From Halorubrum sp. Hd13 (GTDB lineage Archaea > Halobacteriota > Halobacteria > Halobacteriales > Haloferacaceae): DNA of 59,027 nt. The notes below the pieces were generated by a model that was not told the origin of the DNA, did no database searches, and was given only the letters and a program-made list of their open reading frames with translations. Positions 1-59,027 of this stretch are shown piece by piece. Position 1 is the first letter of the stretch. Each line of letters begins with the position of its first letter. A program made the translations under genes and the position numbers. The stretch covers positions 1 through 59,027 of the forward strand of contig NZ_NHOY01000043.1 in NCBI RefSeq assembly GCF_002252755.1, given 5' to 3'.

Positions 1-1438
1 CGGTGTCGTTCGCCGACGAGAGCTTCCGGAGGCTCTCCGAGAGCTTCCCCGTGATCGCCCGCTTCGATCGCTGGCTCCACTCGTGGAACAATGCGAGCGG
101 GCCCAGCACGAGGTACGCCGGGACGTAGACCCAGACGAACGCCGACCAGACGGGGCGGGCGACCCATCCGTCGAAGGTCGTCGGCGCGTTGCCCGTGAGC
201 GCCGCGATGGCGACGATGGCGACCGCGGCCGGTACGGTCAGCGCCAGCGTGTACAGCGGGTTGTCGCGCAGGAAGAGGTGCGGCGCCGAGACGATCCGCT
301 TCGTCTTGTACGTCCCCTCCCGGTCGCGGATCCGGTCGAAGACGCCGAATCGACCGACGAACCCTTCGATGAGTCCGAAGTGGAGCAGCCCTTCCTGGCT
401 CGTCTGTCGGAGCCGCTCGCTGCCGCCGTCGGGGCGGAGGTAGCCGTCGCCGGGCTCGTCCTGCTTGACGGTCGAGACGAGCACGAGGAAGCCGATCCCG
501 GTCAGCGGGATCAGGACGTACACCGTCGCGTACAGCAGCCGGTCGTCCGCCTCCCCCATCATCCCCATGATGACGAGGATGATGATCAGGAGGAGGGGGA
601 AAAGCGAGAGCGTCATGTACATCTCGCCGAACAGCTCCAGCGTCTCCAGGGTCATCTCGCGCTCCTGTTTCGACGTGCGGAGGTGTTTCTCCTTTTTATC
701 CTTCAGGAAGCTCTCCATGTCGCCGCCGGAGTTGACGATCGAGAGCATGTCGGCGAGGAACTGCGAGAGCTCGTCGGAGGGGGTCTCCATCGACTGCTGG
801 CGGATCGCGTTCCGGTAGTCGGTGCCGAAGTACTCCGTCTCGTTGACGATGCTCTGGAACTCGCGGGAGACCTCGCCGTAGGTGTCCTCCGCCGTCGCCA
901 TCGCGCGCAGGATCTCGAGCTGATTGAGCCCGCCGACGGAGAGCGCGTACATGAACGAGACGGAGTCAGCGAGCAGGAGGTTGATCTCGCGCTTCCGCGA
1001 CGACGCGCGCGAGTAGGGGACCGCGACGAGGGCGCCGAACCCGAGCGCGAAGCCGATCGACCCGAAGACGAGCCCGCTTATCAGCACCGCGGTCGGCACG
1101 ACCAGCGACCGCAACAGCTCCTGGATCGCCGGCGTGGGCGCGGGCATCCCGAGCGAAAGCGTGTTCGGGTCGATCAGCCCGAGCGAGAACACGCCGTACC
1201 CGATCAGCGTGCCGAGCGCCCAGAGCAGCCCACCGGCGAGCAGCCCGGCGCCGAGCGCTCGGGAGACGTACATCTCGACCTGGTCCGGCATCCGCGCCTC
1301 CGCGAGCTTGCGCTCGACGTCGCCGACGAAGTCGCCGTCGGGGTCGAACAGCAGCTCGAAGACGGGGTAGAACAGCTCCGCGAGGACGTCGGCGTCGGCG
1401 GAGCCGTCGCCGACCCCCGCGTCGAGGCTCACGCGAGC
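1..1438 (-). CDS. TadC/ArlJ/PilC-like type IV pilus membrane protein (partial)
   Basis: Membrane platform of an archaeal type IV pilus-like machine (T2SS F-domain family), which couples the ATPase encoded just upstream to pilin assembly. The frame is open to the window edge, so the C-terminal end is missing. About 50 soluble residues (FYPVFELLFDPDGDFVGDVERK) are followed by two hydrophobic helices, then a cytoplasmic stretch with the family-typical LLLADSVSFMYALSVGGL and later FLADMLSIVDSGGDMESFLK, then two more helices; a second helical block begins near the edge. Haloarchaeal PilC proteins usually carry two F domains, which fits. The start is GTG at 1438 or GTG at 1432, only 21 to 27 bases after the ATPase stop, so the two genes are surely co-transcribed. 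The pilus type (pilin-like or archaellum-like) cannot be decided here. Confidence 0.85.
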
Positions 1439-1459
1439 CACCTCGTCGGGGTCACGGCG

Positions 1460-4400
1460 CTACCGCTCCTCCGGGGACTCGACCGTGCCGAACCCCCAGT
1501 CGTCGATGTCGTCAGCGCTCTCCCCGTCGTCGGTCTCCGCCTCCCCCGCCTCGCCGTCGCTCTCCGTCTCTTCCGATTCGCCGTCGCTCTCCGCCTCCCC
1601 CTCCTCGCCGTCGCTCTCCGCGTCGTCATCGGGCCCTGCCTCGCCGTCTTCCGCGGCCGGGTCCAACACGTCGATCCCCTCCTCGAACGGCTCGTCGAAG
1701 TCGATAGCGCCGCTTCCACCGCCCGAATCGGCGCCATTCGAGTCACGGACCCCGGTGCCCGACCCCGATCCATCCGCCGCCTCCGTCCCGTTCGCCGGTT
1801 CCTCCGACGACGGGGACCGATCGCTCGACTCGACGCCGGCACCGCCGTCGGCCGTCACCGCCTCCGGCGGCGTTCCGTCGATCGGTGCGCTCTCGGCTTC
1901 CGCGGCGATCTGGGGGAGTTCGGGGCCGGCCGCTTCCGGGTGGAGCGCCGCCGCCTCGCGGGCCGCCTCCGCGAGCGTCCCGTGGTCGTCGTCGGGCGTC
2001 GCCTCGACGTCGGCGGCGGGCGCGATGTCGAGCAGCGCGTCGGCGACGGAGTCGGGCATCCGTCCCCGGTACTCGGCGAACAGGTCCCCGGCGTCGGCGA
2101 GGATCCGCTCTACCTCCGCGCGGCCCGCCTCGTCCGGCTCGGGGCGGGGGATCATCTCCTCCTTGTCGCGGTCGACGTTGATGAGCACGGACTCCATCTC
2201 CCGGAGGTCCTCCAGCGAGCGCTCCAGCCCCTCGTTCGCCATCAGCGCGAGCACCGTCTCGGGGTCGTTGATGAACGCCTGGAACGTCGCCGCCACCTGC
2301 GCGTAGCTGTTGAGCCCGCGGTCGATGAGGTACGCTAACACGACCCGGCGTTTCCGGAGCTCCTCGTTCAGCGTCTCGCGGCTCCACCCGCGGTCGAACA
2401 TGATGTCTTCGAGGGTGTTCGAGTCGCCCATCTGGAGGAACTCGTCCGTCTCCGCCTGCCACTGGAACACGTCCTGAACGTTGATCTCGTCGTTCTCGGC
2501 GTCGTAGTGGTTGATCTCGGTCAGCGACTTGTTTCGGCGCACCTTCTTTCCCTGCACCCGGGTCGACGTCTGAACGGAGACCAGGTCGAGGGCGGTGAAC
2601 ATCGTCTTCGAGACGTTGATCGGCTCCGTGGTGAACCGCTTGAGCACCTCGCCGACCGTGTCGGCGTGGAAGGTGGTGTACGTGGTGTGGCCGGTCGACA
2701 TCACCTGGAAGGCGGTCCGGCCCTCCTCACCGCGGATCTCGCCCATCACGATGTAGTCGGGGCGCTGCCGGAGCGCGGCCTCCAGTAAGTCGAACTCGTC
2801 GATGTCGCCCTTGTCGTCGTCGGAGAAGGAGGGGCGGGTGACCGAGGCGATCCAGTTGCGCTGCGGCAGTTCGACCTCGCGGGTGTCCTCGATGGAGACG
2901 ATCTTCGCGTTCGAGGGGATGAACAGCGAGACCGCGTTCAGGCTCGTCGTCTTCCCCGAGGCGGTGCCGCCCGCGAAGATCAGGCTCTTGTGGTTCTCGA
3001 TCGAGAGCCAGAGGAACGCCATCTCGTCGAGCGAGAACGTCTTCCAGTTGATCAGGTCGATCGGGGTGAAGGGGACCTCGTTGAACTGTCGGATGGTGTA
3101 GTTGGTCCCGTGGTCCGACACCTCCCGGCCGAGCGTGAGCTGGGCGCGGGAGCCGTCGGGGAGGGTGGCGTCCACCTGCGGGCGCCGCTTCGAGATCCCC
3201 TTCCCGGAGCGCTGCGCGAGCTTCACGACGAAGTCGTCGAGCTCGTCGGTCTCGTGGTAGACGTTGGTGATGATCTGCTCGTAGTCGGAGTGGTAGACGA
3301 AGACGGGGGAGTTGTACCCGTCACAGGAGATGTCCTCCACGTTGATGTCGTACTTGATCGGGTCGATCCGCTCGTAGCCGATGAAGTCCCGCTTGAGGTA
3401 GTACAGCAGCTTCTCGACCTGGTGCTCCGACAGCGTCTCCGGGTCCTCGGCCAACACCGCGGGCTCGGGCCGGGCGAGGATCGTCGCCGGCGCCGACTCA
3501 GCCCCCGATTTCGTCGGGGGCACGTAGCCGAGCGACTCCGTGATCCGAGCGGCGATCCCTTCGGTGACGTCGAAGCCGAACCGGTCGACCACGTCGTCGA
3601 CGAGGTCGTCGATCACCCCGCGGTCGCCGTCCTCGCGCTTGTAGAGGTCGTACCGGTCGAGCAGGGTGAGCGTCTCGTCGACGATAACGTCCTTTCGGAA
3701 CGCCTCGTCCCCGCCCGCGATCGCCTCGTCGGCGTACTTGATCGAGGTGCGGAGCTTCCCCGTCAGGAACTCGACGAGGTCGGCCTCGATGTCGGTCCGG
3801 TACGGCTGGACCGCGTAGTACTTCACCTCGTTCTCCTTCGTCGAGCGGAACACGATGACGAACGCGTACGGCTTGTTCACCCAGTACCGCTCGATCTCTC
3901 GGAAGTGGACCTTCTTCGGCATCGGGACCGCCTTCTCGAGGTCGTACCGGTTCGCGAGGGTGGTGTCGCCGTCCGCCGTCGAGAAGAACTCGTCCTCGTC
4001 GACGTCGGGGTTCACGTTCACCGTGCGCTCGTCGACCAGGTCGGCGAGCTCGGCGGCGGCGCTCCCGCCCGCGCCGAGGAGCTCCTCCGTCCGGTCGGGG
4101 TCGAACCCGAGCGCTTCGGTCTTGTCCTCGTGGGTGAACGCCAGCGGCTCGTCGTCCTCGCCGGTCGGCGGGTTCCCGTCCTCGTCGAGGAAGAACTCGT
4201 CGCGGTAGTCGTCCCACGTGTAGTACCCCTTTAAGACCGGCACCGAATAGAGGTCGTACCGCGCCGAGCACAGGTCCCAGAGGACGTCGCCGACGGCCGC
4301 GGCCGCCCGGACTCGGTACGCCGTCTCCGACGGGTCGAAGCCGAGGAACTCGCCCGGGTCCACGCCGACGCGAGCCCACTCCTCAGCGGTCGGGACGCGC

Positions 4401-5245
4401 CGAGGGACCGATTCCACGTCGTTGCCCGCAGCGACCACGACCCCGGGAACGCCCGCGCCGTCGACCGCGATTCCGGAGCGTTCGTCCGGCTCGGTCGGCC
4501 CCTCTCGCTCGTCCGGTCCTTCCGATCCGTCCCCAGCGGCAGAGTCGGGTTCGGTCGGAACGACGGCCTCTTCGCCGTCGGTGTCGTCCTCCTCGCCGTC
4601 GCTGTCAGGATCATCCCCGCTGTCGGCATCGCCGTCGTCCCCGTCGCTGTCAGAATCATCCCCGCTGTCGGCATCGCCGTCGTCCCCGTCGCTGTCAGCA
4701 TCGCCCTCGCTGTCGGCATCGCCGTCGCCGTCGGCTCCGTCGTCCCGCTCGCCGTCACCCTCTCTGTCGGCATCGGCGTCGTCTTCCTCGCCATCGCCCG
4801 CCTCGCCGTCTCCGTCGCCCCCCTCCGTCGTTCCGACCGACTCCGCTCTCGGGTCGGGAGGGTTCGCCGCGGTCGAGGTCCCGGCGGGGACGACGGCCGC
4901 GCCGCTGAGGACGACTCGGTCGGGGCCGATCACGAGGGCGCCCGCCTCGGGGGTTCCGTGTCCCGGGACGGCGGTGTCGCCGTCGGTCGTGTACGGCTCG
5001 TCGACGCCGGCGGCGCGGATGACTCGGTCGACGCCGTCCTCGAAGTGGGCGTCGACGGCGGTCGACGGGACGACCGGCCCCTCGCCGATGTCGGCGTACA
5101 GCTCGTCCGCGGCGTCGTCACGGCCGCGGTCGCGGAGGAACGAGCGCCACGAGTACCGTCCCACCGCGACCGGGGGATCGGACGCCGCGGAGTCCGCCGT
5201 CTCGTCGGGCGAGAGGGGCGAACGCTCGGCGTCCTCGGTTGCCAT
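1460..5245 (-). CDS. Type II/IV secretion system ATPase (PilB/TadA/ArlI family) with long acidic linkers
   Basis: Hexameric ATPase that powers pilin assembly or secretion from the cytoplasmic face of the membrane. Walker A is GGTASGKTTS near residue 757 and the Walker B region is RPDYIVMGEIRGEE near 828. The histidine-rich stretch STGHTTYTTFHAD that follows is typical of the family. At about 1260 residues it is far longer than a bacterial PilB: a haloarchaeal N-terminal region of some 300 residues is largely acidic and serine-rich, and the last 150 residues are again acidic (runs of ESDGE). I chose ATG 5245 because the 14 codons before it start with TTG and lie in an A/T-rich leader that looks like promoter. 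The partner TadC-like gene follows directly. Overall function is sure; the role of the acidic arms is unknown. Confidence 0.92.
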   Translation of the reverse strand: MATEDAERSPLSPDETADSAASDPPVAVGRYSWRSFLRDRGRDDAADELYADIGEGPVVPSTAVDAHFEDGVDRVIRAAGVDEPYTTDGDTAVPGHGTPEAGALVIGPDRVVLSGAAVVPAGTSTAANPPDPRAESVGTTEGGDGDGEAGDGEEDDADADREGDGERDDGADGDGDADSEGDADSDGDDGDADSGDDSDSDGDDGDADSGDDPDSDGEEDDTDGEEAVVPTEPDSAAGDGSEGPDEREGPTEPDERSGIAVDGAGVPGVVVAAGNDVESVPRRVPTAEEWARVGVDPGEFLGFDPSETAYRVRAAAAVGDVLWDLCSARYDLYSVPVLKGYYTWDDYRDEFFLDEDGNPPTGEDDEPLAFTHEDKTEALGFDPDRTEELLGAGGSAAAELADLVDERTVNVNPDVDEDEFFSTADGDTTLANRYDLEKAVPMPKKVHFREIERYWVNKPYAFVIVFRSTKENEVKYYAVQPYRTDIEADLVEFLTGKLRTSIKYADEAIAGGDEAFRKDVIVDETLTLLDRYDLYKREDGDRGVIDDLVDDVVDRFGFDVTEGIAARITESLGYVPPTKSGAESAPATILARPEPAVLAEDPETLSEHQVEKLLYYLKRDFIGYERIDPIKYDINVEDISCDGYNSPVFVYHSDYEQIITNVYHETDELDDFVVKLAQRSGKGISKRRPQVDATLPDGSRAQLTLGREVSDHGTNYTIRQFNEVPFTPIDLINWKTFSLDEMAFLWLSIENHKSLIFAGGTASGKTTSLNAVSLFIPSNAKIVSIEDTREVELPQRNWIASVTRPSFSDDDKGDIDEFDLLEAALRQRPDYIVMGEIRGEEGRTAFQVMSTGHTTYTTFHADTVGEVLKRFTTEPINVSKTMFTALDLVSVQTSTRVQGKKVRRNKSLTEINHYDAENDEINVQDVFQWQAETDEFLQMGDSNTLEDIMFDRGWSRETLNEELRKRRVVLAYLIDRGLNSYAQVAATFQAFINDPETVLALMANEGLERSLEDLREMESVLINVDRDKEEMIPRPEPDEAGRAEVERILADAGDLFAEYRGRMPDSVADALLDIAPAADVEATPDDDHGTLAEAAREAAALHPEAAGPELPQIAAEAESAPIDGTPPEAVTADGGAGVESSDRSPSSEEPANGTEAADGSGSGTGVRDSNGADSGGGSGAIDFDEPFEEGIDVLDPAAEDGEAGPDDDAESDGEEGEAESDGESEETESDGEAGEAETDDGESADDIDDWGFGTVESPEER
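4598..4705 (-). repeat. 45-bp in-frame tandem repeat encoding acidic linker
   Basis: A 45-bp unit begins at 4598, 4643 and 4688 (the last is incomplete). It adds 15 residues per copy, built from DSDSDGDDGDADSGD-like runs, inside the N-terminal acidic linker of the secretion ATPase. The first two copies differ by very few bases, suggesting recent slippage or unequal crossing over. Confidence 0.85.
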
Positions 5246-5437
5246 GCGTACGGGAACGCCGCAACCGTTGAAAAAGGTGTCTCGCAAAAACCCGCGACTG
5301 ATAATCCCCGGAGGGGGTGACCGAAGCGGCGGACGAGCCGATCGACTGACGGCGATGGCGCGCGGCCGACCCTCCCTCCGACGGCGCCGCCGGTCACTTC
5401 CGACGGCGCGGGCTCGACCCGCGGCGGGAGCGACCCC

Positions 5438-6775
5438 TCAGGGCCAGAGCCCGCGCGCCTCGTGCGCCTCGGCGATCCGCGACAGGGCGACGATGTAGGC
5501 GGCGTCGCGCCACGTCACGTCCCGCGCTTCGAACTCGTCCCGGACGTCTCCCCAGGCGTCGAGCATCTCGGTCTCCAGCTCGTCGTTGACGCGGTCGAGC
5601 GACCACGCGCGGCGGTTGATGTCCTGAAGCCACTCGAAGTAGCTCACCGTCACCCCGCCGGCGTTGGCCAGAATGTCCGGGATCACCGGCACGTCGCGCT
5701 CGGCGAAGACCTCGCTCGCCGCGCTCGTCGTCGGACCGTTGGCCCCCTCGATAACGATGTCCGCGGCGACGTCGTCGGCGTTGTCGGCCGTCAGCACGTT
5801 CCCGATCGCCGCCGGGATCACCACGTCGACGTCGAGCTCCAGCAGGGCGTCGTTCGTCACCGTCCCCGGCGCCTCGTGGGTCATCACCGCTTCCGGCTCC
5901 TCGCGGTGGGAGGGGATCGCGCGCGTGTCGAGGCCGTCCGGGTCGTAGACGCCGCCGGTGACGTCGCTCACGGCGACGACGTTCGCCCCCCAGTCGTCGA
6001 GCAGCGTGGCGGCGTTCGCCCCGACGCTCCCGAACCCCTGCACCGCGACCGACGTCTCACCGATCGCCTTCCCGTAGTAATCGACGGCCTCGCGGGCGAC
6101 GATAGCGACGCTCCGGCCCGGCGCCTCGTCGCGGCCCTCGCTCCCGCCGACGACGGGCGGCTTCCCCGTCACCACGCCGGGGATCGTTTCGCCCTCCTGC
6201 ATGGAGTAGGCGTCCATCAGCCACGCCATCGTCTGCGGGTCCGTGCCCATGTCGGGCGCGGGGATATCCGTCGTGGGACCGATGACGGCCCGGATCTCGT
6301 CCGTGAACCGGCGCGTCAGCCGTTCCGTCTCCTCGTCGGTCAGGTCCTTCGGATTCACCGCGATACCGCCTTTCGCACCGCCGAACGGGATGTCCATCAC
6401 GGCGCACTTCCACGTCATCCACATGCCGAGGCCGACGCACTCCTCGCGCGTCACGTCGGGGTGATACCGGAGCCCGCCCTTATACGGGCCGCGGACGCTG
6501 TCGTGTTGCGCGCGATACCCGGTGTACACCGCCACGTCCCCGTCCTCGCGTTCGATCGGGACGGTGACCTCGTGGACCCGCTTAGGGTGTTTGAGCCGTT
6601 CGACCACGTTCGGATCGATATCCAGGTGATCGGCGGCGTGCTGAAGCTGTCGGCGCGCCGTCTCCAGCGCCGATTCCGGCTCGTTCGGTTCAGAGTCGTT
6701 CGGTTCAGGGTCGTTCGGTTCCGATCGGGTCTCCGCTCGCGGCTCGTCGCCGGCCGTCGTCGATGTCGGACCCAT
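5438..6775 (-). CDS. gdhA: Glutamate dehydrogenase
   Basis: Interconverts glutamate and 2-oxoglutarate plus ammonia with NAD(P). The 445-residue length is normal for the hexameric family. The substrate-binding region [13 protein letters not shown] is followed by the lysine-bearing [19 protein letters not shown] and by PAPDMGTD, and the Rossmann motif is [10 protein letters not shown]. The N-terminal 25 or so residues are a low-complexity run rich in Glu, Pro and Asn. ATG 6775 is preferred because it lies two bases after the stop of an upstream zinc-ribbon gene; a longer frame to 7009 would run through that gene in another phase. gltB at 54208 provides the other 2-oxoglutarate amination route in this window. 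Coenzyme preference cannot be read from the sequence. Confidence 0.95.
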
Positions 6776-6777
6776 CG

Positions 6778-6921
6778 TCACTCGAGCGGGGTGTGTCGGT
6801 TCCGTATCTCGCCCCCGCAGTCGGGACACTGACCGGGATTGTTCTCGGCGAGCACGACGTGTCCGCAGTCGAAACACTCGTAGGGCGATTCCTCGGCCGA
6901 TTTCTGGTCGACGTCCCTCAT
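6778..6921 (-). CDS. Rubrerythrin-like zinc-ribbon microprotein
   Basis: A 47-residue protein with two knuckles, CFDC (16-19) and CPDC (32-35), separated by a short linker ([12 protein letters not shown]). This is the pattern of the small rubrerythrin-like or rubredoxin-like zinc ribbons common in haloarchaea. It lacks the four-helix di-iron domain of true rubrerythrin. Its TGA is separated from the gdhA ATG by only two bases, so the two are one transcript. TATA-like stretches (ATATATCC, TTATATCC) lie at about 6970-6995. The role is unknown; a metal-binding accessory of the operon is an inference. Confidence 0.85.
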
Positions 6922-7070
6922 TGGTGGTCGTGAGTTCCGGCGCGTCTGCGCGGGACTCTACAAGGGCATATTGGGGATATAAGGATATATTCAGTAGTTG
7001 CTCATCCAACCACGCCTCGAACGGGGTAGTTTATAATTAAACCTTACTGTGGCAGAGCAGGGGACCGGGA

Positions 7071-9944
7071 TCAGCGGTCGACGTGGCCGGCGGCCACCGG
7101 CGCGTGGTCGTCGATCAGCGCCGCGAACAGCTTCCGCTGGGCCGTTCGGATGTGCTGGTAGAACGCCTGCGGAGAGATGTCGAGCGAGTTCGCGACGACC
7201 TCGCCGGTCGCCTTCCGCGGCGACTCGAAGAACCCGCTGTAGTACGCGGTCTCTAAGACCTCGAGCTGTCTGTCGGTCAGCCTGTCGAGCACCGACGCGT
7301 AGAACCCGTGTTCGGACGCCTGTTCGCGCGACTGCTTCGACGAGAGGTCGACGTCGGCGAACCGGTCGCGGACGAGCCGCGTGACGTGTCTGTGTTCGCC
7401 CCCGCCGGGAACGTCGATGACCAACTCCGCCCCTTCGGCCGTCGCCGTCGCGCTCCGGAGGACGGCGCCGTGTTCCGCCAGATCCGCGGCGAGGAAGGGT
7501 TCGGCCAGTCGGAGTCGCACCACCCCTCCGGCGTCGCCGCCCCGGATCCGCCGAACGGCCTCGACGGCCACGAGCTCCTCGGTCGCGTCGACGACCGCGT
7601 CGAGCGGCGCGTCCTCGACGGTGAGGAACACGTCGTTGCCGCTCACGGTCTGTCGAACGCCGCCCTCGTAAGAGACCGTGCAGCCGGCGGTCTCGGCCAG
7701 TTGCGAGAGCACGAACGACGGGTCGCGGACCGCGTACTCGACGCGGGTCATCGAGGTCGTGAGCAGCGCGCGCGTGCGCTCGCCGGCGCTGATCGCGGCG
7801 GCGATCGTCTCTCCGAGCTCCGCGAGCACGGCCTGTACGGTCTCGTCGAACGCGTCCGGCGCCTCCGCGTACACGGTCAACACGCCGTACGAGAGGTCGT
7901 TGTACACCAGCGGGACGCTCAACACCGAGAGCAGATCGCGGGAGATCGCGTCCGAACGCCACGGCGCCGCGCGGATGTCGGCCGCGACGTTCGAGACGTG
8001 GGTCACCTCCCCGGTCGCCGCCGTCCGGCCCGCCGGTTCGACGCTCTCGGGAGCGACAGGGAACGTCCGCGCGTCGAGGTAGCCCCGATCGGTCCCCGCC
8101 CACGCCCGCGGCGTCACCGCGTCGCCGGCGTCGTCGCGGGCGCCGATCCACGCGAGCCGGAAGCGCCCGTCCGCGGTGAGCCGTTCGCAGACGGTGTGGT
8201 CGATCTCCTCGCGGGTCTCGGCCTGCACGATCCCGTGGTCGATCTCGCGGATCGTCTCGTTGATCCGGTCGAGCGCCGAGAGCCGGTCGTTTCGGCGCTG
8301 GAGCTCGCGGTCCTGCTCGCGGAGCTGGGACTCCCGGTCGACCCGGTCGAGCGCCGCCTCGGCGGTCGCCGCGAGGAGGTCGGCCAGCTCCCGCCTGACG
8401 TCGTCGAAGGCGCCGACGTCGGTCGAGCCGGCGACGAACACGCCGTGGTTCCCGAGGGGGATGTACGCCGCGCTCCGGAGGCCCGTGGCGCGGTCCGTGA
8501 GGCGGTCCGAGTCGTGCACGTCGTCGAAGAACAGCGCCTCGTTCTCGACGAAGCTGTGACTCGTGAGGTCGCGACCGTCCGCGTGCACGGCCGGCAGCGG
8601 GCCGTAGACGTTCCGCATCGCCTGCGAGCGGGCGGCTGGCCGGAGTCGGGTGTCGTCGGCGTCGAAGAGGTAGACGGCGCCGGCGTCGAGACCGAGCACG
8701 TCCGGGGTGTCGTCGACGACGTGACGGGCGATCTCGCGGTGGGTCTCGGCGTAGAGGAAGTCCCGAGCGGTCTCTTGGAGGGTGGCGAGCGCCCGCTCGC
8801 GCTGCTTGCGCTTCGTGACGTCCCGGCAGCTGTACAGCAGCGTGCCGTCCTCGATGGACGCCTCGCGGACGTTCACCAACAGCGTGTGCTCGTGGCCGGC
8901 CTTGTCCGTGGCCGTGGTCTCGATGTTCTTCAGGACGCCCTCCTCGGCGAGCGCCTCTCGGTCGAAGAGGTCCTCCCCGAGCAGGTCCTCGATGGTTCCC
9001 AGCTCGCGGATCTCCTCGGCGGTGTACCCGAAGATGAAGTGAACGTTCGGGCAGACGTAGGTGTACTCCCCGTCCTCGTCGGTTATCAGGACGGTGTCGG
9101 TCATGTTGTTGAGCGTGACGCGGTGGAGCTTCTCCGACCGCCGGAGCTCCCGCTCGAGGGCGACCCGGTCGGTGATGTCCGCGCTGTCCACGACGATCGA
9201 AGAGAGGTCCCCGCGCTCGTCGGTGACCGGCCGGACGGAGAGCTCCAGCACCCGGTCGTCGGTCGCGTCCCGGACGACGACGGCGTGGGCGAACTCCCCG
9301 CCCCGCGCGGCGTCGACGAGCCGGCGGATGTCCTCGCGCGGACGGTCGCCCTCGGACCACCACGGGAGGGTCCAGAACGGGTCGCCGACGACGGCGTCCG
9401 CGTCGGCGTCGACCATATCCAGGGCGGCCTGGTTGACGCGCGTGAGCCGCCCGTCCGGGTCGAGCACCCACGTCGCCGACCTGGCGTCTCGGAAGGAGGC
9501 GTCGAACTGCCGCGCGCGCTCGCGTCGCGTCACCGACCGGCGGGCCTCCCGGACGGCCCGCTCCGTCCGCCGAATCGCGTCGTCGACCGCGTCCGGCAGC
9601 GGGTCGTCGATCGCGAGGTAGTCGGTCACGCCGGCGCCGATCGCCTCGCTGGCGATCGCCTCGCTCCCCGCGGTCGTTCCCAGGACGACCGGCAGCGAGG
9701 CCGTCCGGTCGCGTATCCGGCGAGCGAGTTCGACGCCCGTGGTCCCCGGGAGCTCGTAGTCGGTCACCACGCAGTCGACCGCCGACGCTCCGAGGGCGTC
9801 CAGCGCCGCCGCCGCCGTCGGGACGACCCGGACGCTCGCGTCGGACCGATCTCGGAGGGCGTCGACGTAGGCGTTCGACCACGCCGTCTCGCCGACCACA
9901 ACGATATCGGCGGCGTCGAGAACGCCGCGGGATGTGGAACTCAT
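7071..9944 (-). CDS. Multi-sensor PAS/GAF regulator with bacterio-opsin-activator (HTH_10) output
   Basis: A 957-residue cytoplasmic sensor-transcription factor of the haloarchaeal Bat type. Visible order: a receiver-like domain at about 10-125 with the phospho-acceptor region CVVTDYELPGTTG; two PAS domains (about 145-265 and 270-385, the second ending in the CRDVTKRKQRERA linker); two GAF-like domains (about 390-555 and 585-725); a Bat-associated domain; and the C-terminal HTH_10 with LTDRQLEVLETAYYSGFFESPR and VANSLDISPQAFYQHIRTAQRKL. There is no histidine kinase domain, so the output is DNA binding. PAS and GAF modules suggest redox, light or small-ligand sensing, but no ligand can be assigned. 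ATG 9944 gives a complete receiver-like domain. An AT-rich promoter patch (AATAGTAAAC) lies at about 10030-10045. Confidence 0.93.
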   Translation of the reverse strand: MSSTSRGVLDAADIVVVGETAWSNAYVDALRDRSDASVRVVPTAAAALDALGASAVDCVVTDYELPGTTGVELARRIRDRTASLPVVLGTTAGSEAIASEAIGAGVTDYLAIDDPLPDAVDDAIRRTERAVREARRSVTRRERARQFDASFRDARSATWVLDPDGRLTRVNQAALDMVDADADAVVGDPFWTLPWWSEGDRPREDIRRLVDAARGGEFAHAVVVRDATDDRVLELSVRPVTDERGDLSSIVVDSADITDRVALERELRRSEKLHRVTLNNMTDTVLITDEDGEYTYVCPNVHFIFGYTAEEIRELGTIEDLLGEDLFDREALAEEGVLKNIETTATDKAGHEHTLLVNVREASIEDGTLLYSCRDVTKRKQRERALATLQETARDFLYAETHREIARHVVDDTPDVLGLDAGAVYLFDADDTRLRPAARSQAMRNVYGPLPAVHADGRDLTSHSFVENEALFFDDVHDSDRLTDRATGLRSAAYIPLGNHGVFVAGSTDVGAFDDVRRELADLLAATAEAALDRVDRESQLREQDRELQRRNDRLSALDRINETIREIDHGIVQAETREEIDHTVCERLTADGRFRLAWIGARDDAGDAVTPRAWAGTDRGYLDARTFPVAPESVEPAGRTAATGEVTHVSNVAADIRAAPWRSDAISRDLLSVLSVPLVYNDLSYGVLTVYAEAPDAFDETVQAVLAELGETIAAAISAGERTRALLTTSMTRVEYAVRDPSFVLSQLAETAGCTVSYEGGVRQTVSGNDVFLTVEDAPLDAVVDATEELVAVEAVRRIRGGDAGGVVRLRLAEPFLAADLAEHGAVLRSATATAEGAELVIDVPGGGEHRHVTRLVRDRFADVDLSSKQSREQASEHGFYASVLDRLTDRQLEVLETAYYSGFFESPRKATGEVVANSLDISPQAFYQHIRTAQRKLFAALIDDHAPVAAGHVDR

Positions 9945-10141
9945 GTGAAACGCGACGGCACCGGCCGCGTACCGGAACGCGACGCGGCGCGTCGATACCG
10001 CGGGCTACTCGTCGGACGAGCAAAATCCCTGTTGTTTACTATTCAACCCGGGGCGGTTCGTCGGCCGCCGCGCTCGGCCCGGACCCGGCCGCGGCCGAAC
10101 GGAGAGCGGGCCTTTAGGTCGTCGGGGTCGAAGCGGACGGT

Positions 10142-10846
10142 GTGACACGCTCCGACGCCCCCGACGGGCTGCGGTCCCTCGGGCGGCTCCGACGGGCGCC
10201 CGTCCGGCGGCGCGTCCGCGAGGCGGTCGCCGAGGAGCTGCTCGGCACCCCCCGGAGCCTCGGCGTCGTGCTCGCGTTCGTCGCGTTCATGCTCGCGGTC
10301 GGCGCCGGCTACTACGCCCCGACGGCCGGCGACGTGCCGGTTCCGCTGTGGCCGCTGTACGCGGACTCGGCGGTCGCGGTCGCGCTCGGCGGGGCGGTCC
10401 TGCTGACGCTCGTGCCGACGGTGCTTTCCGGCGGGAGCGTGGCCGCCGACGCTCCCGCGTCGCGGCCGCTGGCGTACCTCCACACGCTCGCGTTCGTCTG
10501 GCTGGTCACGTTCGGCCTCTGGCCGCTGGTCTCACTGAACCTCGCCTTCTCGCAGTACGTCGCGGCCCCCGACGCGTGGATCTACTACTGGGGCGTGCTC
10601 GGCACGCACCTCTGTTTCGTCGGGCTCGCGCTGCTGTTCCCGGCGTTCGGGCGGACGAGCCGCGGGGCGCTCGGACTCGCGCTCGCGCTGGCCGTCGGGA
10701 ACGTCGCGCTCGACTACGGGGTCGGCTACCACCCGCCCCTCCTGTACGAGCCCGGGCCGCTGCTGGCGGGCGCGACGCTCGCGATCGCCGTCTTCTCTGT
10801 GTGGCTCGCGTGGCGGTCGTTCCCGCGGCTGGACGAGACTGGGTAA
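10142..10846 (+). CDS. Six-helix integral membrane protein of unknown function
   Basis: A 234-residue protein starting at GTG 10142, with about six hydrophobic helices: LGVVLAFVAFMLAVGAGYY, VALGGAVLLTLVP, LHTLAFVWLVTFGLWPLV, YYWGVLGTHLCFVGLALLF, LGLALALAVGNVALDYG and LLAGATLAIAVFSVWLAW. The N-terminal 40 residues are basic and soluble. No catalytic motif or known family is recognised. It is divergent from the Bat-type regulator at 7071-9944 and shares a 200-bp intergenic region with it, so regulation by that neighbour is possible but unproven. Confidence 0.75.
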   Translation: MTRSDAPDGLRSLGRLRRAPVRRRVREAVAEELLGTPRSLGVVLAFVAFMLAVGAGYYAPTAGDVPVPLWPLYADSAVAVALGGAVLLTLVPTVLSGGSVAADAPASRPLAYLHTLAFVWLVTFGLWPLVSLNLAFSQYVAAPDAWIYYWGVLGTHLCFVGLALLFPAFGRTSRGALGLALALAVGNVALDYGVGYHPPLLYEPGPLLAGATLAIAVFSVWLAWRSFPRLDETG

Positions 10847-11062
10847 GTGTCCCTCGTCGTCGGCTTTCGCGAATTCGCGGGGGGTCCGTCGATAACCGGT
10901 AGTGTCGAAGCGGTCGGCCTCCCCGGCCGATCCGGCGTCTGCGGGATACGACGCGAACGGTCTGCGCCGCAGACGGACACCGGCGGCTCAGCGACACCAC
11001 CGCTCGACGCCTTGTATCACCACCAATAGGATTATTTCCAAACACTGTCAATCGGGACCGTC

Positions 11063-12307
11063 TTGCATACCAAGCTGACCGGAGGCGGTGACCTCGTCGG
11101 AGACTCGGCGTGGCGGGTCGTAACTATCGCGGCCGCGTGGTTGCTGCTCCTGTTCGTCGGTGCGTACCTGATCACCCCGGCCAGTATCCTCACGCTGATG
11201 ATGACCGATCTCGATATCACCGAGACCACGGCCGCCGCACTCGTCTCGATGCCACAGGTGGCCGCGACGGTGATCGGTATTCCCGTTGGGATCTATCTCG
11301 ATCGCGTCGAGACCCGTGCGGTTATCCCCGCGGCGGCGGCCGTCCTCCTCGTCGGCAGCGTCGGCGACTGGTTCGCCGCGAGCGAGGGGACCGTCTCGCT
11401 GCTGATCGCGTCGCGACTGTTCGCAGGCGTCGGAATGTTCGTTCTCTGGGTCGTCAGTATCAACGTCGGGTCGAGGACGTTCCCACCCGACAGGCGGGCG
11501 ACGGCGACGTCGGTGATCATCTCGGGATATCCCGCCGGGTACGCGCTCGGACAACTCGGTGCGCCGCGCCTCGCCGAGGTCGTCGCCTGGCCGGGGGTGT
11601 TCCCCGTCTTCGGCGGCGCGGTCTTCGCGATGTCGCTCGCGCTCTCCGTCGCGGTCGGGCGGGTCGGCGGGTTCCGGGCGGCCACGGCCCCGGACCCGAT
11701 AACACTGGTCGGCTTCAAGCGGGTGCTGAGAAACCGGAACGTGTGGATGATCGTCGCCGTCACGGGCCTCGGCTACTCGCTGTATATGGTGTTTAATTCG
11801 TGGATGCCGACGTACATCACCCGTCAGTTCGGTGTGTCGCTGGCGGAGAGCGGCGCGTTCGTCGCGCTGTTTCCCGCGGTCGGGATCCTCGCTCGGCCGA
11901 CGGGCGGATGGCTGTCGGACACGGTGTTCGCCCGGCGACGGCGGCCCGTCTTCGCCGCCTCGTTCGTCGGCGCCACCGTGCTCTCGGTCCTCATGTACTA
12001 CAGCACGACTATCGCGGTACTCGTCGCGACGCTCGTCCTCGCAGGGGTGTTCCTCCAACTGCAGATCGGGCTCATGTACCAGTCAATTCAGGAGTTCGTT
12101 GCCCCGAGCGCCGCCGGAACGGCCGTTTCGATCGCGAGCGTGGCCGGGTGGGCGGCGTCGTTCGTCGCGCCCGTCGTGGCCGGCAAACTGATCGCCACCG
12201 CGGGCACCGACGCCGTCCTGTTCGCGCTCGCGGTCGGCCTCGGCGTGACGGGAGCGCTCACCGTCTGGCGGATGGCCGAGTCCGGCACCGCCGCGACGCC
12301 GGTCTGA
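11063..12307 (+). CDS. Major facilitator superfamily transporter
   Basis: A 414-residue membrane carrier with about 12 hydrophobic helices. The MFS signature between helices 2 and 3 is present in weak form (PVGIYLDRVETRAV), and the equivalent loop in the second half is RPTGGWLSDTVFARRRR. The substrate cannot be deduced. The start is TTG 11063, because the frame is closed by a stop at 11027 and no ATG or GTG occurs before the first helix. A TATA-like AATAGGATTATTTCC lies at about 11025-11039, giving a near-leaderless transcript. The GC content of this gene looks slightly lower than its neighbours. An unusual start together with low-GC codons leaves some doubt about the first residues only. Confidence 0.88.
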   Translation: MHTKLTGGGDLVGDSAWRVVTIAAAWLLLLFVGAYLITPASILTLMMTDLDITETTAAALVSMPQVAATVIGIPVGIYLDRVETRAVIPAAAAVLLVGSVGDWFAASEGTVSLLIASRLFAGVGMFVLWVVSINVGSRTFPPDRRATATSVIISGYPAGYALGQLGAPRLAEVVAWPGVFPVFGGAVFAMSLALSVAVGRVGGFRAATAPDPITLVGFKRVLRNRNVWMIVAVTGLGYSLYMVFNSWMPTYITRQFGVSLAESGAFVALFPAVGILARPTGGWLSDTVFARRRRPVFAASFVGATVLSVLMYYSTTIAVLVATLVLAGVFLQLQIGLMYQSIQEFVAPSAAGTAVSIASVAGWAASFVAPVVAGKLIATAGTDAVLFALAVGLGVTGALTVWRMAESGTAATPV

Positions 12308-12722
12308 TTACGTCCTTCGCGTTCGGCAGTCGATTTTGATCGGTTCCGAATCGGTCAGAACAGGGACCGCGAGATACGACGCGCGGAGACGAATCGTTCG
12401 ATAGAATCCGCCTCCGCACCCGAAATCAGGGGGTTAACAAATGCGGACGATGCGTTTTGATCGGCAAAACGGCCCGATAATCGCCACATTGCGCCGGTGT
12501 AGGTGGAGCGGTATAGAGTGCTATCGAGTAGAATGTGGTGCGTTTCTCGTGGAGATCGAGGTCCGTCTTTCCGGCGTGCTTCGCCGCGACGTTGGCGGAC
12601 GGGATCATGTGTACTCAGACACGGTCAAGCGAAGCGAAGGAACGGGCGCGACGGGATCCTCGCGAGCGAAACGAAGTGAGCGAGCGAGGGTCAGCCGTGC
12701 CCGTATCGGACGCAGTGAGATA
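12308..12722. other. 415-bp non-coding interval between MFS gene and tRNA-Arg
   Basis: I see no convincing gene here. The short open frames either run into the tRNA or lack a promoter and family resemblance. The last 100 bases (about 12624-12690) contain short degenerate repeats of the type GAGCGAA/GAGCGAG and AAGCGAAG, often found in haloarchaeal intergenic DNA. An AT-richer patch (GGGGTTAACAAATGCG) lies at about 12431-12446. The interval lies 3' of the tRNA, where integrated elements usually sit, so it may be remnant DNA, but no integrase fragment is recognisable. Confidence 0.5.
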
Positions 12723-12731
12723 CGGGCACGG
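12695..12731. repeat. 13-bp perfect inverted repeat reaching into tRNA-Arg 3' end
   Basis: CCGTGCCCGTATC at 12695-12707 is mirrored by GATACGGGCACGG at 12719-12731, with an 11-base loop. The right arm contains the last bases of the minus-strand tRNA gene, including its 3' acceptor strand, so the left arm is an inverted copy of the tRNA end. It could act as a processing or termination hairpin for the tRNA transcript, or be the scar of an integration event. Confidence 0.8.
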
Positions 12732-12795
12732 CGGGATTCGAACCCGCGATCGAGAGGTTAGGAACCTCTCGCCCTGTCCGCTAGGCCACGCGCCC
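12723..12795 (-). tRNA. tRNA-Arg (anticodon CCT)
   Basis: On the minus strand the acceptor GGGCGCG pairs with CGTGCCC (one G-T pair). A D arm GCCTAGCGGACAGGGC follows, then anticodon stem AGAGG/CCTCT with loop TTCCTAA, giving anticodon CCT. The T arm is GCGGG-TTCGAAT-CCCGC, and the discriminator is G. The length is 73 nt, no intron is seen, and CCA is not encoded. It decodes AGG arginine codons, which are rare in this GC-rich genome. Confidence 0.97.
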
Positions 12796-12848
12796 AACGC
12801 GGCGGAGAAAACGTCGCAGCGGGGATCGGTCGGCGTCGCCGAGCAGGT

Positions 12849-13130
12849 CTACGCGCTCGTCTCTTTCTCGGTTTCGAGGTCCTCGAGGTCCTCGTCCTCG
12901 TCGACCGTCGAGTCCGCGCTAACGGTCGACTCCTCGTCGTCTCCCTGCATCTGTTTCAGTTCGTCCTCGACCTCCTCGCGTCCCTTCTTGAACTCGCCCA
13001 TCGCTTGGCCGGTCGACCGAGCGAGCTTCGGAATCTTGTTCGCCCCGAACAGAAGGACCAGCACGAGCAGGATGATGAGGAGCTCCGGGCCCGCCGGGAT
13101 GCCGCCGATCAGTGGAGTCGGAATTGCCAT
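12849..13130 (-). CDS. tatA: Sec-independent translocase TatA-type subunit
   Basis: Forms the pore of the twin-arginine export pathway, the main secretion route in haloarchaea. This 93-residue protein has the TatA layout: a short N-terminus, one membrane helix (ELLIILLVLVLLF), the FGANKIPKLARSTGQAMGEF hinge and amphipathic helix, and an acidic tail (about 40 residues of Glu/Asp) typical of haloarchaeal TatA. The gene stands alone downstream of tRNA-Arg, with no tatC in the window. A Tat lipoprotein encoded at 49927 is the kind of cargo it would serve. Whether it is the TatAo or TatAt type cannot be settled. Confidence 0.93.
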   Translation of the reverse strand: MAIPTPLIGGIPAGPELLIILLVLVLLFGANKIPKLARSTGQAMGEFKKGREEVEDELKQMQGDDEESTVSADSTVDEDEDLEDLETEKETSA

Positions 13131-13290
13131 CTCTGTCCCGGAGTAACCCTCTTGCGACTATAGTCTTTTTGCCTCGGTGAGCCGACGCCGAGTCGTCGCT
13201 GGCCGGGCAACGCGCCCATAATCCCGCCTTCGCGGGAAGTCGGTCGACGAACGCCGAAACCGTGATACCCGCGCGGCGCAACCGGGAGGT

Positions 13291-13758
13291 ATGACGACAG
13301 TCGGCGACGACGCCCCCGACTTCACCGCCCCGCTCGTTGACGGCGACATCGAATCGTTCCGGCTTGGCGACCGCCTCGGCGACGAGCCCGTGGTGCTCGC
13401 CTTCTTCCCGGCCGCCTTCTCGAACACCTGCACCGACGAGATGGAAGCGCTCCGGGACGGCTTCGACCGCGACGACTGCACCCTGCTCGGCGTGAGCACC
13501 GACCTCCCGCACGCGCTCGCGGCCTATCGGACGCAGTACGACCTCCCGTTCGCGCTCGTGGGCGACCCCGACCACCGCGCGATCGAGGCGTACGACGTGG
13601 TCGAGTCGTTCGACCGCTACGGCGTCGACGCGGTCGCGCAGCGGGCCGTCTTCGTGATCGACGGCGACGGCGTCGTGACCTACCGCTGGCTCGCGGAGCA
13701 CGCGGGACAGGAGCCGGACTACGACGCGCTCGACGAGGCGGTCGCCGAGGCGGCGTAG
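13291..13758 (+). CDS. Peroxiredoxin (AhpC/TSA family)
   Basis: A thiol peroxidase of 155 residues that reduces hydrogen peroxide and organic peroxides. The thioredoxin-like fold begins VGDDAPDFTAPL. The peroxidatic cysteine is Cys47 in FFPAAFSNTCTDEM, with the upstream Pro40 and Thr46 expected of the family. A further Cys63 could act as resolving residue in an atypical 2-Cys scheme; this is inference. It is divergent from tatA and convergent with the acyl-CoA synthetase, whose stop lies six bases beyond. Confidence 0.94.
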   Translation: MTTVGDDAPDFTAPLVDGDIESFRLGDRLGDEPVVLAFFPAAFSNTCTDEMEALRDGFDRDDCTLLGVSTDLPHALAAYRTQYDLPFALVGDPDHRAIEAYDVVESFDRYGVDAVAQRAVFVIDGDGVVTYRWLAEHAGQEPDYDALDEAVAEAA

Positions 13759-13764
13759 GTTACC

Positions 13765-15843
13765 TCAGACCGCGTCGCGGAGGTCCGCCAGCGCCTCCGG
13801 GTTCTCCATCGAGGAGAGGTCGCCGGGGTCCTCGTCGTTATAAACCGACTCGATCGCGCGCCGGATGATCTTCCCGGACTGCGTCTTCGGGAAGGCGTCG
13901 ACGAAGAGCAGTTCGCGCGGCCGGAACGGTTTCCCGTGTTCCTCGCCGACCAGCTCGCGAAGCTCCTCGCGGAGCCCGTCGCCCGGTTCGACGTCGGGTT
14001 CGAGGACGACGTAGGCGACCACCGCGGTGCCGGTCGTATCGTCCGGGACGCCCACCGCGGCCGCTTGATTGACGGCGTCGTGGTCGATGAGCACGCCCTC
14101 GATCTCGGCCGGGCCGACCTTCCGCCCGGCGACGTTCAGGGCGTCGTCGGCGCGGCCGTGGAGGAACCAGAACCCGTCGTCGTCCTTCTGCGCGAAGTCG
14201 CCGTGGTCCCAGAGGTCGTCCCACGTCGACCAGTACTCGTTCAGGTAGCGCTCGTCGCCGGACCACAGCGACTTCGTCATCGACGGGCAGGAGTCGCGGG
14301 CGACGAGGTAGCCGCGCTCCCCCTCGTCCCGGACCGACTCGCCGGTCTCGTCGACGATGTCGATGTCCATCCCGAGCCCCGGTCCCCCGAGCGTGCAGGG
14401 CTTCAGCGGCTGGTTCGGCATCGGCATCAGGAAGCAGCCGCAGATCTCGGTGCCGCCGGAGATGTTGATTATCGGGCAGTCGCCGCCGCCGACCGCGTCG
14501 TAGAACCACCGCCACGACTCCGGGTCCCACGGCTCGCCGGTGGAGCCTAAGATTCGGAGCGATGAGAGGTCGTGGCCCTCGACCCACTCGTCCCCGTGCT
14601 TGCGGAGCGCGCGGATCGCGGTCGGCGAGATGCCGAACTGCGTGATCGAGTGCCGGTCGATCAGCTCCCAGAAGCGGTCCGGCTCGGGATGGTCGGGCGC
14701 GCCCTCGTACATCACCACGGTCCCGCCGAACGCGTGGTTCCCGATCAGCGTCCACGGCCCCATCATCCAGCCGATGTCGGAGACCCAGAAGAACCGGTCC
14801 GCCGGCTTCTGGTCGAAGCCGAAGTGGATCTCCTTGGCGCACTGGGTGAGGACGCCCGCGTGGGTGTGAACGATCCCCTTCGGCTCGCCCGTCGTCCCCG
14901 AGGAGTACAGCAGCATGGACTCCTGGTCGCTCGGGAGCCGCTTCGTCTCGTAGTCGGTCGATCGCGACGCGACCGCCTCCCCCCAGGTGACGTCGCGGTC
15001 GGCGTCCCACGGGACCGGCTCGACGCCACCGCCGTCGCCCCCCGCCGACTCGGCCGCCGGCGTCGCGCCCAATCGGTCGTACACCACGGTGTGTTCGACG
15101 TGGCCCGCGTCCGCGATCGCCTCGTCGGCGGTCCCCTTCAGCCGGACCTCGCTCCCGCGGCGGTAGAAGCCGTCGCCGGTGAACAGGACCGACGGCTCCG
15201 CGTCGGCGATCCGGGTCGCCGTCGCCTCGGTCCCGAACCCGGAGAAGATCGGCACCGCGATCGCGCCGACTTTCAGGCAGCCGTAGAGGATCGAGACGAC
15301 CTCGGGCACCATCGGCATGTACAGGGCCACGGTGTCCCCGGTCTCGACGCCGACCGACTCCAGGTAGTTGGCGACGCGGTCGGTCTGGCGGGCCAGCTCG
15401 TGGAAGGTGACCTCCCGGACGTCGCCGGGCTCGCCCTCCCAGATCAGCGCGACCCGGTTCCGGTTCGGCGAGTCGACCGCGGCGTGTCTGTCGACGACGT
15501 TGTGCGCGACGTTGATCTCGCCGCCGGGGTACCAGTCGGTGAACTGGGGGCCGTCGCTGTCGTCACCGGACTGCGTCCGGTTGCCCGCGGAGCTCCGCTC
15601 CGCGCTGTCACGAACCGCGTCGTACTCCGTGTAGAAGTCGATGTCGAGGTAGTCGACGACCTCGTCCCAGAACCAGTCGACGCCGGACGCCGGTGCGCCC
15701 GGGAGCTCCGAGGTGGTGCGTTCGATGAGCGCCTCGTAGTCGTCGATGTCGTACTCGCGCATGAACGCGGCGACGTTCGTCGACTCCGCGAACGCCTCGC
15801 TCGGCTCGTGCACGACCTCGTCTATCCCCTCGTACTCGTCCAT
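13765..15843 (-). CDS. AMP-forming acyl-CoA (acetyl/propionyl-type) synthetase
   Basis: Activates a short-chain carboxylate to acyl-AMP and then acyl-CoA. The phosphate-binding loop is LLYSSGTTGEPKGIVHTH. The A5 region is ISGGTEICGCF, and the hinge and C-terminal region carries HGRADDALNVAGRKVGPAEIE, ending with the catalytic lysine motif KTQSGKIIRRAI. The N-terminal ACAS-like cap (VHEPSEAFAESTNVAAFM) places it with acetyl-CoA synthetase-like enzymes, but chain-length specificity is not readable. ATG 15843 gives 692 residues, normal for the family, and an AT-rich promoter (AAAATTACTTACCG) precedes it by about 30 bases. The frame extends to 15978 and would add a signal-peptide-like MRRRELLAA segment, which would be odd for a cytosolic enzyme. 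Confidence 0.9.
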   Translation of the reverse strand: MDEYEGIDEVVHEPSEAFAESTNVAAFMREYDIDDYEALIERTTSELPGAPASGVDWFWDEVVDYLDIDFYTEYDAVRDSAERSSAGNRTQSGDDSDGPQFTDWYPGGEINVAHNVVDRHAAVDSPNRNRVALIWEGEPGDVREVTFHELARQTDRVANYLESVGVETGDTVALYMPMVPEVVSILYGCLKVGAIAVPIFSGFGTEATATRIADAEPSVLFTGDGFYRRGSEVRLKGTADEAIADAGHVEHTVVYDRLGATPAAESAGGDGGGVEPVPWDADRDVTWGEAVASRSTDYETKRLPSDQESMLLYSSGTTGEPKGIVHTHAGVLTQCAKEIHFGFDQKPADRFFWVSDIGWMMGPWTLIGNHAFGGTVVMYEGAPDHPEPDRFWELIDRHSITQFGISPTAIRALRKHGDEWVEGHDLSSLRILGSTGEPWDPESWRWFYDAVGGGDCPIINISGGTEICGCFLMPMPNQPLKPCTLGGPGLGMDIDIVDETGESVRDEGERGYLVARDSCPSMTKSLWSGDERYLNEYWSTWDDLWDHGDFAQKDDDGFWFLHGRADDALNVAGRKVGPAEIEGVLIDHDAVNQAAAVGVPDDTTGTAVVAYVVLEPDVEPGDGLREELRELVGEEHGKPFRPRELLFVDAFPKTQSGKIIRRAIESVYNDEDPGDLSSMENPEALADLRDAV

Positions 15844-16099
15844 CTCGTCCGGCCGTTTTCGCGGTAACGGTAAGTAATTTTCCTGAAATTCGCGCCACCG
15901 CGGTTCCACGCACTCGCCCGCGACCGCCGCCGTGGTCGCTGTCGCGGTCGTCGCCGCGAGGAGTTCGCGTCGGCGCATGAGAACGCGATCGGCGCCGCGA
16001 GAGTTGAACCCCGGACACGCGAGCGTCGGGAGGCCCTGCGGGCTCTGACAGAGGGAGAAGCGGTCGACCCCGGTCGACGCGGCCGGGAAGATCGGGGAC

Positions 16100-22010
<5,911 letters not shown>

Positions 22011-22030
22011 CCCCGCCCTGAAGGGCGAGG
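22011..22030 (-). repeat. Right-end hairpin of TnpB element (putative omega RNA 3' end)
   Basis: On the minus strand CCTCGCCCTTCAGGGCGGGG folds as an eight-base stem with one mismatch and a TTCA loop. It begins 21 bases after the tnpB stop. This sequence is typical of the right end of haloarchaeal IS1341-type elements, where the tnpB mRNA 3' end becomes the guide RNA scaffold and the flanking DNA (below 22011) supplies the guide. An identical 20-mer lies at 23593-23612. Confidence 0.7.
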
Positions 22031-22051
22031 ATTCCTCCGGTGGGATGTTGG

Positions 22052-23377
22052 CTATGCCGTACCCACGGAGGCAACTTTCCCGTTGCCGGTACTCTGGTTT
22101 GTGCGCTCCTCGTTGGGACTTTCCCTCTCGGGAGAGTGTGGTGTCTCTGACCAGTTGTGGTCGTCCCACTTGAGGCGCACGGGCCGAGCCATCGACCCAA
22201 CTTCGAGTTCGCAAGCCTGCTGTTCGAGGAATGTCCGGGACGCACACAGATCGGCGTGTGCTTCGTGGCCGCACGGACATCGGAACACGTCGCCGTCGCG
22301 ATCGGTACCCTCTTGTTCGCCACACACCGGGCACGTTCGGGTTGTATTGGCTTCTGACTGCACCTCAATACTGATGCCGTATTCCTCGGCTGTGTACGAT
22401 AAGCGATCGATGAACGCCCGAAAGGCCCAGAACTGGTGAGTCTTTGCGTTCACTTCAGCACACCAGTGCGCCGAGAGAACATCCGTGAGGTCGCCGACGT
22501 ACACTGTCTTGACACCGTCGGCGTAGAGCTGTTCCATCAGGTCCCGGGCTAGTGCCTCCTGTGCGTGGTCGCGCCGCCGTGTCCGTTTCTGATACAGCTG
22601 CCGAATTCGGTTGCTACTGTATCGCCCCTCACGGAGCTTCGACTGTAATCGGGCAATTTCGTCGGTCGTCTCGCGGAAGCGATCAAACAGGTCGCGGCCC
22701 TCGTAGAGGTACTGCTGGCCGGTCGTCGTTGTACAGGCGATGAGATTGTTTGCGCCCACGTCCAGTGCGGCTTCTTCCGAAGCCAGTGGTGAATCCTGTT
22801 GTGAATCAGGCAGGGTAACAGGCTGAAAGGCTCTGAACGTGTCGTCTATCTCGTCGTACTGTATCTCCAAACGACCTTGTTCGCCGTCCCACTTCGGGTC
22901 GCCAGCGACTTCAAGACGGAGGCGACCAGTGTGGTCGTATTCGTCCTTCAGAGCGGACCCGACTGGGATCTCGATGCGTGACCGATCGCCGGTTTCCAGT
23001 GTATACAAGTCGTTCCGGATGAACGTGCGTAGTTCTCGTCCATCATCTTCGTTGCCCCAGTATCCGGGGGGCGAGGGACGTTCATCACGGTCGCCGTTGT
23101 GCCAGTCGTCTAGGGCGGCAAAAAACGAGTTCCACGCAGACTTGTTTTTCCGGATCACTTGCTGTGCGGTTCCAGAGCCGGTCACATCGACATACTGCTT
23201 GCGGTAGTCAGCAGTGTCCCACACTGATTCGCCGTCGAAGAATTGCTGGCGACGCTCGTAATTGAGCTCGTTCCACAGGCTCGCAGAGGCGTCCAACAGA
23301 TCCAACAGTAGCCGCTCGTCGTCGTCGGAGAGCGGGCGTACCGCGAACGTGTTGGTTCGCCTCACGACAACAGACAT
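22052..23377 (-). CDS. tnpB: TnpB family RNA-guided endonuclease-like protein with atypical RuvC-II
   Basis: 441 residues from ATG 23377 (a TTG at 23416 would add 13 unlikely residues). TnpB proteins are guided by an RNA from their own 3' end and cut DNA with a RuvC nuclease, helping IS elements persist. Visible: the N-terminal [20 protein letters not shown]; RuvC-I aspartate Asp206 in [12 protein letters not shown]; a zinc finger with CPVC (349-352) and CPCG (367-370); and the last aspartate Asp376 in EAHADLCAS. The second catalytic residue, usually Glu in an IVVEDL motif, is Gly here ([11 protein letters not shown], about 291-301). Glu308 further on is a possible substitute. The C-terminal 50 residues after the RuvC core are low-complexity. 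The gene is intact. Confidence 0.9.
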
Positions 23378-23415
23378 TTGTAGTCCTACGTCTATATGTC
23401 TTTTGGACACAAACA
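23378..23415. promoter_or_regulatory. 38-bp divergent promoter between tnpB and microgene
   Basis: The whole interval is AT-rich and carries CTATATGTC at about 23390-23398. This lies about 22 to 26 bases before the microgene ATG, the right spacing for a leaderless haloarchaeal transcript. The same AT-rich patch read on the other strand (AAAAGACATATAG) would have to serve tnpB, so the two promoters overlap and binding of a repressor here would affect both genes. Confidence 0.55.
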
Positions 23416-23559
23416 ATGCGACCGAATATCAACATTTCACACACCCTGAACGGCCGCGTGAAAGACTACGCTGAAGATCAAGACGTGAGTCTTGAAGAAG
23501 CCTACCGAGAAATTATCGAAGCAGGATTGGAAGCGGTGGAACATCCAGACGAATCGTAG
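23416..23559 (+). CDS. Ribbon-helix-helix-like microprotein divergent from tnpB
   Basis: 47 residues: [20 protein letters not shown] is followed by [20 protein letters not shown] short N-terminal strand (NINISHTL) followed by two helices is the layout of RHH DNA-binding proteins such as CopG, MetJ or antitoxin N-termini, which bind DNA as dimers. The codon use is less GC-biased than in housekeeping genes, like that of tnpB. It starts 38 bases from tnpB in the opposite direction. Plausible roles are repressor of the element or an orphan antitoxin-like protein; no toxin is next to it. The assignment to RHH rests on pattern only. Confidence 0.72.
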
Positions 23560-23592
23560 CACGTCGGTTGTGGCATTGTGCTGTCGCTTGGA

Positions 23593-23612
23593 CCCCGCCC
23601 TGAAGGGCGAGG
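23593..23612 (-). repeat. Second copy of the 20-bp TnpB right-end hairpin
   Basis: The 20 bases (CCCCGCCCTGAA... on plus) are identical to 22011-22030 and in the same orientation; one base further on, both copies also share TTCC. It lies between the convergent ends of the RHH-like microgene and the RNA-ligase-like gene (stop at 23630). It may be the remnant right end of another element, an extra guide-RNA scaffold, or a shared terminator hairpin. Confidence 0.7.
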
Positions 23613-23629
23613 CTTCCGCTTGCTATCCG

Positions 23630-24580
23630 TCAGCGCTCGTCGAGGAACGCGCTCGCGCGCTCGACGACGGACGCGCGGAACCGGGCGACGTCGACTCCGG
23701 CCGGACCGCTCTCGCCGTCCCCGAACCGGAGGGGCGTCTCCCGGGCGACCGCCTCGACGGTCAGGTCCGCGAGCCGGTCGACCGTCGCCGGCTCTCCGCG
23801 CCGTTCGAGGGCCGCGACGACCCGGTCGAACCGCTCCCGTCCGGCGTGGACCGCGGCGAGTTCGTCGGGGTCGGGAGGGTCCGTGGCCCGGTCGTCTCTC
23901 GCGCGGCCGTCTCCCGCGCCGTCGCCGTCGTCGCTCGGCCCCCTCGAGATCTTCACGCGTCCGCCGCGCTTGTTCCGGACGACGACGCCGGCCGCCGGGC
24001 CGTCGCGCCACGCCGACGCCGGGACCGCGTATCCCTCGGGGTCGAAGTCGCGCGCGTTCACCTCGCGCGCCACCGCGTTTACCGGGGCGAGCCCGACCCC
24101 CTCGAAGATCGCCGCGGCGGCGTCCGGCGGCCGGAACGCCCCGTCCTCCTGACTCTCTCCGTTCCCCTCGCGCTCTCTGTCACCCCCACTCTCTCCGTTC
24201 CCCTCGCGCTCTCCGTCCGCGCCCGTCCACACGTCGGTGCCGAGGAACGGCGGGATCCGGTCCCAGTCGTAGTCGGTCCCGCAGCGGTGGGTGGCGACCC
24301 CGAAGAACGTCACGCCGGCGGGGTCGGCGACGGCCCGCCGGAGCGCCTCGCGGTCGAACCGATCGCGGGCGTGCCGGACCGCGGGTCGGACCGCGGGCGG
24401 GACCGCGTCGAGGTCGTCGTACACCGCCTCCGGACCGCCGAACCGGAGGAGTCCGGACTCGTCCATGCGGAACCGGAGCCCCGTTCCGTCGATCAGTTCG
24501 AGGAGCCAGAGGTGGCCCTCGAGGAGGCCGTCGGGCGGGTCCGCGTCGTCGAGGTCCGGGAGCGGTGGGAACCGGCGCAT
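23630..24580 (-). CDS. RNA ligase-like nucleotidyltransferase-fold protein, motif I lysine absent
   Basis: 316 residues. The region LLELIDGTGLRFRMDESGLLRFGG (about 26-49) resembles motif I of RNA ligases and capping enzymes (K-x-D-G), but the nucleophile position is Leu29. GVTFFGVATHRCGTDYDWDRIPPFLGTDVW resembles motif IIIa, and GVVVRNKRGGRVKIS (198-212) resembles motifs IV and V. If the alignment is right, the protein cannot form the usual lysyl-AMP and is inactive or uses another chemistry. The middle (about 120-150) has a 12-residue duplicated insertion. The C-terminal 100 residues are helical. No partner gene is evident; it stands divergent from the iron alcohol dehydrogenase. The family call is moderate. 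Confidence 0.62.
   Translation of the reverse strand: MRRFPPLPDLDDADPPDGLLEGHLWLLELIDGTGLRFRMDESGLLRFGGPEAVYDDLDAVPPAVRPAVRHARDRFDREALRRAVADPAGVTFFGVATHRCGTDYDWDRIPPFLGTDVWTGADGEREGNGESGGDREREGNGESQEDGAFRPPDAAAAIFEGVGLAPVNAVAREVNARDFDPEGYAVPASAWRDGPAAGVVVRNKRGGRVKISRGPSDDGDGAGDGRARDDRATDPPDPDELAAVHAGRERFDRVVAALERRGEPATVDRLADLTVEAVARETPLRFGDGESGPAGVDVARFRASVVERASAFLDER
24152..24212 (-). repeat. Two 25-bp direct repeats, 36-bp period, inside the ligase-like gene
   Basis: ACTCTCTCCGTTCCCCTCGC and the next five bases occur at 24152-24176 and again at 24188-24212. The 36-bp period keeps frame and encodes a duplicated EREGNGES-type linker, so it is a lineage-specific low-complexity insertion. Confidence 0.85.
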
Positions 24581-24733
24581 GGTGTGTCGGTCGGGCGACC
24601 GGCCTGAGACTCCGACCCGCAGCGGGTTGGCTCTTTGGGAGACCGCGAGGGGCGCCGTCGGTCCGTCGCCGACCCCGCCGGCGCGTCGCCCGGGCCCACA
24701 GCTACAAGCGGCCGCCTGCCGTACCGACTCGCG

Positions 24734-25945
24734 ATGCTACCGATCGCGGACTCCTTCGAGCACGACTACCGCGGCTGTGAGATCCTGTACGGTCGCGGCC
24801 GCGCGAGCGAGCTGAGCGCGGTCCTCGCCGACCGTGGGCTGGGGGACGCGCTCGTCGTCTGCGGCGCCAACGTCGGCGCCAACGACGACCTGATGGACCG
24901 GATCCGCGGGGGGCTCGACGACCGACTCGCCGGCGTCTTCGACGGGACGACCCCCGACAAGCGCGTCGAGACGGCGTACGACCTCCTCGACAAGCGGGCC
25001 GAGGTGGGCGCGGATACCCTCGTCGCGGTCGGCGGCGGCAGCAGCCTCGATATCGCCCGGCAGGCGGCGCTACTCGACGTCGACGACCGCGACCTCGCCG
25101 AGCTCCGCGACGACGCGGCGGAAGGCCCCGACGCGCTCGGGTCGCTCGCGCCCGGGTCCGACCCCTCGCTCCCGGTCGTGGTGATCCCGACGACGTTCGC
25201 CGGCGCGGACCTCTCGACGGGCGGCTCGCTGGAGGTGCTCCCGGCCGACGAGTCGCCCACGGGCCAGCCGCTGACCGTCAGCGGCGACGGACCGATGCCG
25301 GTCGTCGACCTCGCCGACCCGGCGCTGTTCGAGACGACGCCGTCGTCGGCGCTCGCGGGGTCGGCGATGAACGGCTTCGACAAGGGGATCGAGACGCCGT
25401 ACGCGCGGGACGCGACGCCCGTGAGCGACGCGGCCGCGGTCCACGGGCTACGGCTCCTCTCCGACTCGCTCCCGCGGGTCGCCGGCGATCGGCCGGAGAC
25501 CGAGGCCGCCGCGGACCGGGCCGTGGTCGGCGCGCTGCTCGTCCAGCTCGACCGCCGGATCTCGGTGATACACGCGTTCGGCCACGGGTTCGCGCGCCGC
25601 TACGACGTCCAGCAGGGCGACGTCCACGCGGCCGTCGCCCCCCACGTCCTCGCGTACCTCTTCGACGAGGTCGACGCGAGCCGCCGAGCGCTCGCCGCCG
25701 GGCTCGGCGTCGACGTCGACGGGCGCGACGACGACGCGATCGCGGAGGACGTCGTCGACGCCGTCGCCGCGATCCGCGGCGCGCTACCGGTGCCCGAGCG
25801 CCTCCGCGATCTGCCGGCGACGGCGGAGGGCGATCTCCCCGCGATCGCCGAGTACGTCGCCGACGACTGGTGTATGGACCGGGCGCCCGAGGAACTCGAC
25901 GCGACGCCGGAGGCGATCGAGGGCGTGTTGCGCTCGGCGTGGTGA
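24734..25945 (+). CDS. Iron-containing alcohol dehydrogenase family protein
   Basis: A 403-residue NAD(P)-dependent, metal-requiring dehydrogenase of the Fe-ADH fold (ADH, maleylacetate reductase and butanol dehydrogenase relatives). The N-terminal domain binds the nucleotide: LVAVGGGSSLDIARQAAL and VVVIPTTFAGADLS. The C-terminal metal site shows VIHAFGHGFARRY with paired histidines and a later GDVHAAVAPHVL. The metal-binding aspartate before it is probably in GFDKGIE. The substrate is unknown. ATG 24734 was chosen because the family N-terminus (FEHDYRGCEILYGRGRASEL) begins right after it. Neighbours give no pathway hint. Confidence 0.88.
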   Translation: MLPIADSFEHDYRGCEILYGRGRASELSAVLADRGLGDALVVCGANVGANDDLMDRIRGGLDDRLAGVFDGTTPDKRVETAYDLLDKRAEVGADTLVAVGGGSSLDIARQAALLDVDDRDLAELRDDAAEGPDALGSLAPGSDPSLPVVVIPTTFAGADLSTGGSLEVLPADESPTGQPLTVSGDGPMPVVDLADPALFETTPSSALAGSAMNGFDKGIETPYARDATPVSDAAAVHGLRLLSDSLPRVAGDRPETEAAADRAVVGALLVQLDRRISVIHAFGHGFARRYDVQQGDVHAAVAPHVLAYLFDEVDASRRALAAGLGVDVDGRDDDAIAEDVVDAVAAIRGALPVPERLRDLPATAEGDLPAIAEYVADDWCMDRAPEELDATPEAIEGVLRSAW

Positions 25946-26011
25946 CCGGGCGGAGGGCCCGATTTCGGCCGGCCTGACCGCGGCCGGAGGGTTCGGCGTG
26001 TCTCTCCCCGC

Positions 26012-27262
26012 TCAGCGACCGCGATACCGACCCGCGGCGACGGCCGCGGCGAGGAGCGCGAGGACCGCGGCGACGACGCCGAAGCCGGGAGCGCCGTCGT
26101 CGGTGTCGCCGGAGCCGTCGTCTCCGGTATCGTTCGAACCGTTCGCGCTCGGATCGGCCTCGTCCGCGGTCTCGACGCCCTCGACCGTCGCCGGGTCGGA
26201 CTCGACGCCCCCGTCGCTCGCGACGATCGTCCGGTCTCCGGCGGACGAGATCGGCACCTCGATCTCCCCGCGGGCGTCGGTCTCGCCGACGTCCTCGCCG
26301 TCGACCTCGACCGTGGCGCCGGCCACCGGCTCGTCGTACGCGTTCAGCACGGTCACGCGCGTCGTCTCGCCGACGAGCACGCGGTCGTTCGCCGGGGTGA
26401 CGGACAGCGCGGGGGTCCGCTGGGCCGTGGCGTTCACGCTCCTCGGGGACTCTCGCACCCGGACTCGCTCGGGCGAGGGGTCGTACCCGTCCGTGACGAC
26501 CTCGACCGTGTACGCCGCGTTCACGGGCACGTTGAGCGAGGCCGTTCCCTCGGTCACGGTCACCTCCCCTTCGAACACCGACGACGTCACCCGGACCGAC
26601 CCGCTCTCGATCGGCTCGGGCGGGTCGAAGTGGTCGTCGAGGGCGCGGACGTCGAGCGTCACGGTCCCCCGCTCGATCGCGATCGTCGTCTCCGTGTTCA
26701 GCGACACCGTGACCTCGCGCTCCGTCTCGTAGTACCCCGGCTTCACGACCGTGACGTTGTACGTGCCCCGCTCGAGGCGAGCCGTCTCGTAGGTCCCGTC
26801 CGATCCGGTCTCGCCGCGGTCGACGGACCGCCCGTCCTCGCGGACGGTCACCCTCGCGTCGGCCTGCGATCGATTCTGGTCGTCGAGGACCGTCACCGTC
26901 GCGGTCCCGCTCCGGGTGACGCCGAGGTCGATCTCCGCCGCGCTCGCGTTCTCGACCTCGAGCGGCCTGTTTCTGACGTAGGTGTCGTCGTCCACGTCCA
27001 GCTCCACGCTCGATCCCTCGGGGACGTCGAGGAGCACGTTCCCGTTGCTCGCCGTCGTGCCCGTCGCGGTCCCCGTCTCTCCCGAGTCGGTCTCCCACTC
27101 GGCCTCGACGGTCACCCCGCTGACTGCGTCGCCGTCCTGGTCGGCGACCGAGACGGTGAGCGTCACCTGATCCTGACCGACCGCGCCGCCGGTGGCGACG
27201 ACCGCGACGAGCAGTACCGCGGCTCCGACGAGGACCAAGCGTGCGACGTTCATGTGAGACAT
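26012..27262 (-). CDS. PGF-CTERM surface protein with carboxypeptidase-regulatory-like beta domains
   Basis: About 416 residues, exported and probably lipid-anchored. A Sec-type signal helix (ARLVLVGAAVLLVAVVATGGAVG) is followed by repeated beta-sandwich units that begin VTLTVSVADQDGDAVSGVTV, ATVTVLDDQNRSQADARVTV and TRVTVLNAYDEPVAGATVEV, a pattern of carboxypeptidase-regulatory or Ig-like folds. A Thr/Asp-rich wall-spanning stretch leads to the tail APGFGVVAAVLALLAAAVAAGRYRGR, a clear PGF-CTERM signal. The archaeosortase A encoded at 39089-40051 is the expected processing enzyme. Several N-x-S/T sites are present (NASAA, NRSQ, NGSND). Start: ATG 27262 or 27253; TATA-like AATATATG lies at about 27275-27283. 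Function outside the cell is unknown. Confidence 0.85.
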   Translation of the reverse strand: MSHMNVARLVLVGAAVLLVAVVATGGAVGQDQVTLTVSVADQDGDAVSGVTVEAEWETDSGETGTATGTTASNGNVLLDVPEGSSVELDVDDDTYVRNRPLEVENASAAEIDLGVTRSGTATVTVLDDQNRSQADARVTVREDGRSVDRGETGSDGTYETARLERGTYNVTVVKPGYYETEREVTVSLNTETTIAIERGTVTLDVRALDDHFDPPEPIESGSVRVTSSVFEGEVTVTEGTASLNVPVNAAYTVEVVTDGYDPSPERVRVRESPRSVNATAQRTPALSVTPANDRVLVGETTRVTVLNAYDEPVAGATVEVDGEDVGETDARGEIEVPISSAGDRTIVASDGGVESDPATVEGVETADEADPSANGSNDTGDDGSGDTDDGAPGFGVVAAVLALLAAAVAAGRYRGR

Positions 27263-27437
27263 ACTAAACATTGCCTTCATATATTGGTATGGGCCGCTTA
27301 CCGGTTTCTGACCGCGGACGTGTGCCCGATTTCGAGGGGACTCCCCGCTTCTGACCGACGAGCGAGGTCGCGGTGCCTCGCGCCGGTCGAGCCGGGAGTG
27401 ACGTCGCGGACGGACCGCCCGCGACCCCGACTCCGCC

Positions 27438-27449
27438 GTATTCAAATAC
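27438..27449 (+). promoter_or_regulatory. TATA-like element of ileS in a small inverted repeat
   Basis: GTATTCAAATAC (GTATT-CA-AATAC) lies 21 bases before the ileS ATG. It is the only AT-rich patch in a GC-rich region and is well spaced for a leaderless transcript beginning at or one or two bases before 27470. The inverted arrangement may be chance. Confidence 0.55.
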
Positions 27450-27469
27450 GCGCGCGAAGACCAACGGAT

Positions 27470-30400
27470 ATGGAGCAGATCGACGACCAGTACGCGCCCG
27501 CGGACGTCGAGTCGGCGGTCGACGACTACTGGGACGACGTGGACGCCTACGAGGCGGCGAAGGAGGCGCACGCCGACGACCCGCCCTTCTTCTTCGTGGA
27601 CGGGCCGCCGTACACCTCCGGGCAGATGCACCTCGGCACGGCGTGGAACAAGACGCTGAAGGACGCGATCATCCGCCACAAGCGGATGACCGGCCACCGC
27701 GTCACCGACCGACCGGGCTACGACATGCACGGGCTCCCGATCGAGGTGAAAGTCGAGGAGGAACTCGGCTTCGAGAACAAGCGGGACATCGAGGAGTACG
27801 GGATGGAGGCGTTCATCGAGAAGTGCAAGGAGTTCGCCTTAGAGAACCGCGCGGCGATGGACGAGGACTTCAAGTCCATCGGCGTCTGGATGGACTGGGA
27901 GGACCCGTACGAGACCATCTCGCCGGAGTACATGGAGGCCGCGTGGTGGGCGTTCTCCGAGGTCGCCGACAACGGGCTCGTCGAGCAGGGGAAACGCTCC
28001 ATCTCGCAGTGCCCGCGGTGCGAGACCGGGCTCGCCAACAACGAGGTTGAGTACGAGGACGTCGAGGACCCCTCCGTCTACGTGAAGTTCCCGCTCGCCG
28101 ACCGCGAGGGGAGCCTCGTCATCTGGACGACGACGCCGTGGACGATCCCCGCGAACACCTTCGTCGCCGTCGACGAGGAGCTCGCGTACAACGCCGTCCG
28201 CGCCGAGAAGGACGGCGAGGAGGAGCTGCTCTACGTCGCCGAAGAGTGCGTCGAGGACGTGCTCGGAGAGGGGCGCTACGAGGAGTACGAGGTCGAGGCC
28301 GAGCTGACGGGCGAGGATCTCGTCGGCTGGGCGTACGATCACCCGCTCGCCGACCACGTCGCCGAGTACCCCGACTCCGAGGGCGCCGGGCGGGTGTACG
28401 CCGCCGACTACGTGGAGGCCGACCGCACCGGGCTCGTCCACTCCGCGCCGGGCCACGGTGAGGAGGACTTCCACCGCGGCACGGAGCTGGGACTCGATAT
28501 CTACTGTCCGGTCGGCCCCAACGGCGAGTTCACCGAGGCGGCCGGCGAGTACGCGGGCCAGTTCGTGCGCGACGCCAACGACGACATCGTCGAGGACCTC
28601 GTCGCCGACGGCCACATGCTCGCGCACGGCACCGTCGACCACAGCTACGGCCACTGCTGGCGCTGTGACACCGGGATCATCCAGCTGGTCACCGACCAGT
28701 GGTTCATCTCGATCACGGACGTGAAGGAGGACCTCCTCGACAACATGGAGGAGTCCGAGTGGCATCCGCAGTGGGCGCGGGACAACCGGTTCCGCGACTT
28801 CATCGAGGACGCCCCCGACTGGAACGTCTCCCGCCAGCGCTACTGGGGGGTCCCGATCCCCATCTGGGTGCCCGACGACGCCGAGGCGGGGAACCTCGAC
28901 GAGGACATGATCGTGGTCGGCACCCGCGAGGAGCTCGCCGAGCGCGTCGAGGAGGACGTCGACCCCGGGGCGATCGACCTCCACCGCCCCGCTGTCGACG
29001 ACCTGACCATCGTCGAGGACGGCGTCACGTACCGCCGCGTCGAGGACGTGTTCGACGTGTGGCTCGACTCGTCGGTCGCCAGCTGGGGCACGCTCGGCTA
29101 CCCGTCCGAGGAGGAGGCCCACGACGAGCTGTGGCCCGCCGACCTCATCGTCGAGGCGCACGACCAGACCCGCGGCTGGTTCTGGTCGCAGCTCGGCATG
29201 GGCACCGCCGCGGTCGGCGAGATCCCCTACGAGGAGGTGCTGATGCACGGCTTCGCCAACGACGAGGACGGGCGCAAGATGTCGAAGTCGGTCGGCAACA
29301 TCGTCACCCCGGAAGAGGCGATCGAGCGCGCCGGTCGCGACCCGCTCCGCACCTACCTGCTCTCCCACGACCAGCAGGGGGTCGACCTCGCGTTCGAGTG
29401 GGACGGGCTCGGCGAGCTGCAGGGGAAGCTCAACATCCTCTGGAACGTGTTCCGCTTCCCGCTGGAGTACATGGAGCTCGACGGCTACGACCCCGCCGAG
29501 GCCGACCTCGCCGACGGCGAGCTGGAGCTCGTCGACGAGTGGGTGCTCTCTCGGCTCCAGTCGGTCGAGACCGAGGTGACCGAGGCGTGGGCCGACTACC
29601 GCGTCAGCGACGCGGTCAACGCGGTGATCGAGTTCGTCACCCAAGACGTCTCGCGCTTCTACGTGAAGGCCGTCCGCGACCGGATGTGGGAGGAGGCGGA
29701 CTCCGCCTCGAAGCGGGGCGCCTACGCGACGCTCGCGACCGTCCTCGACGAGGTGATCCGGCTGCTCGCGCCGATCGCGCCGTACCTGACCGAGCGGATG
29801 TACCAGACGCTCGACGGCTCGGCGACCACGGTCCACCAGCTCGACTACCCCGAGCCCGACGACGGGCTCCGCGACCCCGAGCTGGAGCGCGACGTGGCCG
29901 TCCTCCGCGACGTCGAGGAGGCCGCCGCGAACGCCCGCCAGCAGGCGGGCCGGAAGCTCCGCTGGCCCGTGCCGCGCGTCGTCGTCGAGAGCGGCGACGA
30001 CGAGGTGACCGCCGCCGTCGAGCGTCTGTCCGACCTGATCGGCGAGCGCGTCAACGCCCGCGAGGTGACCGTCACCGACGCGTTCGACGAGCTCGTCGAG
30101 ACCGCCGAGCCGCAGATGGCCGAGATCGGTCCCGCCTTCGGCGCCGACGCCCAGAAGGTGATGGACGCGGTGCAGGGCGCGACGCGCGCGGCGGTCGAGG
30201 GCGGCGCGGTGGCCGTCGACGGCGAGCCCGTCGACCTCGACGACGCGATGGTCGAGTACGTCGCCGAACCCCCGGAGAACGTCTCCGGCGTCGACTTCGA
30301 CGGCGGCACCGTCTACGTCGACACCTCGCTCACCCCCGAGATCGAGTCGGAGGGGTACGCCCGCGACGTGATCCGTCGGATTCAGGAGATGCGCAAGGAG

Positions 30401-30619
30401 CTCGACCTCGACGTCGAGGCCCGGATCCGGGTCGGCGTCGCCGTCGACGACGACCGGATCGCCGGCTTCGTCGACGAGCACGCCGACCTGATCGCCGGCG
30501 AGGTGCGCGCCGACGAGTGGCTCGACGAGCCGAGCGACGCCGCCGAGACCGACGGGCTCGTCGAGGAGTGGGACGTCGAGGACGTCGTCGTGACGATCGG
30601 AATCGAGCCGGTCGCGTAG
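27470..30619 (+). CDS. ileS: Isoleucyl-tRNA synthetase
   Basis: Charges tRNA-Ile; class I synthetase of 1049 residues, the usual archaeal/eukaryotic-type length. The HIGH motif is HLGT (54-57, in SGQMHLGTAWNKTLKD). KMSKS is intact in DGRKMSKSVGNIVTPEE (about residue 603). The CP1 editing domain includes VIWTTTPWTIPANTFVAV and HSAPGHGEEDF. The zinc-site cysteines are in SQCPRCETGL and GHCWRCDTG, and the anticodon-binding C-terminal domain follows RFYVKAVRDRMWEE. ATG 27470 starts the protein directly at EQIDDQYAP, matching the family; the longer frame upstream overlaps the divergent gene and is not coding. Confidence 0.98.
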   Translation: MEQIDDQYAPADVESAVDDYWDDVDAYEAAKEAHADDPPFFFVDGPPYTSGQMHLGTAWNKTLKDAIIRHKRMTGHRVTDRPGYDMHGLPIEVKVEEELGFENKRDIEEYGMEAFIEKCKEFALENRAAMDEDFKSIGVWMDWEDPYETISPEYMEAAWWAFSEVADNGLVEQGKRSISQCPRCETGLANNEVEYEDVEDPSVYVKFPLADREGSLVIWTTTPWTIPANTFVAVDEELAYNAVRAEKDGEEELLYVAEECVEDVLGEGRYEEYEVEAELTGEDLVGWAYDHPLADHVAEYPDSEGAGRVYAADYVEADRTGLVHSAPGHGEEDFHRGTELGLDIYCPVGPNGEFTEAAGEYAGQFVRDANDDIVEDLVADGHMLAHGTVDHSYGHCWRCDTGIIQLVTDQWFISITDVKEDLLDNMEESEWHPQWARDNRFRDFIEDAPDWNVSRQRYWGVPIPIWVPDDAEAGNLDEDMIVVGTREELAERVEEDVDPGAIDLHRPAVDDLTIVEDGVTYRRVEDVFDVWLDSSVASWGTLGYPSEEEAHDELWPADLIVEAHDQTRGWFWSQLGMGTAAVGEIPYEEVLMHGFANDEDGRKMSKSVGNIVTPEEAIERAGRDPLRTYLLSHDQQGVDLAFEWDGLGELQGKLNILWNVFRFPLEYMELDGYDPAEADLADGELELVDEWVLSRLQSVETEVTEAWADYRVSDAVNAVIEFVTQDVSRFYVKAVRDRMWEEADSASKRGAYATLATVLDEVIRLLAPIAPYLTERMYQTLDGSATTVHQLDYPEPDDGLRDPELERDVAVLRDVEEAAANARQQAGRKLRWPVPRVVVESGDDEVTAAVERLSDLIGERVNAREVTVTDAFDELVETAEPQMAEIGPAFGADAQKVMDAVQGATRAAVEGGAVAVDGEPVDLDDAMVEYVAEPPENVSGVDFDGGTVYVDTSLTPEIESEGYARDVIRRIQEMRKELDLDVEARIRVGVAVDDDRIAGFVDEHADLIAGEVRADEWLDEPSDAAETDGLVEEWDVEDVVVTIGIEPVA

Positions 30620-30763
30620 GGGAACTGCCGGTTTCGAGCCCGTCAGTCGCGCGGCAGACGGACCGGCCGCGGAACTGATCGCGCTTTTCGTTCGTCCCAC
30701 CGTTGGCGTGGTATCAATTCACATCCCGAAACCTATAGGTGAGTTCTTTACTTATGGTTATCT

Positions 30764-31234
30764 ATGCATGTCCGGGCGGCCCGGCCCGACGACGCGGAGG
30801 CGCTGCGAACGGCGGTCTCGCGAGCGCGCGAGGCGACCGTCTTCGACGACATCGGATCCCCGCTCTTGGACGTGTCCGCCGCCGGCGTCCGCGAGGCCGC
30901 CGCCGAGGCGGAGTGGTCGTTCCTGATGGAGAACGACGACGGCCCCGTCGGCGTCGCCATCGCGCACCCCGACGCGCAGGGGCCCGAAGCCGAGCTGCTC
31001 GCGCTGTGGGTCCACCCGAGCCACGCCGGAGAGGGCGTCGCCGCCGAGCTCCTTTCGCGGGTCGCGTCCTCGCTGGGTCGCCACGACGTCGACACGCTTC
31101 GGGCGAGCGTCCCCGCCGACAGCCCGGGCGCACAGGAGTTCTTCGCCGCCCACGGGTTCAGTCCCCGAGGCACTCGCCGCGGCCCCGCCGGCGACGAGTC
31201 GGTCGTCGTCGCCGACGCGGGCGAGCTGGCGTGA
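30764..31234 (+). CDS. GNAT family N-acetyltransferase
   Basis: 156 residues. Begins MHVRAARPDDAEALRTAVSRA, the usual GNAT strand and helix. The core has VGVAIAHPDAQGPEAELLALWVHPSHAGEGVAAELLSRV, in which the acetyl-CoA loop (normally Q/R-x-x-G-x-G/A) reads HAGEGVA, a slightly relaxed form. It ends with the FFAAHGFSPRGTRRG motif. The acceptor substrate cannot be inferred. An AT-rich promoter (CCTATAGG, about 30731-30738) sits 26 bases ahead, giving a short or absent leader. Confidence 0.9.
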   Translation: MHVRAARPDDAEALRTAVSRAREATVFDDIGSPLLDVSAAGVREAAAEAEWSFLMENDDGPVGVAIAHPDAQGPEAELLALWVHPSHAGEGVAAELLSRVASSLGRHDVDTLRASVPADSPGAQEFFAAHGFSPRGTRRGPAGDESVVVADAGELA

Positions 31235-31287
31235 CGCCGGCGGCGCGGAACTAAGTGGTCTCCGCACCCGTTTCGAGTCGTCACTGA

Positions 31288-31782
31288 ATGCCCTCCGTCG
31301 ACCCCGGTCTGATTACCCTCGCCGCGCTCGGTGTCGCGTTCGCGCTCGTCGCCCTCGCCAGCCTCCGGCCCGCGAGCCGGTTCCGTCGCCTGTACGGGGT
31401 GGACGACGCCGACAATGCGGGCGCGCGGGCCAACGCCGCCGTGCTCGGGGGCACCGGGGCGTTCCTCGTCGCCCTCGCCGCGGCGATCGCGCTGGGCGTT
31501 CCCGATCGGACCGTCGCGGTCGGCGCGCTCGGCGTCGCCGCCGTCGGAACGGTCGCGCTCGGGTGGCTCGTCCGCTACCGCGACCGGCGCGACCTCCTGA
31601 CGACGCCGGACGTGAGCCGCGAGCGAGCCCGGCGGCTCGGCGGCGCGGCGATATGGGCCGGCCTCCTGCTCTGTCTCCCGCTCGTCGGGGTACTCCTCGG
31701 AGCCAGCGAGGCGTCGATCGTCGTCGCGGCGCTGGGCGGGAGCGTCGTAACGCTCCTTCTCGTCGCGCTCGCGTATCGGTAG
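31288..31782 (+). CDS. Small haloarchaeal four-helix membrane protein
   Basis: 164 residues with four hydrophobic helices: LITLAALGVAFALVALASL, VLGGTGAFLVALAAAIALGV, VGALGVAAVGTVALGWLV, and a last hydrophobic block LCLPLVGVLLGA...IVVAALGGSVVTLLLVALAY. The loop after helix 1 (RRLYGVDDADNAGARANA) is typical of a group of small membrane proteins of unknown function in this lineage. It starts 53 bases after the GNAT gene on the same strand, so co-transcription is likely. Confidence 0.78.
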   Translation: MPSVDPGLITLAALGVAFALVALASLRPASRFRRLYGVDDADNAGARANAAVLGGTGAFLVALAAAIALGVPDRTVAVGALGVAAVGTVALGWLVRYRDRRDLLTTPDVSRERARRLGGAAIWAGLLLCLPLVGVLLGASEASIVVAALGGSVVTLLLVALAYR

Positions 31783-31820
31783 CGTCGGCCGCGGTGCCGC
31801 GACGGCCGCCCGGTCCGGAG

Positions 31821-32249
31821 CTACTTCAGCCGTTCCTGCAGGAAGGAGGGGTGCGCGGCGGTGACGCCGTCGATCGCCAACAGCTTCTCGGAGATGACGT
31901 CGCCGAGCTCGTCGCCGTCGCGGGCGCGGACCTCGGCCATCAGCATGTGGTCACCGGAGGAGGTGTACAGCGCCTGCACCTCGTCGAGCTCTTTCAGCTC
32001 GCGGGTCGCGCCGACGTACTTGCCGGAGTCGACGTCCATCCCGACCATGGCGATCGACTGCGACGAGAGCTTCTTCGGGTCGATCTCCGCCGAGTAGCCG
32101 ACGATCACGCCTTTCTCTTCGAGGCGGTCGATGTACTTCCGCACCGTCGGCTTCGAGACGTCGGCTCGGTCGGCGATCTCCGCGCAGGAGGCCTGTGCGT
32201 CCTCCTCTAACACCGACAGGATCCGTTCTTCGGTCGATACCGTACTCAT
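31821..32249 (-). CDS. Lrp/AsnC family transcriptional regulator
   Basis: 142 residues. N-terminal winged helix-turn-helix (STVSTEERILSVLEEDAQASCAEIADRADVSKPTVRKYIDRLEEKGVI) and a C-terminal RAM ligand domain (SIAMVGMDVDSGKYVGATRELKEL... SGDHMLMAEVRARDG). Such proteins form octamers and respond to amino acids. It lies directly downstream of porA-porB on the same strand, with an unusual hairpin region in between. It may be co-transcribed with them, which would link 2-oxoacid oxidation to amino-acid supply (inference). Of the same type as Halobacterium LrpA1; no gene symbol is claimed. Confidence 0.93.
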   Translation of the reverse strand: MSTVSTEERILSVLEEDAQASCAEIADRADVSKPTVRKYIDRLEEKGVIVGYSAEIDPKKLSSQSIAMVGMDVDSGKYVGATRELKELDEVQALYTSSGDHMLMAEVRARDGDELGDVISEKLLAIDGVTAAHPSFLQERLK

Positions 32250-32316
32250 ACCCGACTCTTTGTCACCACGGAAAAAATACCTTGCGAACCGAAAAACGAG
32301 ACGAACGGACGACGAA

Positions 32317-32358
32317 CTACGGCCAAATCGGCCGTAGGAACCTGTCTACGGCCGATTT
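32317..32358 (-). promoter_or_regulatory. Two alternative hairpins between porB and lrp (attenuator-like)
   Basis: Three copies of the CTACGGCC/GGCCGTAG core lie in 42 bases. Arms 32325-32337 and 32346-32358 form a 13-bp stem with an eight-base loop that includes the porB stop codon. Arms 32317-32324 and 32330-32337 form a competing eight-bp stem. The arm 32330-32337 is used by both, so the structures exclude each other. It may be a terminator, an RNA-processing signal separating porB from lrp, or an operator for Lrp itself. Confidence 0.75.
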
Positions 32359-33295
32359 AGGCGTGCTTGTCGAGGAACTGGTCGTGCGAGCGCTCCCACT
32401 CGTACTCGTCGTCCCAGTAGCGCTCCGCCAGCGGCTCCTCGGGAATCTCGCCGATCGCCTGCTTCTCCGCGCCGTAGGACGGGCGGTCCTCGTCGACGTA
32501 GTAGCGGCCGGTGAGGACCTTCCCCTCGTACAGCGACTCCTCGGTCTCGCGCATCATCTCCGCGGCCTCGACGCGGTCCGTCGGGTCGAACTCGTAGTCG
32601 TCGGACTCGTTGACGTCGATGTACGGGACGTACTGGCGCGCGTCCTTGTTCCAGGTCGGACACTGGGTGAGGAAGTCGACGTGCGCGAAGCCGTCGTGCT
32701 CGATCGCCTCGATGATGATCTCCTTCGCCTGGTTGGGGTTGACCGCGGCCGTGCGGGCGACGTAGGAGGCGCCGGCGTTCAGCGACATCGAAAGCGGCTT
32801 GAGCGGCTCCTTGGCGCTGCCGGACGGCTGCGTCTTCGACTTGTGGCCCTTCGGGCTGGTGGGCGAGGTCTGGCCCTTCGTGAGCCCGAAGATCTCGTTG
32901 TTGAAGACGATGTACGTCATGTCGTGGTTCTCCCGGGCCGTGTGGATGAAGTGGTTCCCGCCGATCCCGTAGCCGTCGCCGTCGCCGCCGGCGGCGATGA
33001 CTTCGAGGTCGGGGTTCGCGAGCTTCGCGGCGCGGGCCACGGGCAGGGAACGCCCGTGGATCGTGTGGAACCCGTACGTGTCGAGGTAGCTGTTCAGCTT
33101 GCCCGAACAGCCGATCCCGGTGCACAGCAGGGTCTCCTCGGGCGTGCGCCCGACCTCCGGAAGCGCCTGCTTGAGCGCCTTCAGGACGCTGAAGTCACCG
33201 CAGCCCGGACACCAGGTCGGCTGCGGCTCCACGCCGGGGGTGTACTCGTCGCGGTCGATCTCTCGCTCCTCTCCGATCGCTGAAAACGTGCTCAT
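32357..33295 (-). CDS. porB: 2-oxoacid:ferredoxin oxidoreductase beta subunit (pyruvate type likely)
   Basis: Thiamine-diphosphate-binding half of the enzyme that converts pyruvate (or another 2-oxoacid) and CoA to acyl-CoA, CO2 and reduced ferredoxin. 312 residues. The N-terminal WCPGCGDFSVLKALKQAL is followed by CTGIGCSGKLNSYL, GDGDGYGIGGNHFIHTARRN-like (ThDP/Mg motif) and FNNEIFGLTKGQTSPTS. The sizes (312 and 631 residues) match my memory of haloarchaeal PorB and PorA rather than the shorter KorB and KorA, but substrate is not proven. It starts three bases after the porA stop. The last codons and stop form one arm of the hairpin downstream. Confidence 0.9.
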   Translation of the reverse strand: MSTFSAIGEEREIDRDEYTPGVEPQPTWCPGCGDFSVLKALKQALPEVGRTPEETLLCTGIGCSGKLNSYLDTYGFHTIHGRSLPVARAAKLANPDLEVIAAGGDGDGYGIGGNHFIHTARENHDMTYIVFNNEIFGLTKGQTSPTSPKGHKSKTQPSGSAKEPLKPLSMSLNAGASYVARTAAVNPNQAKEIIIEAIEHDGFAHVDFLTQCPTWNKDARQYVPYIDVNESDDYEFDPTDRVEAAEMMRETEESLYEGKVLTGRYYVDEDRPSYGAEKQAIGEIPEEPLAERYWDDEYEWERSHDQFLDKHA

Positions 33296-33298
33296 TGG

Positions 33299-35194
33299 TT
33301 AGTCACCTGCGGCTGGGACGAAGGTGGTCTGATGGCTGGACGCGTCGCCGTCGCCCTCGACGATCGCTGCCTCGAACCCGTCGACGATCTCCGCCGGCTC
33401 GAACGGGTTCCCGTTGTACTTCAGCAGGCTCGACAGCCGCTCGCCGTAGCGGCCGAGGTGCTTCTGGATGAGCCCGCGGAACTGTCCCGAGGCGGTCATC
33501 TCGACGACGAGCACCTCGTCGACGCTCTGGACGAACTCCTCGACCTGGTCGGTCGGGAACGGGAGCATGTCGGAGACGCCGTACGATTTCACCGATATTC
33601 CGGCGTCGTTGAGGCGACCGACGGCCTCCTCGACGGTGCCCTGCTGGCTCCCGAAGGTGAGGATGCCGTACTGGGCGTCGTCGGGGCCGGCGTACGAGCC
33701 CGTGTCGACCGTGTCGAGGTCGGCGCGGATCGCCTCCAGCTTCTGGGTCCGGCGGTCGATCTGCGCGACGCGGTTGTCCGGCGACTCGGCGATGTGCCCG
33801 GTCGGGTCGTGTTCGTTGCCGGTCGCGAGGAAGCGACCGCCCTTCTGGCCGGGGATCGACCGCGGGGAGACGCCGTCCTCGACGTCGTGCTGGAACCGGT
33901 GGAACTTCCCGTCGGCCGAGTGCGGCTCCTCCGCCAGCGCGTCCTCGCTCAGGGTCTTCCCGAGCGTCGGGTTCGGCTCGCGGTCGAAGTGGCTCTTGGG
34001 GACGTTCGTCATCTCGCCGCCGAGCTTCTGGTCGTACAGCAGGATCGACGGGATCTGGTACTCGTAGGCCAGCCGGAAGGCGATCCGCGACTGCTCGTAC
34101 GCCTCCTCGACCGTCCCCGGCGCGAGGACGACGCGCTGGGAGTCGCCCTGCGAGGTGTACAGGACGTGTTCGAGGTCGGACTGCTCGGGCTTCGTCGGCA
34201 TCCCGGTCGAGGGCCCGGCGCGCATGGCCTCGACGAGGACGACGGGCGTCTCCGTCATCTCAGCGAGCCCGAGGGGCTCGGACATCAGCGCGAACCCGCC
34301 GCCGGAGGAGCCGGACATGGCCTTCACGCCGGCGTGCGAGGCGCCGACCGCGAGCGCGGCCGCCGCGATCTCGTCTTCGACCTGCTCGGAGATCCCGCCG
34401 AGCTTCGGCAGGTTGTTGCTCATGATGGTGAACACTTCGGTCCACGGCGTCATCGGGTAGCCGGCGATGAACCGACAGCCCTCGTCGATGGCGCCGTAGG
34501 AGATGGCGTCCGACCCGGACATGAGCAGCTGCGTCTCGTCGTGTTCGCCGGTCGGGACGCTGACGTCGGGTGCGTCGACGTCGTACTCCTCTCGCACCTG
34601 GTCGTAGGCGGTCTGGAGGATCTCCAGGTTCGGGTCGAGGATCTTCTCCGGCATCGCGTCGCGCATGAGGTCCTGGACGTGGTCGAGGTCCATGCCGGTC
34701 AGCGCGCAGGTGGCGCCGACGCCGGCGGTGTTGCGCATGACCTCGCGACCCATGTCGCGGGCGAGCCCGCGGAGGTCGAGGGGGTATACGTGCCAGTTGT
34801 TCTCCTCGGCCCGCTCGTCGAAGTTCGGGATCTCGGAGGCGTCTAACAGCCCCTCGTCGTAGACGATGACGCCGCCCTCGCGGAGTTCGTCCAGGTTCTC
34901 CGAGAGCGGTTTGATCTCTTCGTTCCCGTAGACGGCCTCCTCCTGCGGGTTCCGGGCGAACGAGTCGCCGAGCGCCAGCAGGAAGTTATAGCCGTCGCCG
35001 CGGGACCGCACCGGGTCCGCCGACGCGCGGACCTCGGTGTACGTGTGGCCGCCGCGGATACGGGACGGATAGTGGCGATGCGTGAACACGTTGAGCCCCG
35101 ATCGCATCAAGGCCTTTGCGAAGTTCTGGCTCGTCGAAGCGATCCCGTCGCCGGATCCCCCCGATATCCGCCAGATGAGTTCGTCGTCAGTCAT
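33299..35194 (-). CDS. porA: 2-oxoacid:ferredoxin oxidoreductase alpha subunit (fused gamma-alpha)
   Basis: 631 residues that fuse the gamma domain (about 1-195, beginning ELIWRISGGSGDGIASTSQNFAKAL and containing SRIRGGHTYTEVR) to the alpha domain (from about 215, ELLMSGSDAISYGAIDEGCRFIAGYPMTPWTEV, then SGSSGGGFALMSE). This fusion is typical of haloarchaeal pyruvate and 2-oxoglutarate:ferredoxin oxidoreductases. With PorB it oxidises 2-oxoacids without NAD. The ATG at 35194 gives the family N-terminus. The upstream interval 35195-35300 contains GACCT-TT-AGGTC at 35288-35299, a small perfect inverted repeat that might be an operator. Confidence 0.92.
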   Translation of the reverse strand: MTDDELIWRISGGSGDGIASTSQNFAKALMRSGLNVFTHRHYPSRIRGGHTYTEVRASADPVRSRGDGYNFLLALGDSFARNPQEEAVYGNEEIKPLSENLDELREGGVIVYDEGLLDASEIPNFDERAEENNWHVYPLDLRGLARDMGREVMRNTAGVGATCALTGMDLDHVQDLMRDAMPEKILDPNLEILQTAYDQVREEYDVDAPDVSVPTGEHDETQLLMSGSDAISYGAIDEGCRFIAGYPMTPWTEVFTIMSNNLPKLGGISEQVEDEIAAAALAVGASHAGVKAMSGSSGGGFALMSEPLGLAEMTETPVVLVEAMRAGPSTGMPTKPEQSDLEHVLYTSQGDSQRVVLAPGTVEEAYEQSRIAFRLAYEYQIPSILLYDQKLGGEMTNVPKSHFDREPNPTLGKTLSEDALAEEPHSADGKFHRFQHDVEDGVSPRSIPGQKGGRFLATGNEHDPTGHIAESPDNRVAQIDRRTQKLEAIRADLDTVDTGSYAGPDDAQYGILTFGSQQGTVEEAVGRLNDAGISVKSYGVSDMLPFPTDQVEEFVQSVDEVLVVEMTASGQFRGLIQKHLGRYGERLSSLLKYNGNPFEPAEIVDGFEAAIVEGDGDASSHQTTFVPAAGD

Positions 35195-35366
35195 AGTGGT
35201 ATGGTAGCCCGTGAGGGCCTCGTGCTCTGTGGTTGTGGTGGTTACCTCTTAGGGCTTGCTATGGAATCACAAGCAACAATCATGAAAGACCTTTAGGTCG
35301 GGGGGAGGCGGACTCGCGAGACTTCGGTTCCGCGCCCTTTTACTCGCCGCCCGCCTGACGGCGGAC

Positions 35367-36164
35367 ATGCTCACGTTCATCGGGCTCGGACTCTACGACG
35401 AACGGTCGGTCACCGTCGAGGGGCGCGAGGCGCTGCGCGCCGCCGACCGCGTCTTCGCCGAGTTCTACACCAGCCGGCTGGTCGGCGCCGACGTCGATGA
35501 GTTGGAGGCGTACCACGACGTCGAGATCGAGGTCCGGCCGCGGGAGGGGGTCGAGCGCGACCCGGAGGCGATCCTCTCGGCCGCCGCCGAGGGCGACGTC
35601 GCCTTCTGTACCGCCGGCGACACGATGATCTCGACGACGCACACGGACCTCCGGCTGCGAGCCGAGGAGCGGGGGATCGAGACGCGCGTGATCCACGGGG
35701 TGACCGCTCAGTCGGCCGCGTCGAGTCTCACCGGGCTCCAGAACTACCGGTTCGGGAAGGCGACGACGCTCCCGTTCCCGTACGCTCACGGCGGCGACGA
35801 CGTCCCCGGGAGCGTGGTCGAGACGATCGAGGCGAACCGCGAGCGCGGCCTCCACACCGTCGTCTACCTCGACATCAAGGTGGGCACCGGGCCGACCGGC
35901 CCCGACCCGGACCACGAGGAGTACATGACCGCCGACGTCGCCGCCGGGCTGCTCGCAGACGGCTGGCGCGACGAACTGGCCGTCGTCGTCGCTCGCGCGG
36001 GCTCGCCCGAACCGGTGGTCGCCGCCGACCGGCTGAGCGCGCTTTCCGAGCGGGAGTTCGGCGACCCGCTCCATCTCCTCGTGATCCCCGGCGACCTCCA
36101 CCACGTCGAGGCCGACGCGCTGGCCGGGCTCGCCGGCGCCCCGTCGGAGCTCGTCGAGGAGTGA
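35367..36164 (+). CDS. dphB: Diphthine synthase
   Basis: S-adenosylmethionine-dependent methyltransferase that builds diphthine on elongation factor aEF-2. 265 residues. Opens with MLTFIGLGLYDERSVTVEG (the SAM-binding GLG loop). It continues with FAEFYTSRL, AFCTAGDTMISTTHTDLRLRA and VIHGVTAQSAASSLTGLQNYRFGKATTLPFPY, all hallmarks of DphB. A TATA-like CCCTTTTACTCG lies at about 35335-35346, 21 to 32 bases before the ATG, so the message is probably leaderless. It is divergent from porAB. Confidence 0.97.
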   Translation: MLTFIGLGLYDERSVTVEGREALRAADRVFAEFYTSRLVGADVDELEAYHDVEIEVRPREGVERDPEAILSAAAEGDVAFCTAGDTMISTTHTDLRLRAEERGIETRVIHGVTAQSAASSLTGLQNYRFGKATTLPFPYAHGGDDVPGSVVETIEANRERGLHTVVYLDIKVGTGPTGPDPDHEEYMTADVAAGLLADGWRDELAVVVARAGSPEPVVAADRLSALSEREFGDPLHLLVIPGDLHHVEADALAGLAGAPSELVEE

Positions 36165-36224
36165 GCGGGGGTCGCCGTCCGTCGACCGGTCGTTTGATAT
36201 TCCTGTCCCGCGTTATCAAAGATC

Positions 36225-36608
36225 ATGACAGACGTGCCCGCCGAGCGGCTCATGTCGACCGAACTCGTCACGATCCCCCGAGGAGCGGCCGCCGCGGACG
36301 CGGCGAAGCGCATGTTGGAGACGGGAGTGAGCTCCGTGCTCGTCGTCGACGACGGGCGCCTCGCGGGGCTGATCACCGCGACTGACTTCGTCTCGCTCGT
36401 CCGTCGGAACGACCCGGAGGACGAGACCTCCGTTGAGACGTTCATGACGACGGACGTCGTCACCGTCTCGCCCGACGACTCCGTCGAGGAGCTCGCCGAC
36501 CCGACGAGCCGGGGGTACACGCACTTACCGGTGGTCGACGGGGACGACCGGTTGGTCGGGATGCTCTCGACGACCGACCTCACGGCGTACCTTTCGGAAC
36601 GACGGTGA
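36225..36608 (+). CDS. CBS-domain pair protein
   Basis: 127 residues consisting almost only of two CBS domains: ERLMSTELVTIPRGAAAADAAKRMLETGVSSVLVVDDGRLAGLITATDF and FMTTDVVTVSPDDSVEELADPTSRGYTHLPVVDGDDRLVGMLSTTDL. Such proteins form dimers that bind adenosyl ligands (AMP, ATP, SAM) and act as energy or ligand sensors. No effector domain is attached. A second similar gene stands at 37314. The ATG is 60 bases after dphB, with GATATTCC and GTTATCAAAG before it. Confidence 0.93.
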   Translation: MTDVPAERLMSTELVTIPRGAAAADAAKRMLETGVSSVLVVDDGRLAGLITATDFVSLVRRNDPEDETSVETFMTTDVVTVSPDDSVEELADPTSRGYTHLPVVDGDDRLVGMLSTTDLTAYLSERR

Positions 36609-36689
36609 GCCCCGAGGCGAGGCGTCGCTCGGTCAGTGAGCGACTCGGTGGCTCGGTCCAGTGAGCGGCTCGGCCGCTCGGCCGGCCGG

Positions 36690-36917
36690 CTAGCGACCCG
36701 ACGCCTTCACCTGGTCGTCGTACGTCGCCCCCGCCGCGATCAGGAAGCCGATTATCGCGGTGACGAGCGCGACGCTCCCGATGGCGACGACGGCGACGGA
36801 GAACAGATCGCCCGGGAGGACCTGTGCGGACGTCAGCAGCGAGACCGCCGTGACGAACCCGATGAGCAACAGGAGACGCCCGAACCGCGCGGCGTCGATC
36901 CCGTCGTCACTTGACAT
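36690..36917 (-). CDS. Small two-helix membrane protein
   Basis: 75 residues with two hydrophobic helices (FGRLLLLIGFVTAVSLLTSA and LFSVAVVAIGSVALVTAIIGFLIAAGA) and short polar ends (SSDDGIDAAR, YDDQVKASGR). No family is recognised. Its start overlaps the end of the upstream 85-residue gene by 11 bases, so the two form a tight operon and may act together. Confidence 0.72.
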   Translation of the reverse strand: MSSDDGIDAARFGRLLLLIGFVTAVSLLTSAQVLPGDLFSVAVVAIGSVALVTAIIGFLIAAGATYDDQVKASGR

Positions 36918-37164
36918 AAGCTCTGATCTCGTTGATGACGCCGTCGTATCCGTCCTCGTTCGCCTCCGAGCCGAGCGAGTGGATCGACTGGCAGATCCAC
37001 ATTCCCGCGGTGAAGTTCAACAGCGCGACGAACGACACCAGCCCGAGCTGCGAGTCCACGGTGAGACCGATCAGGAACCCCACCGGGAGCGTCACCGACA
37101 TGATGGCGTGGATAAGCAGCGACCGCGTCCCGAAGTCCCTCAACGAACTGAGAATACCCGACAT
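36907..37164 (-). CDS. Small two-helix membrane protein, first gene of pair
   Basis: 85 residues: SLRDFGTRSLLIHAIMSVTL, then a hydrophobic span VGFLIGLTV, a second helix LGLVSFVALLNFTAGMWICQSI, and an acidic tail. Function is unknown. The ATG at 37164 is preceded on its strand by an AT-rich patch (TATATACGCG, about 37185-37195), suited to a leaderless transcript. It lies between two CBS-domain genes of opposite strand. Confidence 0.72.
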   Translation of the reverse strand: MSGILSSLRDFGTRSLLIHAIMSVTLPVGFLIGLTVDSQLGLVSFVALLNFTAGMWICQSIHSLGSEANEDGYDGVINEIRAYVK

Positions 37165-37313
37165 ATGATCAATATGGGCGCGAACGCGTATATATGCTCG
37201 TTCGAACGCGCTCGCGTTTCCCGGACGCGCCGACGCCCGTCCCGGAGACCGTCGAACGGGGGAGCGGAGATCGCACCGGAAGAGTAATCAGATCTGGTAG
37301 CACACGACACGGT

Positions 37314-37688
37314 ATGGATCTGAACGACCGGACCCGCGTCAGTGAGGTCATGTCGACGCCGCTAGAGACGATCGGGGGGACCGAGCCGCTCCGTGAGGCC
37401 GCGCGCCGGATGGCGGACGACGACATCAGCGCGCTCGTCGTGACGACGGGGGGCGGCTGTATCATCACGCAGAGCGACATCGTCGGCGCCGTCGCGGCCG
37501 GCCGCGACCTAGACGAATCCGTCGTTCGCGACGTGATGACCGAGAACGTGGAAACGGTGACGCCGGACCTCATGATGGAGGAGGTCGCGGCGATGATGAC
37601 GATGTACGGGGTCAAACACCTCCCCGTCGTCGACGACGACTACGTCGGCATGGTCTCGTCGACCGACGTGGCGGCGCAGCTCTCGTGA
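37314..37688 (+). CDS. Second CBS-domain pair protein
   Basis: 124 residues from ATG 37314; the longer frame from 37194 reads into promoter-like sequence. CBS 1: VSEVMSTPLETIGGTEPLREAARRMADDDISALVVTTGGGCIITQSDI. CBS 2: VRDVMTENVETVTPDLMMEEVAAMMTMYGVKHLPVVDDDYVGMVSSTDV. It is more distant from the first CBS protein (36225) than a recent duplicate would be. Its CBS 1 has an unusual GGGC loop in place of the usual charged turn. A TATA-like GAGTAATCAGATC lies at about 37282-37294. Confidence 0.92.
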   Translation: MDLNDRTRVSEVMSTPLETIGGTEPLREAARRMADDDISALVVTTGGGCIITQSDIVGAVAAGRDLDESVVRDVMTENVETVTPDLMMEEVAAMMTMYGVKHLPVVDDDYVGMVSSTDVAAQLS

Positions 37689-37722
37689 GTCGAGGGACGC
37701 TCGGAAACCGCCGCGCGCCGAG

Positions 37723-38970
37723 TTAAAACAGGAGCAGGGGAACACCGACCGCGACGCCGACCGCGATCAGCACGAGGTTCCAGATCAGCACCGGGCGGAC
37801 CAGATCCCGGGCGATGCTCGCCGCGAACGCGGTCTTGACGAGGATGCTCGCGGCCGTGCCGGCGACGACCCCCGTGACCGCGGTGTCGACCGTTATCTGT
37901 CCGGTCCCGAGCAGCGAGACGGCGGTCGTCGTCGCGGTCCCGGAGGAGACGAGCCCGGCGAGGAACGAGGTGGCGACGAATCCGGCCGCGCCGAAGGCCC
38001 GTTCCGCGCCGGCGGAGGCGAGCAGCACCGCGAGGAACAGCGCGCCGAACGTCAGGGCGTTCCGCAGGCTGAAGGGGGAGGTGAGCTCCGCCTCCATCGT
38101 CGTCCGCCAGTCGCTGCGCCACACGGCGATCAGGACGCCGGCGACGGTGACCGCGCCGAGCGGCGCACCGACCACCAAAGCGGCCTCCGGGACGAAGGCG
38201 GCGACGACCGCGGCGTTCCGGAGCGCCATCGCGGCGTTCGCCAGCAGGATCGACCCGACCGCGAGGTCGAGCAGGTCCGCCCGCCCCTTCGCGCGCTTCG
38301 CCATCTCCGCGACCACCGCCGTCGAGTTCACGAGCCCGCCGAAGAAGCCGGTCACCGCGTAGCCGCGCCCCTGGTACCGCTTCACGAGCACGTAGTTGAC
38401 GAAGCCGATGGCGCTGACCGCGACGACGAGCGACCAGATGAGTCGCGGCTGAACCGCCCCCCACGGGTCGATCGTCTCGGCCGGGAGCAGGGGGAAGACG
38501 ACGAACGCGAGGATGGTGAACTCCACCGCGCTGCGGACCTCCTCGCGGGAGAGCCCCCACGCGAACTGGTGGAGCTCCCGCTTCAACACGAGCAGCAGCG
38601 ACGAGAGCACCGCCACCGTCACCGCCTCGATGAAGAACTCCTCGGCGACGAGCGCCCCCACCCCGTAGGTGACGAGCATCGACACCGAGGTTGTGAGCGA
38701 GAGCCCGTCGACGTCCTCCTCGACGAAGCTCCGGACCGCCAGGAGGACCGCGCTGGCGACGATCAGCACGCCGCCGACGATCAGTAGTCCGTCGTCGTCG
38801 AGCAGCGAGAACACCGCCGACGCGAGGCCGATCAGCGCGAACGTCCGGATCCCCGCCGACTTCTGAGACCACTCCCGTTCGAGCCCGAGGAACATCCCGA
38901 GCGCGGTCGCCAAGACGAGCTTCGCGACGTTGCTCCGGAGGTAGACGAGGGGGTCGACCGTATCTATCAC
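37723..38970 (-). CDS. MgtC/SapB-DUF4010 type membrane protein
   Basis: About 415 residues with many hydrophobic helices. The N-terminal MgtC-like domain (VYLRSNVAKLVLATALGMFLGLEREWSQKSAGIRTFALIGL) is followed by a larger domain (FNYV-like VNYVLVKRYQGRGYAVTGFFGGLVNSTAVVAEMAKRAK; LVSSGTATTTAVSLL), as in the DUF4010 family. The function is not established; MgtC relatives are linked to magnesium stress and membrane energy. The start is GTG 38970 rather than TTG 39045: AAAGTATAGG at about 39050-39060 is a TATA box too close to 39045 but well placed for a transcript reaching 38970. Confidence 0.87.
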   Translation of the reverse strand: MIDTVDPLVYLRSNVAKLVLATALGMFLGLEREWSQKSAGIRTFALIGLASAVFSLLDDDGLLIVGGVLIVASAVLLAVRSFVEEDVDGLSLTTSVSMLVTYGVGALVAEEFFIEAVTVAVLSSLLLVLKRELHQFAWGLSREEVRSAVEFTILAFVVFPLLPAETIDPWGAVQPRLIWSLVVAVSAIGFVNYVLVKRYQGRGYAVTGFFGGLVNSTAVVAEMAKRAKGRADLLDLAVGSILLANAAMALRNAAVVAAFVPEAALVVGAPLGAVTVAGVLIAVWRSDWRTTMEAELTSPFSLRNALTFGALFLAVLLASAGAERAFGAAGFVATSFLAGLVSSGTATTTAVSLLGTGQITVDTAVTGVVAGTAASILVKTAFAASIARDLVRPVLIWNLVLIAVGVAVGVPLLLF

Positions 38971-39088
38971 GGCCGACCACCCCGCCGACGGTGACGTCGT
39001 GGGTCCGACCGAGTCGTCGCGTGCATGACCCGGTGTATCGCACAACCGACCCTATACTTTGGCATGACGGCCGCGCCGTCCGCCGGCG

Positions 39089-40051
39089 TCACCGGTTCGT
39101 CGGCTCGCGCGGGAGGTCCAGCGACTCCGTCAGGTCGTGTTCCTCCCCCGTGATCAGGTAGAGGACGTCCTCGAGAATGACGGCCAGCTCCGGGAGCTCC
39201 CGCACCGCGAGGAACGTGATCCCGATCAGCGCGACGACGGCGAGGAGCTGGCTCATGATCCGGTCGGAGATGAGGAAGGAGACCCGGTACGGGTCGGTCG
39301 CGCCGAACATCGCGAGCACGAGGTCGGTCTGCCACTGCATGTACTGGTTGCCCGCCACGACGGAGATGAACGTCGTCCGGAGGATGTTGAGCACGTAGAT
39401 GAGCGGGATCGACACCGCGAGCGCCCGGAGCTTGCGCGAGAGCGGCGCCCGCACGGCGGCGACGAGACCGCCGAAGATGGCCATGCTGCCGAGCCCCGTA
39501 CACGCCAGGACGACGTGGATAGTGACCGTGTGACCGTCGGGGAGCGTCCACGCGTACGCCGCGTCGTACCCCTCGTAGCTCGTCACGCGCTCCGGCGCGT
39601 AGCCGAGGAGGTCGATGAGGAACCCGGTCTGGGTGGCGACGGCCTCGATGAGGACCCGACGCGGCTCGGGGAACGCGACGCCGGCGAGCGAGAACGCCGG
39701 GATGGTCTCGAACGGGAGGTAGATGAACAGCATGAGCGAGATGGCCCGCGTGAGCGTGAACAGCGAGGCGCGGCCGTTGTACAGCAGGTAGCCGGCGTAG
39801 ATGCACGCCGGGACGCCGACGAGCGCCAGGATCGACTCGACGTAGCTCTGGTGCTCGAACGCGAAGTACGGCACCGTCGTCAGCCAGAAGAGCCCGAACA
39901 GCGCCCAGGTGCCCGCCGCGAGCGACCGACCGGCGGCCAGCCCGCGGCTGTCGAGCAGCCACGACGCGGCGAAGAGGATCGCGACGAGCCACGCGAACGC
40001 GAACGTGTCGGGGACCAGGCTCAGGATCGCCGGCACGCCGGGACCGAACAT
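39089..40051 (-). CDS. artA: Archaeosortase A
   Basis: Transpeptidase-like membrane enzyme that recognises PGF-CTERM tails, removes them, and allows lipid attachment of surface proteins. 320 residues, about eight membrane helices. The catalytic triad is present with the same spacing I recall for Haloferax ArtA: Cys184 in VLACTGLGSM, Arg225 in LNILRTTF and Arg264 in ISDRIMSQ (spacing 41 and 80 residues). The tail is acidic (EEHDLTESLDL). Two PGF-CTERM proteins are encoded in this window (26012-27262 and 50855-53692). The ATG at 40051 starts FGPGVPAIL. Named targets elsewhere include the S-layer glycoprotein. Confidence 0.96.
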   Translation of the reverse strand: MFGPGVPAILSLVPDTFAFAWLVAILFAASWLLDSRGLAAGRSLAAGTWALFGLFWLTTVPYFAFEHQSYVESILALVGVPACIYAGYLLYNGRASLFTLTRAISLMLFIYLPFETIPAFSLAGVAFPEPRRVLIEAVATQTGFLIDLLGYAPERVTSYEGYDAAYAWTLPDGHTVTIHVVLACTGLGSMAIFGGLVAAVRAPLSRKLRALAVSIPLIYVLNILRTTFISVVAGNQYMQWQTDLVLAMFGATDPYRVSFLISDRIMSQLLAVVALIGITFLAVRELPELAVILEDVLYLITGEEHDLTESLDLPREPTNR

Positions 40052-40187
40052 GACCGAACGGTCGGTCGTCGTCGAATAAAGCCCTTGTCGTTGCCGACGG
40101 ACCGTCGGGAACTCGGGGACCGAAAAGGGGGAGGAGAGCGGCGAAGAGTGAGAGGAGAGCTGGGTAAAGCGAGCGCGACCCGGCCGG

Positions 40188-40640
40188 TCAGCGCTCGTCG
40201 GAGTCGAGCACCCGGATCTGGTCGCCGCGGACGGTGACCGGGATCGGGACCGTCGCCTCGTACAGCTCGACGGTCACCTGGTCTTTCCCCTCGTCGATGC
40301 GCTGGACGCGGGCCTTCTCGCCTTTAAACGGCCCGGCGATCAGCTCGACGATGTCGCCCTCGGCGATCCCCTCGACGTCGGGGGTCGGCGAGAGGAAGTG
40401 CTCCACCTCGGAGAAGGGGCTCTCTGCCGGTCCGTCGCCGCCCTGGATGACGCCGCGGGCGTGCGGGATCTCGTCGAGGATCCGGGCGAACACGCTGCCG
40501 TCCGTCGCCTCGACCATCACGTAGCTCGTGAGCTGGTCGGGAGCGATGACCGCCTGGATCTCCGGCATCTCCTTCTCCGCGAGCATGTCCGCGACGGTGC
40601 GCTCCTGACTCGCTGTGGTCTTGACCGAGAAGATCGGCAT
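40188..40640 (-). CDS. spt5: Transcription elongation factor Spt5 (NusG homologue)
   Basis: Binds RNA polymerase clamp and promotes elongation. 150 residues. NGN domain 1-85 (PIFSVKTTASQERTVADMLAEK, SYVMVEATD, PHARGVIQGG) and a KOW domain (about 95-130: EGDIVELIAGPFKGEKARVQRIDE). Its ATG overlaps the secE stop by one base (TGATG), so it is translated after SecE in the ftsZ1-secE-spt5 set. Confidence 0.97.
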   Translation of the reverse strand: MPIFSVKTTASQERTVADMLAEKEMPEIQAVIAPDQLTSYVMVEATDGSVFARILDEIPHARGVIQGGDGPAESPFSEVEHFLSPTPDVEGIAEGDIVELIAGPFKGEKARVQRIDEGKDQVTVELYEATVPIPVTVRGDQIRVLDSDER

Positions 40641-40816
40641 CAGACGCCGACCCCCGGCAGGAGGCTCATGATCGCGAACATCAGGAAGCCGATGAAGCCG
40701 ACGAGGAGGATGCCGGCGCCGGCGATCTTCGACACCTGGAGGAACTCGTCGGTGCTCGGCGTGCTCGCGAGTTTCAGCACGCGAACGTAGCTGTTGAGGT
40801 CGTACGGAACGTCCAT
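40640..40816 (-). CDS. secE: Preprotein translocase subunit SecE/Sec61-gamma
   Basis: 58 residues: MDVPYDLNSYVRVLKLASTP, then TDEFLQVSKIAGAGILLVGF, and a single membrane helix (IAGAGILLVGFIGFLMFAIM). This is the small clamp of the SecYE channel. Its ATG at 40816 is preceded by AT-rich GGTAAAAACCG at about 40845-40855. It lies between ftsZ1 and spt5, which is the usual haloarchaeal order. Confidence 0.95.
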   Translation of the reverse strand: MDVPYDLNSYVRVLKLASTPSTDEFLQVSKIAGAGILLVGFIGFLMFAIMSLLPGVGV

Positions 40817-40928
40817 GTTACGACGGGGTTTGAGTCGAGACGGTTTTTACCTTTTGATGCGGGGCGATCCGCCGGGATCGCGGGAAACCGCGAGAAGGAA
40901 CGCTATCGGGACTGGACGCGGCGGCGCG

Positions 40929-42083
40929 TCACTCCACGTAGTCGATGTCTTCCATCTCCGCCGCCGCTCCCTCCGGCGGCTCGCCGTTCCGACCGTAGAT
41001 CTGCGGCGACTCGACGCCGGTCACGACGATCATGGTGCGCATCTCGCCCTCCAGCTCGTCGTCGACGGAGGTGCCCCAGATGATCCGCGCGTCGGGGTCG
41101 ATCCGGTCGTAGATCTCCTCGACGACGCCCTCGGCCTCCTCGATGGACATGTCGGTGCCGCCCGTGACGTTGACCAGCGCGGAGTTCGCGCCGGAGATGT
41201 CGACGTCGAGCAGCGGCGACCGGAGCGCGGACTTCACGGAGTCCTGCGCCTTCGAGTCGGAGTCGGACTCGCCGAGGCCGATCATCGCGACGCCGCCCTT
41301 CTCCATGACCGTGCGGACGTCGGCGAAGTCGAGGTTGACCAGGCCGGGCATCGTGATGAGCTCCGTGATCCCCTTCACCGAGCGCATGAGGACCTCGTCG
41401 GACACCTTGAACGCCTGTCGGACCGGGAGCTTCCCGACCGCGTCGAGCAGGCGGTCGTTGGGGACGACGATGACCGTGTCACTCACGTCGCGGAGGCGTT
41501 CGAGGCCCGCCTCGGCGTTCGTCCGGCGGACTTCGCCCTCGGCGGTGAACGGGGTCGTGACGATGGCGATGGTGAGCGCGCCCGACTCGCGGGCGGCCTT
41601 CGCGACGACGGGGGCGGAGCCCGTGCCGGTGCCCCCGCCGAGCCCGGCGGTGACGAACACCATGTCGGAGCCGTCGATCGCGTCCTGGATCTCCTCTTGC
41701 GACTCGATAGCGGCCTCCTCGCCGACCTGCGGAAGGGAGCCGGCGCCGCGCCCCTGGGTCTTCTGCTGGCCCATCAGGATCTTCGTGTCCGCCTCGATGT
41801 TGACGAGGTGCTGGACGTCGGTGTTGGCCGCGACCAGCTTCGCCCCGTGGATCCCCTCCTCGGTCATTCGGTTGACCGTGTTGCCCCCGGCCCCACCGCA
41901 GCCGACGACCGTGATGTTCGTCTGGAGGTCCTGTAAGACGTCCTGCAGCTCGTCGTCGGTCATCGTTCCGGACTGCGGCGGAGCACCGGCGGTGGCATCG
42001 TTCGCGCCGGCGCCGGTCTCTCCGGCGTCGTCCGCCGGAGATTCCTCGGCTTCGTCGATGGCGTCCTCCACGATAGAATCCAT
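40929..42083 (-). CDS. ftsZ1: Cell division GTPase FtsZ1
   Basis: Tubulin-like GTPase; 384 residues. Nucleotide loops: [12 protein letters not shown] (about 60-71), the tubulin signature [15 protein letters not shown], and the T7-loop area [11 protein letters not shown]. An acidic N-terminal extension of about 45 residues and a C-terminal tail [22 protein letters not shown] fit the haloarchaeal FtsZ1 type, which sits beside secE-spt5. The promoter contains AAAAATAAATACG at about 42105-42120, a strong TATA-like box. FtsZ1 organises the division ring together with FtsZ2 (encoded elsewhere). Confidence 0.97.
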
Positions 42084-42184
42084 TATGTGGTGTGGTTGCG
42101 ACCCGGACGTATTTATTTTTGCCCGATCGTCTGACGCGAGTCAGACGGCGAGAGACCGGCGCGAGCGCGCGGGAGCCGTCGGCT

Positions 42185-43753
42185 TCACTCCTCTGCGTCC
42201 GCGAACTCTGCTACGTCCGCGACGTCGATCGGGAACCGCTCCGTCCGCGACCGCGACACCTCGTCCGGGGTCACCGTCTCGCCGTCGACCGCGACCGACT
42301 CGCCGTCGGCGAGCCGACCGAACGCCGGTCCCTCCGGGACGCCGCGGTCCCGCGCCAGTTCGGGGTCGAAGGCGGTCTCGCGGGCGACGACCGCGTCGTC
42401 CGCCACCTCGACGGCGTCGTACCCCTCCCCGAGCACCGCCGCGAGGTCGGCGACGAGGTCGGCGTAGGCGGGGGTGTCCGCGCGGTCGGCGAAGGCGGCC
42501 GCCCCCGCCGCGCGAGTGCCGGCCTGCTCCGTGTCGAAGGCGACGGCGTTCGCCGCCACGGCCTCTCGGGTCGCCTCCGGGTCGATCCCCTGCGCCCGCG
42601 ACAGGAGCTCCGCGGGGAGCTCGCGGACCGAGACCGCGTCGGCGTCCGACGCCGCGGGGGAGACGTCCCCGAACCGGAGTCCCTCGTCGACGGTCGCGAG
42701 GTCGGTCTCCAACCGCTCGACCAGCGGGAGCGGGCGGTCCCCCACCTCCCGGACCCACGTCTCGCTCACGACGCGGTGTCCGAGCCCCTCCACGACGGCC
42801 GCGACCTCGGGCCTGTCGCCCTCGATCACGGCGCGGTCCGCGCGGCTACGCTCGAACGCCTGCTCGATCGTCTCGCGGTTCGCCTCGGGCGCGCCCATCT
42901 CGCCGAGCGCCCAGTCGGCGCCGACGTGGCCCACGGCCCACTCGGTCTCGCGGACGATCCGGGTGAACCGGGGCGCATAGTGGCCGCCGCCGAAGCCGAC
43001 GACGTGGCGGGGCGGAGCGTCGGCCGGGTCGGCCGCGTCGGCCGCACCGTCGGTCGCATCAGCCGTACCGTCGATCACGTCAGCCGCACCGTCGCTCGCG
43101 CGGGCGTCATCGTCGCCCGTGAGGTCCGGCCCGGTCCCGCGGAGGTCGAGCACCGCCCGTGCGACCGCCTCTGCCGCCTCCCGGTCCTCCCACTGGGGCT
43201 CGTCGGAGCCGAGTTCGACGAACAGCGAGGGGACGGAGGCGCTCGTCGGCCCGTGGTGGGTGCACTCGATGCCGACGTCGTACCCCTCGGGGGCGTGCGC
43301 CGCCAGCGCCTCGACGACGCGCTTCTCCGCACCGGGGGCGGCGTTCGCGAGCGTCTCCGGCTCGCCGCCGTACGGCGCCGGCCCGAAGTTGCCGGTGACG
43401 TGGGCGGTCAGCAGCTCCCCCGTCTTCCCGGAGTGCCTAGAGACGAAGACGAGGAAGTCGGGATTGGCGTCGCCTGTGTCGCCCGCCTCGCCTTTGTCAT
43501 CGGCATCATCGACATCGCCTGTGTCATCGGCGTCGTCGGCGTCGCTCCCGAACGCGGCGGCCGGGTCGTCCAGCTCGATGTGGAGGTCGTCGAACTCCCG
43601 GAGCTCGAACCCGTCGGTCCGGTAGTAGGTCCCGCCGCCCGCGGCGTCGGGGCGAGTCTCGTCCTCGCGCTCCTCCCAGTCGCCGACCGCGAGCAGGCGC
43701 TCGCCGATGTGTTCGGACGCGCTGTCGGCCCGGCTGACGACGATCGCTATCAC
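42185..43753 (-). CDS. dtdA: D-aminoacyl-tRNA deacylase (DtdA) with acidic insertions
   Basis: Archaeal/plant enzyme that hydrolyses D-aminoacyl-tRNA to protect translation. 522 residues. N-terminal MIAIVVSRADSASEHIGERLL; the conserved FLVFVSRHSGKTGELLTAHVTGNFG and CTHHGPTSASVPSLFVELGS; then HVVGFGGGHYAPRFTRIV with catalytic or metal-binding His residues. Two low-complexity acidic insertions (DADDADDTGDVDDADD, about residues 72-95, and a DGAADVIDGTADATDGAAD run, about 220-245) lengthen it by some 60 residues over typical haloarchaeal members. Both are species-variable linkers. Confidence 0.95.
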   Translation of the reverse strand: MIAIVVSRADSASEHIGERLLAVGDWEEREDETRPDAAGGGTYYRTDGFELREFDDLHIELDDPAAAFGSDADDADDTGDVDDADDKGEAGDTGDANPDFLVFVSRHSGKTGELLTAHVTGNFGPAPYGGEPETLANAAPGAEKRVVEALAAHAPEGYDVGIECTHHGPTSASVPSLFVELGSDEPQWEDREAAEAVARAVLDLRGTGPDLTGDDDARASDGAADVIDGTADATDGAADAADPADAPPRHVVGFGGGHYAPRFTRIVRETEWAVGHVGADWALGEMGAPEANRETIEQAFERSRADRAVIEGDRPEVAAVVEGLGHRVVSETWVREVGDRPLPLVERLETDLATVDEGLRFGDVSPAASDADAVSVRELPAELLSRAQGIDPEATREAVAANAVAFDTEQAGTRAAGAAAFADRADTPAYADLVADLAAVLGEGYDAVEVADDAVVARETAFDPELARDRGVPEGPAFGRLADGESVAVDGETVTPDEVSRSRTERFPIDVADVAEFADAEE

Positions 43754-43911
43754 GGGCGCGGCTCCGTGACGAGCGACCGAATAGGCGTCGGTTCCAGACG
43801 GTCATCGGGGGGATTCCCGACGGTGATGAGGCGATTTCCGAGAGTGTCGGGGGTATCTTCAACCGGCGTCGAGGCGATTCCGGGCGATCGCCGGGGCGAG
43901 TCCGTGGACGG

Positions 43912-44862
43912 TCACGGGAACAGCAGGTACGCGAACACGCCGTAGCCGGCGACGAGGACCGCGCCGTCGACCCGGGTGATCCGATCGCCGCGATACATGA
44001 TCCCGACGAGCCCGACGGTGAACGCGAGCAGCGCGGGGAACTCGAAGCCGCGGACGCCGGGGCTCACGCCGATCGGCCGAATGACCGCGATGATCCCGAT
44101 GACTGCGAGGATGTTGTAGATGTTCGATCCGACGATGTTGCCGACGCTGAACTCCGCCTCGCCGCGCACGGCGGCGACGACGCTCGCCGCCAGCTCGGGG
44201 AGCGAGGTACCCAGCGCGAGCACCGTGAGCCCGATGAAGATGTCGGAGAAGCCGGCCGCGGAGAGCAGCGACTCCCCGCCGTCGATCAGCCACCGCGACC
44301 CGAGCACCAGCGCGGCGATCCCGCCGACCACGGCGGTGACGTCGCGGAGGCTGGCGTCCGGCATCTCCGCGCGCTCCGCGGTGGAGATGCCGGACTGGGT
44401 CTGCCGGATCCGGCGCATGACCACGACGGTGAACGCCACGAGCGTCCCGAGCAGGAGGAGTCCGCCCGGTCGGCCGATGCGCCCGTTCCAGCCGAGCCCC
44501 ACGAGCAGCAGCGCGGCGAGCAGCATGAAGGGAACGTGGCGCTCGAACACCGTCTCGGAGACGTTGAGGGGCCGGATCAGCGCGGAGACCCCCAACACGA
44601 GCCCGATGTTCGCGATGTTCGACCCGAGGATCGTCCCGAGCCCCACGTCCGTCGACACGGTGACGGCGCCGAGGAGGGAGACGAACAGCTCGGGGGCGGT
44701 CGTCGCGAACGCGATGACGGTGACCCCGACCGTCGACGCCTTCAGGCCGACGGCGAGCGCCAGGTCGCTGGCGCCCTTGACGAGGAGTTCGGCGCCAGCG
44801 TACAGGAGGGCGGCGCCCCCGACGAGGAGCAGCAGTTCCGTGAGCGGCGACCCGAGCAACAC
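43912..44862 (-). CDS. Sodium/calcium exchanger family transporter
   Basis: A 316-residue CaCA-family antiporter with ten helices in two inverted halves. The alpha repeats are readable: FATTAPELFVSLLGA with LGSNIANIGLVLG in the first half, and LGTSLPELAASVVAA with VGSNIYNILAVIG in the second; these residues form the ion site. The first half has ATTAPE in place of the common GTSLPE, a frequent variation. It exports Ca2+ or similar cations in exchange for Na+ or K+. The start ATG 44862 gives LLGSPLTELLLLVGG, and TTTTTAAAACGC lies about 25 bases before it. Confidence 0.94.
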   Translation of the reverse strand: MLLGSPLTELLLLVGGAALLYAGAELLVKGASDLALAVGLKASTVGVTVIAFATTAPELFVSLLGAVTVSTDVGLGTILGSNIANIGLVLGVSALIRPLNVSETVFERHVPFMLLAALLLVGLGWNGRIGRPGGLLLLGTLVAFTVVVMRRIRQTQSGISTAERAEMPDASLRDVTAVVGGIAALVLGSRWLIDGGESLLSAAGFSDIFIGLTVLALGTSLPELAASVVAAVRGEAEFSVGNIVGSNIYNILAVIGIIAVIRPIGVSPGVRGFEFPALLAFTVGLVGIMYRGDRITRVDGAVLVAGYGVFAYLLFP

Positions 44863-44941
44863 GGCTCTCGGTAGTCGGTCGCGTTTTAAAAAGCGCCGTG
44901 GTTCGGGGCGGCCGGGCCCGGACTCGGATCGGTCCGCCGGC

Positions 44942-45136
44942 TCAGGCCCGCGTCGCGCGGAACTCGCCGTGTTTCATTCCGACGACGAACGCGATGGCGC
45001 CGAAGACGAGCATCGACGGGAGAACCATCATCAGCGTCGTCTGGAACCCCATCGGCGTCCCGACGGCGACGCCGGCGGTGCCGAGGGCGACGATCAACAC
45101 GACGATACCGGCCGCGCGGGGCAGGTCGAACTCCAT
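44942..45136 (-). CDS. Small two-helix haloarchaeal membrane protein
   Basis: 64 residues: MEFDLPRAAGIVVLIVALGT begins helix 1; helix 2 is MMVLPSMLVFGAIAFVVGM; the tail is KHGEFRATRA. A compact small protein of the kind seen widely in this lineage with no assigned role. It lies between the cation exchanger and the PhzF-like gene, same strand, with 79 bases to the exchanger start. Confidence 0.72.
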   Translation of the reverse strand: MEFDLPRAAGIVVLIVALGTAGVAVGTPMGFQTTLMMVLPSMLVFGAIAFVVGMKHGEFRATRA

Positions 45137-45269
45137 GCCCGCGGTACGGTTCGCGCGAACCTAAGGGTTCGGCTCCCGGTCGGCCCGGCGTCGCCGGGCC
45201 GATCGCTCCGTCCGACGCCCCCGAAACGGATTCCCGGACCCGTTTCCCGGAACGGCGCCCCCTCGCGGC

Positions 45270-46187
45270 TCACGCCTCGATGATATCGTCCTCGCGTTCC
45301 GCCGGCAGCGTCAGCTCCCCCTCGGTCGAGACGACCGCGCGGCCGCCGACCCGGACCTCGTCGCCCTCGACTCGCACCCTGACGTGCCCGGGGCGGTCGA
45401 CGAAGTGCCCCTGCTCGAACCGGAGCTCATCGGGGAAGTCGCCGTCGAACGCGTCGACGGACCGGAGGTACGCCCCGACCGCGCCGCTGGCCGTGCCCGT
45501 CACGGGGTCCTCGGCGACGCCGACGGCGGGCGCGAACGCCCGGCCGTGGAGGGTCGACGCCGCGTCGATCGCGTCGAACGTGAACGCGTAGATCCCGGCG
45601 GCGTCGTGGGCGTTCGAGATGTCCTCGACGGCGGCCGCGTCGGGCTCCGCCTCCCCGAGGCGTTCGAGGAAGTTGACGGGGACGACGAGCCACGGGAGCC
45701 CGGTCGAGGCGACGGCGACGGGGAGGTCGGCCCCCACGTCCCGGAGGGCCGCGGGGTCGATCCCGAGCGCGTCGCCGAGCCGGTCGGCGTCGAGTTCCGT
45801 CTCGTCCACCGCCTCGACAGTCGGCGGGTTCTGCCGCATCCAGACGGTGCCGTCGTCGTCGACGCGGATAGAGAGGTCGCCGACGTTCGTCCGGAGCGTT
45901 CGCTCGCCGGCGTCGATCTCCCCCGCGGCGTACAGCGCGGCGTAGCTCGCGATCGTGGCGTGGCCGCAGAGATCGACCTCCGTGGAGGGGGTGAAGTAGC
46001 GGAGCCGCTCGTCGGCGCCGTCGCCCGCCTCGAAGCGGAACGCGGTCTCGGAGGCGCCGAGCTCGGCGGCGACTCGCCCCATCCGATCGTCGCTCAGTCC
46101 CGCGGCGTCCGGGAGGACGCCGGCGACGTTCCCGGCAAGCGGTTCGTCCGTGAACGCGTCGACGAGCAGCGCGCGTCGCGTCTCCAT
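45270..46187 (-). CDS. PhzF family isomerase-like protein
   Basis: 305 residues of the two-lobed diaminopimelate-epimerase fold. N-terminal LVDAFTDEPLAGNVAGVLPDAAGL carries the conserved catalytic-type Glu region later (ELGASETAFRF). LRYFTPSTEVDLCGHATIASYAAL is the family signature. The second lobe has VAEDPVTGTASGAVGAYL and the end motif VRVRVEGDEVRVGGRAVV. Natural substrates of most PhzF-like proteins are unknown, and nothing here suggests phenazine biosynthesis. It is divergent from the phosphodiesterase gene. Confidence 0.94.
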   Translation of the reverse strand: METRRALLVDAFTDEPLAGNVAGVLPDAAGLSDDRMGRVAAELGASETAFRFEAGDGADERLRYFTPSTEVDLCGHATIASYAALYAAGEIDAGERTLRTNVGDLSIRVDDDGTVWMRQNPPTVEAVDETELDADRLGDALGIDPAALRDVGADLPVAVASTGLPWLVVPVNFLERLGEAEPDAAAVEDISNAHDAAGIYAFTFDAIDAASTLHGRAFAPAVGVAEDPVTGTASGAVGAYLRSVDAFDGDFPDELRFEQGHFVDRPGHVRVRVEGDEVRVGGRAVVSTEGELTLPAEREDDIIEA

Positions 46188-46276
46188 GCGTCACCCTCGT
46201 GGGGCGGCCTCAAAAGGGTCCCGAGCCGACTGGGGGCGATGTCAACCCTTTTGCCCTCCACGCCGGATGTACCCCT

Positions 46277-47623
46277 ATGGGCCTCTTCGACCGGTTACGC
46301 GGGAACGACACCCCGCGCGTGGCGTTCATCGGGATCGACGGTCTCCCGTACGGTCTCGTCGCCGACAACCCGGACACGTTCCCGACGCTGTCGGCGATCG
46401 CCGACGACGGCGACGGCGGAGCGATCGACAGCGCCGTGCCGCCGGAGTCGAGCGCGTGCTGGCCCGTCCTGACCAGCGGCCAGAACCCCGGCGAAACCGG
46501 CGTGTTCGGGTTTCAGGACCGAGAGATCGGGTCCTACGACACCTACGTGCCGATGGGCCGGGACGTCCAGTCGACCCGCGTGTGGGACCGCGCCACCGAC
46601 GCCGGACTCGACACGACGGTGATGAACGTCCCCGTCACGTTCCCGCCCCAGCGGACGGTTCAGCGGATGGTGTCGGGCTACCTCTCGCCCGACGTGGACA
46701 AGGCCGCCCACCCCGACGAGCTCCGGGAGTACCTCACCGAGAGCGACTACCGGCTGTCGGTGAACGCGAAGCTGGGGCACAAGGCGGACAAATCGGAGTT
46801 CGTCGAGCACGCGCGGGAGACGCTCGACGCCCGCGCCGCCGCCTTCTCCCGGTACGTCGAGCGCGACGACTGGGACCTGTTCGTCGGCGTGTTCACGGCG
46901 CCGGACCGGATCAACCACTTCCTGTGGGGCGATTACGCGGAGGACGGGGCGTACCGCGAGGAGCTCCTGGAGTTCTACGCCGCGCTCGACGAGCACATCG
47001 GCGCGATCCGGAAGGCGATCCCCGACGACGTCCGCCTCGTCGTGGGCTCGACCCACGGGTTCGCGCGGCTCCGCTACGACGTCTACTGCAACGAGTGGCT
47101 GGAGCGAGAGGGCTGGCTCTCGTACGGCGACGCCGACCACGGCGCGTTGACCGACATCGACGAGGACACCCGCGCCTACTCGCTCGTTCCCGGTCGGTTC
47201 TACCTCAACTTGGAGGGGCGCGAACCGGAAGGAGTCGTGCCCGAGTCGGAGTACGAGTCCGTGCGCGCCGAGCTACAGGATGCTCTCAAGGCGTGGGAGG
47301 GTCCCGACGGGAAGCCGGTCGCGAAGCGCGTCGTCGAGCGCGAGACCGTCTTCCGCGGCGACCACGACGAAATCGCCCCGGACCTCGTCGTCATCCCGAA
47401 CGAGGGGTTCGACCTCAAGTCCGGCTTCCGCTCCCACGACGAGGTGTTCGACCCGGACGGCCCGCGGACGGGGATGCACACGTTCGAGGACGCCGCCCTG
47501 TTCATCGACCACCCGGACTCGAACATCGAGGACGCGGACCTCCTCGACGTCGCGCCGACCCTCCTGCGGCTGCTCGACGTCGACTACGGACGGACCGACC
47601 TCGACGGCGCGAGCCTGATCTGA
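46277..47623 (+). CDS. Alkaline phosphatase superfamily type I phosphodiesterase
   Basis: 448 residues. The metal-binding and nucleophile region is VAFIGIDGLPYGLV...PPESSACWPVLTSGQNPGETGVFGF, with the nucleophile probably Ser in PESSACW. Other metal ligands are likely in TAPDRINHFLWGD and GSTHGFARL, where a canonical D-H-G is replaced by T-H-G. It also has RSHDEVFDPDGPRTGMHTFEDAALF, as in archaeal phosphodiesterase/nucleotide pyrophosphatase-like proteins. The substrate is unknown. It lacks a signal peptide, so it is cytosolic. ATG 46277 (MGLFDRL) is preferred. The next gene starts two bases after its stop. Confidence 0.9.
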   Translation: MGLFDRLRGNDTPRVAFIGIDGLPYGLVADNPDTFPTLSAIADDGDGGAIDSAVPPESSACWPVLTSGQNPGETGVFGFQDREIGSYDTYVPMGRDVQSTRVWDRATDAGLDTTVMNVPVTFPPQRTVQRMVSGYLSPDVDKAAHPDELREYLTESDYRLSVNAKLGHKADKSEFVEHARETLDARAAAFSRYVERDDWDLFVGVFTAPDRINHFLWGDYAEDGAYREELLEFYAALDEHIGAIRKAIPDDVRLVVGSTHGFARLRYDVYCNEWLEREGWLSYGDADHGALTDIDEDTRAYSLVPGRFYLNLEGREPEGVVPESEYESVRAELQDALKAWEGPDGKPVAKRVVERETVFRGDHDEIAPDLVVIPNEGFDLKSGFRSHDEVFDPDGPRTGMHTFEDAALFIDHPDSNIEDADLLDVAPTLLRLLDVDYGRTDLDGASLI

Positions 47624-47624
47624 G

Positions 47625-48200
47625 ATGGAACGGACGCCGGACGGGACCCCGGTCGGCGTCGACGACCCGTACGCGGTCGCCGGCGTCTGCGACCACCTGA
47701 CCGACGACGGTCGCTGTCGGTTCGCGCTGACGCGCGCCGGCGACGACCCGGCGTTCGCCGCGGCCCGCCGCGCAGACGGCTACGCCTGCCACGTCGGTCC
47801 CGACGGCGCCTGGCGCCGATGTCCCCACTACCGCTCGACGACCGACGGTCGCGAGTGTCACCGCTGCGGGCTCGAAGAGGTGCGTATCGCCCACGACGAC
47901 GAGCGACCGCTGGTTGAGGAACACCACCTCTCGTACGGGAGCGCGGGCGGCGGCGAGGCGGGTAACGGGAACGCCGACGGCGACGAGGAGGGCGAGGCCG
48001 GCCCCCACGAGATAACGGTCGCGTTGTGTCGCTGGTGCCACACGAAGGTCCACAAGTCGTTCGCGCGGATCGACGACGACGCGAGTCCGGATCCCGAGGC
48101 GATCGCGGAGCGAGAGAGCCGCAACGGTCGTCAACAGGAGGAACTCTCGTTCGGGACCGCCGCCGAACGGTTCGACCCCGACGCCGACGACGAGACCTGA
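47625..48200 (+). CDS. HNH-like zinc-binding protein
   Basis: 191 residues. The second half has an HNH/McrA-type pattern: CHRC (78-81), EEHHLSYG (99-104), and LCRWCHTKVHKSF with Cys135, Cys138, His139 and His143. The Cys positions would hold a structural zinc around the HNH core. A Gly/Asn/Asp-rich insertion (about 107-125) interrupts the middle. The N-terminal half has another set of cysteines (Cys22, 31, 55, 66: VCDHL, RCRF, YACHV, RRCPHY), perhaps another metal site. It is translationally coupled to the phosphodiesterase gene. Nuclease activity is not certain. Confidence 0.8.
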   Translation: MERTPDGTPVGVDDPYAVAGVCDHLTDDGRCRFALTRAGDDPAFAAARRADGYACHVGPDGAWRRCPHYRSTTDGRECHRCGLEEVRIAHDDERPLVEEHHLSYGSAGGGEAGNGNADGDEEGEAGPHEITVALCRWCHTKVHKSFARIDDDASPDPEAIAERESRNGRQQEELSFGTAAERFDPDADDET

Positions 48201-48279
48201 TCCGCGTGAACAAGCGCTTCCGGTTCCGAAGCGAGAGCGTGATCGCATCGTCCACCGCTCGAAAGGACCGATGTAGCAG

Positions 48280-48786
48280 TTACCCGTCGAACGGATCGGC
48301 GAAGTCCCCACGGATGAAGTAGCGCACGAAGTTACCGTAAGTCCGATCGCCCGGGTGGTCGGCGACCTGTTCGTACCGGACGTTACCGTCGCCGTCGATC
48401 ACGTACGTCGCGGCGATTCCCGTGGTCCCCCTGCCGGTCTCTTCGGTCCCGCTGTACTGCGACGCGACCTCGCCGCCGGGGTCGCTAAGCAACTGAACGT
48501 CGAGATCGTACCGGTCGCGCATCTCTGTGAGCGGCCCGATCGAATCGGTCACGACAGGGAGGATGTCCACGCCGTCGTTGAACCAGAGGTCGTAGGAGAC
48601 CTCGCTGAAGGTCTGGAGCTGTTCCGCACAGAAACTACACCAGTGCCCGCGGTTGATCAGCACGACACTCGGACCGTCCTCCAAAGTATCAGAAAGAGTT
48701 ACTTTCTCGCCGGCCGTGGATTCGAGCGTGAAATCGGGTGCCTGAGAGCGTTCGAGTGACACGCCTGCGATTGAACGGTCACCCAT
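48280..48786 (-). CDS. Peroxiredoxin/TlpA-like redoxin
   Basis: 168 residues of thioredoxin fold. APDFTLESTAGEKVTLSDTLEDG precedes INRGHWCSFCAEQL with Cys50 and Cys53 (CSFC), a redox pair in the position of the peroxidatic and CxxC cysteines. IAATYVIDGDGNVRYEQVADHPGDR ends the fold. It could reduce peroxides or disulfides; a redoxin role is the safest statement. ATG 48786 is used because the longer frame is GC-rich and without family features. Confidence 0.87.
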   Translation of the reverse strand: MGDRSIAGVSLERSQAPDFTLESTAGEKVTLSDTLEDGPSVVLINRGHWCSFCAEQLQTFSEVSYDLWFNDGVDILPVVTDSIGPLTEMRDRYDLDVQLLSDPGGEVASQYSGTEETGRGTTGIAATYVIDGDGNVRYEQVADHPGDRTYGNFVRYFIRGDFADPFDG

Positions 48787-48987
48787 TTTACTCTGGCGTG
48801 GACTGGTAGCGGCACCGCACGGTCGCCACGCGTGCCCACCTCGCGGGGGACCGGCGGCGCCGGTGTCGACGCCGGTCCGATTCCGGAGCCGATCTCGGGC
48901 GGCGGGAGCAACGAAAAGCACGCCTGAGGCGCCTTCGAGCGGACAAGTGGGCGCTTCGACCGCGACGGGTGTCGACCAGTGCGGGAT

Positions 48988-49755
48988 TCAGGCGTCGGAC
49001 CGCGGCCGGATCAGGTTCGCGAGCGAGACGAGCACGCCGAGGAACCACCCGAGCGGGACGGAGATGCCCAGCCACATCAGGACGTAGCCCAGGCCGGCGA
49101 CGCCCCACTGCTCGCCGAACGTCTCCAAGTCGAAGGCGCCGCGGAGCGTCTCGTTGATCCCGCCGACGGCGAGGAACGTGTCGAGGATCCAGACCGCGAG
49201 GTCGTAGCTCGGATCGAGCACCAAGTTCGAGATAGAGGGCGTGAGGAGCCCGGCGACCACCGGCGGGAGGAAGATGGCCGTCATCGCGAACGGGTACGCG
49301 AGGAGGACGCTGACGAACCGTCCGCCGACCTTCGAGAACCCGGCGGCCGCGCCCGCGGAGACGACCGCGACGACGCTGGCGCCGCCGATCCCGAGCATCA
49401 CCTCGGTCGGTAGTTGAAAGTGCGCGAGGAGTGTGAGCGACCCCCAGACCAGCGTCGCGACGAGGACGGCGCCGAGCACGCCGAAGCGGGCCACCGCCGA
49501 GTCGAGTTTCGCGGCGTAGAACCGCGTGGCGAATCCGACGAGCAGGAGCGGGTACGCGACCGCGACGAGCGGTCCGCCGAGTATCGCCCAGACGTAATAG
49601 CCGACCGTCTGGACGGCGGTCTCCGGTTTCCACTTCCCCAGCACCGCGCTCGGATCGAGCTGTCTCGGGAAGACGACCTCCATCCACGTCTCGTGGAGTC
49701 GAACCACGTCAAGGAGGAGCGCTTCCACCAGCCCTGTCTGTCCTCGGCGTTCCAT
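48988..49755 (-). CDS. Yip1-like membrane protein (family call weak)
   Basis: 255 residues. The N-terminal 55 residues are soluble and amphipathic (VEALLLDVVRLHETWMEVVFPRQLDP), then about six helices (VGYYVWAILGGPLVAVAYPLLLVGF, VLGAVLVATLVWGSLTLLAHF, LGIGGASVVAVVSAGAAAGF, FVSVLLAYPFAMTAIFLPPVVAGLL, VWILDTFLAVGGI, WLGISVPLGWFLGVLVSLANL). The layout resembles YIP1-domain proteins, but this is a shape argument. It is divergent from the Tat lipoprotein gene. Confidence 0.7.
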   Translation of the reverse strand: MERRGQTGLVEALLLDVVRLHETWMEVVFPRQLDPSAVLGKWKPETAVQTVGYYVWAILGGPLVAVAYPLLLVGFATRFYAAKLDSAVARFGVLGAVLVATLVWGSLTLLAHFQLPTEVMLGIGGASVVAVVSAGAAAGFSKVGGRFVSVLLAYPFAMTAIFLPPVVAGLLTPSISNLVLDPSYDLAVWILDTFLAVGGINETLRGAFDLETFGEQWGVAGLGYVLMWLGISVPLGWFLGVLVSLANLIRPRSDA

Positions 49756-49796
49756 TTGGCTCACCTCGCGCACGCCACACCGTGAACTTTGTGCCT

Positions 49797-49862
49797 TCGT
49801 TCGCGGGGCTGACACCAAACGCGGGTTCTTCGTTCGTTGGCCTGACACCAAACCTGCGCCGT
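49797..49862. repeat. 33-bp imperfect tandem repeat in the divergent promoter region
   Basis: The motif TTCGTTCG...CTGACACCAAAC occurs at 49797-49820 and again at 49830-49853 with a 33-base spacing, nearly three helical turns. It sits between the divergent genes at 49755 and 49927 and could be a pair of binding sites for a regulator acting on both. Confidence 0.6.
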
Positions 49863-49892
49863 CGATTATCAGACAGGAAACCTCACGCCGAT

Positions 49893-49904
49893 ACGCTTAA
49901 GCGT
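49893..49904 (+). promoter_or_regulatory. TATA-containing palindrome before the Tat lipoprotein gene
   Basis: ACGCTTAAGCGT is a perfect 12-bp palindrome centred 28 bases before the ATG at 49927. The CTTAAG core can serve as TATA box, giving a leaderless transcript. A protein binding the palindrome would compete with TBP. Confidence 0.6.
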
Positions 49905-49926
49905 TACAGCGGGCCTAACACTGCTC

Positions 49927-50595
49927 ATGCACAGACGTGGACTGCTCGCGGCGATTGCCGCATCGACGTCCGTCGCCGTCGCCGGCTGCGCCGGGGGCGA
50001 GGACGGGAGCTACGAGTACGACGCGGACCCGGCTCGGGTCCCGTCGGAAGCGGCCTCGGATGCGGGATACGAAGGCGAGGAGCCGGAGTCGTTCACCATC
50101 GAGCAGGAGTTCGACGTGGCCGGCGTGAACGCCCAGGTGTCGGCGACGACCTGGGTCGCCGGGTACGAGAACCAAGAGAACGGGTCGGCGCTGTTCGTGG
50201 CGAGTACGCCGGACGCGGCGGTCGGTGGCCAGTCGGTCAACCCTCTCGTCAGCGCGGACGACGCGGAGCTGATCCGCCGGCTGTTAGAACAGGCCGACCA
50301 GCGCGGAATCGGCGGCGAGGGCACCGACGTGGAGGCCGAGGACATCGAGAACCGCGGCTCCGAGACGCGGACCGTCCTCGGACAGGAGACCGAGGTGTCG
50401 GTCCTCGAAACCACGATAAACGCGGAGGTCGAGGCCGGGAACAACCAGAGCGGGAGTACCGAGGACGTCCCGGCGTTCCTCTACGTCGCGACCGTCCAAC
50501 ACGACGGGGACGTGGTCGCGCTCGTCGGCGTCCACCCGACCGCGGTCGACGCCCGGGACGCCGTCCTCTCGCTGATGGAACAGGTCGAACACTAG
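49927..50595 (+). CDS. Tat-exported lipoprotein (DUF6517-like)
   Basis: 222 residues. The signal MHRRGLLAAIAASTSVAVAG has the twin-arginine start and a lipobox ending in AGC, so Cys21 is the lipidated residue. The rest is soluble beta-rich sequence: EEPESFTIEQEFDVAGVNAQVSATTWVAGYEN..., typical of a group of haloarchaeal Tat lipoproteins of unknown function. NGSA and NQSG are potential N-glycosylation sites. The window also carries tatA. Confidence 0.9.
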   Translation: MHRRGLLAAIAASTSVAVAGCAGGEDGSYEYDADPARVPSEAASDAGYEGEEPESFTIEQEFDVAGVNAQVSATTWVAGYENQENGSALFVASTPDAAVGGQSVNPLVSADDAELIRRLLEQADQRGIGGEGTDVEAEDIENRGSETRTVLGQETEVSVLETTINAEVEAGNNQSGSTEDVPAFLYVATVQHDGDVVALVGVHPTAVDARDAVLSLMEQVEH

Positions 50596-50854
50596 CCCGA
50601 CCGCCAGCGCGCCAGTCCCGTCTTTTCGAGCGCTCTAGCGACGCAGAGCGGCCGCTCGGATCGCCGGAGTCGAAGCGATTATATCGTCGTTGTTTCCGCG
50701 ATTAGAAGCTTCTACGTCCGTTAATCCTTTAATAAACAATCAACCGAGTGAGCGTGTTCCACGAAGACCAGCCGACGGCAGGGTTGCGAGCTCGTCGATT
50801 CCCACGACTCGGGCGCTCTCCTAGCCGCGGCTCTGTCGATTGTGGGTCGTTACG
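50596..50854. promoter_or_regulatory. Promoter region of the large surface protein gene
   Basis: AT-rich elements GATTATATCG at about 50678-50687 and CCTTTAATAAAC at 50727-50738 stand out; the second is the best TATA candidate. It would give a leader of about 90 bases before the ATG at 50855, unusual for this genome, where leaderless transcripts dominate. No small gene is visible. Confidence 0.5.
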
Positions 50855-53692
50855 ATGGATCCAAGAAACTCAATCCAACGCCGATTGACGGCACTCCTAG
50901 TCATCTGCGTTATCGGACTTTCGGCTGTCGCAGTTGGGGTGACTCTGGCGGCTGCGGAAACGAATGGGAGTCGGTCGCCCAATATATCAAATTCAGGAGA
51001 TTTTGATTCTATTAATGGCTCTATCATCGTTCAAGATCAGGCAACAGTTTCTACGAATTTTGTTAGAAACAGCAGAACCGAATCTGGAGTGACAACCAGT
51101 AAAATTGATTCAGAAGTAAATTCAACTGTTGTTATTACTGACGGAGAAGATAGCGACATTGTTGGTTATAACTCCCTCACAGTGAGAGAGATAAACAGTA
51201 AAGACAAGATTTCACTCAATACATCAAATCTTGGTGGGGAGATTGAGGTGTACCTCATACCGAGTGAGAGAATTAGCATTGATCAGGACATGATCAATAC
51301 AAAGCTATCTGATCAGGCGAAAGAGTCTGCAATTGATAAAGAAAGCGCGCACGTGTACTTAGGTACTGTTGAGTTTAAAAATCAAGAATATAGTGAAGGA
51401 CGAGTAGCCAACATCTCTGTAGCAACATCTGAAGTACGAGACACGATCGGGATGAACACTCCATATATTATTTCTATCCATCCGATCACCGCTAATAATA
51501 AAATTATCTATGACGAATATGTTGGGTACTCAGATGTTCTTGTTGGTATGAACAGTGGGGTCAAAATCCCCGTTAGAGACGCTGATGGAAATAAAAGTAG
51601 AATTTGGCACAGTAATCAATACGTAGCAACTGTCCGGCTTGCGAAGGGACAAGAATTAGACAAACCTGTTAATTTGACCTCAACGAAACGATTACCAAAT
51701 TCCGATATAAAAGGTCAATTTGTACAGGGAGATGTGTCAGACAGTGCGAATATACGCATTTCCAGTTTACCCTCACAAGTAAACAATGGTAGCAAGCTTG
51801 ATCGTGAGTTCAATGACACGAATTACACTGGCAGGCAGTTGTATTCTGGAGAAGTTATTCTTTTCAACAATAACTCATCCTCAACAAGTTCTATTAAGTT
51901 ACATAAGAGAGTAACAAATAACACTTCAAAAATAGTTGGATTAGGAACCTATCTGGATGACACAGAGGATGTGATTTTTAATACAACTGGCTTGCAGACA
52001 GGTGAGTATTCGCTCGCCGGCAGCGGATTTGAGAAGAAAAACCAGTTCAAGTTAATTGGAGGTAGTGATCAAAAAGTAGAATTTTCTGATATCAAGAAAG
52101 AAGCAAGAATCGGAGTACAATCCGATTATATGTTGTATCATCATACCCCCAAAGTCAGTTTAGAAATTTCTGACGCATATACGAACAACACACTCGCAAC
52201 TGCTAATCTCTCCACACCGTCGTCCGGACGCACTTCGGTCGGTCTCAACACGTACGCGCTCGGTAACGAATCACTGACGGACAGCCTCGTCACCGCGGGA
52301 CCGGGGGCGACCGTCGAATCGGTCGACACATCAGTGTCGAACGGGACGCTCCCGCCGGGAGAGTACCGGATCGAGGTCCGTTCCGCACAGGGGCTCGCCG
52401 AGACGAGCGACGAGGCGACTGTCACAGTCGGGAATCGGTCGACGAGCGGGCTGAACGCCTACGCGACGACCACCCTCGATCGGGACGCTCTCGGGACGGC
52501 CGGCGCGGTGCGCCGAGCGATCGAGGACGGAACGCTCTCGCCGACGTCGACCGTCACCGCGGACGACACCGTGGTGTACGCCGTCAACGCCACGGGACTG
52601 ACCGGGTTGCCGGCCGCGCGGAACGCGACCACGGAGTCGGGCGCCGACCTAGCCCGGCTCGACGGACTCGCGTTCGGCGTGCGGTCGAACGCGTCGACGC
52701 TCTCGGCGGCGACGGGTGACGACCGAACCGGCGCGGTGGGAGCGGCTCCGAAGAACTCCTCCGTTCACATCGACGACGAGGGACTCTACCTCATCGCAGA
52801 GGGCGACGACGCCCTCGCGACCGACGAGACGCCCGCGGGCGGGGAGGACTTCACCGCGGAGTTCCGGGTGACCGACGAACGACTGCGCGAAGCCGCGTCG
52901 GACTCGGCGAGCGATCACAGCGCGTCGACGACGCTGACGTTCGAGGTACCGCCGCCGGACGAGGCGGACGGCGACTCAGAGGGTGGCGACTCGCTCGGAG
53001 GCGGTGGTAGCGCGGGCGGTGGTAGCGCGGGCGGGCCGGAGGGCGGAGGACCGGTCGGCGAACCGACCGGCGGCGGGACGTCCGGCGGGGGCCCATCGAC
53101 AGGCGGAGGCGGAACTACCGGCGGCGGGCCGACCGGGTCGCCACCCGAGACGGGCTCCCAACCGAGCGGCGGCAAGGCGGAGGCGCCGGGGGACGCGACC
53201 GGTACCGGGCCGCGGCCCGATCTCCGAGTGAGCGGGGGCCAGTTCGGCGTCCGTCCGCTCGCCGACGTCCGGCCGATCGCGCGCGAGAATCATACCGGAT
53301 CGCCCGCGTCCGTCTCGCGTACGTCGGTGCCCGTCGATACGGGCGCCGCCCCGTCGGGAGGTGAAATCGCGCGCTCCGAAACGGGCGCGGACCGCGGTGG
53401 CGCCGGCACGACCGGTGCGGACGCGGGGAGCGACGAGGCCGCCGGTACCGACGGGGTATCCGGTACCGACGAGGCCGCGGGGACGAATGCGGGCGACTCG
53501 CGATCGCGCGGGGGCTCAGATTCGACGGCGAAATCGGACGCGGCGGACGCGGAACCCCAGACCCCGACCTACGACGACGCGCCGATCCGGACGACCGCCG
53601 ACGACGTCCCCGGGTTCGGTCCGCTCGTCACCGTGGTCGCGTTCCTGCTCGCCGGGCGGCTCGCCGCGCGCCGACGGGGTCGGGAGCCGTGA
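50855..53692 (+). CDS. Large PGF-CTERM surface protein with mosaic composition
   Basis: 945 residues. Signal: RRLTALLVICVIGLSAVAVGVTLAAAE. Residues about 30-450 are a beta-rich, Asn/Ser/Thr-rich ectodomain with dozens of N-x-S/T sequons (NGS, NNSS, NTS) encoded by AT-rich DNA. Residues 450-700 are GC-rich in DNA and resemble modules of other haloarchaeal PGF-CTERM proteins (SLTDSLVTAGPGATVESVDT, TVVYAVNATGLTGLPAA). A Gly/Pro/Ser-rich wall-spanning stretch (about 715-780, GGG repeats) leads to a Thr/Ala/Asp spacer and the PGF-CTERM tail DDVPGFGPLVTVVAFLLAGRLAARRRG. Likely substrate of the archaeosortase at 39089. ATG 50855 is preceded by an in-frame stop at 50822. Role is unknown; adhesion or phage-exposed surface is inference. 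Confidence 0.88.
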   Translation: MDPRNSIQRRLTALLVICVIGLSAVAVGVTLAAAETNGSRSPNISNSGDFDSINGSIIVQDQATVSTNFVRNSRTESGVTTSKIDSEVNSTVVITDGEDSDIVGYNSLTVREINSKDKISLNTSNLGGEIEVYLIPSERISIDQDMINTKLSDQAKESAIDKESAHVYLGTVEFKNQEYSEGRVANISVATSEVRDTIGMNTPYIISIHPITANNKIIYDEYVGYSDVLVGMNSGVKIPVRDADGNKSRIWHSNQYVATVRLAKGQELDKPVNLTSTKRLPNSDIKGQFVQGDVSDSANIRISSLPSQVNNGSKLDREFNDTNYTGRQLYSGEVILFNNNSSSTSSIKLHKRVTNNTSKIVGLGTYLDDTEDVIFNTTGLQTGEYSLAGSGFEKKNQFKLIGGSDQKVEFSDIKKEARIGVQSDYMLYHHTPKVSLEISDAYTNNTLATANLSTPSSGRTSVGLNTYALGNESLTDSLVTAGPGATVESVDTSVSNGTLPPGEYRIEVRSAQGLAETSDEATVTVGNRSTSGLNAYATTTLDRDALGTAGAVRRAIEDGTLSPTSTVTADDTVVYAVNATGLTGLPAARNATTESGADLARLDGLAFGVRSNASTLSAATGDDRTGAVGAAPKNSSVHIDDEGLYLIAEGDDALATDETPAGGEDFTAEFRVTDERLREAASDSASDHSASTTLTFEVPPPDEADGDSEGGDSLGGGGSAGGGSAGGPEGGGPVGEPTGGGTSGGGPSTGGGGTTGGGPTGSPPETGSQPSGGKAEAPGDATGTGPRPDLRVSGGQFGVRPLADVRPIARENHTGSPASVSRTSVPVDTGAAPSGGEIARSETGADRGGAGTTGADAGSDEAAGTDGVSGTDEAAGTNAGDSRSRGGSDSTAKSDAADAEPQTPTYDDAPIRTTADDVPGFGPLVTVVAFLLAGRLAARRRGREP
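50985..52205 (+). other. AT-rich block within the surface protein gene
   Basis: From about 50985 to 52205 the DNA is rich in A and T (for example AATATATCAAATTC and GATTTTGATTCTATTAATGG), with codons such as AAT, ATT and AAA. The flanking 5' end and everything after about 52210 use the GC-rich codons of the genome. The reading frame is unbroken across both edges. It points to replacement of the exposed domain by DNA from a lower-GC source. Confidence 0.85.
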
Positions 53693-53753
53693 GGCGACGC
53701 CGCGACGCCCTCGCAGCGGTATCCTTTTGCTGGATCGCCTCCTCCCGTCGGGT

Positions 53754-53921
53754 ATGAGCGTGACCATCACCCCGCCGCAGGAACGCGAGTGCGAGCTGTG
53801 CGGTCGCCGGGAGCGGTGGGACGATGAGGCCACCGGCTGGCAGATCGCCGACGAACCGGGCGAGGTCTACTGCATCCACGAGTGGGACATCAACGGGACG
53901 TTCACACCGCTTCGCGAGTGA
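53754..53921 (+). CDS. HEWDINGT zinc-finger microprotein
   Basis: 55 residues: ECELCGRRERWDD has a CxxC knuckle (14-17); a cysteine and histidine in VYCIHEWDINGTF complete a probable zinc site. The HEWDINGTF ending is a recurring motif of small zinc-binding proteins in haloarchaea. Function is unknown; RNA or protein contact is possible. It has the same orientation as gltB and its own short upstream sequence (ATCCTTTTGCTGG at about 53730). Confidence 0.82.
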   Translation: MSVTITPPQERECELCGRRERWDDEATGWQIADEPGEVYCIHEWDINGTFTPLRE

Positions 53922-54101
53922 CCGCGCGTTTTGAGTCGACGACCGATCCGGTCACGGCCGGCGATGCCGCACCGTCGCCGATTGACGATAGCGGATCGAT
54001 CTCCGGAAACTAACTCGGTCTCGGCGCGGTCAGCGTCGACTCGAACGGAGTTTCTCCCCTCAGTTCGGATATAAGTGATCGAACCGTGATCGTATCGAGT
54101 G

Positions 54102-54122
54102 TTATTCACCCCTGATGAATAA
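54102..54122. promoter_or_regulatory. Inverted repeat upstream of gltB (candidate operator)
   Basis: TTATTCA at 54102-54108 and TGAATAA at 54116-54122 are perfect inverted arms separated by seven bases. They lie about 86 bases before the gltB ATG and in an AT-rich zone with further TATA-like elements: CTTATATTCC at about 54127-54136 and CCTTTAAGTG at 54177-54186. The latter is correctly placed for a leaderless gltB transcript. A 21-bp dyad is typical of an archaeal regulator site, but the regulator is unknown. Confidence 0.6.
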
Positions 54123-54207
54123 TTACCTTATATTCCCTAATGTGTGTACGATGGATCCTACCCGTATCAGGGTTATACCTTTAAGTGATAATCTGTGAGT
54201 GGTGTGC

Positions 54208-57200
54208 ATGACCGAGCCACGTAGTGACACCCGGGGGGAGTCGGAACCCTCGGGCCACGGTGGGGGGCTTGCGGACGTATCAGACGAACGGTCGAACTGC
54301 GGGATCGGCGGGATCGTCGACCTGGACGGAGACCCGAACCACGAGACCGTGACCGACGCGGTCCGGTTGCTGGAGAACCTCGAGCACCGCGGGACCACGG
54401 GCGCAGAGGAGAACACCGGCGACGGGGCCGGCATCATGGTCGCGCGCCCGGACGGCTTCTTCCGCGACGTCGTCGACGCCGACCTGCCCGACGAGTACGC
54501 GGTCGGCTCCGTCTTCATGCCGACCGAGGGGAGCGTCCAGGCCGAGATCCACGACGTCATCGCCGAGGTGTTCTCCGTCTACGGGCTGGAAGTGCTCGCG
54601 TGGCGCTCCGTGCCGACGGACAACGCGGACCTCGGCGCGACCGCGCTCGACTCCGAGCCGGAGATCGCCCAGCTGTTCGCCGCGCCCGTCGAGGGGGCCG
54701 GCCTCGCCGAGCGGTTCACCAGCGAGGAGACCCGCCCCGACGACGTCGACCCGGAGCTCCTCGGTTTCGACCGCGCGCTCTACGCCGCCCGACGCGAGAT
54801 CGAGAACGCGGTCGCCGACGTCGACGGCGCCGGCCGGTTCTACGTCTGCTCGCTCGACCGCCAGCGCGTCGTCTACAAGGGCCTGCTGAAGGGCTCGCAG
54901 CTCGCCGGCTACTACCCGGACCTGACCGACGAGCGCTTCGCCAGCCACGTCGCCTTGGTCCACGCGCGGTTCTCGACGAACACGCTCGGGGCGTGGCACC
55001 TCGCGCACCCGTACCGTAACATCGTCCACAACGGCGAGTTCAACACGATCCGCGGGAACGTCAACTGGATGCGCGCCCGCGAGAACGACCTCGACCACCC
55101 GGCGTTCGGCGCCGAGCTCGACACGATCAAGCCGGTGATCGACGACCCGAACCAGTCCGACACCGCGAGCGTCGACAACGCGGTCGAACTCCTCCTGCAG
55201 GCCGGCCGGGACCTCCCGCACACCCTCCGGATGCTGATCCCGGAGGCGTTCCGCGACGACGACCTGATGGACGCGGCCCGCACCGACTTCTACGACTACC
55301 ACGCCTCGCTCGTCGAGCCGTGGGACGGCCCCGCCCTCGTCATCGGCTTCGACGGCGACCGCGTGGCCGGCGTCCTCGACCGCAACGGGCTCCGCCCGTG
55401 CCGGTACGAGGTGACCGACGACAACCGGCTCGTCGTCGGGAGCGAGGTCGGCGCGCTGCCGACCGACCCCGCCGACGTCCGGCGCCGCGGGCGGCTCCAG
55501 CCCGGCGAAATCTTCGTCGCCGACCCCGAGGAGGGGCGGATCGTCCCGGACGACGAGGTGTTCGACGAGCTCACCGACGAGAAGTACGGCGAGTGGGTCG
55601 ACGAGCGTCAGATCGGCCTCGACGAGGTCACGGCCGAGGTCGGTAGCGGAGACAACGTCGAGAGCGACGAGGGACGCGGAGTCGACGCCGAGAGCGACGA
55701 CGAGATGACCGTCCGGTCCCACCAGGCCGCGTTCGGCTACACCACCGACTCGCTGAACCACCTCGTCGAGCCGATGGCGAAAGACGGGAAGGATCCGGTC
55801 GGGTCGATGGGCGACGACACGCCGCTGTCGGTGCTCGCCGACGTCGACCGCCCCCTGTTCACCTATTTCAAGCAGCTGTTCGCGCAGGTGTCGAACCCGC
55901 CGATCGACTACATCCGCGAGGAGCTCGTCACCTCGCTGGAGACCCGGATCGGGAACCAGCGGAACCTGCTCGACGAGACCCCCGAGCACGCCGAGCAGAT
56001 CGTCTCGGAGTCGCCGATACTCACCGACGCCGACACGGCCGCGCTGAAGGCGTTGGACGGCGAGCCCGTCGACGGCGAGGGCCCGGCGTTCTCCTCGGCG
56101 ACGGTCGATATCACGTACGATCGGGAGGCGTCGCTCGTCGACGCCGTGACGGAGATCCGCAACGAGGTCGCGGCCGCGATCAGAGACGGCACCGACGTGG
56201 TCGTCCTCTCGGACCGCGCGGTCGGCCCCGACCGGCTCGCCGTCCCGAGCCTGTTGGCAACCGGCGCGGCCCACCACCACCTCGTTCGGAACGGGCTGCG
56301 GAACCGCGCCGGCATCGTCGTCGAGTCGGGCGAGCCGCACGAGGTACACCACGTCGCGACGCTCGTCGGCTACGGCGCCGACGCGGTCGACCCGTACCTC
56401 GCGTACGACTCCATCTCCGACGTCGTCGCGGGGCCCGACGGGGCCGACGAGGCGGAGGCGCTCGCGGCGTACCGGGGCGCTCTGGAGGACGGGCTGCTCA
56501 AGACGATGGCGAAGATGGGCATCTCGACGATGGAGTCGTACCAGGGCGCCCAGATCTTCGAGGCGGTCGGACTCAGCTCCGAGTTCGTCGGCGAGTACTT
56601 CGAGGGGACCGAGATCCGCACCGAGGGGATCGGGATCGGGGAGATCGAAGACGACCTCCGGACGCGCCACGCGATGGCGTTCGGCGCCGACCCCGAACTG
56701 GAGACCACCGGCGAGTACGAGCACCGCTCGTCGGGGATCAAACACGGCTGGAACCCGCAGACGGTCGGGACGCTCCAGCAGGCGGTCCGGGGCGGCGACT
56801 ACGAGCAGTATCAGGAGTTCGCGGAGCTGGTGAACGACCAGTCCGAAGCGCTGCAGACGCTTCGCGGACTCCTCGAGTTCGAGTCGGACCGCGACCCGGT
56901 GCCGGTCGACGAGGTCGAGCCGGTCGAGTCGGTCGTCGAGCGCTTCTCGACGGCCGCGATGAGCCTCGGGAGCATCTCGCCGGAGGCCCACGAGAACAAC
57001 GCGATCGCGATGAACCGGATCGGTGCGAAGTCGAACACCGGCGAGGGCGGCGAGCCGCCGGAGCGGTTCGGCACCGAGAAGGCGTGTTCGGTCAAGCAGG
57101 TCGCCTCCGGCCGGTTCGGCGTCACCGCCGACTACCTCGCGAGCGCGGACGAGCTGCAGATCAAGATGGCGCAGGGGTCCAAGCCCGGCGAGGGCGGCCA

Positions 57201-58872
57201 CCTCCCCGGCGAGAAGGTCAACGAGATGATCGCGCACGTCCGGTGTTCGACGCCGGGCGTCGGGCTCATCTCGCCGCCGCCGCAACACGACATCTACTCG
57301 ATCGAGGACCTCAAGCAGCTCATCTTCGACTTGAAGGCCGCGAGCCCCGACGCCGACGTCAACGTGAAGCTGGTGTCTGAGGCCGGCATCGGCACCATCG
57401 CGGCGGGCGTCGCGAAGGCGAACGCGGACGTCGTCCACGTCTCCGGGCACTCCGGCGGGACGGGCGCGTCCCCGAAGACCTCCATCAAGAACGCGGGGCT
57501 CCCGTGGGAGCTCGGGCTCGCCGAGACGAACCAGATGCTCCGCGCGACGGGCCTGCGCGACCGCATCCGCGTCACCGCGGACGGCGGGCTCAAGACCGGC
57601 CGCGACGTCGCGGTCGCGGCCGCGCTGGGCGCAGAGGAGTACGTGTTCGGCACGGCGTCGCTCGTCACGTCCGGCTGCGTGATGGCCCGGCAGTGCCACG
57701 AGAACACCTGTCCGGTCGGCGTCGCGACCCAGCGGGAGGACCTCCGCCAGCGCTTCCCCGGCCAGCCGGACCACGTCATCAACTACATGACGTTCATCGC
57801 CCAGGAGCTCCGCGAGCTCATGGCGGAGCTCGGCTACACCGAGGTCGAGGAGTTCATCGGGCGCCCCGAGCTGCTCTCGCAGCGCGAGACGGACCACGAG
57901 AAGGCGAAGCACCTCGACCTGTCGTCGGTGATCGCCGAGCCCGCGGGCGACGCCCGGACCAAGACGCGCGAGCAGGACGACGCCGACATCGAGGCGCTGC
58001 TCGACTGGGACCTCATCGACGAGGCGGCCCCGGCCATCGAGGACGGCGCGCCCGTCGCGCTCACCCGCGACGTGGAGAACGTCGACCGCGCGGTCGGCGC
58101 GACGCTCTCGAACCGCGTCGTCAGCGAACACGGCGGCGACGGGCTCCCGGACGACACCATCAGCTGCCGGTTCGACGGCTACGCCGGCCAGAGCTTCGGC
58201 GCGTTCCTCGCGTCCGGCGTCACCCTCGAGCTGACCGGCGCCGCCAACGACTACCTCGGAAAGGGGCTCTCGGGCGGTCGGATCGTGGTCAACACCCCCG
58301 AGGAGGCCGGCTACGACCCGGCCGAGAACGTCGTCGCCGGCAACGTCGGCCTCTACGGCGCCACGGACGGCGAGGTGTACGTCAACGGCGTCGCCGGCGA
58401 GCGGTTCGGCGTCCGCAACTCCGGCGTACGGGCGGTCGTCGAGGGCGTCGGCGACCACGGCTGCGAGTACATGACCGGCGGCGTCGTCGCCGTGCTCGGC
58501 GACACGGGCCGGAATTTCGCGGCCGGGATGTCCGGCGGCGTCGCCTACGTGCACGACCCCGACGACCGGTTCGACGAGCGCGTGAACCGCGGGATGGTCT
58601 CCGTCTCGGCGACGCTCGACGACTCGGACGAGCGCATGCTGCGCCGGCTCGTGGAGAACCACCGCGCGTACACCGGCAGCGACCGCGCGGCCGAGCTGCT
58701 CGACGACTGGGCGGCGACGCTGAACGACTTCGTCCGCGTCTTCCCCGACGCGTACGCCAACGTCATCGCCGAGGGCAAGGGCGCCGACGTGCGCGACGAG
58801 CCCCCGGAGCCGGCCGAGGCCGTCCCGGGCGCCGTCAGCGATCCGACCGAGCAGGCGTCAGGCGACGACTGA
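54208..58872 (+). CDS. gltB: Glutamate synthase large subunit (GOGAT)
   Basis: Transfers the amide of glutamine to 2-oxoglutarate; 1554 residues, four-domain GltB. The class II amidotransferase begins at Cys31 (NCGIGGIVDLDGD) after a 30-residue leader that would be removed to expose the catalytic cysteine. LEHRGTTGAEENTGDGAGIM is the glutaminase signature. The FMN domain has PPQHDIYSIEDLKQLIFDLK and GHSGGTGASPKTS. The 3Fe-4S cysteines follow in CVMARQCHENTC (C-x5-C-x4-C, about 1157-1168). The C-terminal beta-helix has the GXGXG-type pattern. An acidic low-complexity insertion lies near residues 475-500. No gltD is adjacent, in line with a ferredoxin-type or haloarchaeal stand-alone enzyme. 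ATG 54208 is preferred over GTG 54199. Confidence 0.97.
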   Translation: MTEPRSDTRGESEPSGHGGGLADVSDERSNCGIGGIVDLDGDPNHETVTDAVRLLENLEHRGTTGAEENTGDGAGIMVARPDGFFRDVVDADLPDEYAVGSVFMPTEGSVQAEIHDVIAEVFSVYGLEVLAWRSVPTDNADLGATALDSEPEIAQLFAAPVEGAGLAERFTSEETRPDDVDPELLGFDRALYAARREIENAVADVDGAGRFYVCSLDRQRVVYKGLLKGSQLAGYYPDLTDERFASHVALVHARFSTNTLGAWHLAHPYRNIVHNGEFNTIRGNVNWMRARENDLDHPAFGAELDTIKPVIDDPNQSDTASVDNAVELLLQAGRDLPHTLRMLIPEAFRDDDLMDAARTDFYDYHASLVEPWDGPALVIGFDGDRVAGVLDRNGLRPCRYEVTDDNRLVVGSEVGALPTDPADVRRRGRLQPGEIFVADPEEGRIVPDDEVFDELTDEKYGEWVDERQIGLDEVTAEVGSGDNVESDEGRGVDAESDDEMTVRSHQAAFGYTTDSLNHLVEPMAKDGKDPVGSMGDDTPLSVLADVDRPLFTYFKQLFAQVSNPPIDYIREELVTSLETRIGNQRNLLDETPEHAEQIVSESPILTDADTAALKALDGEPVDGEGPAFSSATVDITYDREASLVDAVTEIRNEVAAAIRDGTDVVVLSDRAVGPDRLAVPSLLATGAAHHHLVRNGLRNRAGIVVESGEPHEVHHVATLVGYGADAVDPYLAYDSISDVVAGPDGADEAEALAAYRGALEDGLLKTMAKMGISTMESYQGAQIFEAVGLSSEFVGEYFEGTEIRTEGIGIGEIEDDLRTRHAMAFGADPELETTGEYEHRSSGIKHGWNPQTVGTLQQAVRGGDYEQYQEFAELVNDQSEALQTLRGLLEFESDRDPVPVDEVEPVESVVERFSTAAMSLGSISPEAHENNAIAMNRIGAKSNTGEGGEPPERFGTEKACSVKQVASGRFGVTADYLASADELQIKMAQGSKPGEGGHLPGEKVNEMIAHVRCSTPGVGLISPPPQHDIYSIEDLKQLIFDLKAASPDADVNVKLVSEAGIGTIAAGVAKANADVVHVSGHSGGTGASPKTSIKNAGLPWELGLAETNQMLRATGLRDRIRVTADGGLKTGRDVAVAAALGAEEYVFGTASLVTSGCVMARQCHENTCPVGVATQREDLRQRFPGQPDHVINYMTFIAQELRELMAELGYTEVEEFIGRPELLSQRETDHEKAKHLDLSSVIAEPAGDARTKTREQDDADIEALLDWDLIDEAAPAIEDGAPVALTRDVENVDRAVGATLSNRVVSEHGGDGLPDDTISCRFDGYAGQSFGAFLASGVTLELTGAANDYLGKGLSGGRIVVNTPEEAGYDPAENVVAGNVGLYGATDGEVYVNGVAGERFGVRNSGVRAVVEGVGDHGCEYMTGGVVAVLGDTGRNFAAGMSGGVAYVHDPDDRFDERVNRGMVSVSATLDDSDERMLRRLVENHRAYTGSDRAAELLDDWAATLNDFVRVFPDAYANVIAEGKGADVRDEPPEPAEAVPGAVSDPTEQASGDD

Positions 58873-59027
58873 TCGGGCGGTCGCCGGGGCTTTCCCCCGA
58901 GGAGGAACGTGCCCGAGATTCCGGGCGTCCCCGACGGTAGCCGTCTGAAGTGGCGTCACGGACACCGGCACATATCCCACCTATTTGATTGTTTAACCGC
59001 CTCCGGCCGGTGATGTTAAGTTAAGAA
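58873..59027. other. Intergenic sequence downstream of gltB
   Basis: 155 bases without a gene. AT-rich TTTGATTGTTTAACC at about 58984-58998 is a possible terminator or promoter for a gene beyond the window edge. Confidence 0.4.

What the first reader, a model, noticed from the sequence alone, without database searches (positions are those of the whole stretch)
22052..23377. TnpB lacking the canonical RuvC-II glutamate
The usual IVVEDL catalytic motif reads [10 protein letters not shown]: Gly replaces the acidic residue, while Asp206, Asp376 and the zinc finger are kept. TnpB normally needs three acidic residues. Either the protein is a nuclease-dead DNA binder, comparable to reported TnpB-derived repressors, or the active site is rearranged with Glu308 (in CAEVNAKTH) taking over. 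As I recall, similar VGDL motifs occur in other haloarchaeal TnpBs, so it may be a whole subfamily with different chemistry.
Basis: partly seen in the sequence, partly recalled or inferred. Interest (0 to 1): 0.72.

Follow-up and report, generated by a model that had tools for sequence, protein, structure and literature searches.

The report
Haloarchaeal TnpB with a relocated glutamate
A jumping-gene nuclease from a salt-loving archaeon looks as if it has lost one of its three cutting residues, but the glutamate sits about 47 residues further on, as in eukaryotic Fanzor enzymes, so it is most likely an active member of a known variant type.

Summary
TnpB (window 22052-23377, minus, 441 aa) has Gly295 where characterised TnpBs have the RuvC-II glutamate; Asp206, Asp376 and the zinc finger are kept. 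Glu342 ([13 protein letters not shown]-x6-CxxC) is invariant (79/79) and lies just after the last RuvC strand, before the zinc finger. This is the published "alternative" glutamate of Fanzors and of a D-phi-G TnpB clade. Of 142 diverse viral-contig TnpBs chosen only on their zinc-finger/RuvC-III motif, all 8 with Gly at the old position have Glu at the new one, and none of 133 with the old Glu has it. So VGDL marks a relocated active site, not a dead enzyme. The element (about 1.63 kb) has a covarying omegaRNA hairpin, a TGAC flank, an empty site in relatives and purifying selection. The experimentally known sot0042 RNAs belong to TnpBs of the same type. Less expected: the element carries a conserved 47-aa ribbon-helix-helix-like gene, head-to-head with tnpB, over lineage-specific operator-like palindromes. 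I found no description of it in the searched library. Cleavage remains untested.

The parts
22001..23628 (-). complete IS200/IS605-type (IS1341-group, tnpA-less) element, about 1628 bp
   Evidence: conserved right end ...GTCAA and left end after TGAC across loci; flanks contiguous without the element in same-genus genomes
22052..23377 (-). tnpB, 441 aa, VGDL / alternative-glutamate type
   Evidence: NF040570 153.7 bits, cut-off 100
22760..22762 (-). codon of Asp206 (RuvC-I)
   Evidence: D in 81/81 relatives
22493..22495 (-). codon of Gly295 at the canonical RuvC-II glutamate position
   Evidence: G in 81/81 relatives; E in 133/142 diverse TnpBs
22352..22354 (-). codon of Glu342, the alternative RuvC-II glutamate (E-x6-CxxC)
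   Evidence: E in 79/79 relatives with the column; matches published Ealt
22250..22252 (-). codon of Asp376 (RuvC-III)
   Evidence: D in 78/79 relatives
22001..22125 (-). scaffold of the putative omegaRNA (3' end of tnpB to the right end)
   Evidence: conserved over 42 loci, fold z-score -3.2 for the region, weak sot0042 match
22011..22030 (-). terminal hairpin of omegaRNA / right end
   Evidence: 96.7% of cells paired, 51 both-sided changes, 0/500 shuffles; identical copy at the left end
21981..22000 (-). predicted guide segment (host sequence just outside the right end)
   Evidence: position only; differs between loci
23593..23612 (-). left-end hairpin
   Evidence: exact second copy of the right-end hairpin, chance expectation 0.02
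23629..23632 (-). TGAC flank, likely target site / TAM
   Evidence: TGAC precedes the left end in most relatives while the rest of the flank varies
23416..23559 (+). 47-aa ribbon-helix-helix-like ORF, head-to-head with tnpB and inside the element
   Evidence: present in 57 distinct elements, median dN/dS 0.074; fold inferred, best PDB match ArtA E 0.14
23397..23409 (.). palindrome TGTC-N5-GACA between the two start codons, operator-like
   Evidence: GTCCAAAAGACAT in 36/47 elements of this RHH type; other RHH types have other motifs there

Best explanation
The protein is an RNA-guided TnpB nuclease of the alternative-glutamate type. Its D-E-D metal site is Asp206-Glu342-Asp376. Glu342 comes from the loop between the last RuvC strand and the zinc-finger (TNB) domain and does the work of the missing RuvC-II glutamate, so that position can be Gly295. 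The element most likely behaves like other IS200/IS605 tnpB elements: the 3' end of tnpB is processed to an omegaRNA ending in ...GTCAA, its guide is the host DNA just outside the right end, and TnpB cuts the empty donor site next to TGAC, which favours retention of the element. Shown here: residue conservation, the reciprocal Gly/Glu swap, omegaRNA hairpin covariation, element ends, empty site, purifying selection. Inferred: cleavage, TAM and guide use.
For: D206 81/81, E342 79/79, D376 78/79, G295 81/81. Reciprocal swap in 142 independently selected TnpBs: Gly295/Glu342 together 8/8, Glu at 295 without Glu at 342 133/133. Same in the host genome: two VGDL TnpBs have Glu at 342, five others have Glu at 295 and Pro at 342. 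Published Ealt definition, six residues before the zinc finger (PMC10711439). The same Gly/Glu signature shows in mimivirus Fanzor2 L79 aligned to a phage relative; active SpuFz1 coordinates metal with D383, E541, D606 (PMC10432273), and the Fanzor Glu lies between the fifth strand and TNB (PMC11423790). AlphaFold2 model pLDDT 83.5: strand 336-341 ends just before Glu342, helix 375-388 carries D376; PDB matches are Cas12f, ISDra2 TnpB and Fanzor2. Covarying hairpin, empty site, dN/dS 0.137. sot0042 RNAs, detected and processed in Halobacterium and Haloferax (PMC8303175), accompany VGDL/Glu TnpBs in all 25 cases where a TnpB on the RNA's own strand was read.
Against: No coordinates were available, so the distance of Glu342 from D206 and D376 was not measured. 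Activity of any haloarchaeal Ealt TnpB is not shown here. 27 of the 109 relatives searched do not match the exact GA[TAG]GTCAA right-end pattern used; many of these end in near variants. The Rfam sot0042 match of this element itself is below the gathering score.
Confidence: 0.88

Rival explanations
1. A nuclease-dead TnpB that binds DNA through its omegaRNA and acts as a repressor, like TldR proteins.
For: The canonical RuvC-II glutamate is missing.
Against: All three residues of the alternative triad are conserved, the protein sits in a complete mobile element with both ends and an empty site, and Gly at 295 never occurs without Glu at 342 in 142 diverse TnpBs.
Confidence: 0.06
2. Glu308 takes over as the RuvC-II residue.
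For: An acidic residue is near the motif in this copy.
Against: Position 308 is Glu in 51/81, Arg in 18 and other residues in the rest; pLDDT is below 50 at 307-309; it varies freely among TnpBs.
Confidence: 0.02
3. The relocated site works but with changed output, for example no trans cleavage, or nicking rather than a double-strand break. This is a refinement of the best explanation, not exclusive of it.
For: The authors of PMC10711439 suggest that the repositioned glutamate may reduce trans cleavage.
Against: Nothing here tests the output.
Confidence: 0.3

Closest known systems
Ealt TnpBs of the D-phi-G clade (PMC10711439)
   Same: Glutamate six residues before the zinc finger, non-proline RuvC-I motif (DVG here), prokaryotic
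   Different: That paper focuses on the DPG pro-Fanzors; in the parts I read I found no account of this haloarchaeal group or its small partner gene
Fanzor2 / pro-Fanzor, e.g. mimivirus L79 (9b0l)
   Same: Gly at the old position and Glu at the new one; matching fold
   Different: No DPG motif here, archaeal host, IS200/IS605-type ends
ISDra2 TnpB (8exa, 8bf8)
   Same: TnpB fold, RuvC and zinc finger, omegaRNA at the 3' end
   Different: Uses the canonical RuvC-II glutamate
sot0042-type haloarchaeal IS1341 TnpB (Rfam RF02656)
   Same: VGDL plus Glu, haloarchaeal, RNA at the 3' end with transcript evidence
   Different: About 30% identical by the own-genome copy; no head-to-head small gene
TldR (TnpB-derived repressors, from memory)
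   Same: Loss of the canonical residue
   Different: Here all three alternative residues are kept

Membership tests
TnpB (RNA-guided, IS200/IS605) | Curated TnpB family models above cut-off | tested here: met
   NF040570 153.7 bits vs 100; PF01385 92.9 vs 30.5; PF07282 58.6 vs 26.3
TnpB (RNA-guided, IS200/IS605) | omegaRNA at the 3' end with structure | tested here: met
   covarying terminal hairpin over 42 loci; transcription of this copy not tested
TnpB (RNA-guided, IS200/IS605) | RNA-guided DNA cleavage | not testable with these tools
   needs purified protein
Ealt TnpB | Glu six residues before the first zinc-finger CxxC and no Glu at the canonical position | tested here: met
   [11 protein letters not shown], Gly295
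Ealt TnpB | Glu342 in the active site with D206 and D376 | tested here: inconclusive
   secondary-structure position fits; no coordinates to measure
Fanzor / pro-Fanzor | DPG at RuvC-I together with Ealt | tested here: not met
   DVG; V, I or M in all 81 relatives
Nuclease-dead TnpB (TldR-like) | Loss of catalytic triad residues | tested here: not met
   D206, E342 and D376 conserved
IS200/IS605 mobile element | Subterminal hairpins at both ends, fixed target motif, empty site | tested here: met
Ribbon-helix-helix repressor (small ORF) | RHH fold | tested here: inconclusive
   no significant Pfam match; ArtA best at E 0.14

The most novel reading that the evidence does not exclude
This TnpB subfamily carries its own dedicated transcription regulator: a 45-48 aa ribbon-helix-helix protein encoded head-to-head with tnpB, binding lineage-specific operators that cover both promoters. 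That would be element-encoded control of an RNA-guided nuclease, with the regulator swapped for another of the same kind in a sister lineage.
Probability: 0.6. Interest if true: 0.5.

Novelty: new member of a known kind. Interest (0 to 1): 0.38.

Why it matters
It shows that a missing RuvC-II glutamate is not enough to call a TnpB dead: VGDL/VGNV goes with Glu seven residues before the zinc finger, a simple test for annotating TnpBs and separating true repressors from active nucleases. It ties the experimentally known haloarchaeal sot RNAs to the Fanzor-type active site, so Haloferax and Halobacterium become tractable hosts for studying it. The small head-to-head gene, if a repressor, would be a way for a mobile element to keep its own RNA-guided nuclease in check.

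Tried and rejected
Glu308 as replacement: rejected on conservation. First AlphaFold2 job with 46 close relatives gave a poor RuvC core (pLDDT 59.6); it was replaced by a 95-sequence diverse alignment (pLDDT 83.5). Two viral-contig pattern scans found nothing because my patterns were out of frame; corrected. Independent origins of the relocated glutamate: a first tree forced at least two changes, but without the trait columns and long branches one origin is not rejected (AU p = 0.34), so I make no claim. The RHH fold was not confirmed by profile searches. The 2023 PNAS census of TnpB, which I recall as reporting rearranged and inactivated catalytic sites in several branches, did not appear in the searches, so it is cited from memory only.

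Full report
The observation. The ORF at 22052-23377 on the minus strand is a full-length TnpB of 441 aa, above the curated cut-offs of NF040570, PF01385 and PF07282. Gly295 stands in YVGDLT where characterised relatives have the RuvC-II glutamate; Asp206, Asp376 and the zinc finger are present.

Which residue replaces it. In 81 distinct relatives, D206 is 81/81, G295 81/81, D376 78/79, but position 308 is E in 51, R in 18 and other residues in the rest. E342, in [12 protein letters not shown], is invariant (79/79). It fits exactly the published pattern of the alternative RuvC-II glutamate, six residues before the zinc finger, which is found in Fanzors, pro-Fanzors and a D-phi-G TnpB clade (PMC10711439). 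E332 is also invariant but lies at the end of the helix before the last strand.

A test not biased by the motif. I collected TnpBs from viral contigs by a pattern in the zinc-finger/RuvC-III region only, extracted 142 distinct proteins, which include a few from earlier viral scans, and aligned them with the family. 133 have Glu at column 295 and none of these has Glu at 342; 8 have Gly at 295 and all 8 have Glu at 342; one has Ser at both (L136). These 8 form one clade, so they are not 8 independent events. The host genome shows the same: two VGDL TnpBs with Glu at 342, five others with Glu at 295 and Pro at 342. Mimivirus Fanzor2 L79, a solved structure, also has Gly then Glu at these places when aligned to a phage relative.

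Structure. With a diverse alignment the AlphaFold2 model reaches pLDDT 83.5, pTM 0.64. Strand 289-296 carries Gly295; strand 336-341 ends right before Glu342; helix 375-388 carries Asp376; residues 307-309 have pLDDT below 50. In Fanzor structures the catalytic glutamate is on the loop between the fifth strand and the TNB domain (PMC11423790), the same place. The best structural matches are Cas12f, ISDra2 TnpB and Fanzor2. Distances could not be measured because coordinates were not released to me.

Element and RNA. Nearly all close relatives share a 3' end TAGCCAACATCCC-ACCGGAGGAATCC-hairpin-GGGAGGA[T/A]GTCAA followed by unrelated host DNA. The terminal hairpin has 96.7% of cells paired, 51 both-sided changes, and a covariation score above all 500 shuffles and all slid controls. 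The left end has the same hairpin and is preceded by TGAC in most loci while the flank beyond varies. Same-genus genomes have the flanks joined without the element. So the element is 22001-23628, without tnpA, and TGAC is the likely TAM. tnpB is under purifying selection, median dN/dS 0.137.

Link to known RNA. The Rfam family sot0042, whose members are detected and processed in Halobacterium and Haloferax (PMC8303175; PMC12558985), has a strong match at the other VGDL TnpB of this genome (138.6 bits). In the 30 best sot0042 loci of the class, every TnpB read on the RNA's own strand (25) is of the VGDL/Glu type (one more, of the canonical type, lies on the other strand, and one tally entry read a chance upstream match). 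This suggests that the long-known haloarchaeal sot RNAs serve alternative-glutamate TnpBs.

An unexpected companion. Between the left end and tnpB, on the other strand, lies a 47-aa ORF (23416-23559) 38 bp from the tnpB start. It occurs in 56 of 58 distinct elements at least 70% identical that have enough upstream sequence, with median dN/dS 0.074. Its sequence pattern looks like a ribbon-helix-helix protein, but profile searches are not significant. A more distant group has a different 45-47 aa ORF in the same place (12 elements). Each type has its own conserved motif between the two start codons: TGTCCAAAAGACA, GACAAGACTTTAGGAC, or CACANGAAC...TTATGTGNGTT. I read this as an element-borne autoregulator; the library searched held no description of it. 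The sot0042-type TnpBs lack it.

Origin. Trees place the haloarchaeal and phage alternative-glutamate TnpBs apart, but after removing the trait columns and long branches one origin is not rejected (AU p = 0.34). I leave this open.

Verdict. Interest is moderate, mainly for the annotation rule, the sot RNA link and the companion gene.

Noticed in passing
23416-23559 (+) and 23397-23409: Conserved 47-aa ribbon-helix-helix-like ORF head-to-head with tnpB, with an operator-like palindrome between the start codons; other lineages have a different small ORF and a different motif there.
   Followed up: yes
18613-21852 (-): gyrB next to the element contains an intein between DSAGG and SAKQGR (PF14890, E 1.9e-19).
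   Followed up: partly
L003 (own genome contig C64): Remnant of a related element: only the last about 60 codons of tnpB plus the omegaRNA/right-end region remain, possibly an omegaRNA-only copy.
   Followed up: no
L136:2347-3393: A viral-contig TnpB with Ser at both glutamate positions, a possible truly inactive TnpB.
   Followed up: no
L384-L413: sot0042 RNA loci of Halobacteria go with VGDL/alternative-glutamate TnpBs wherever a TnpB on the same strand was read.
   Followed up: partly
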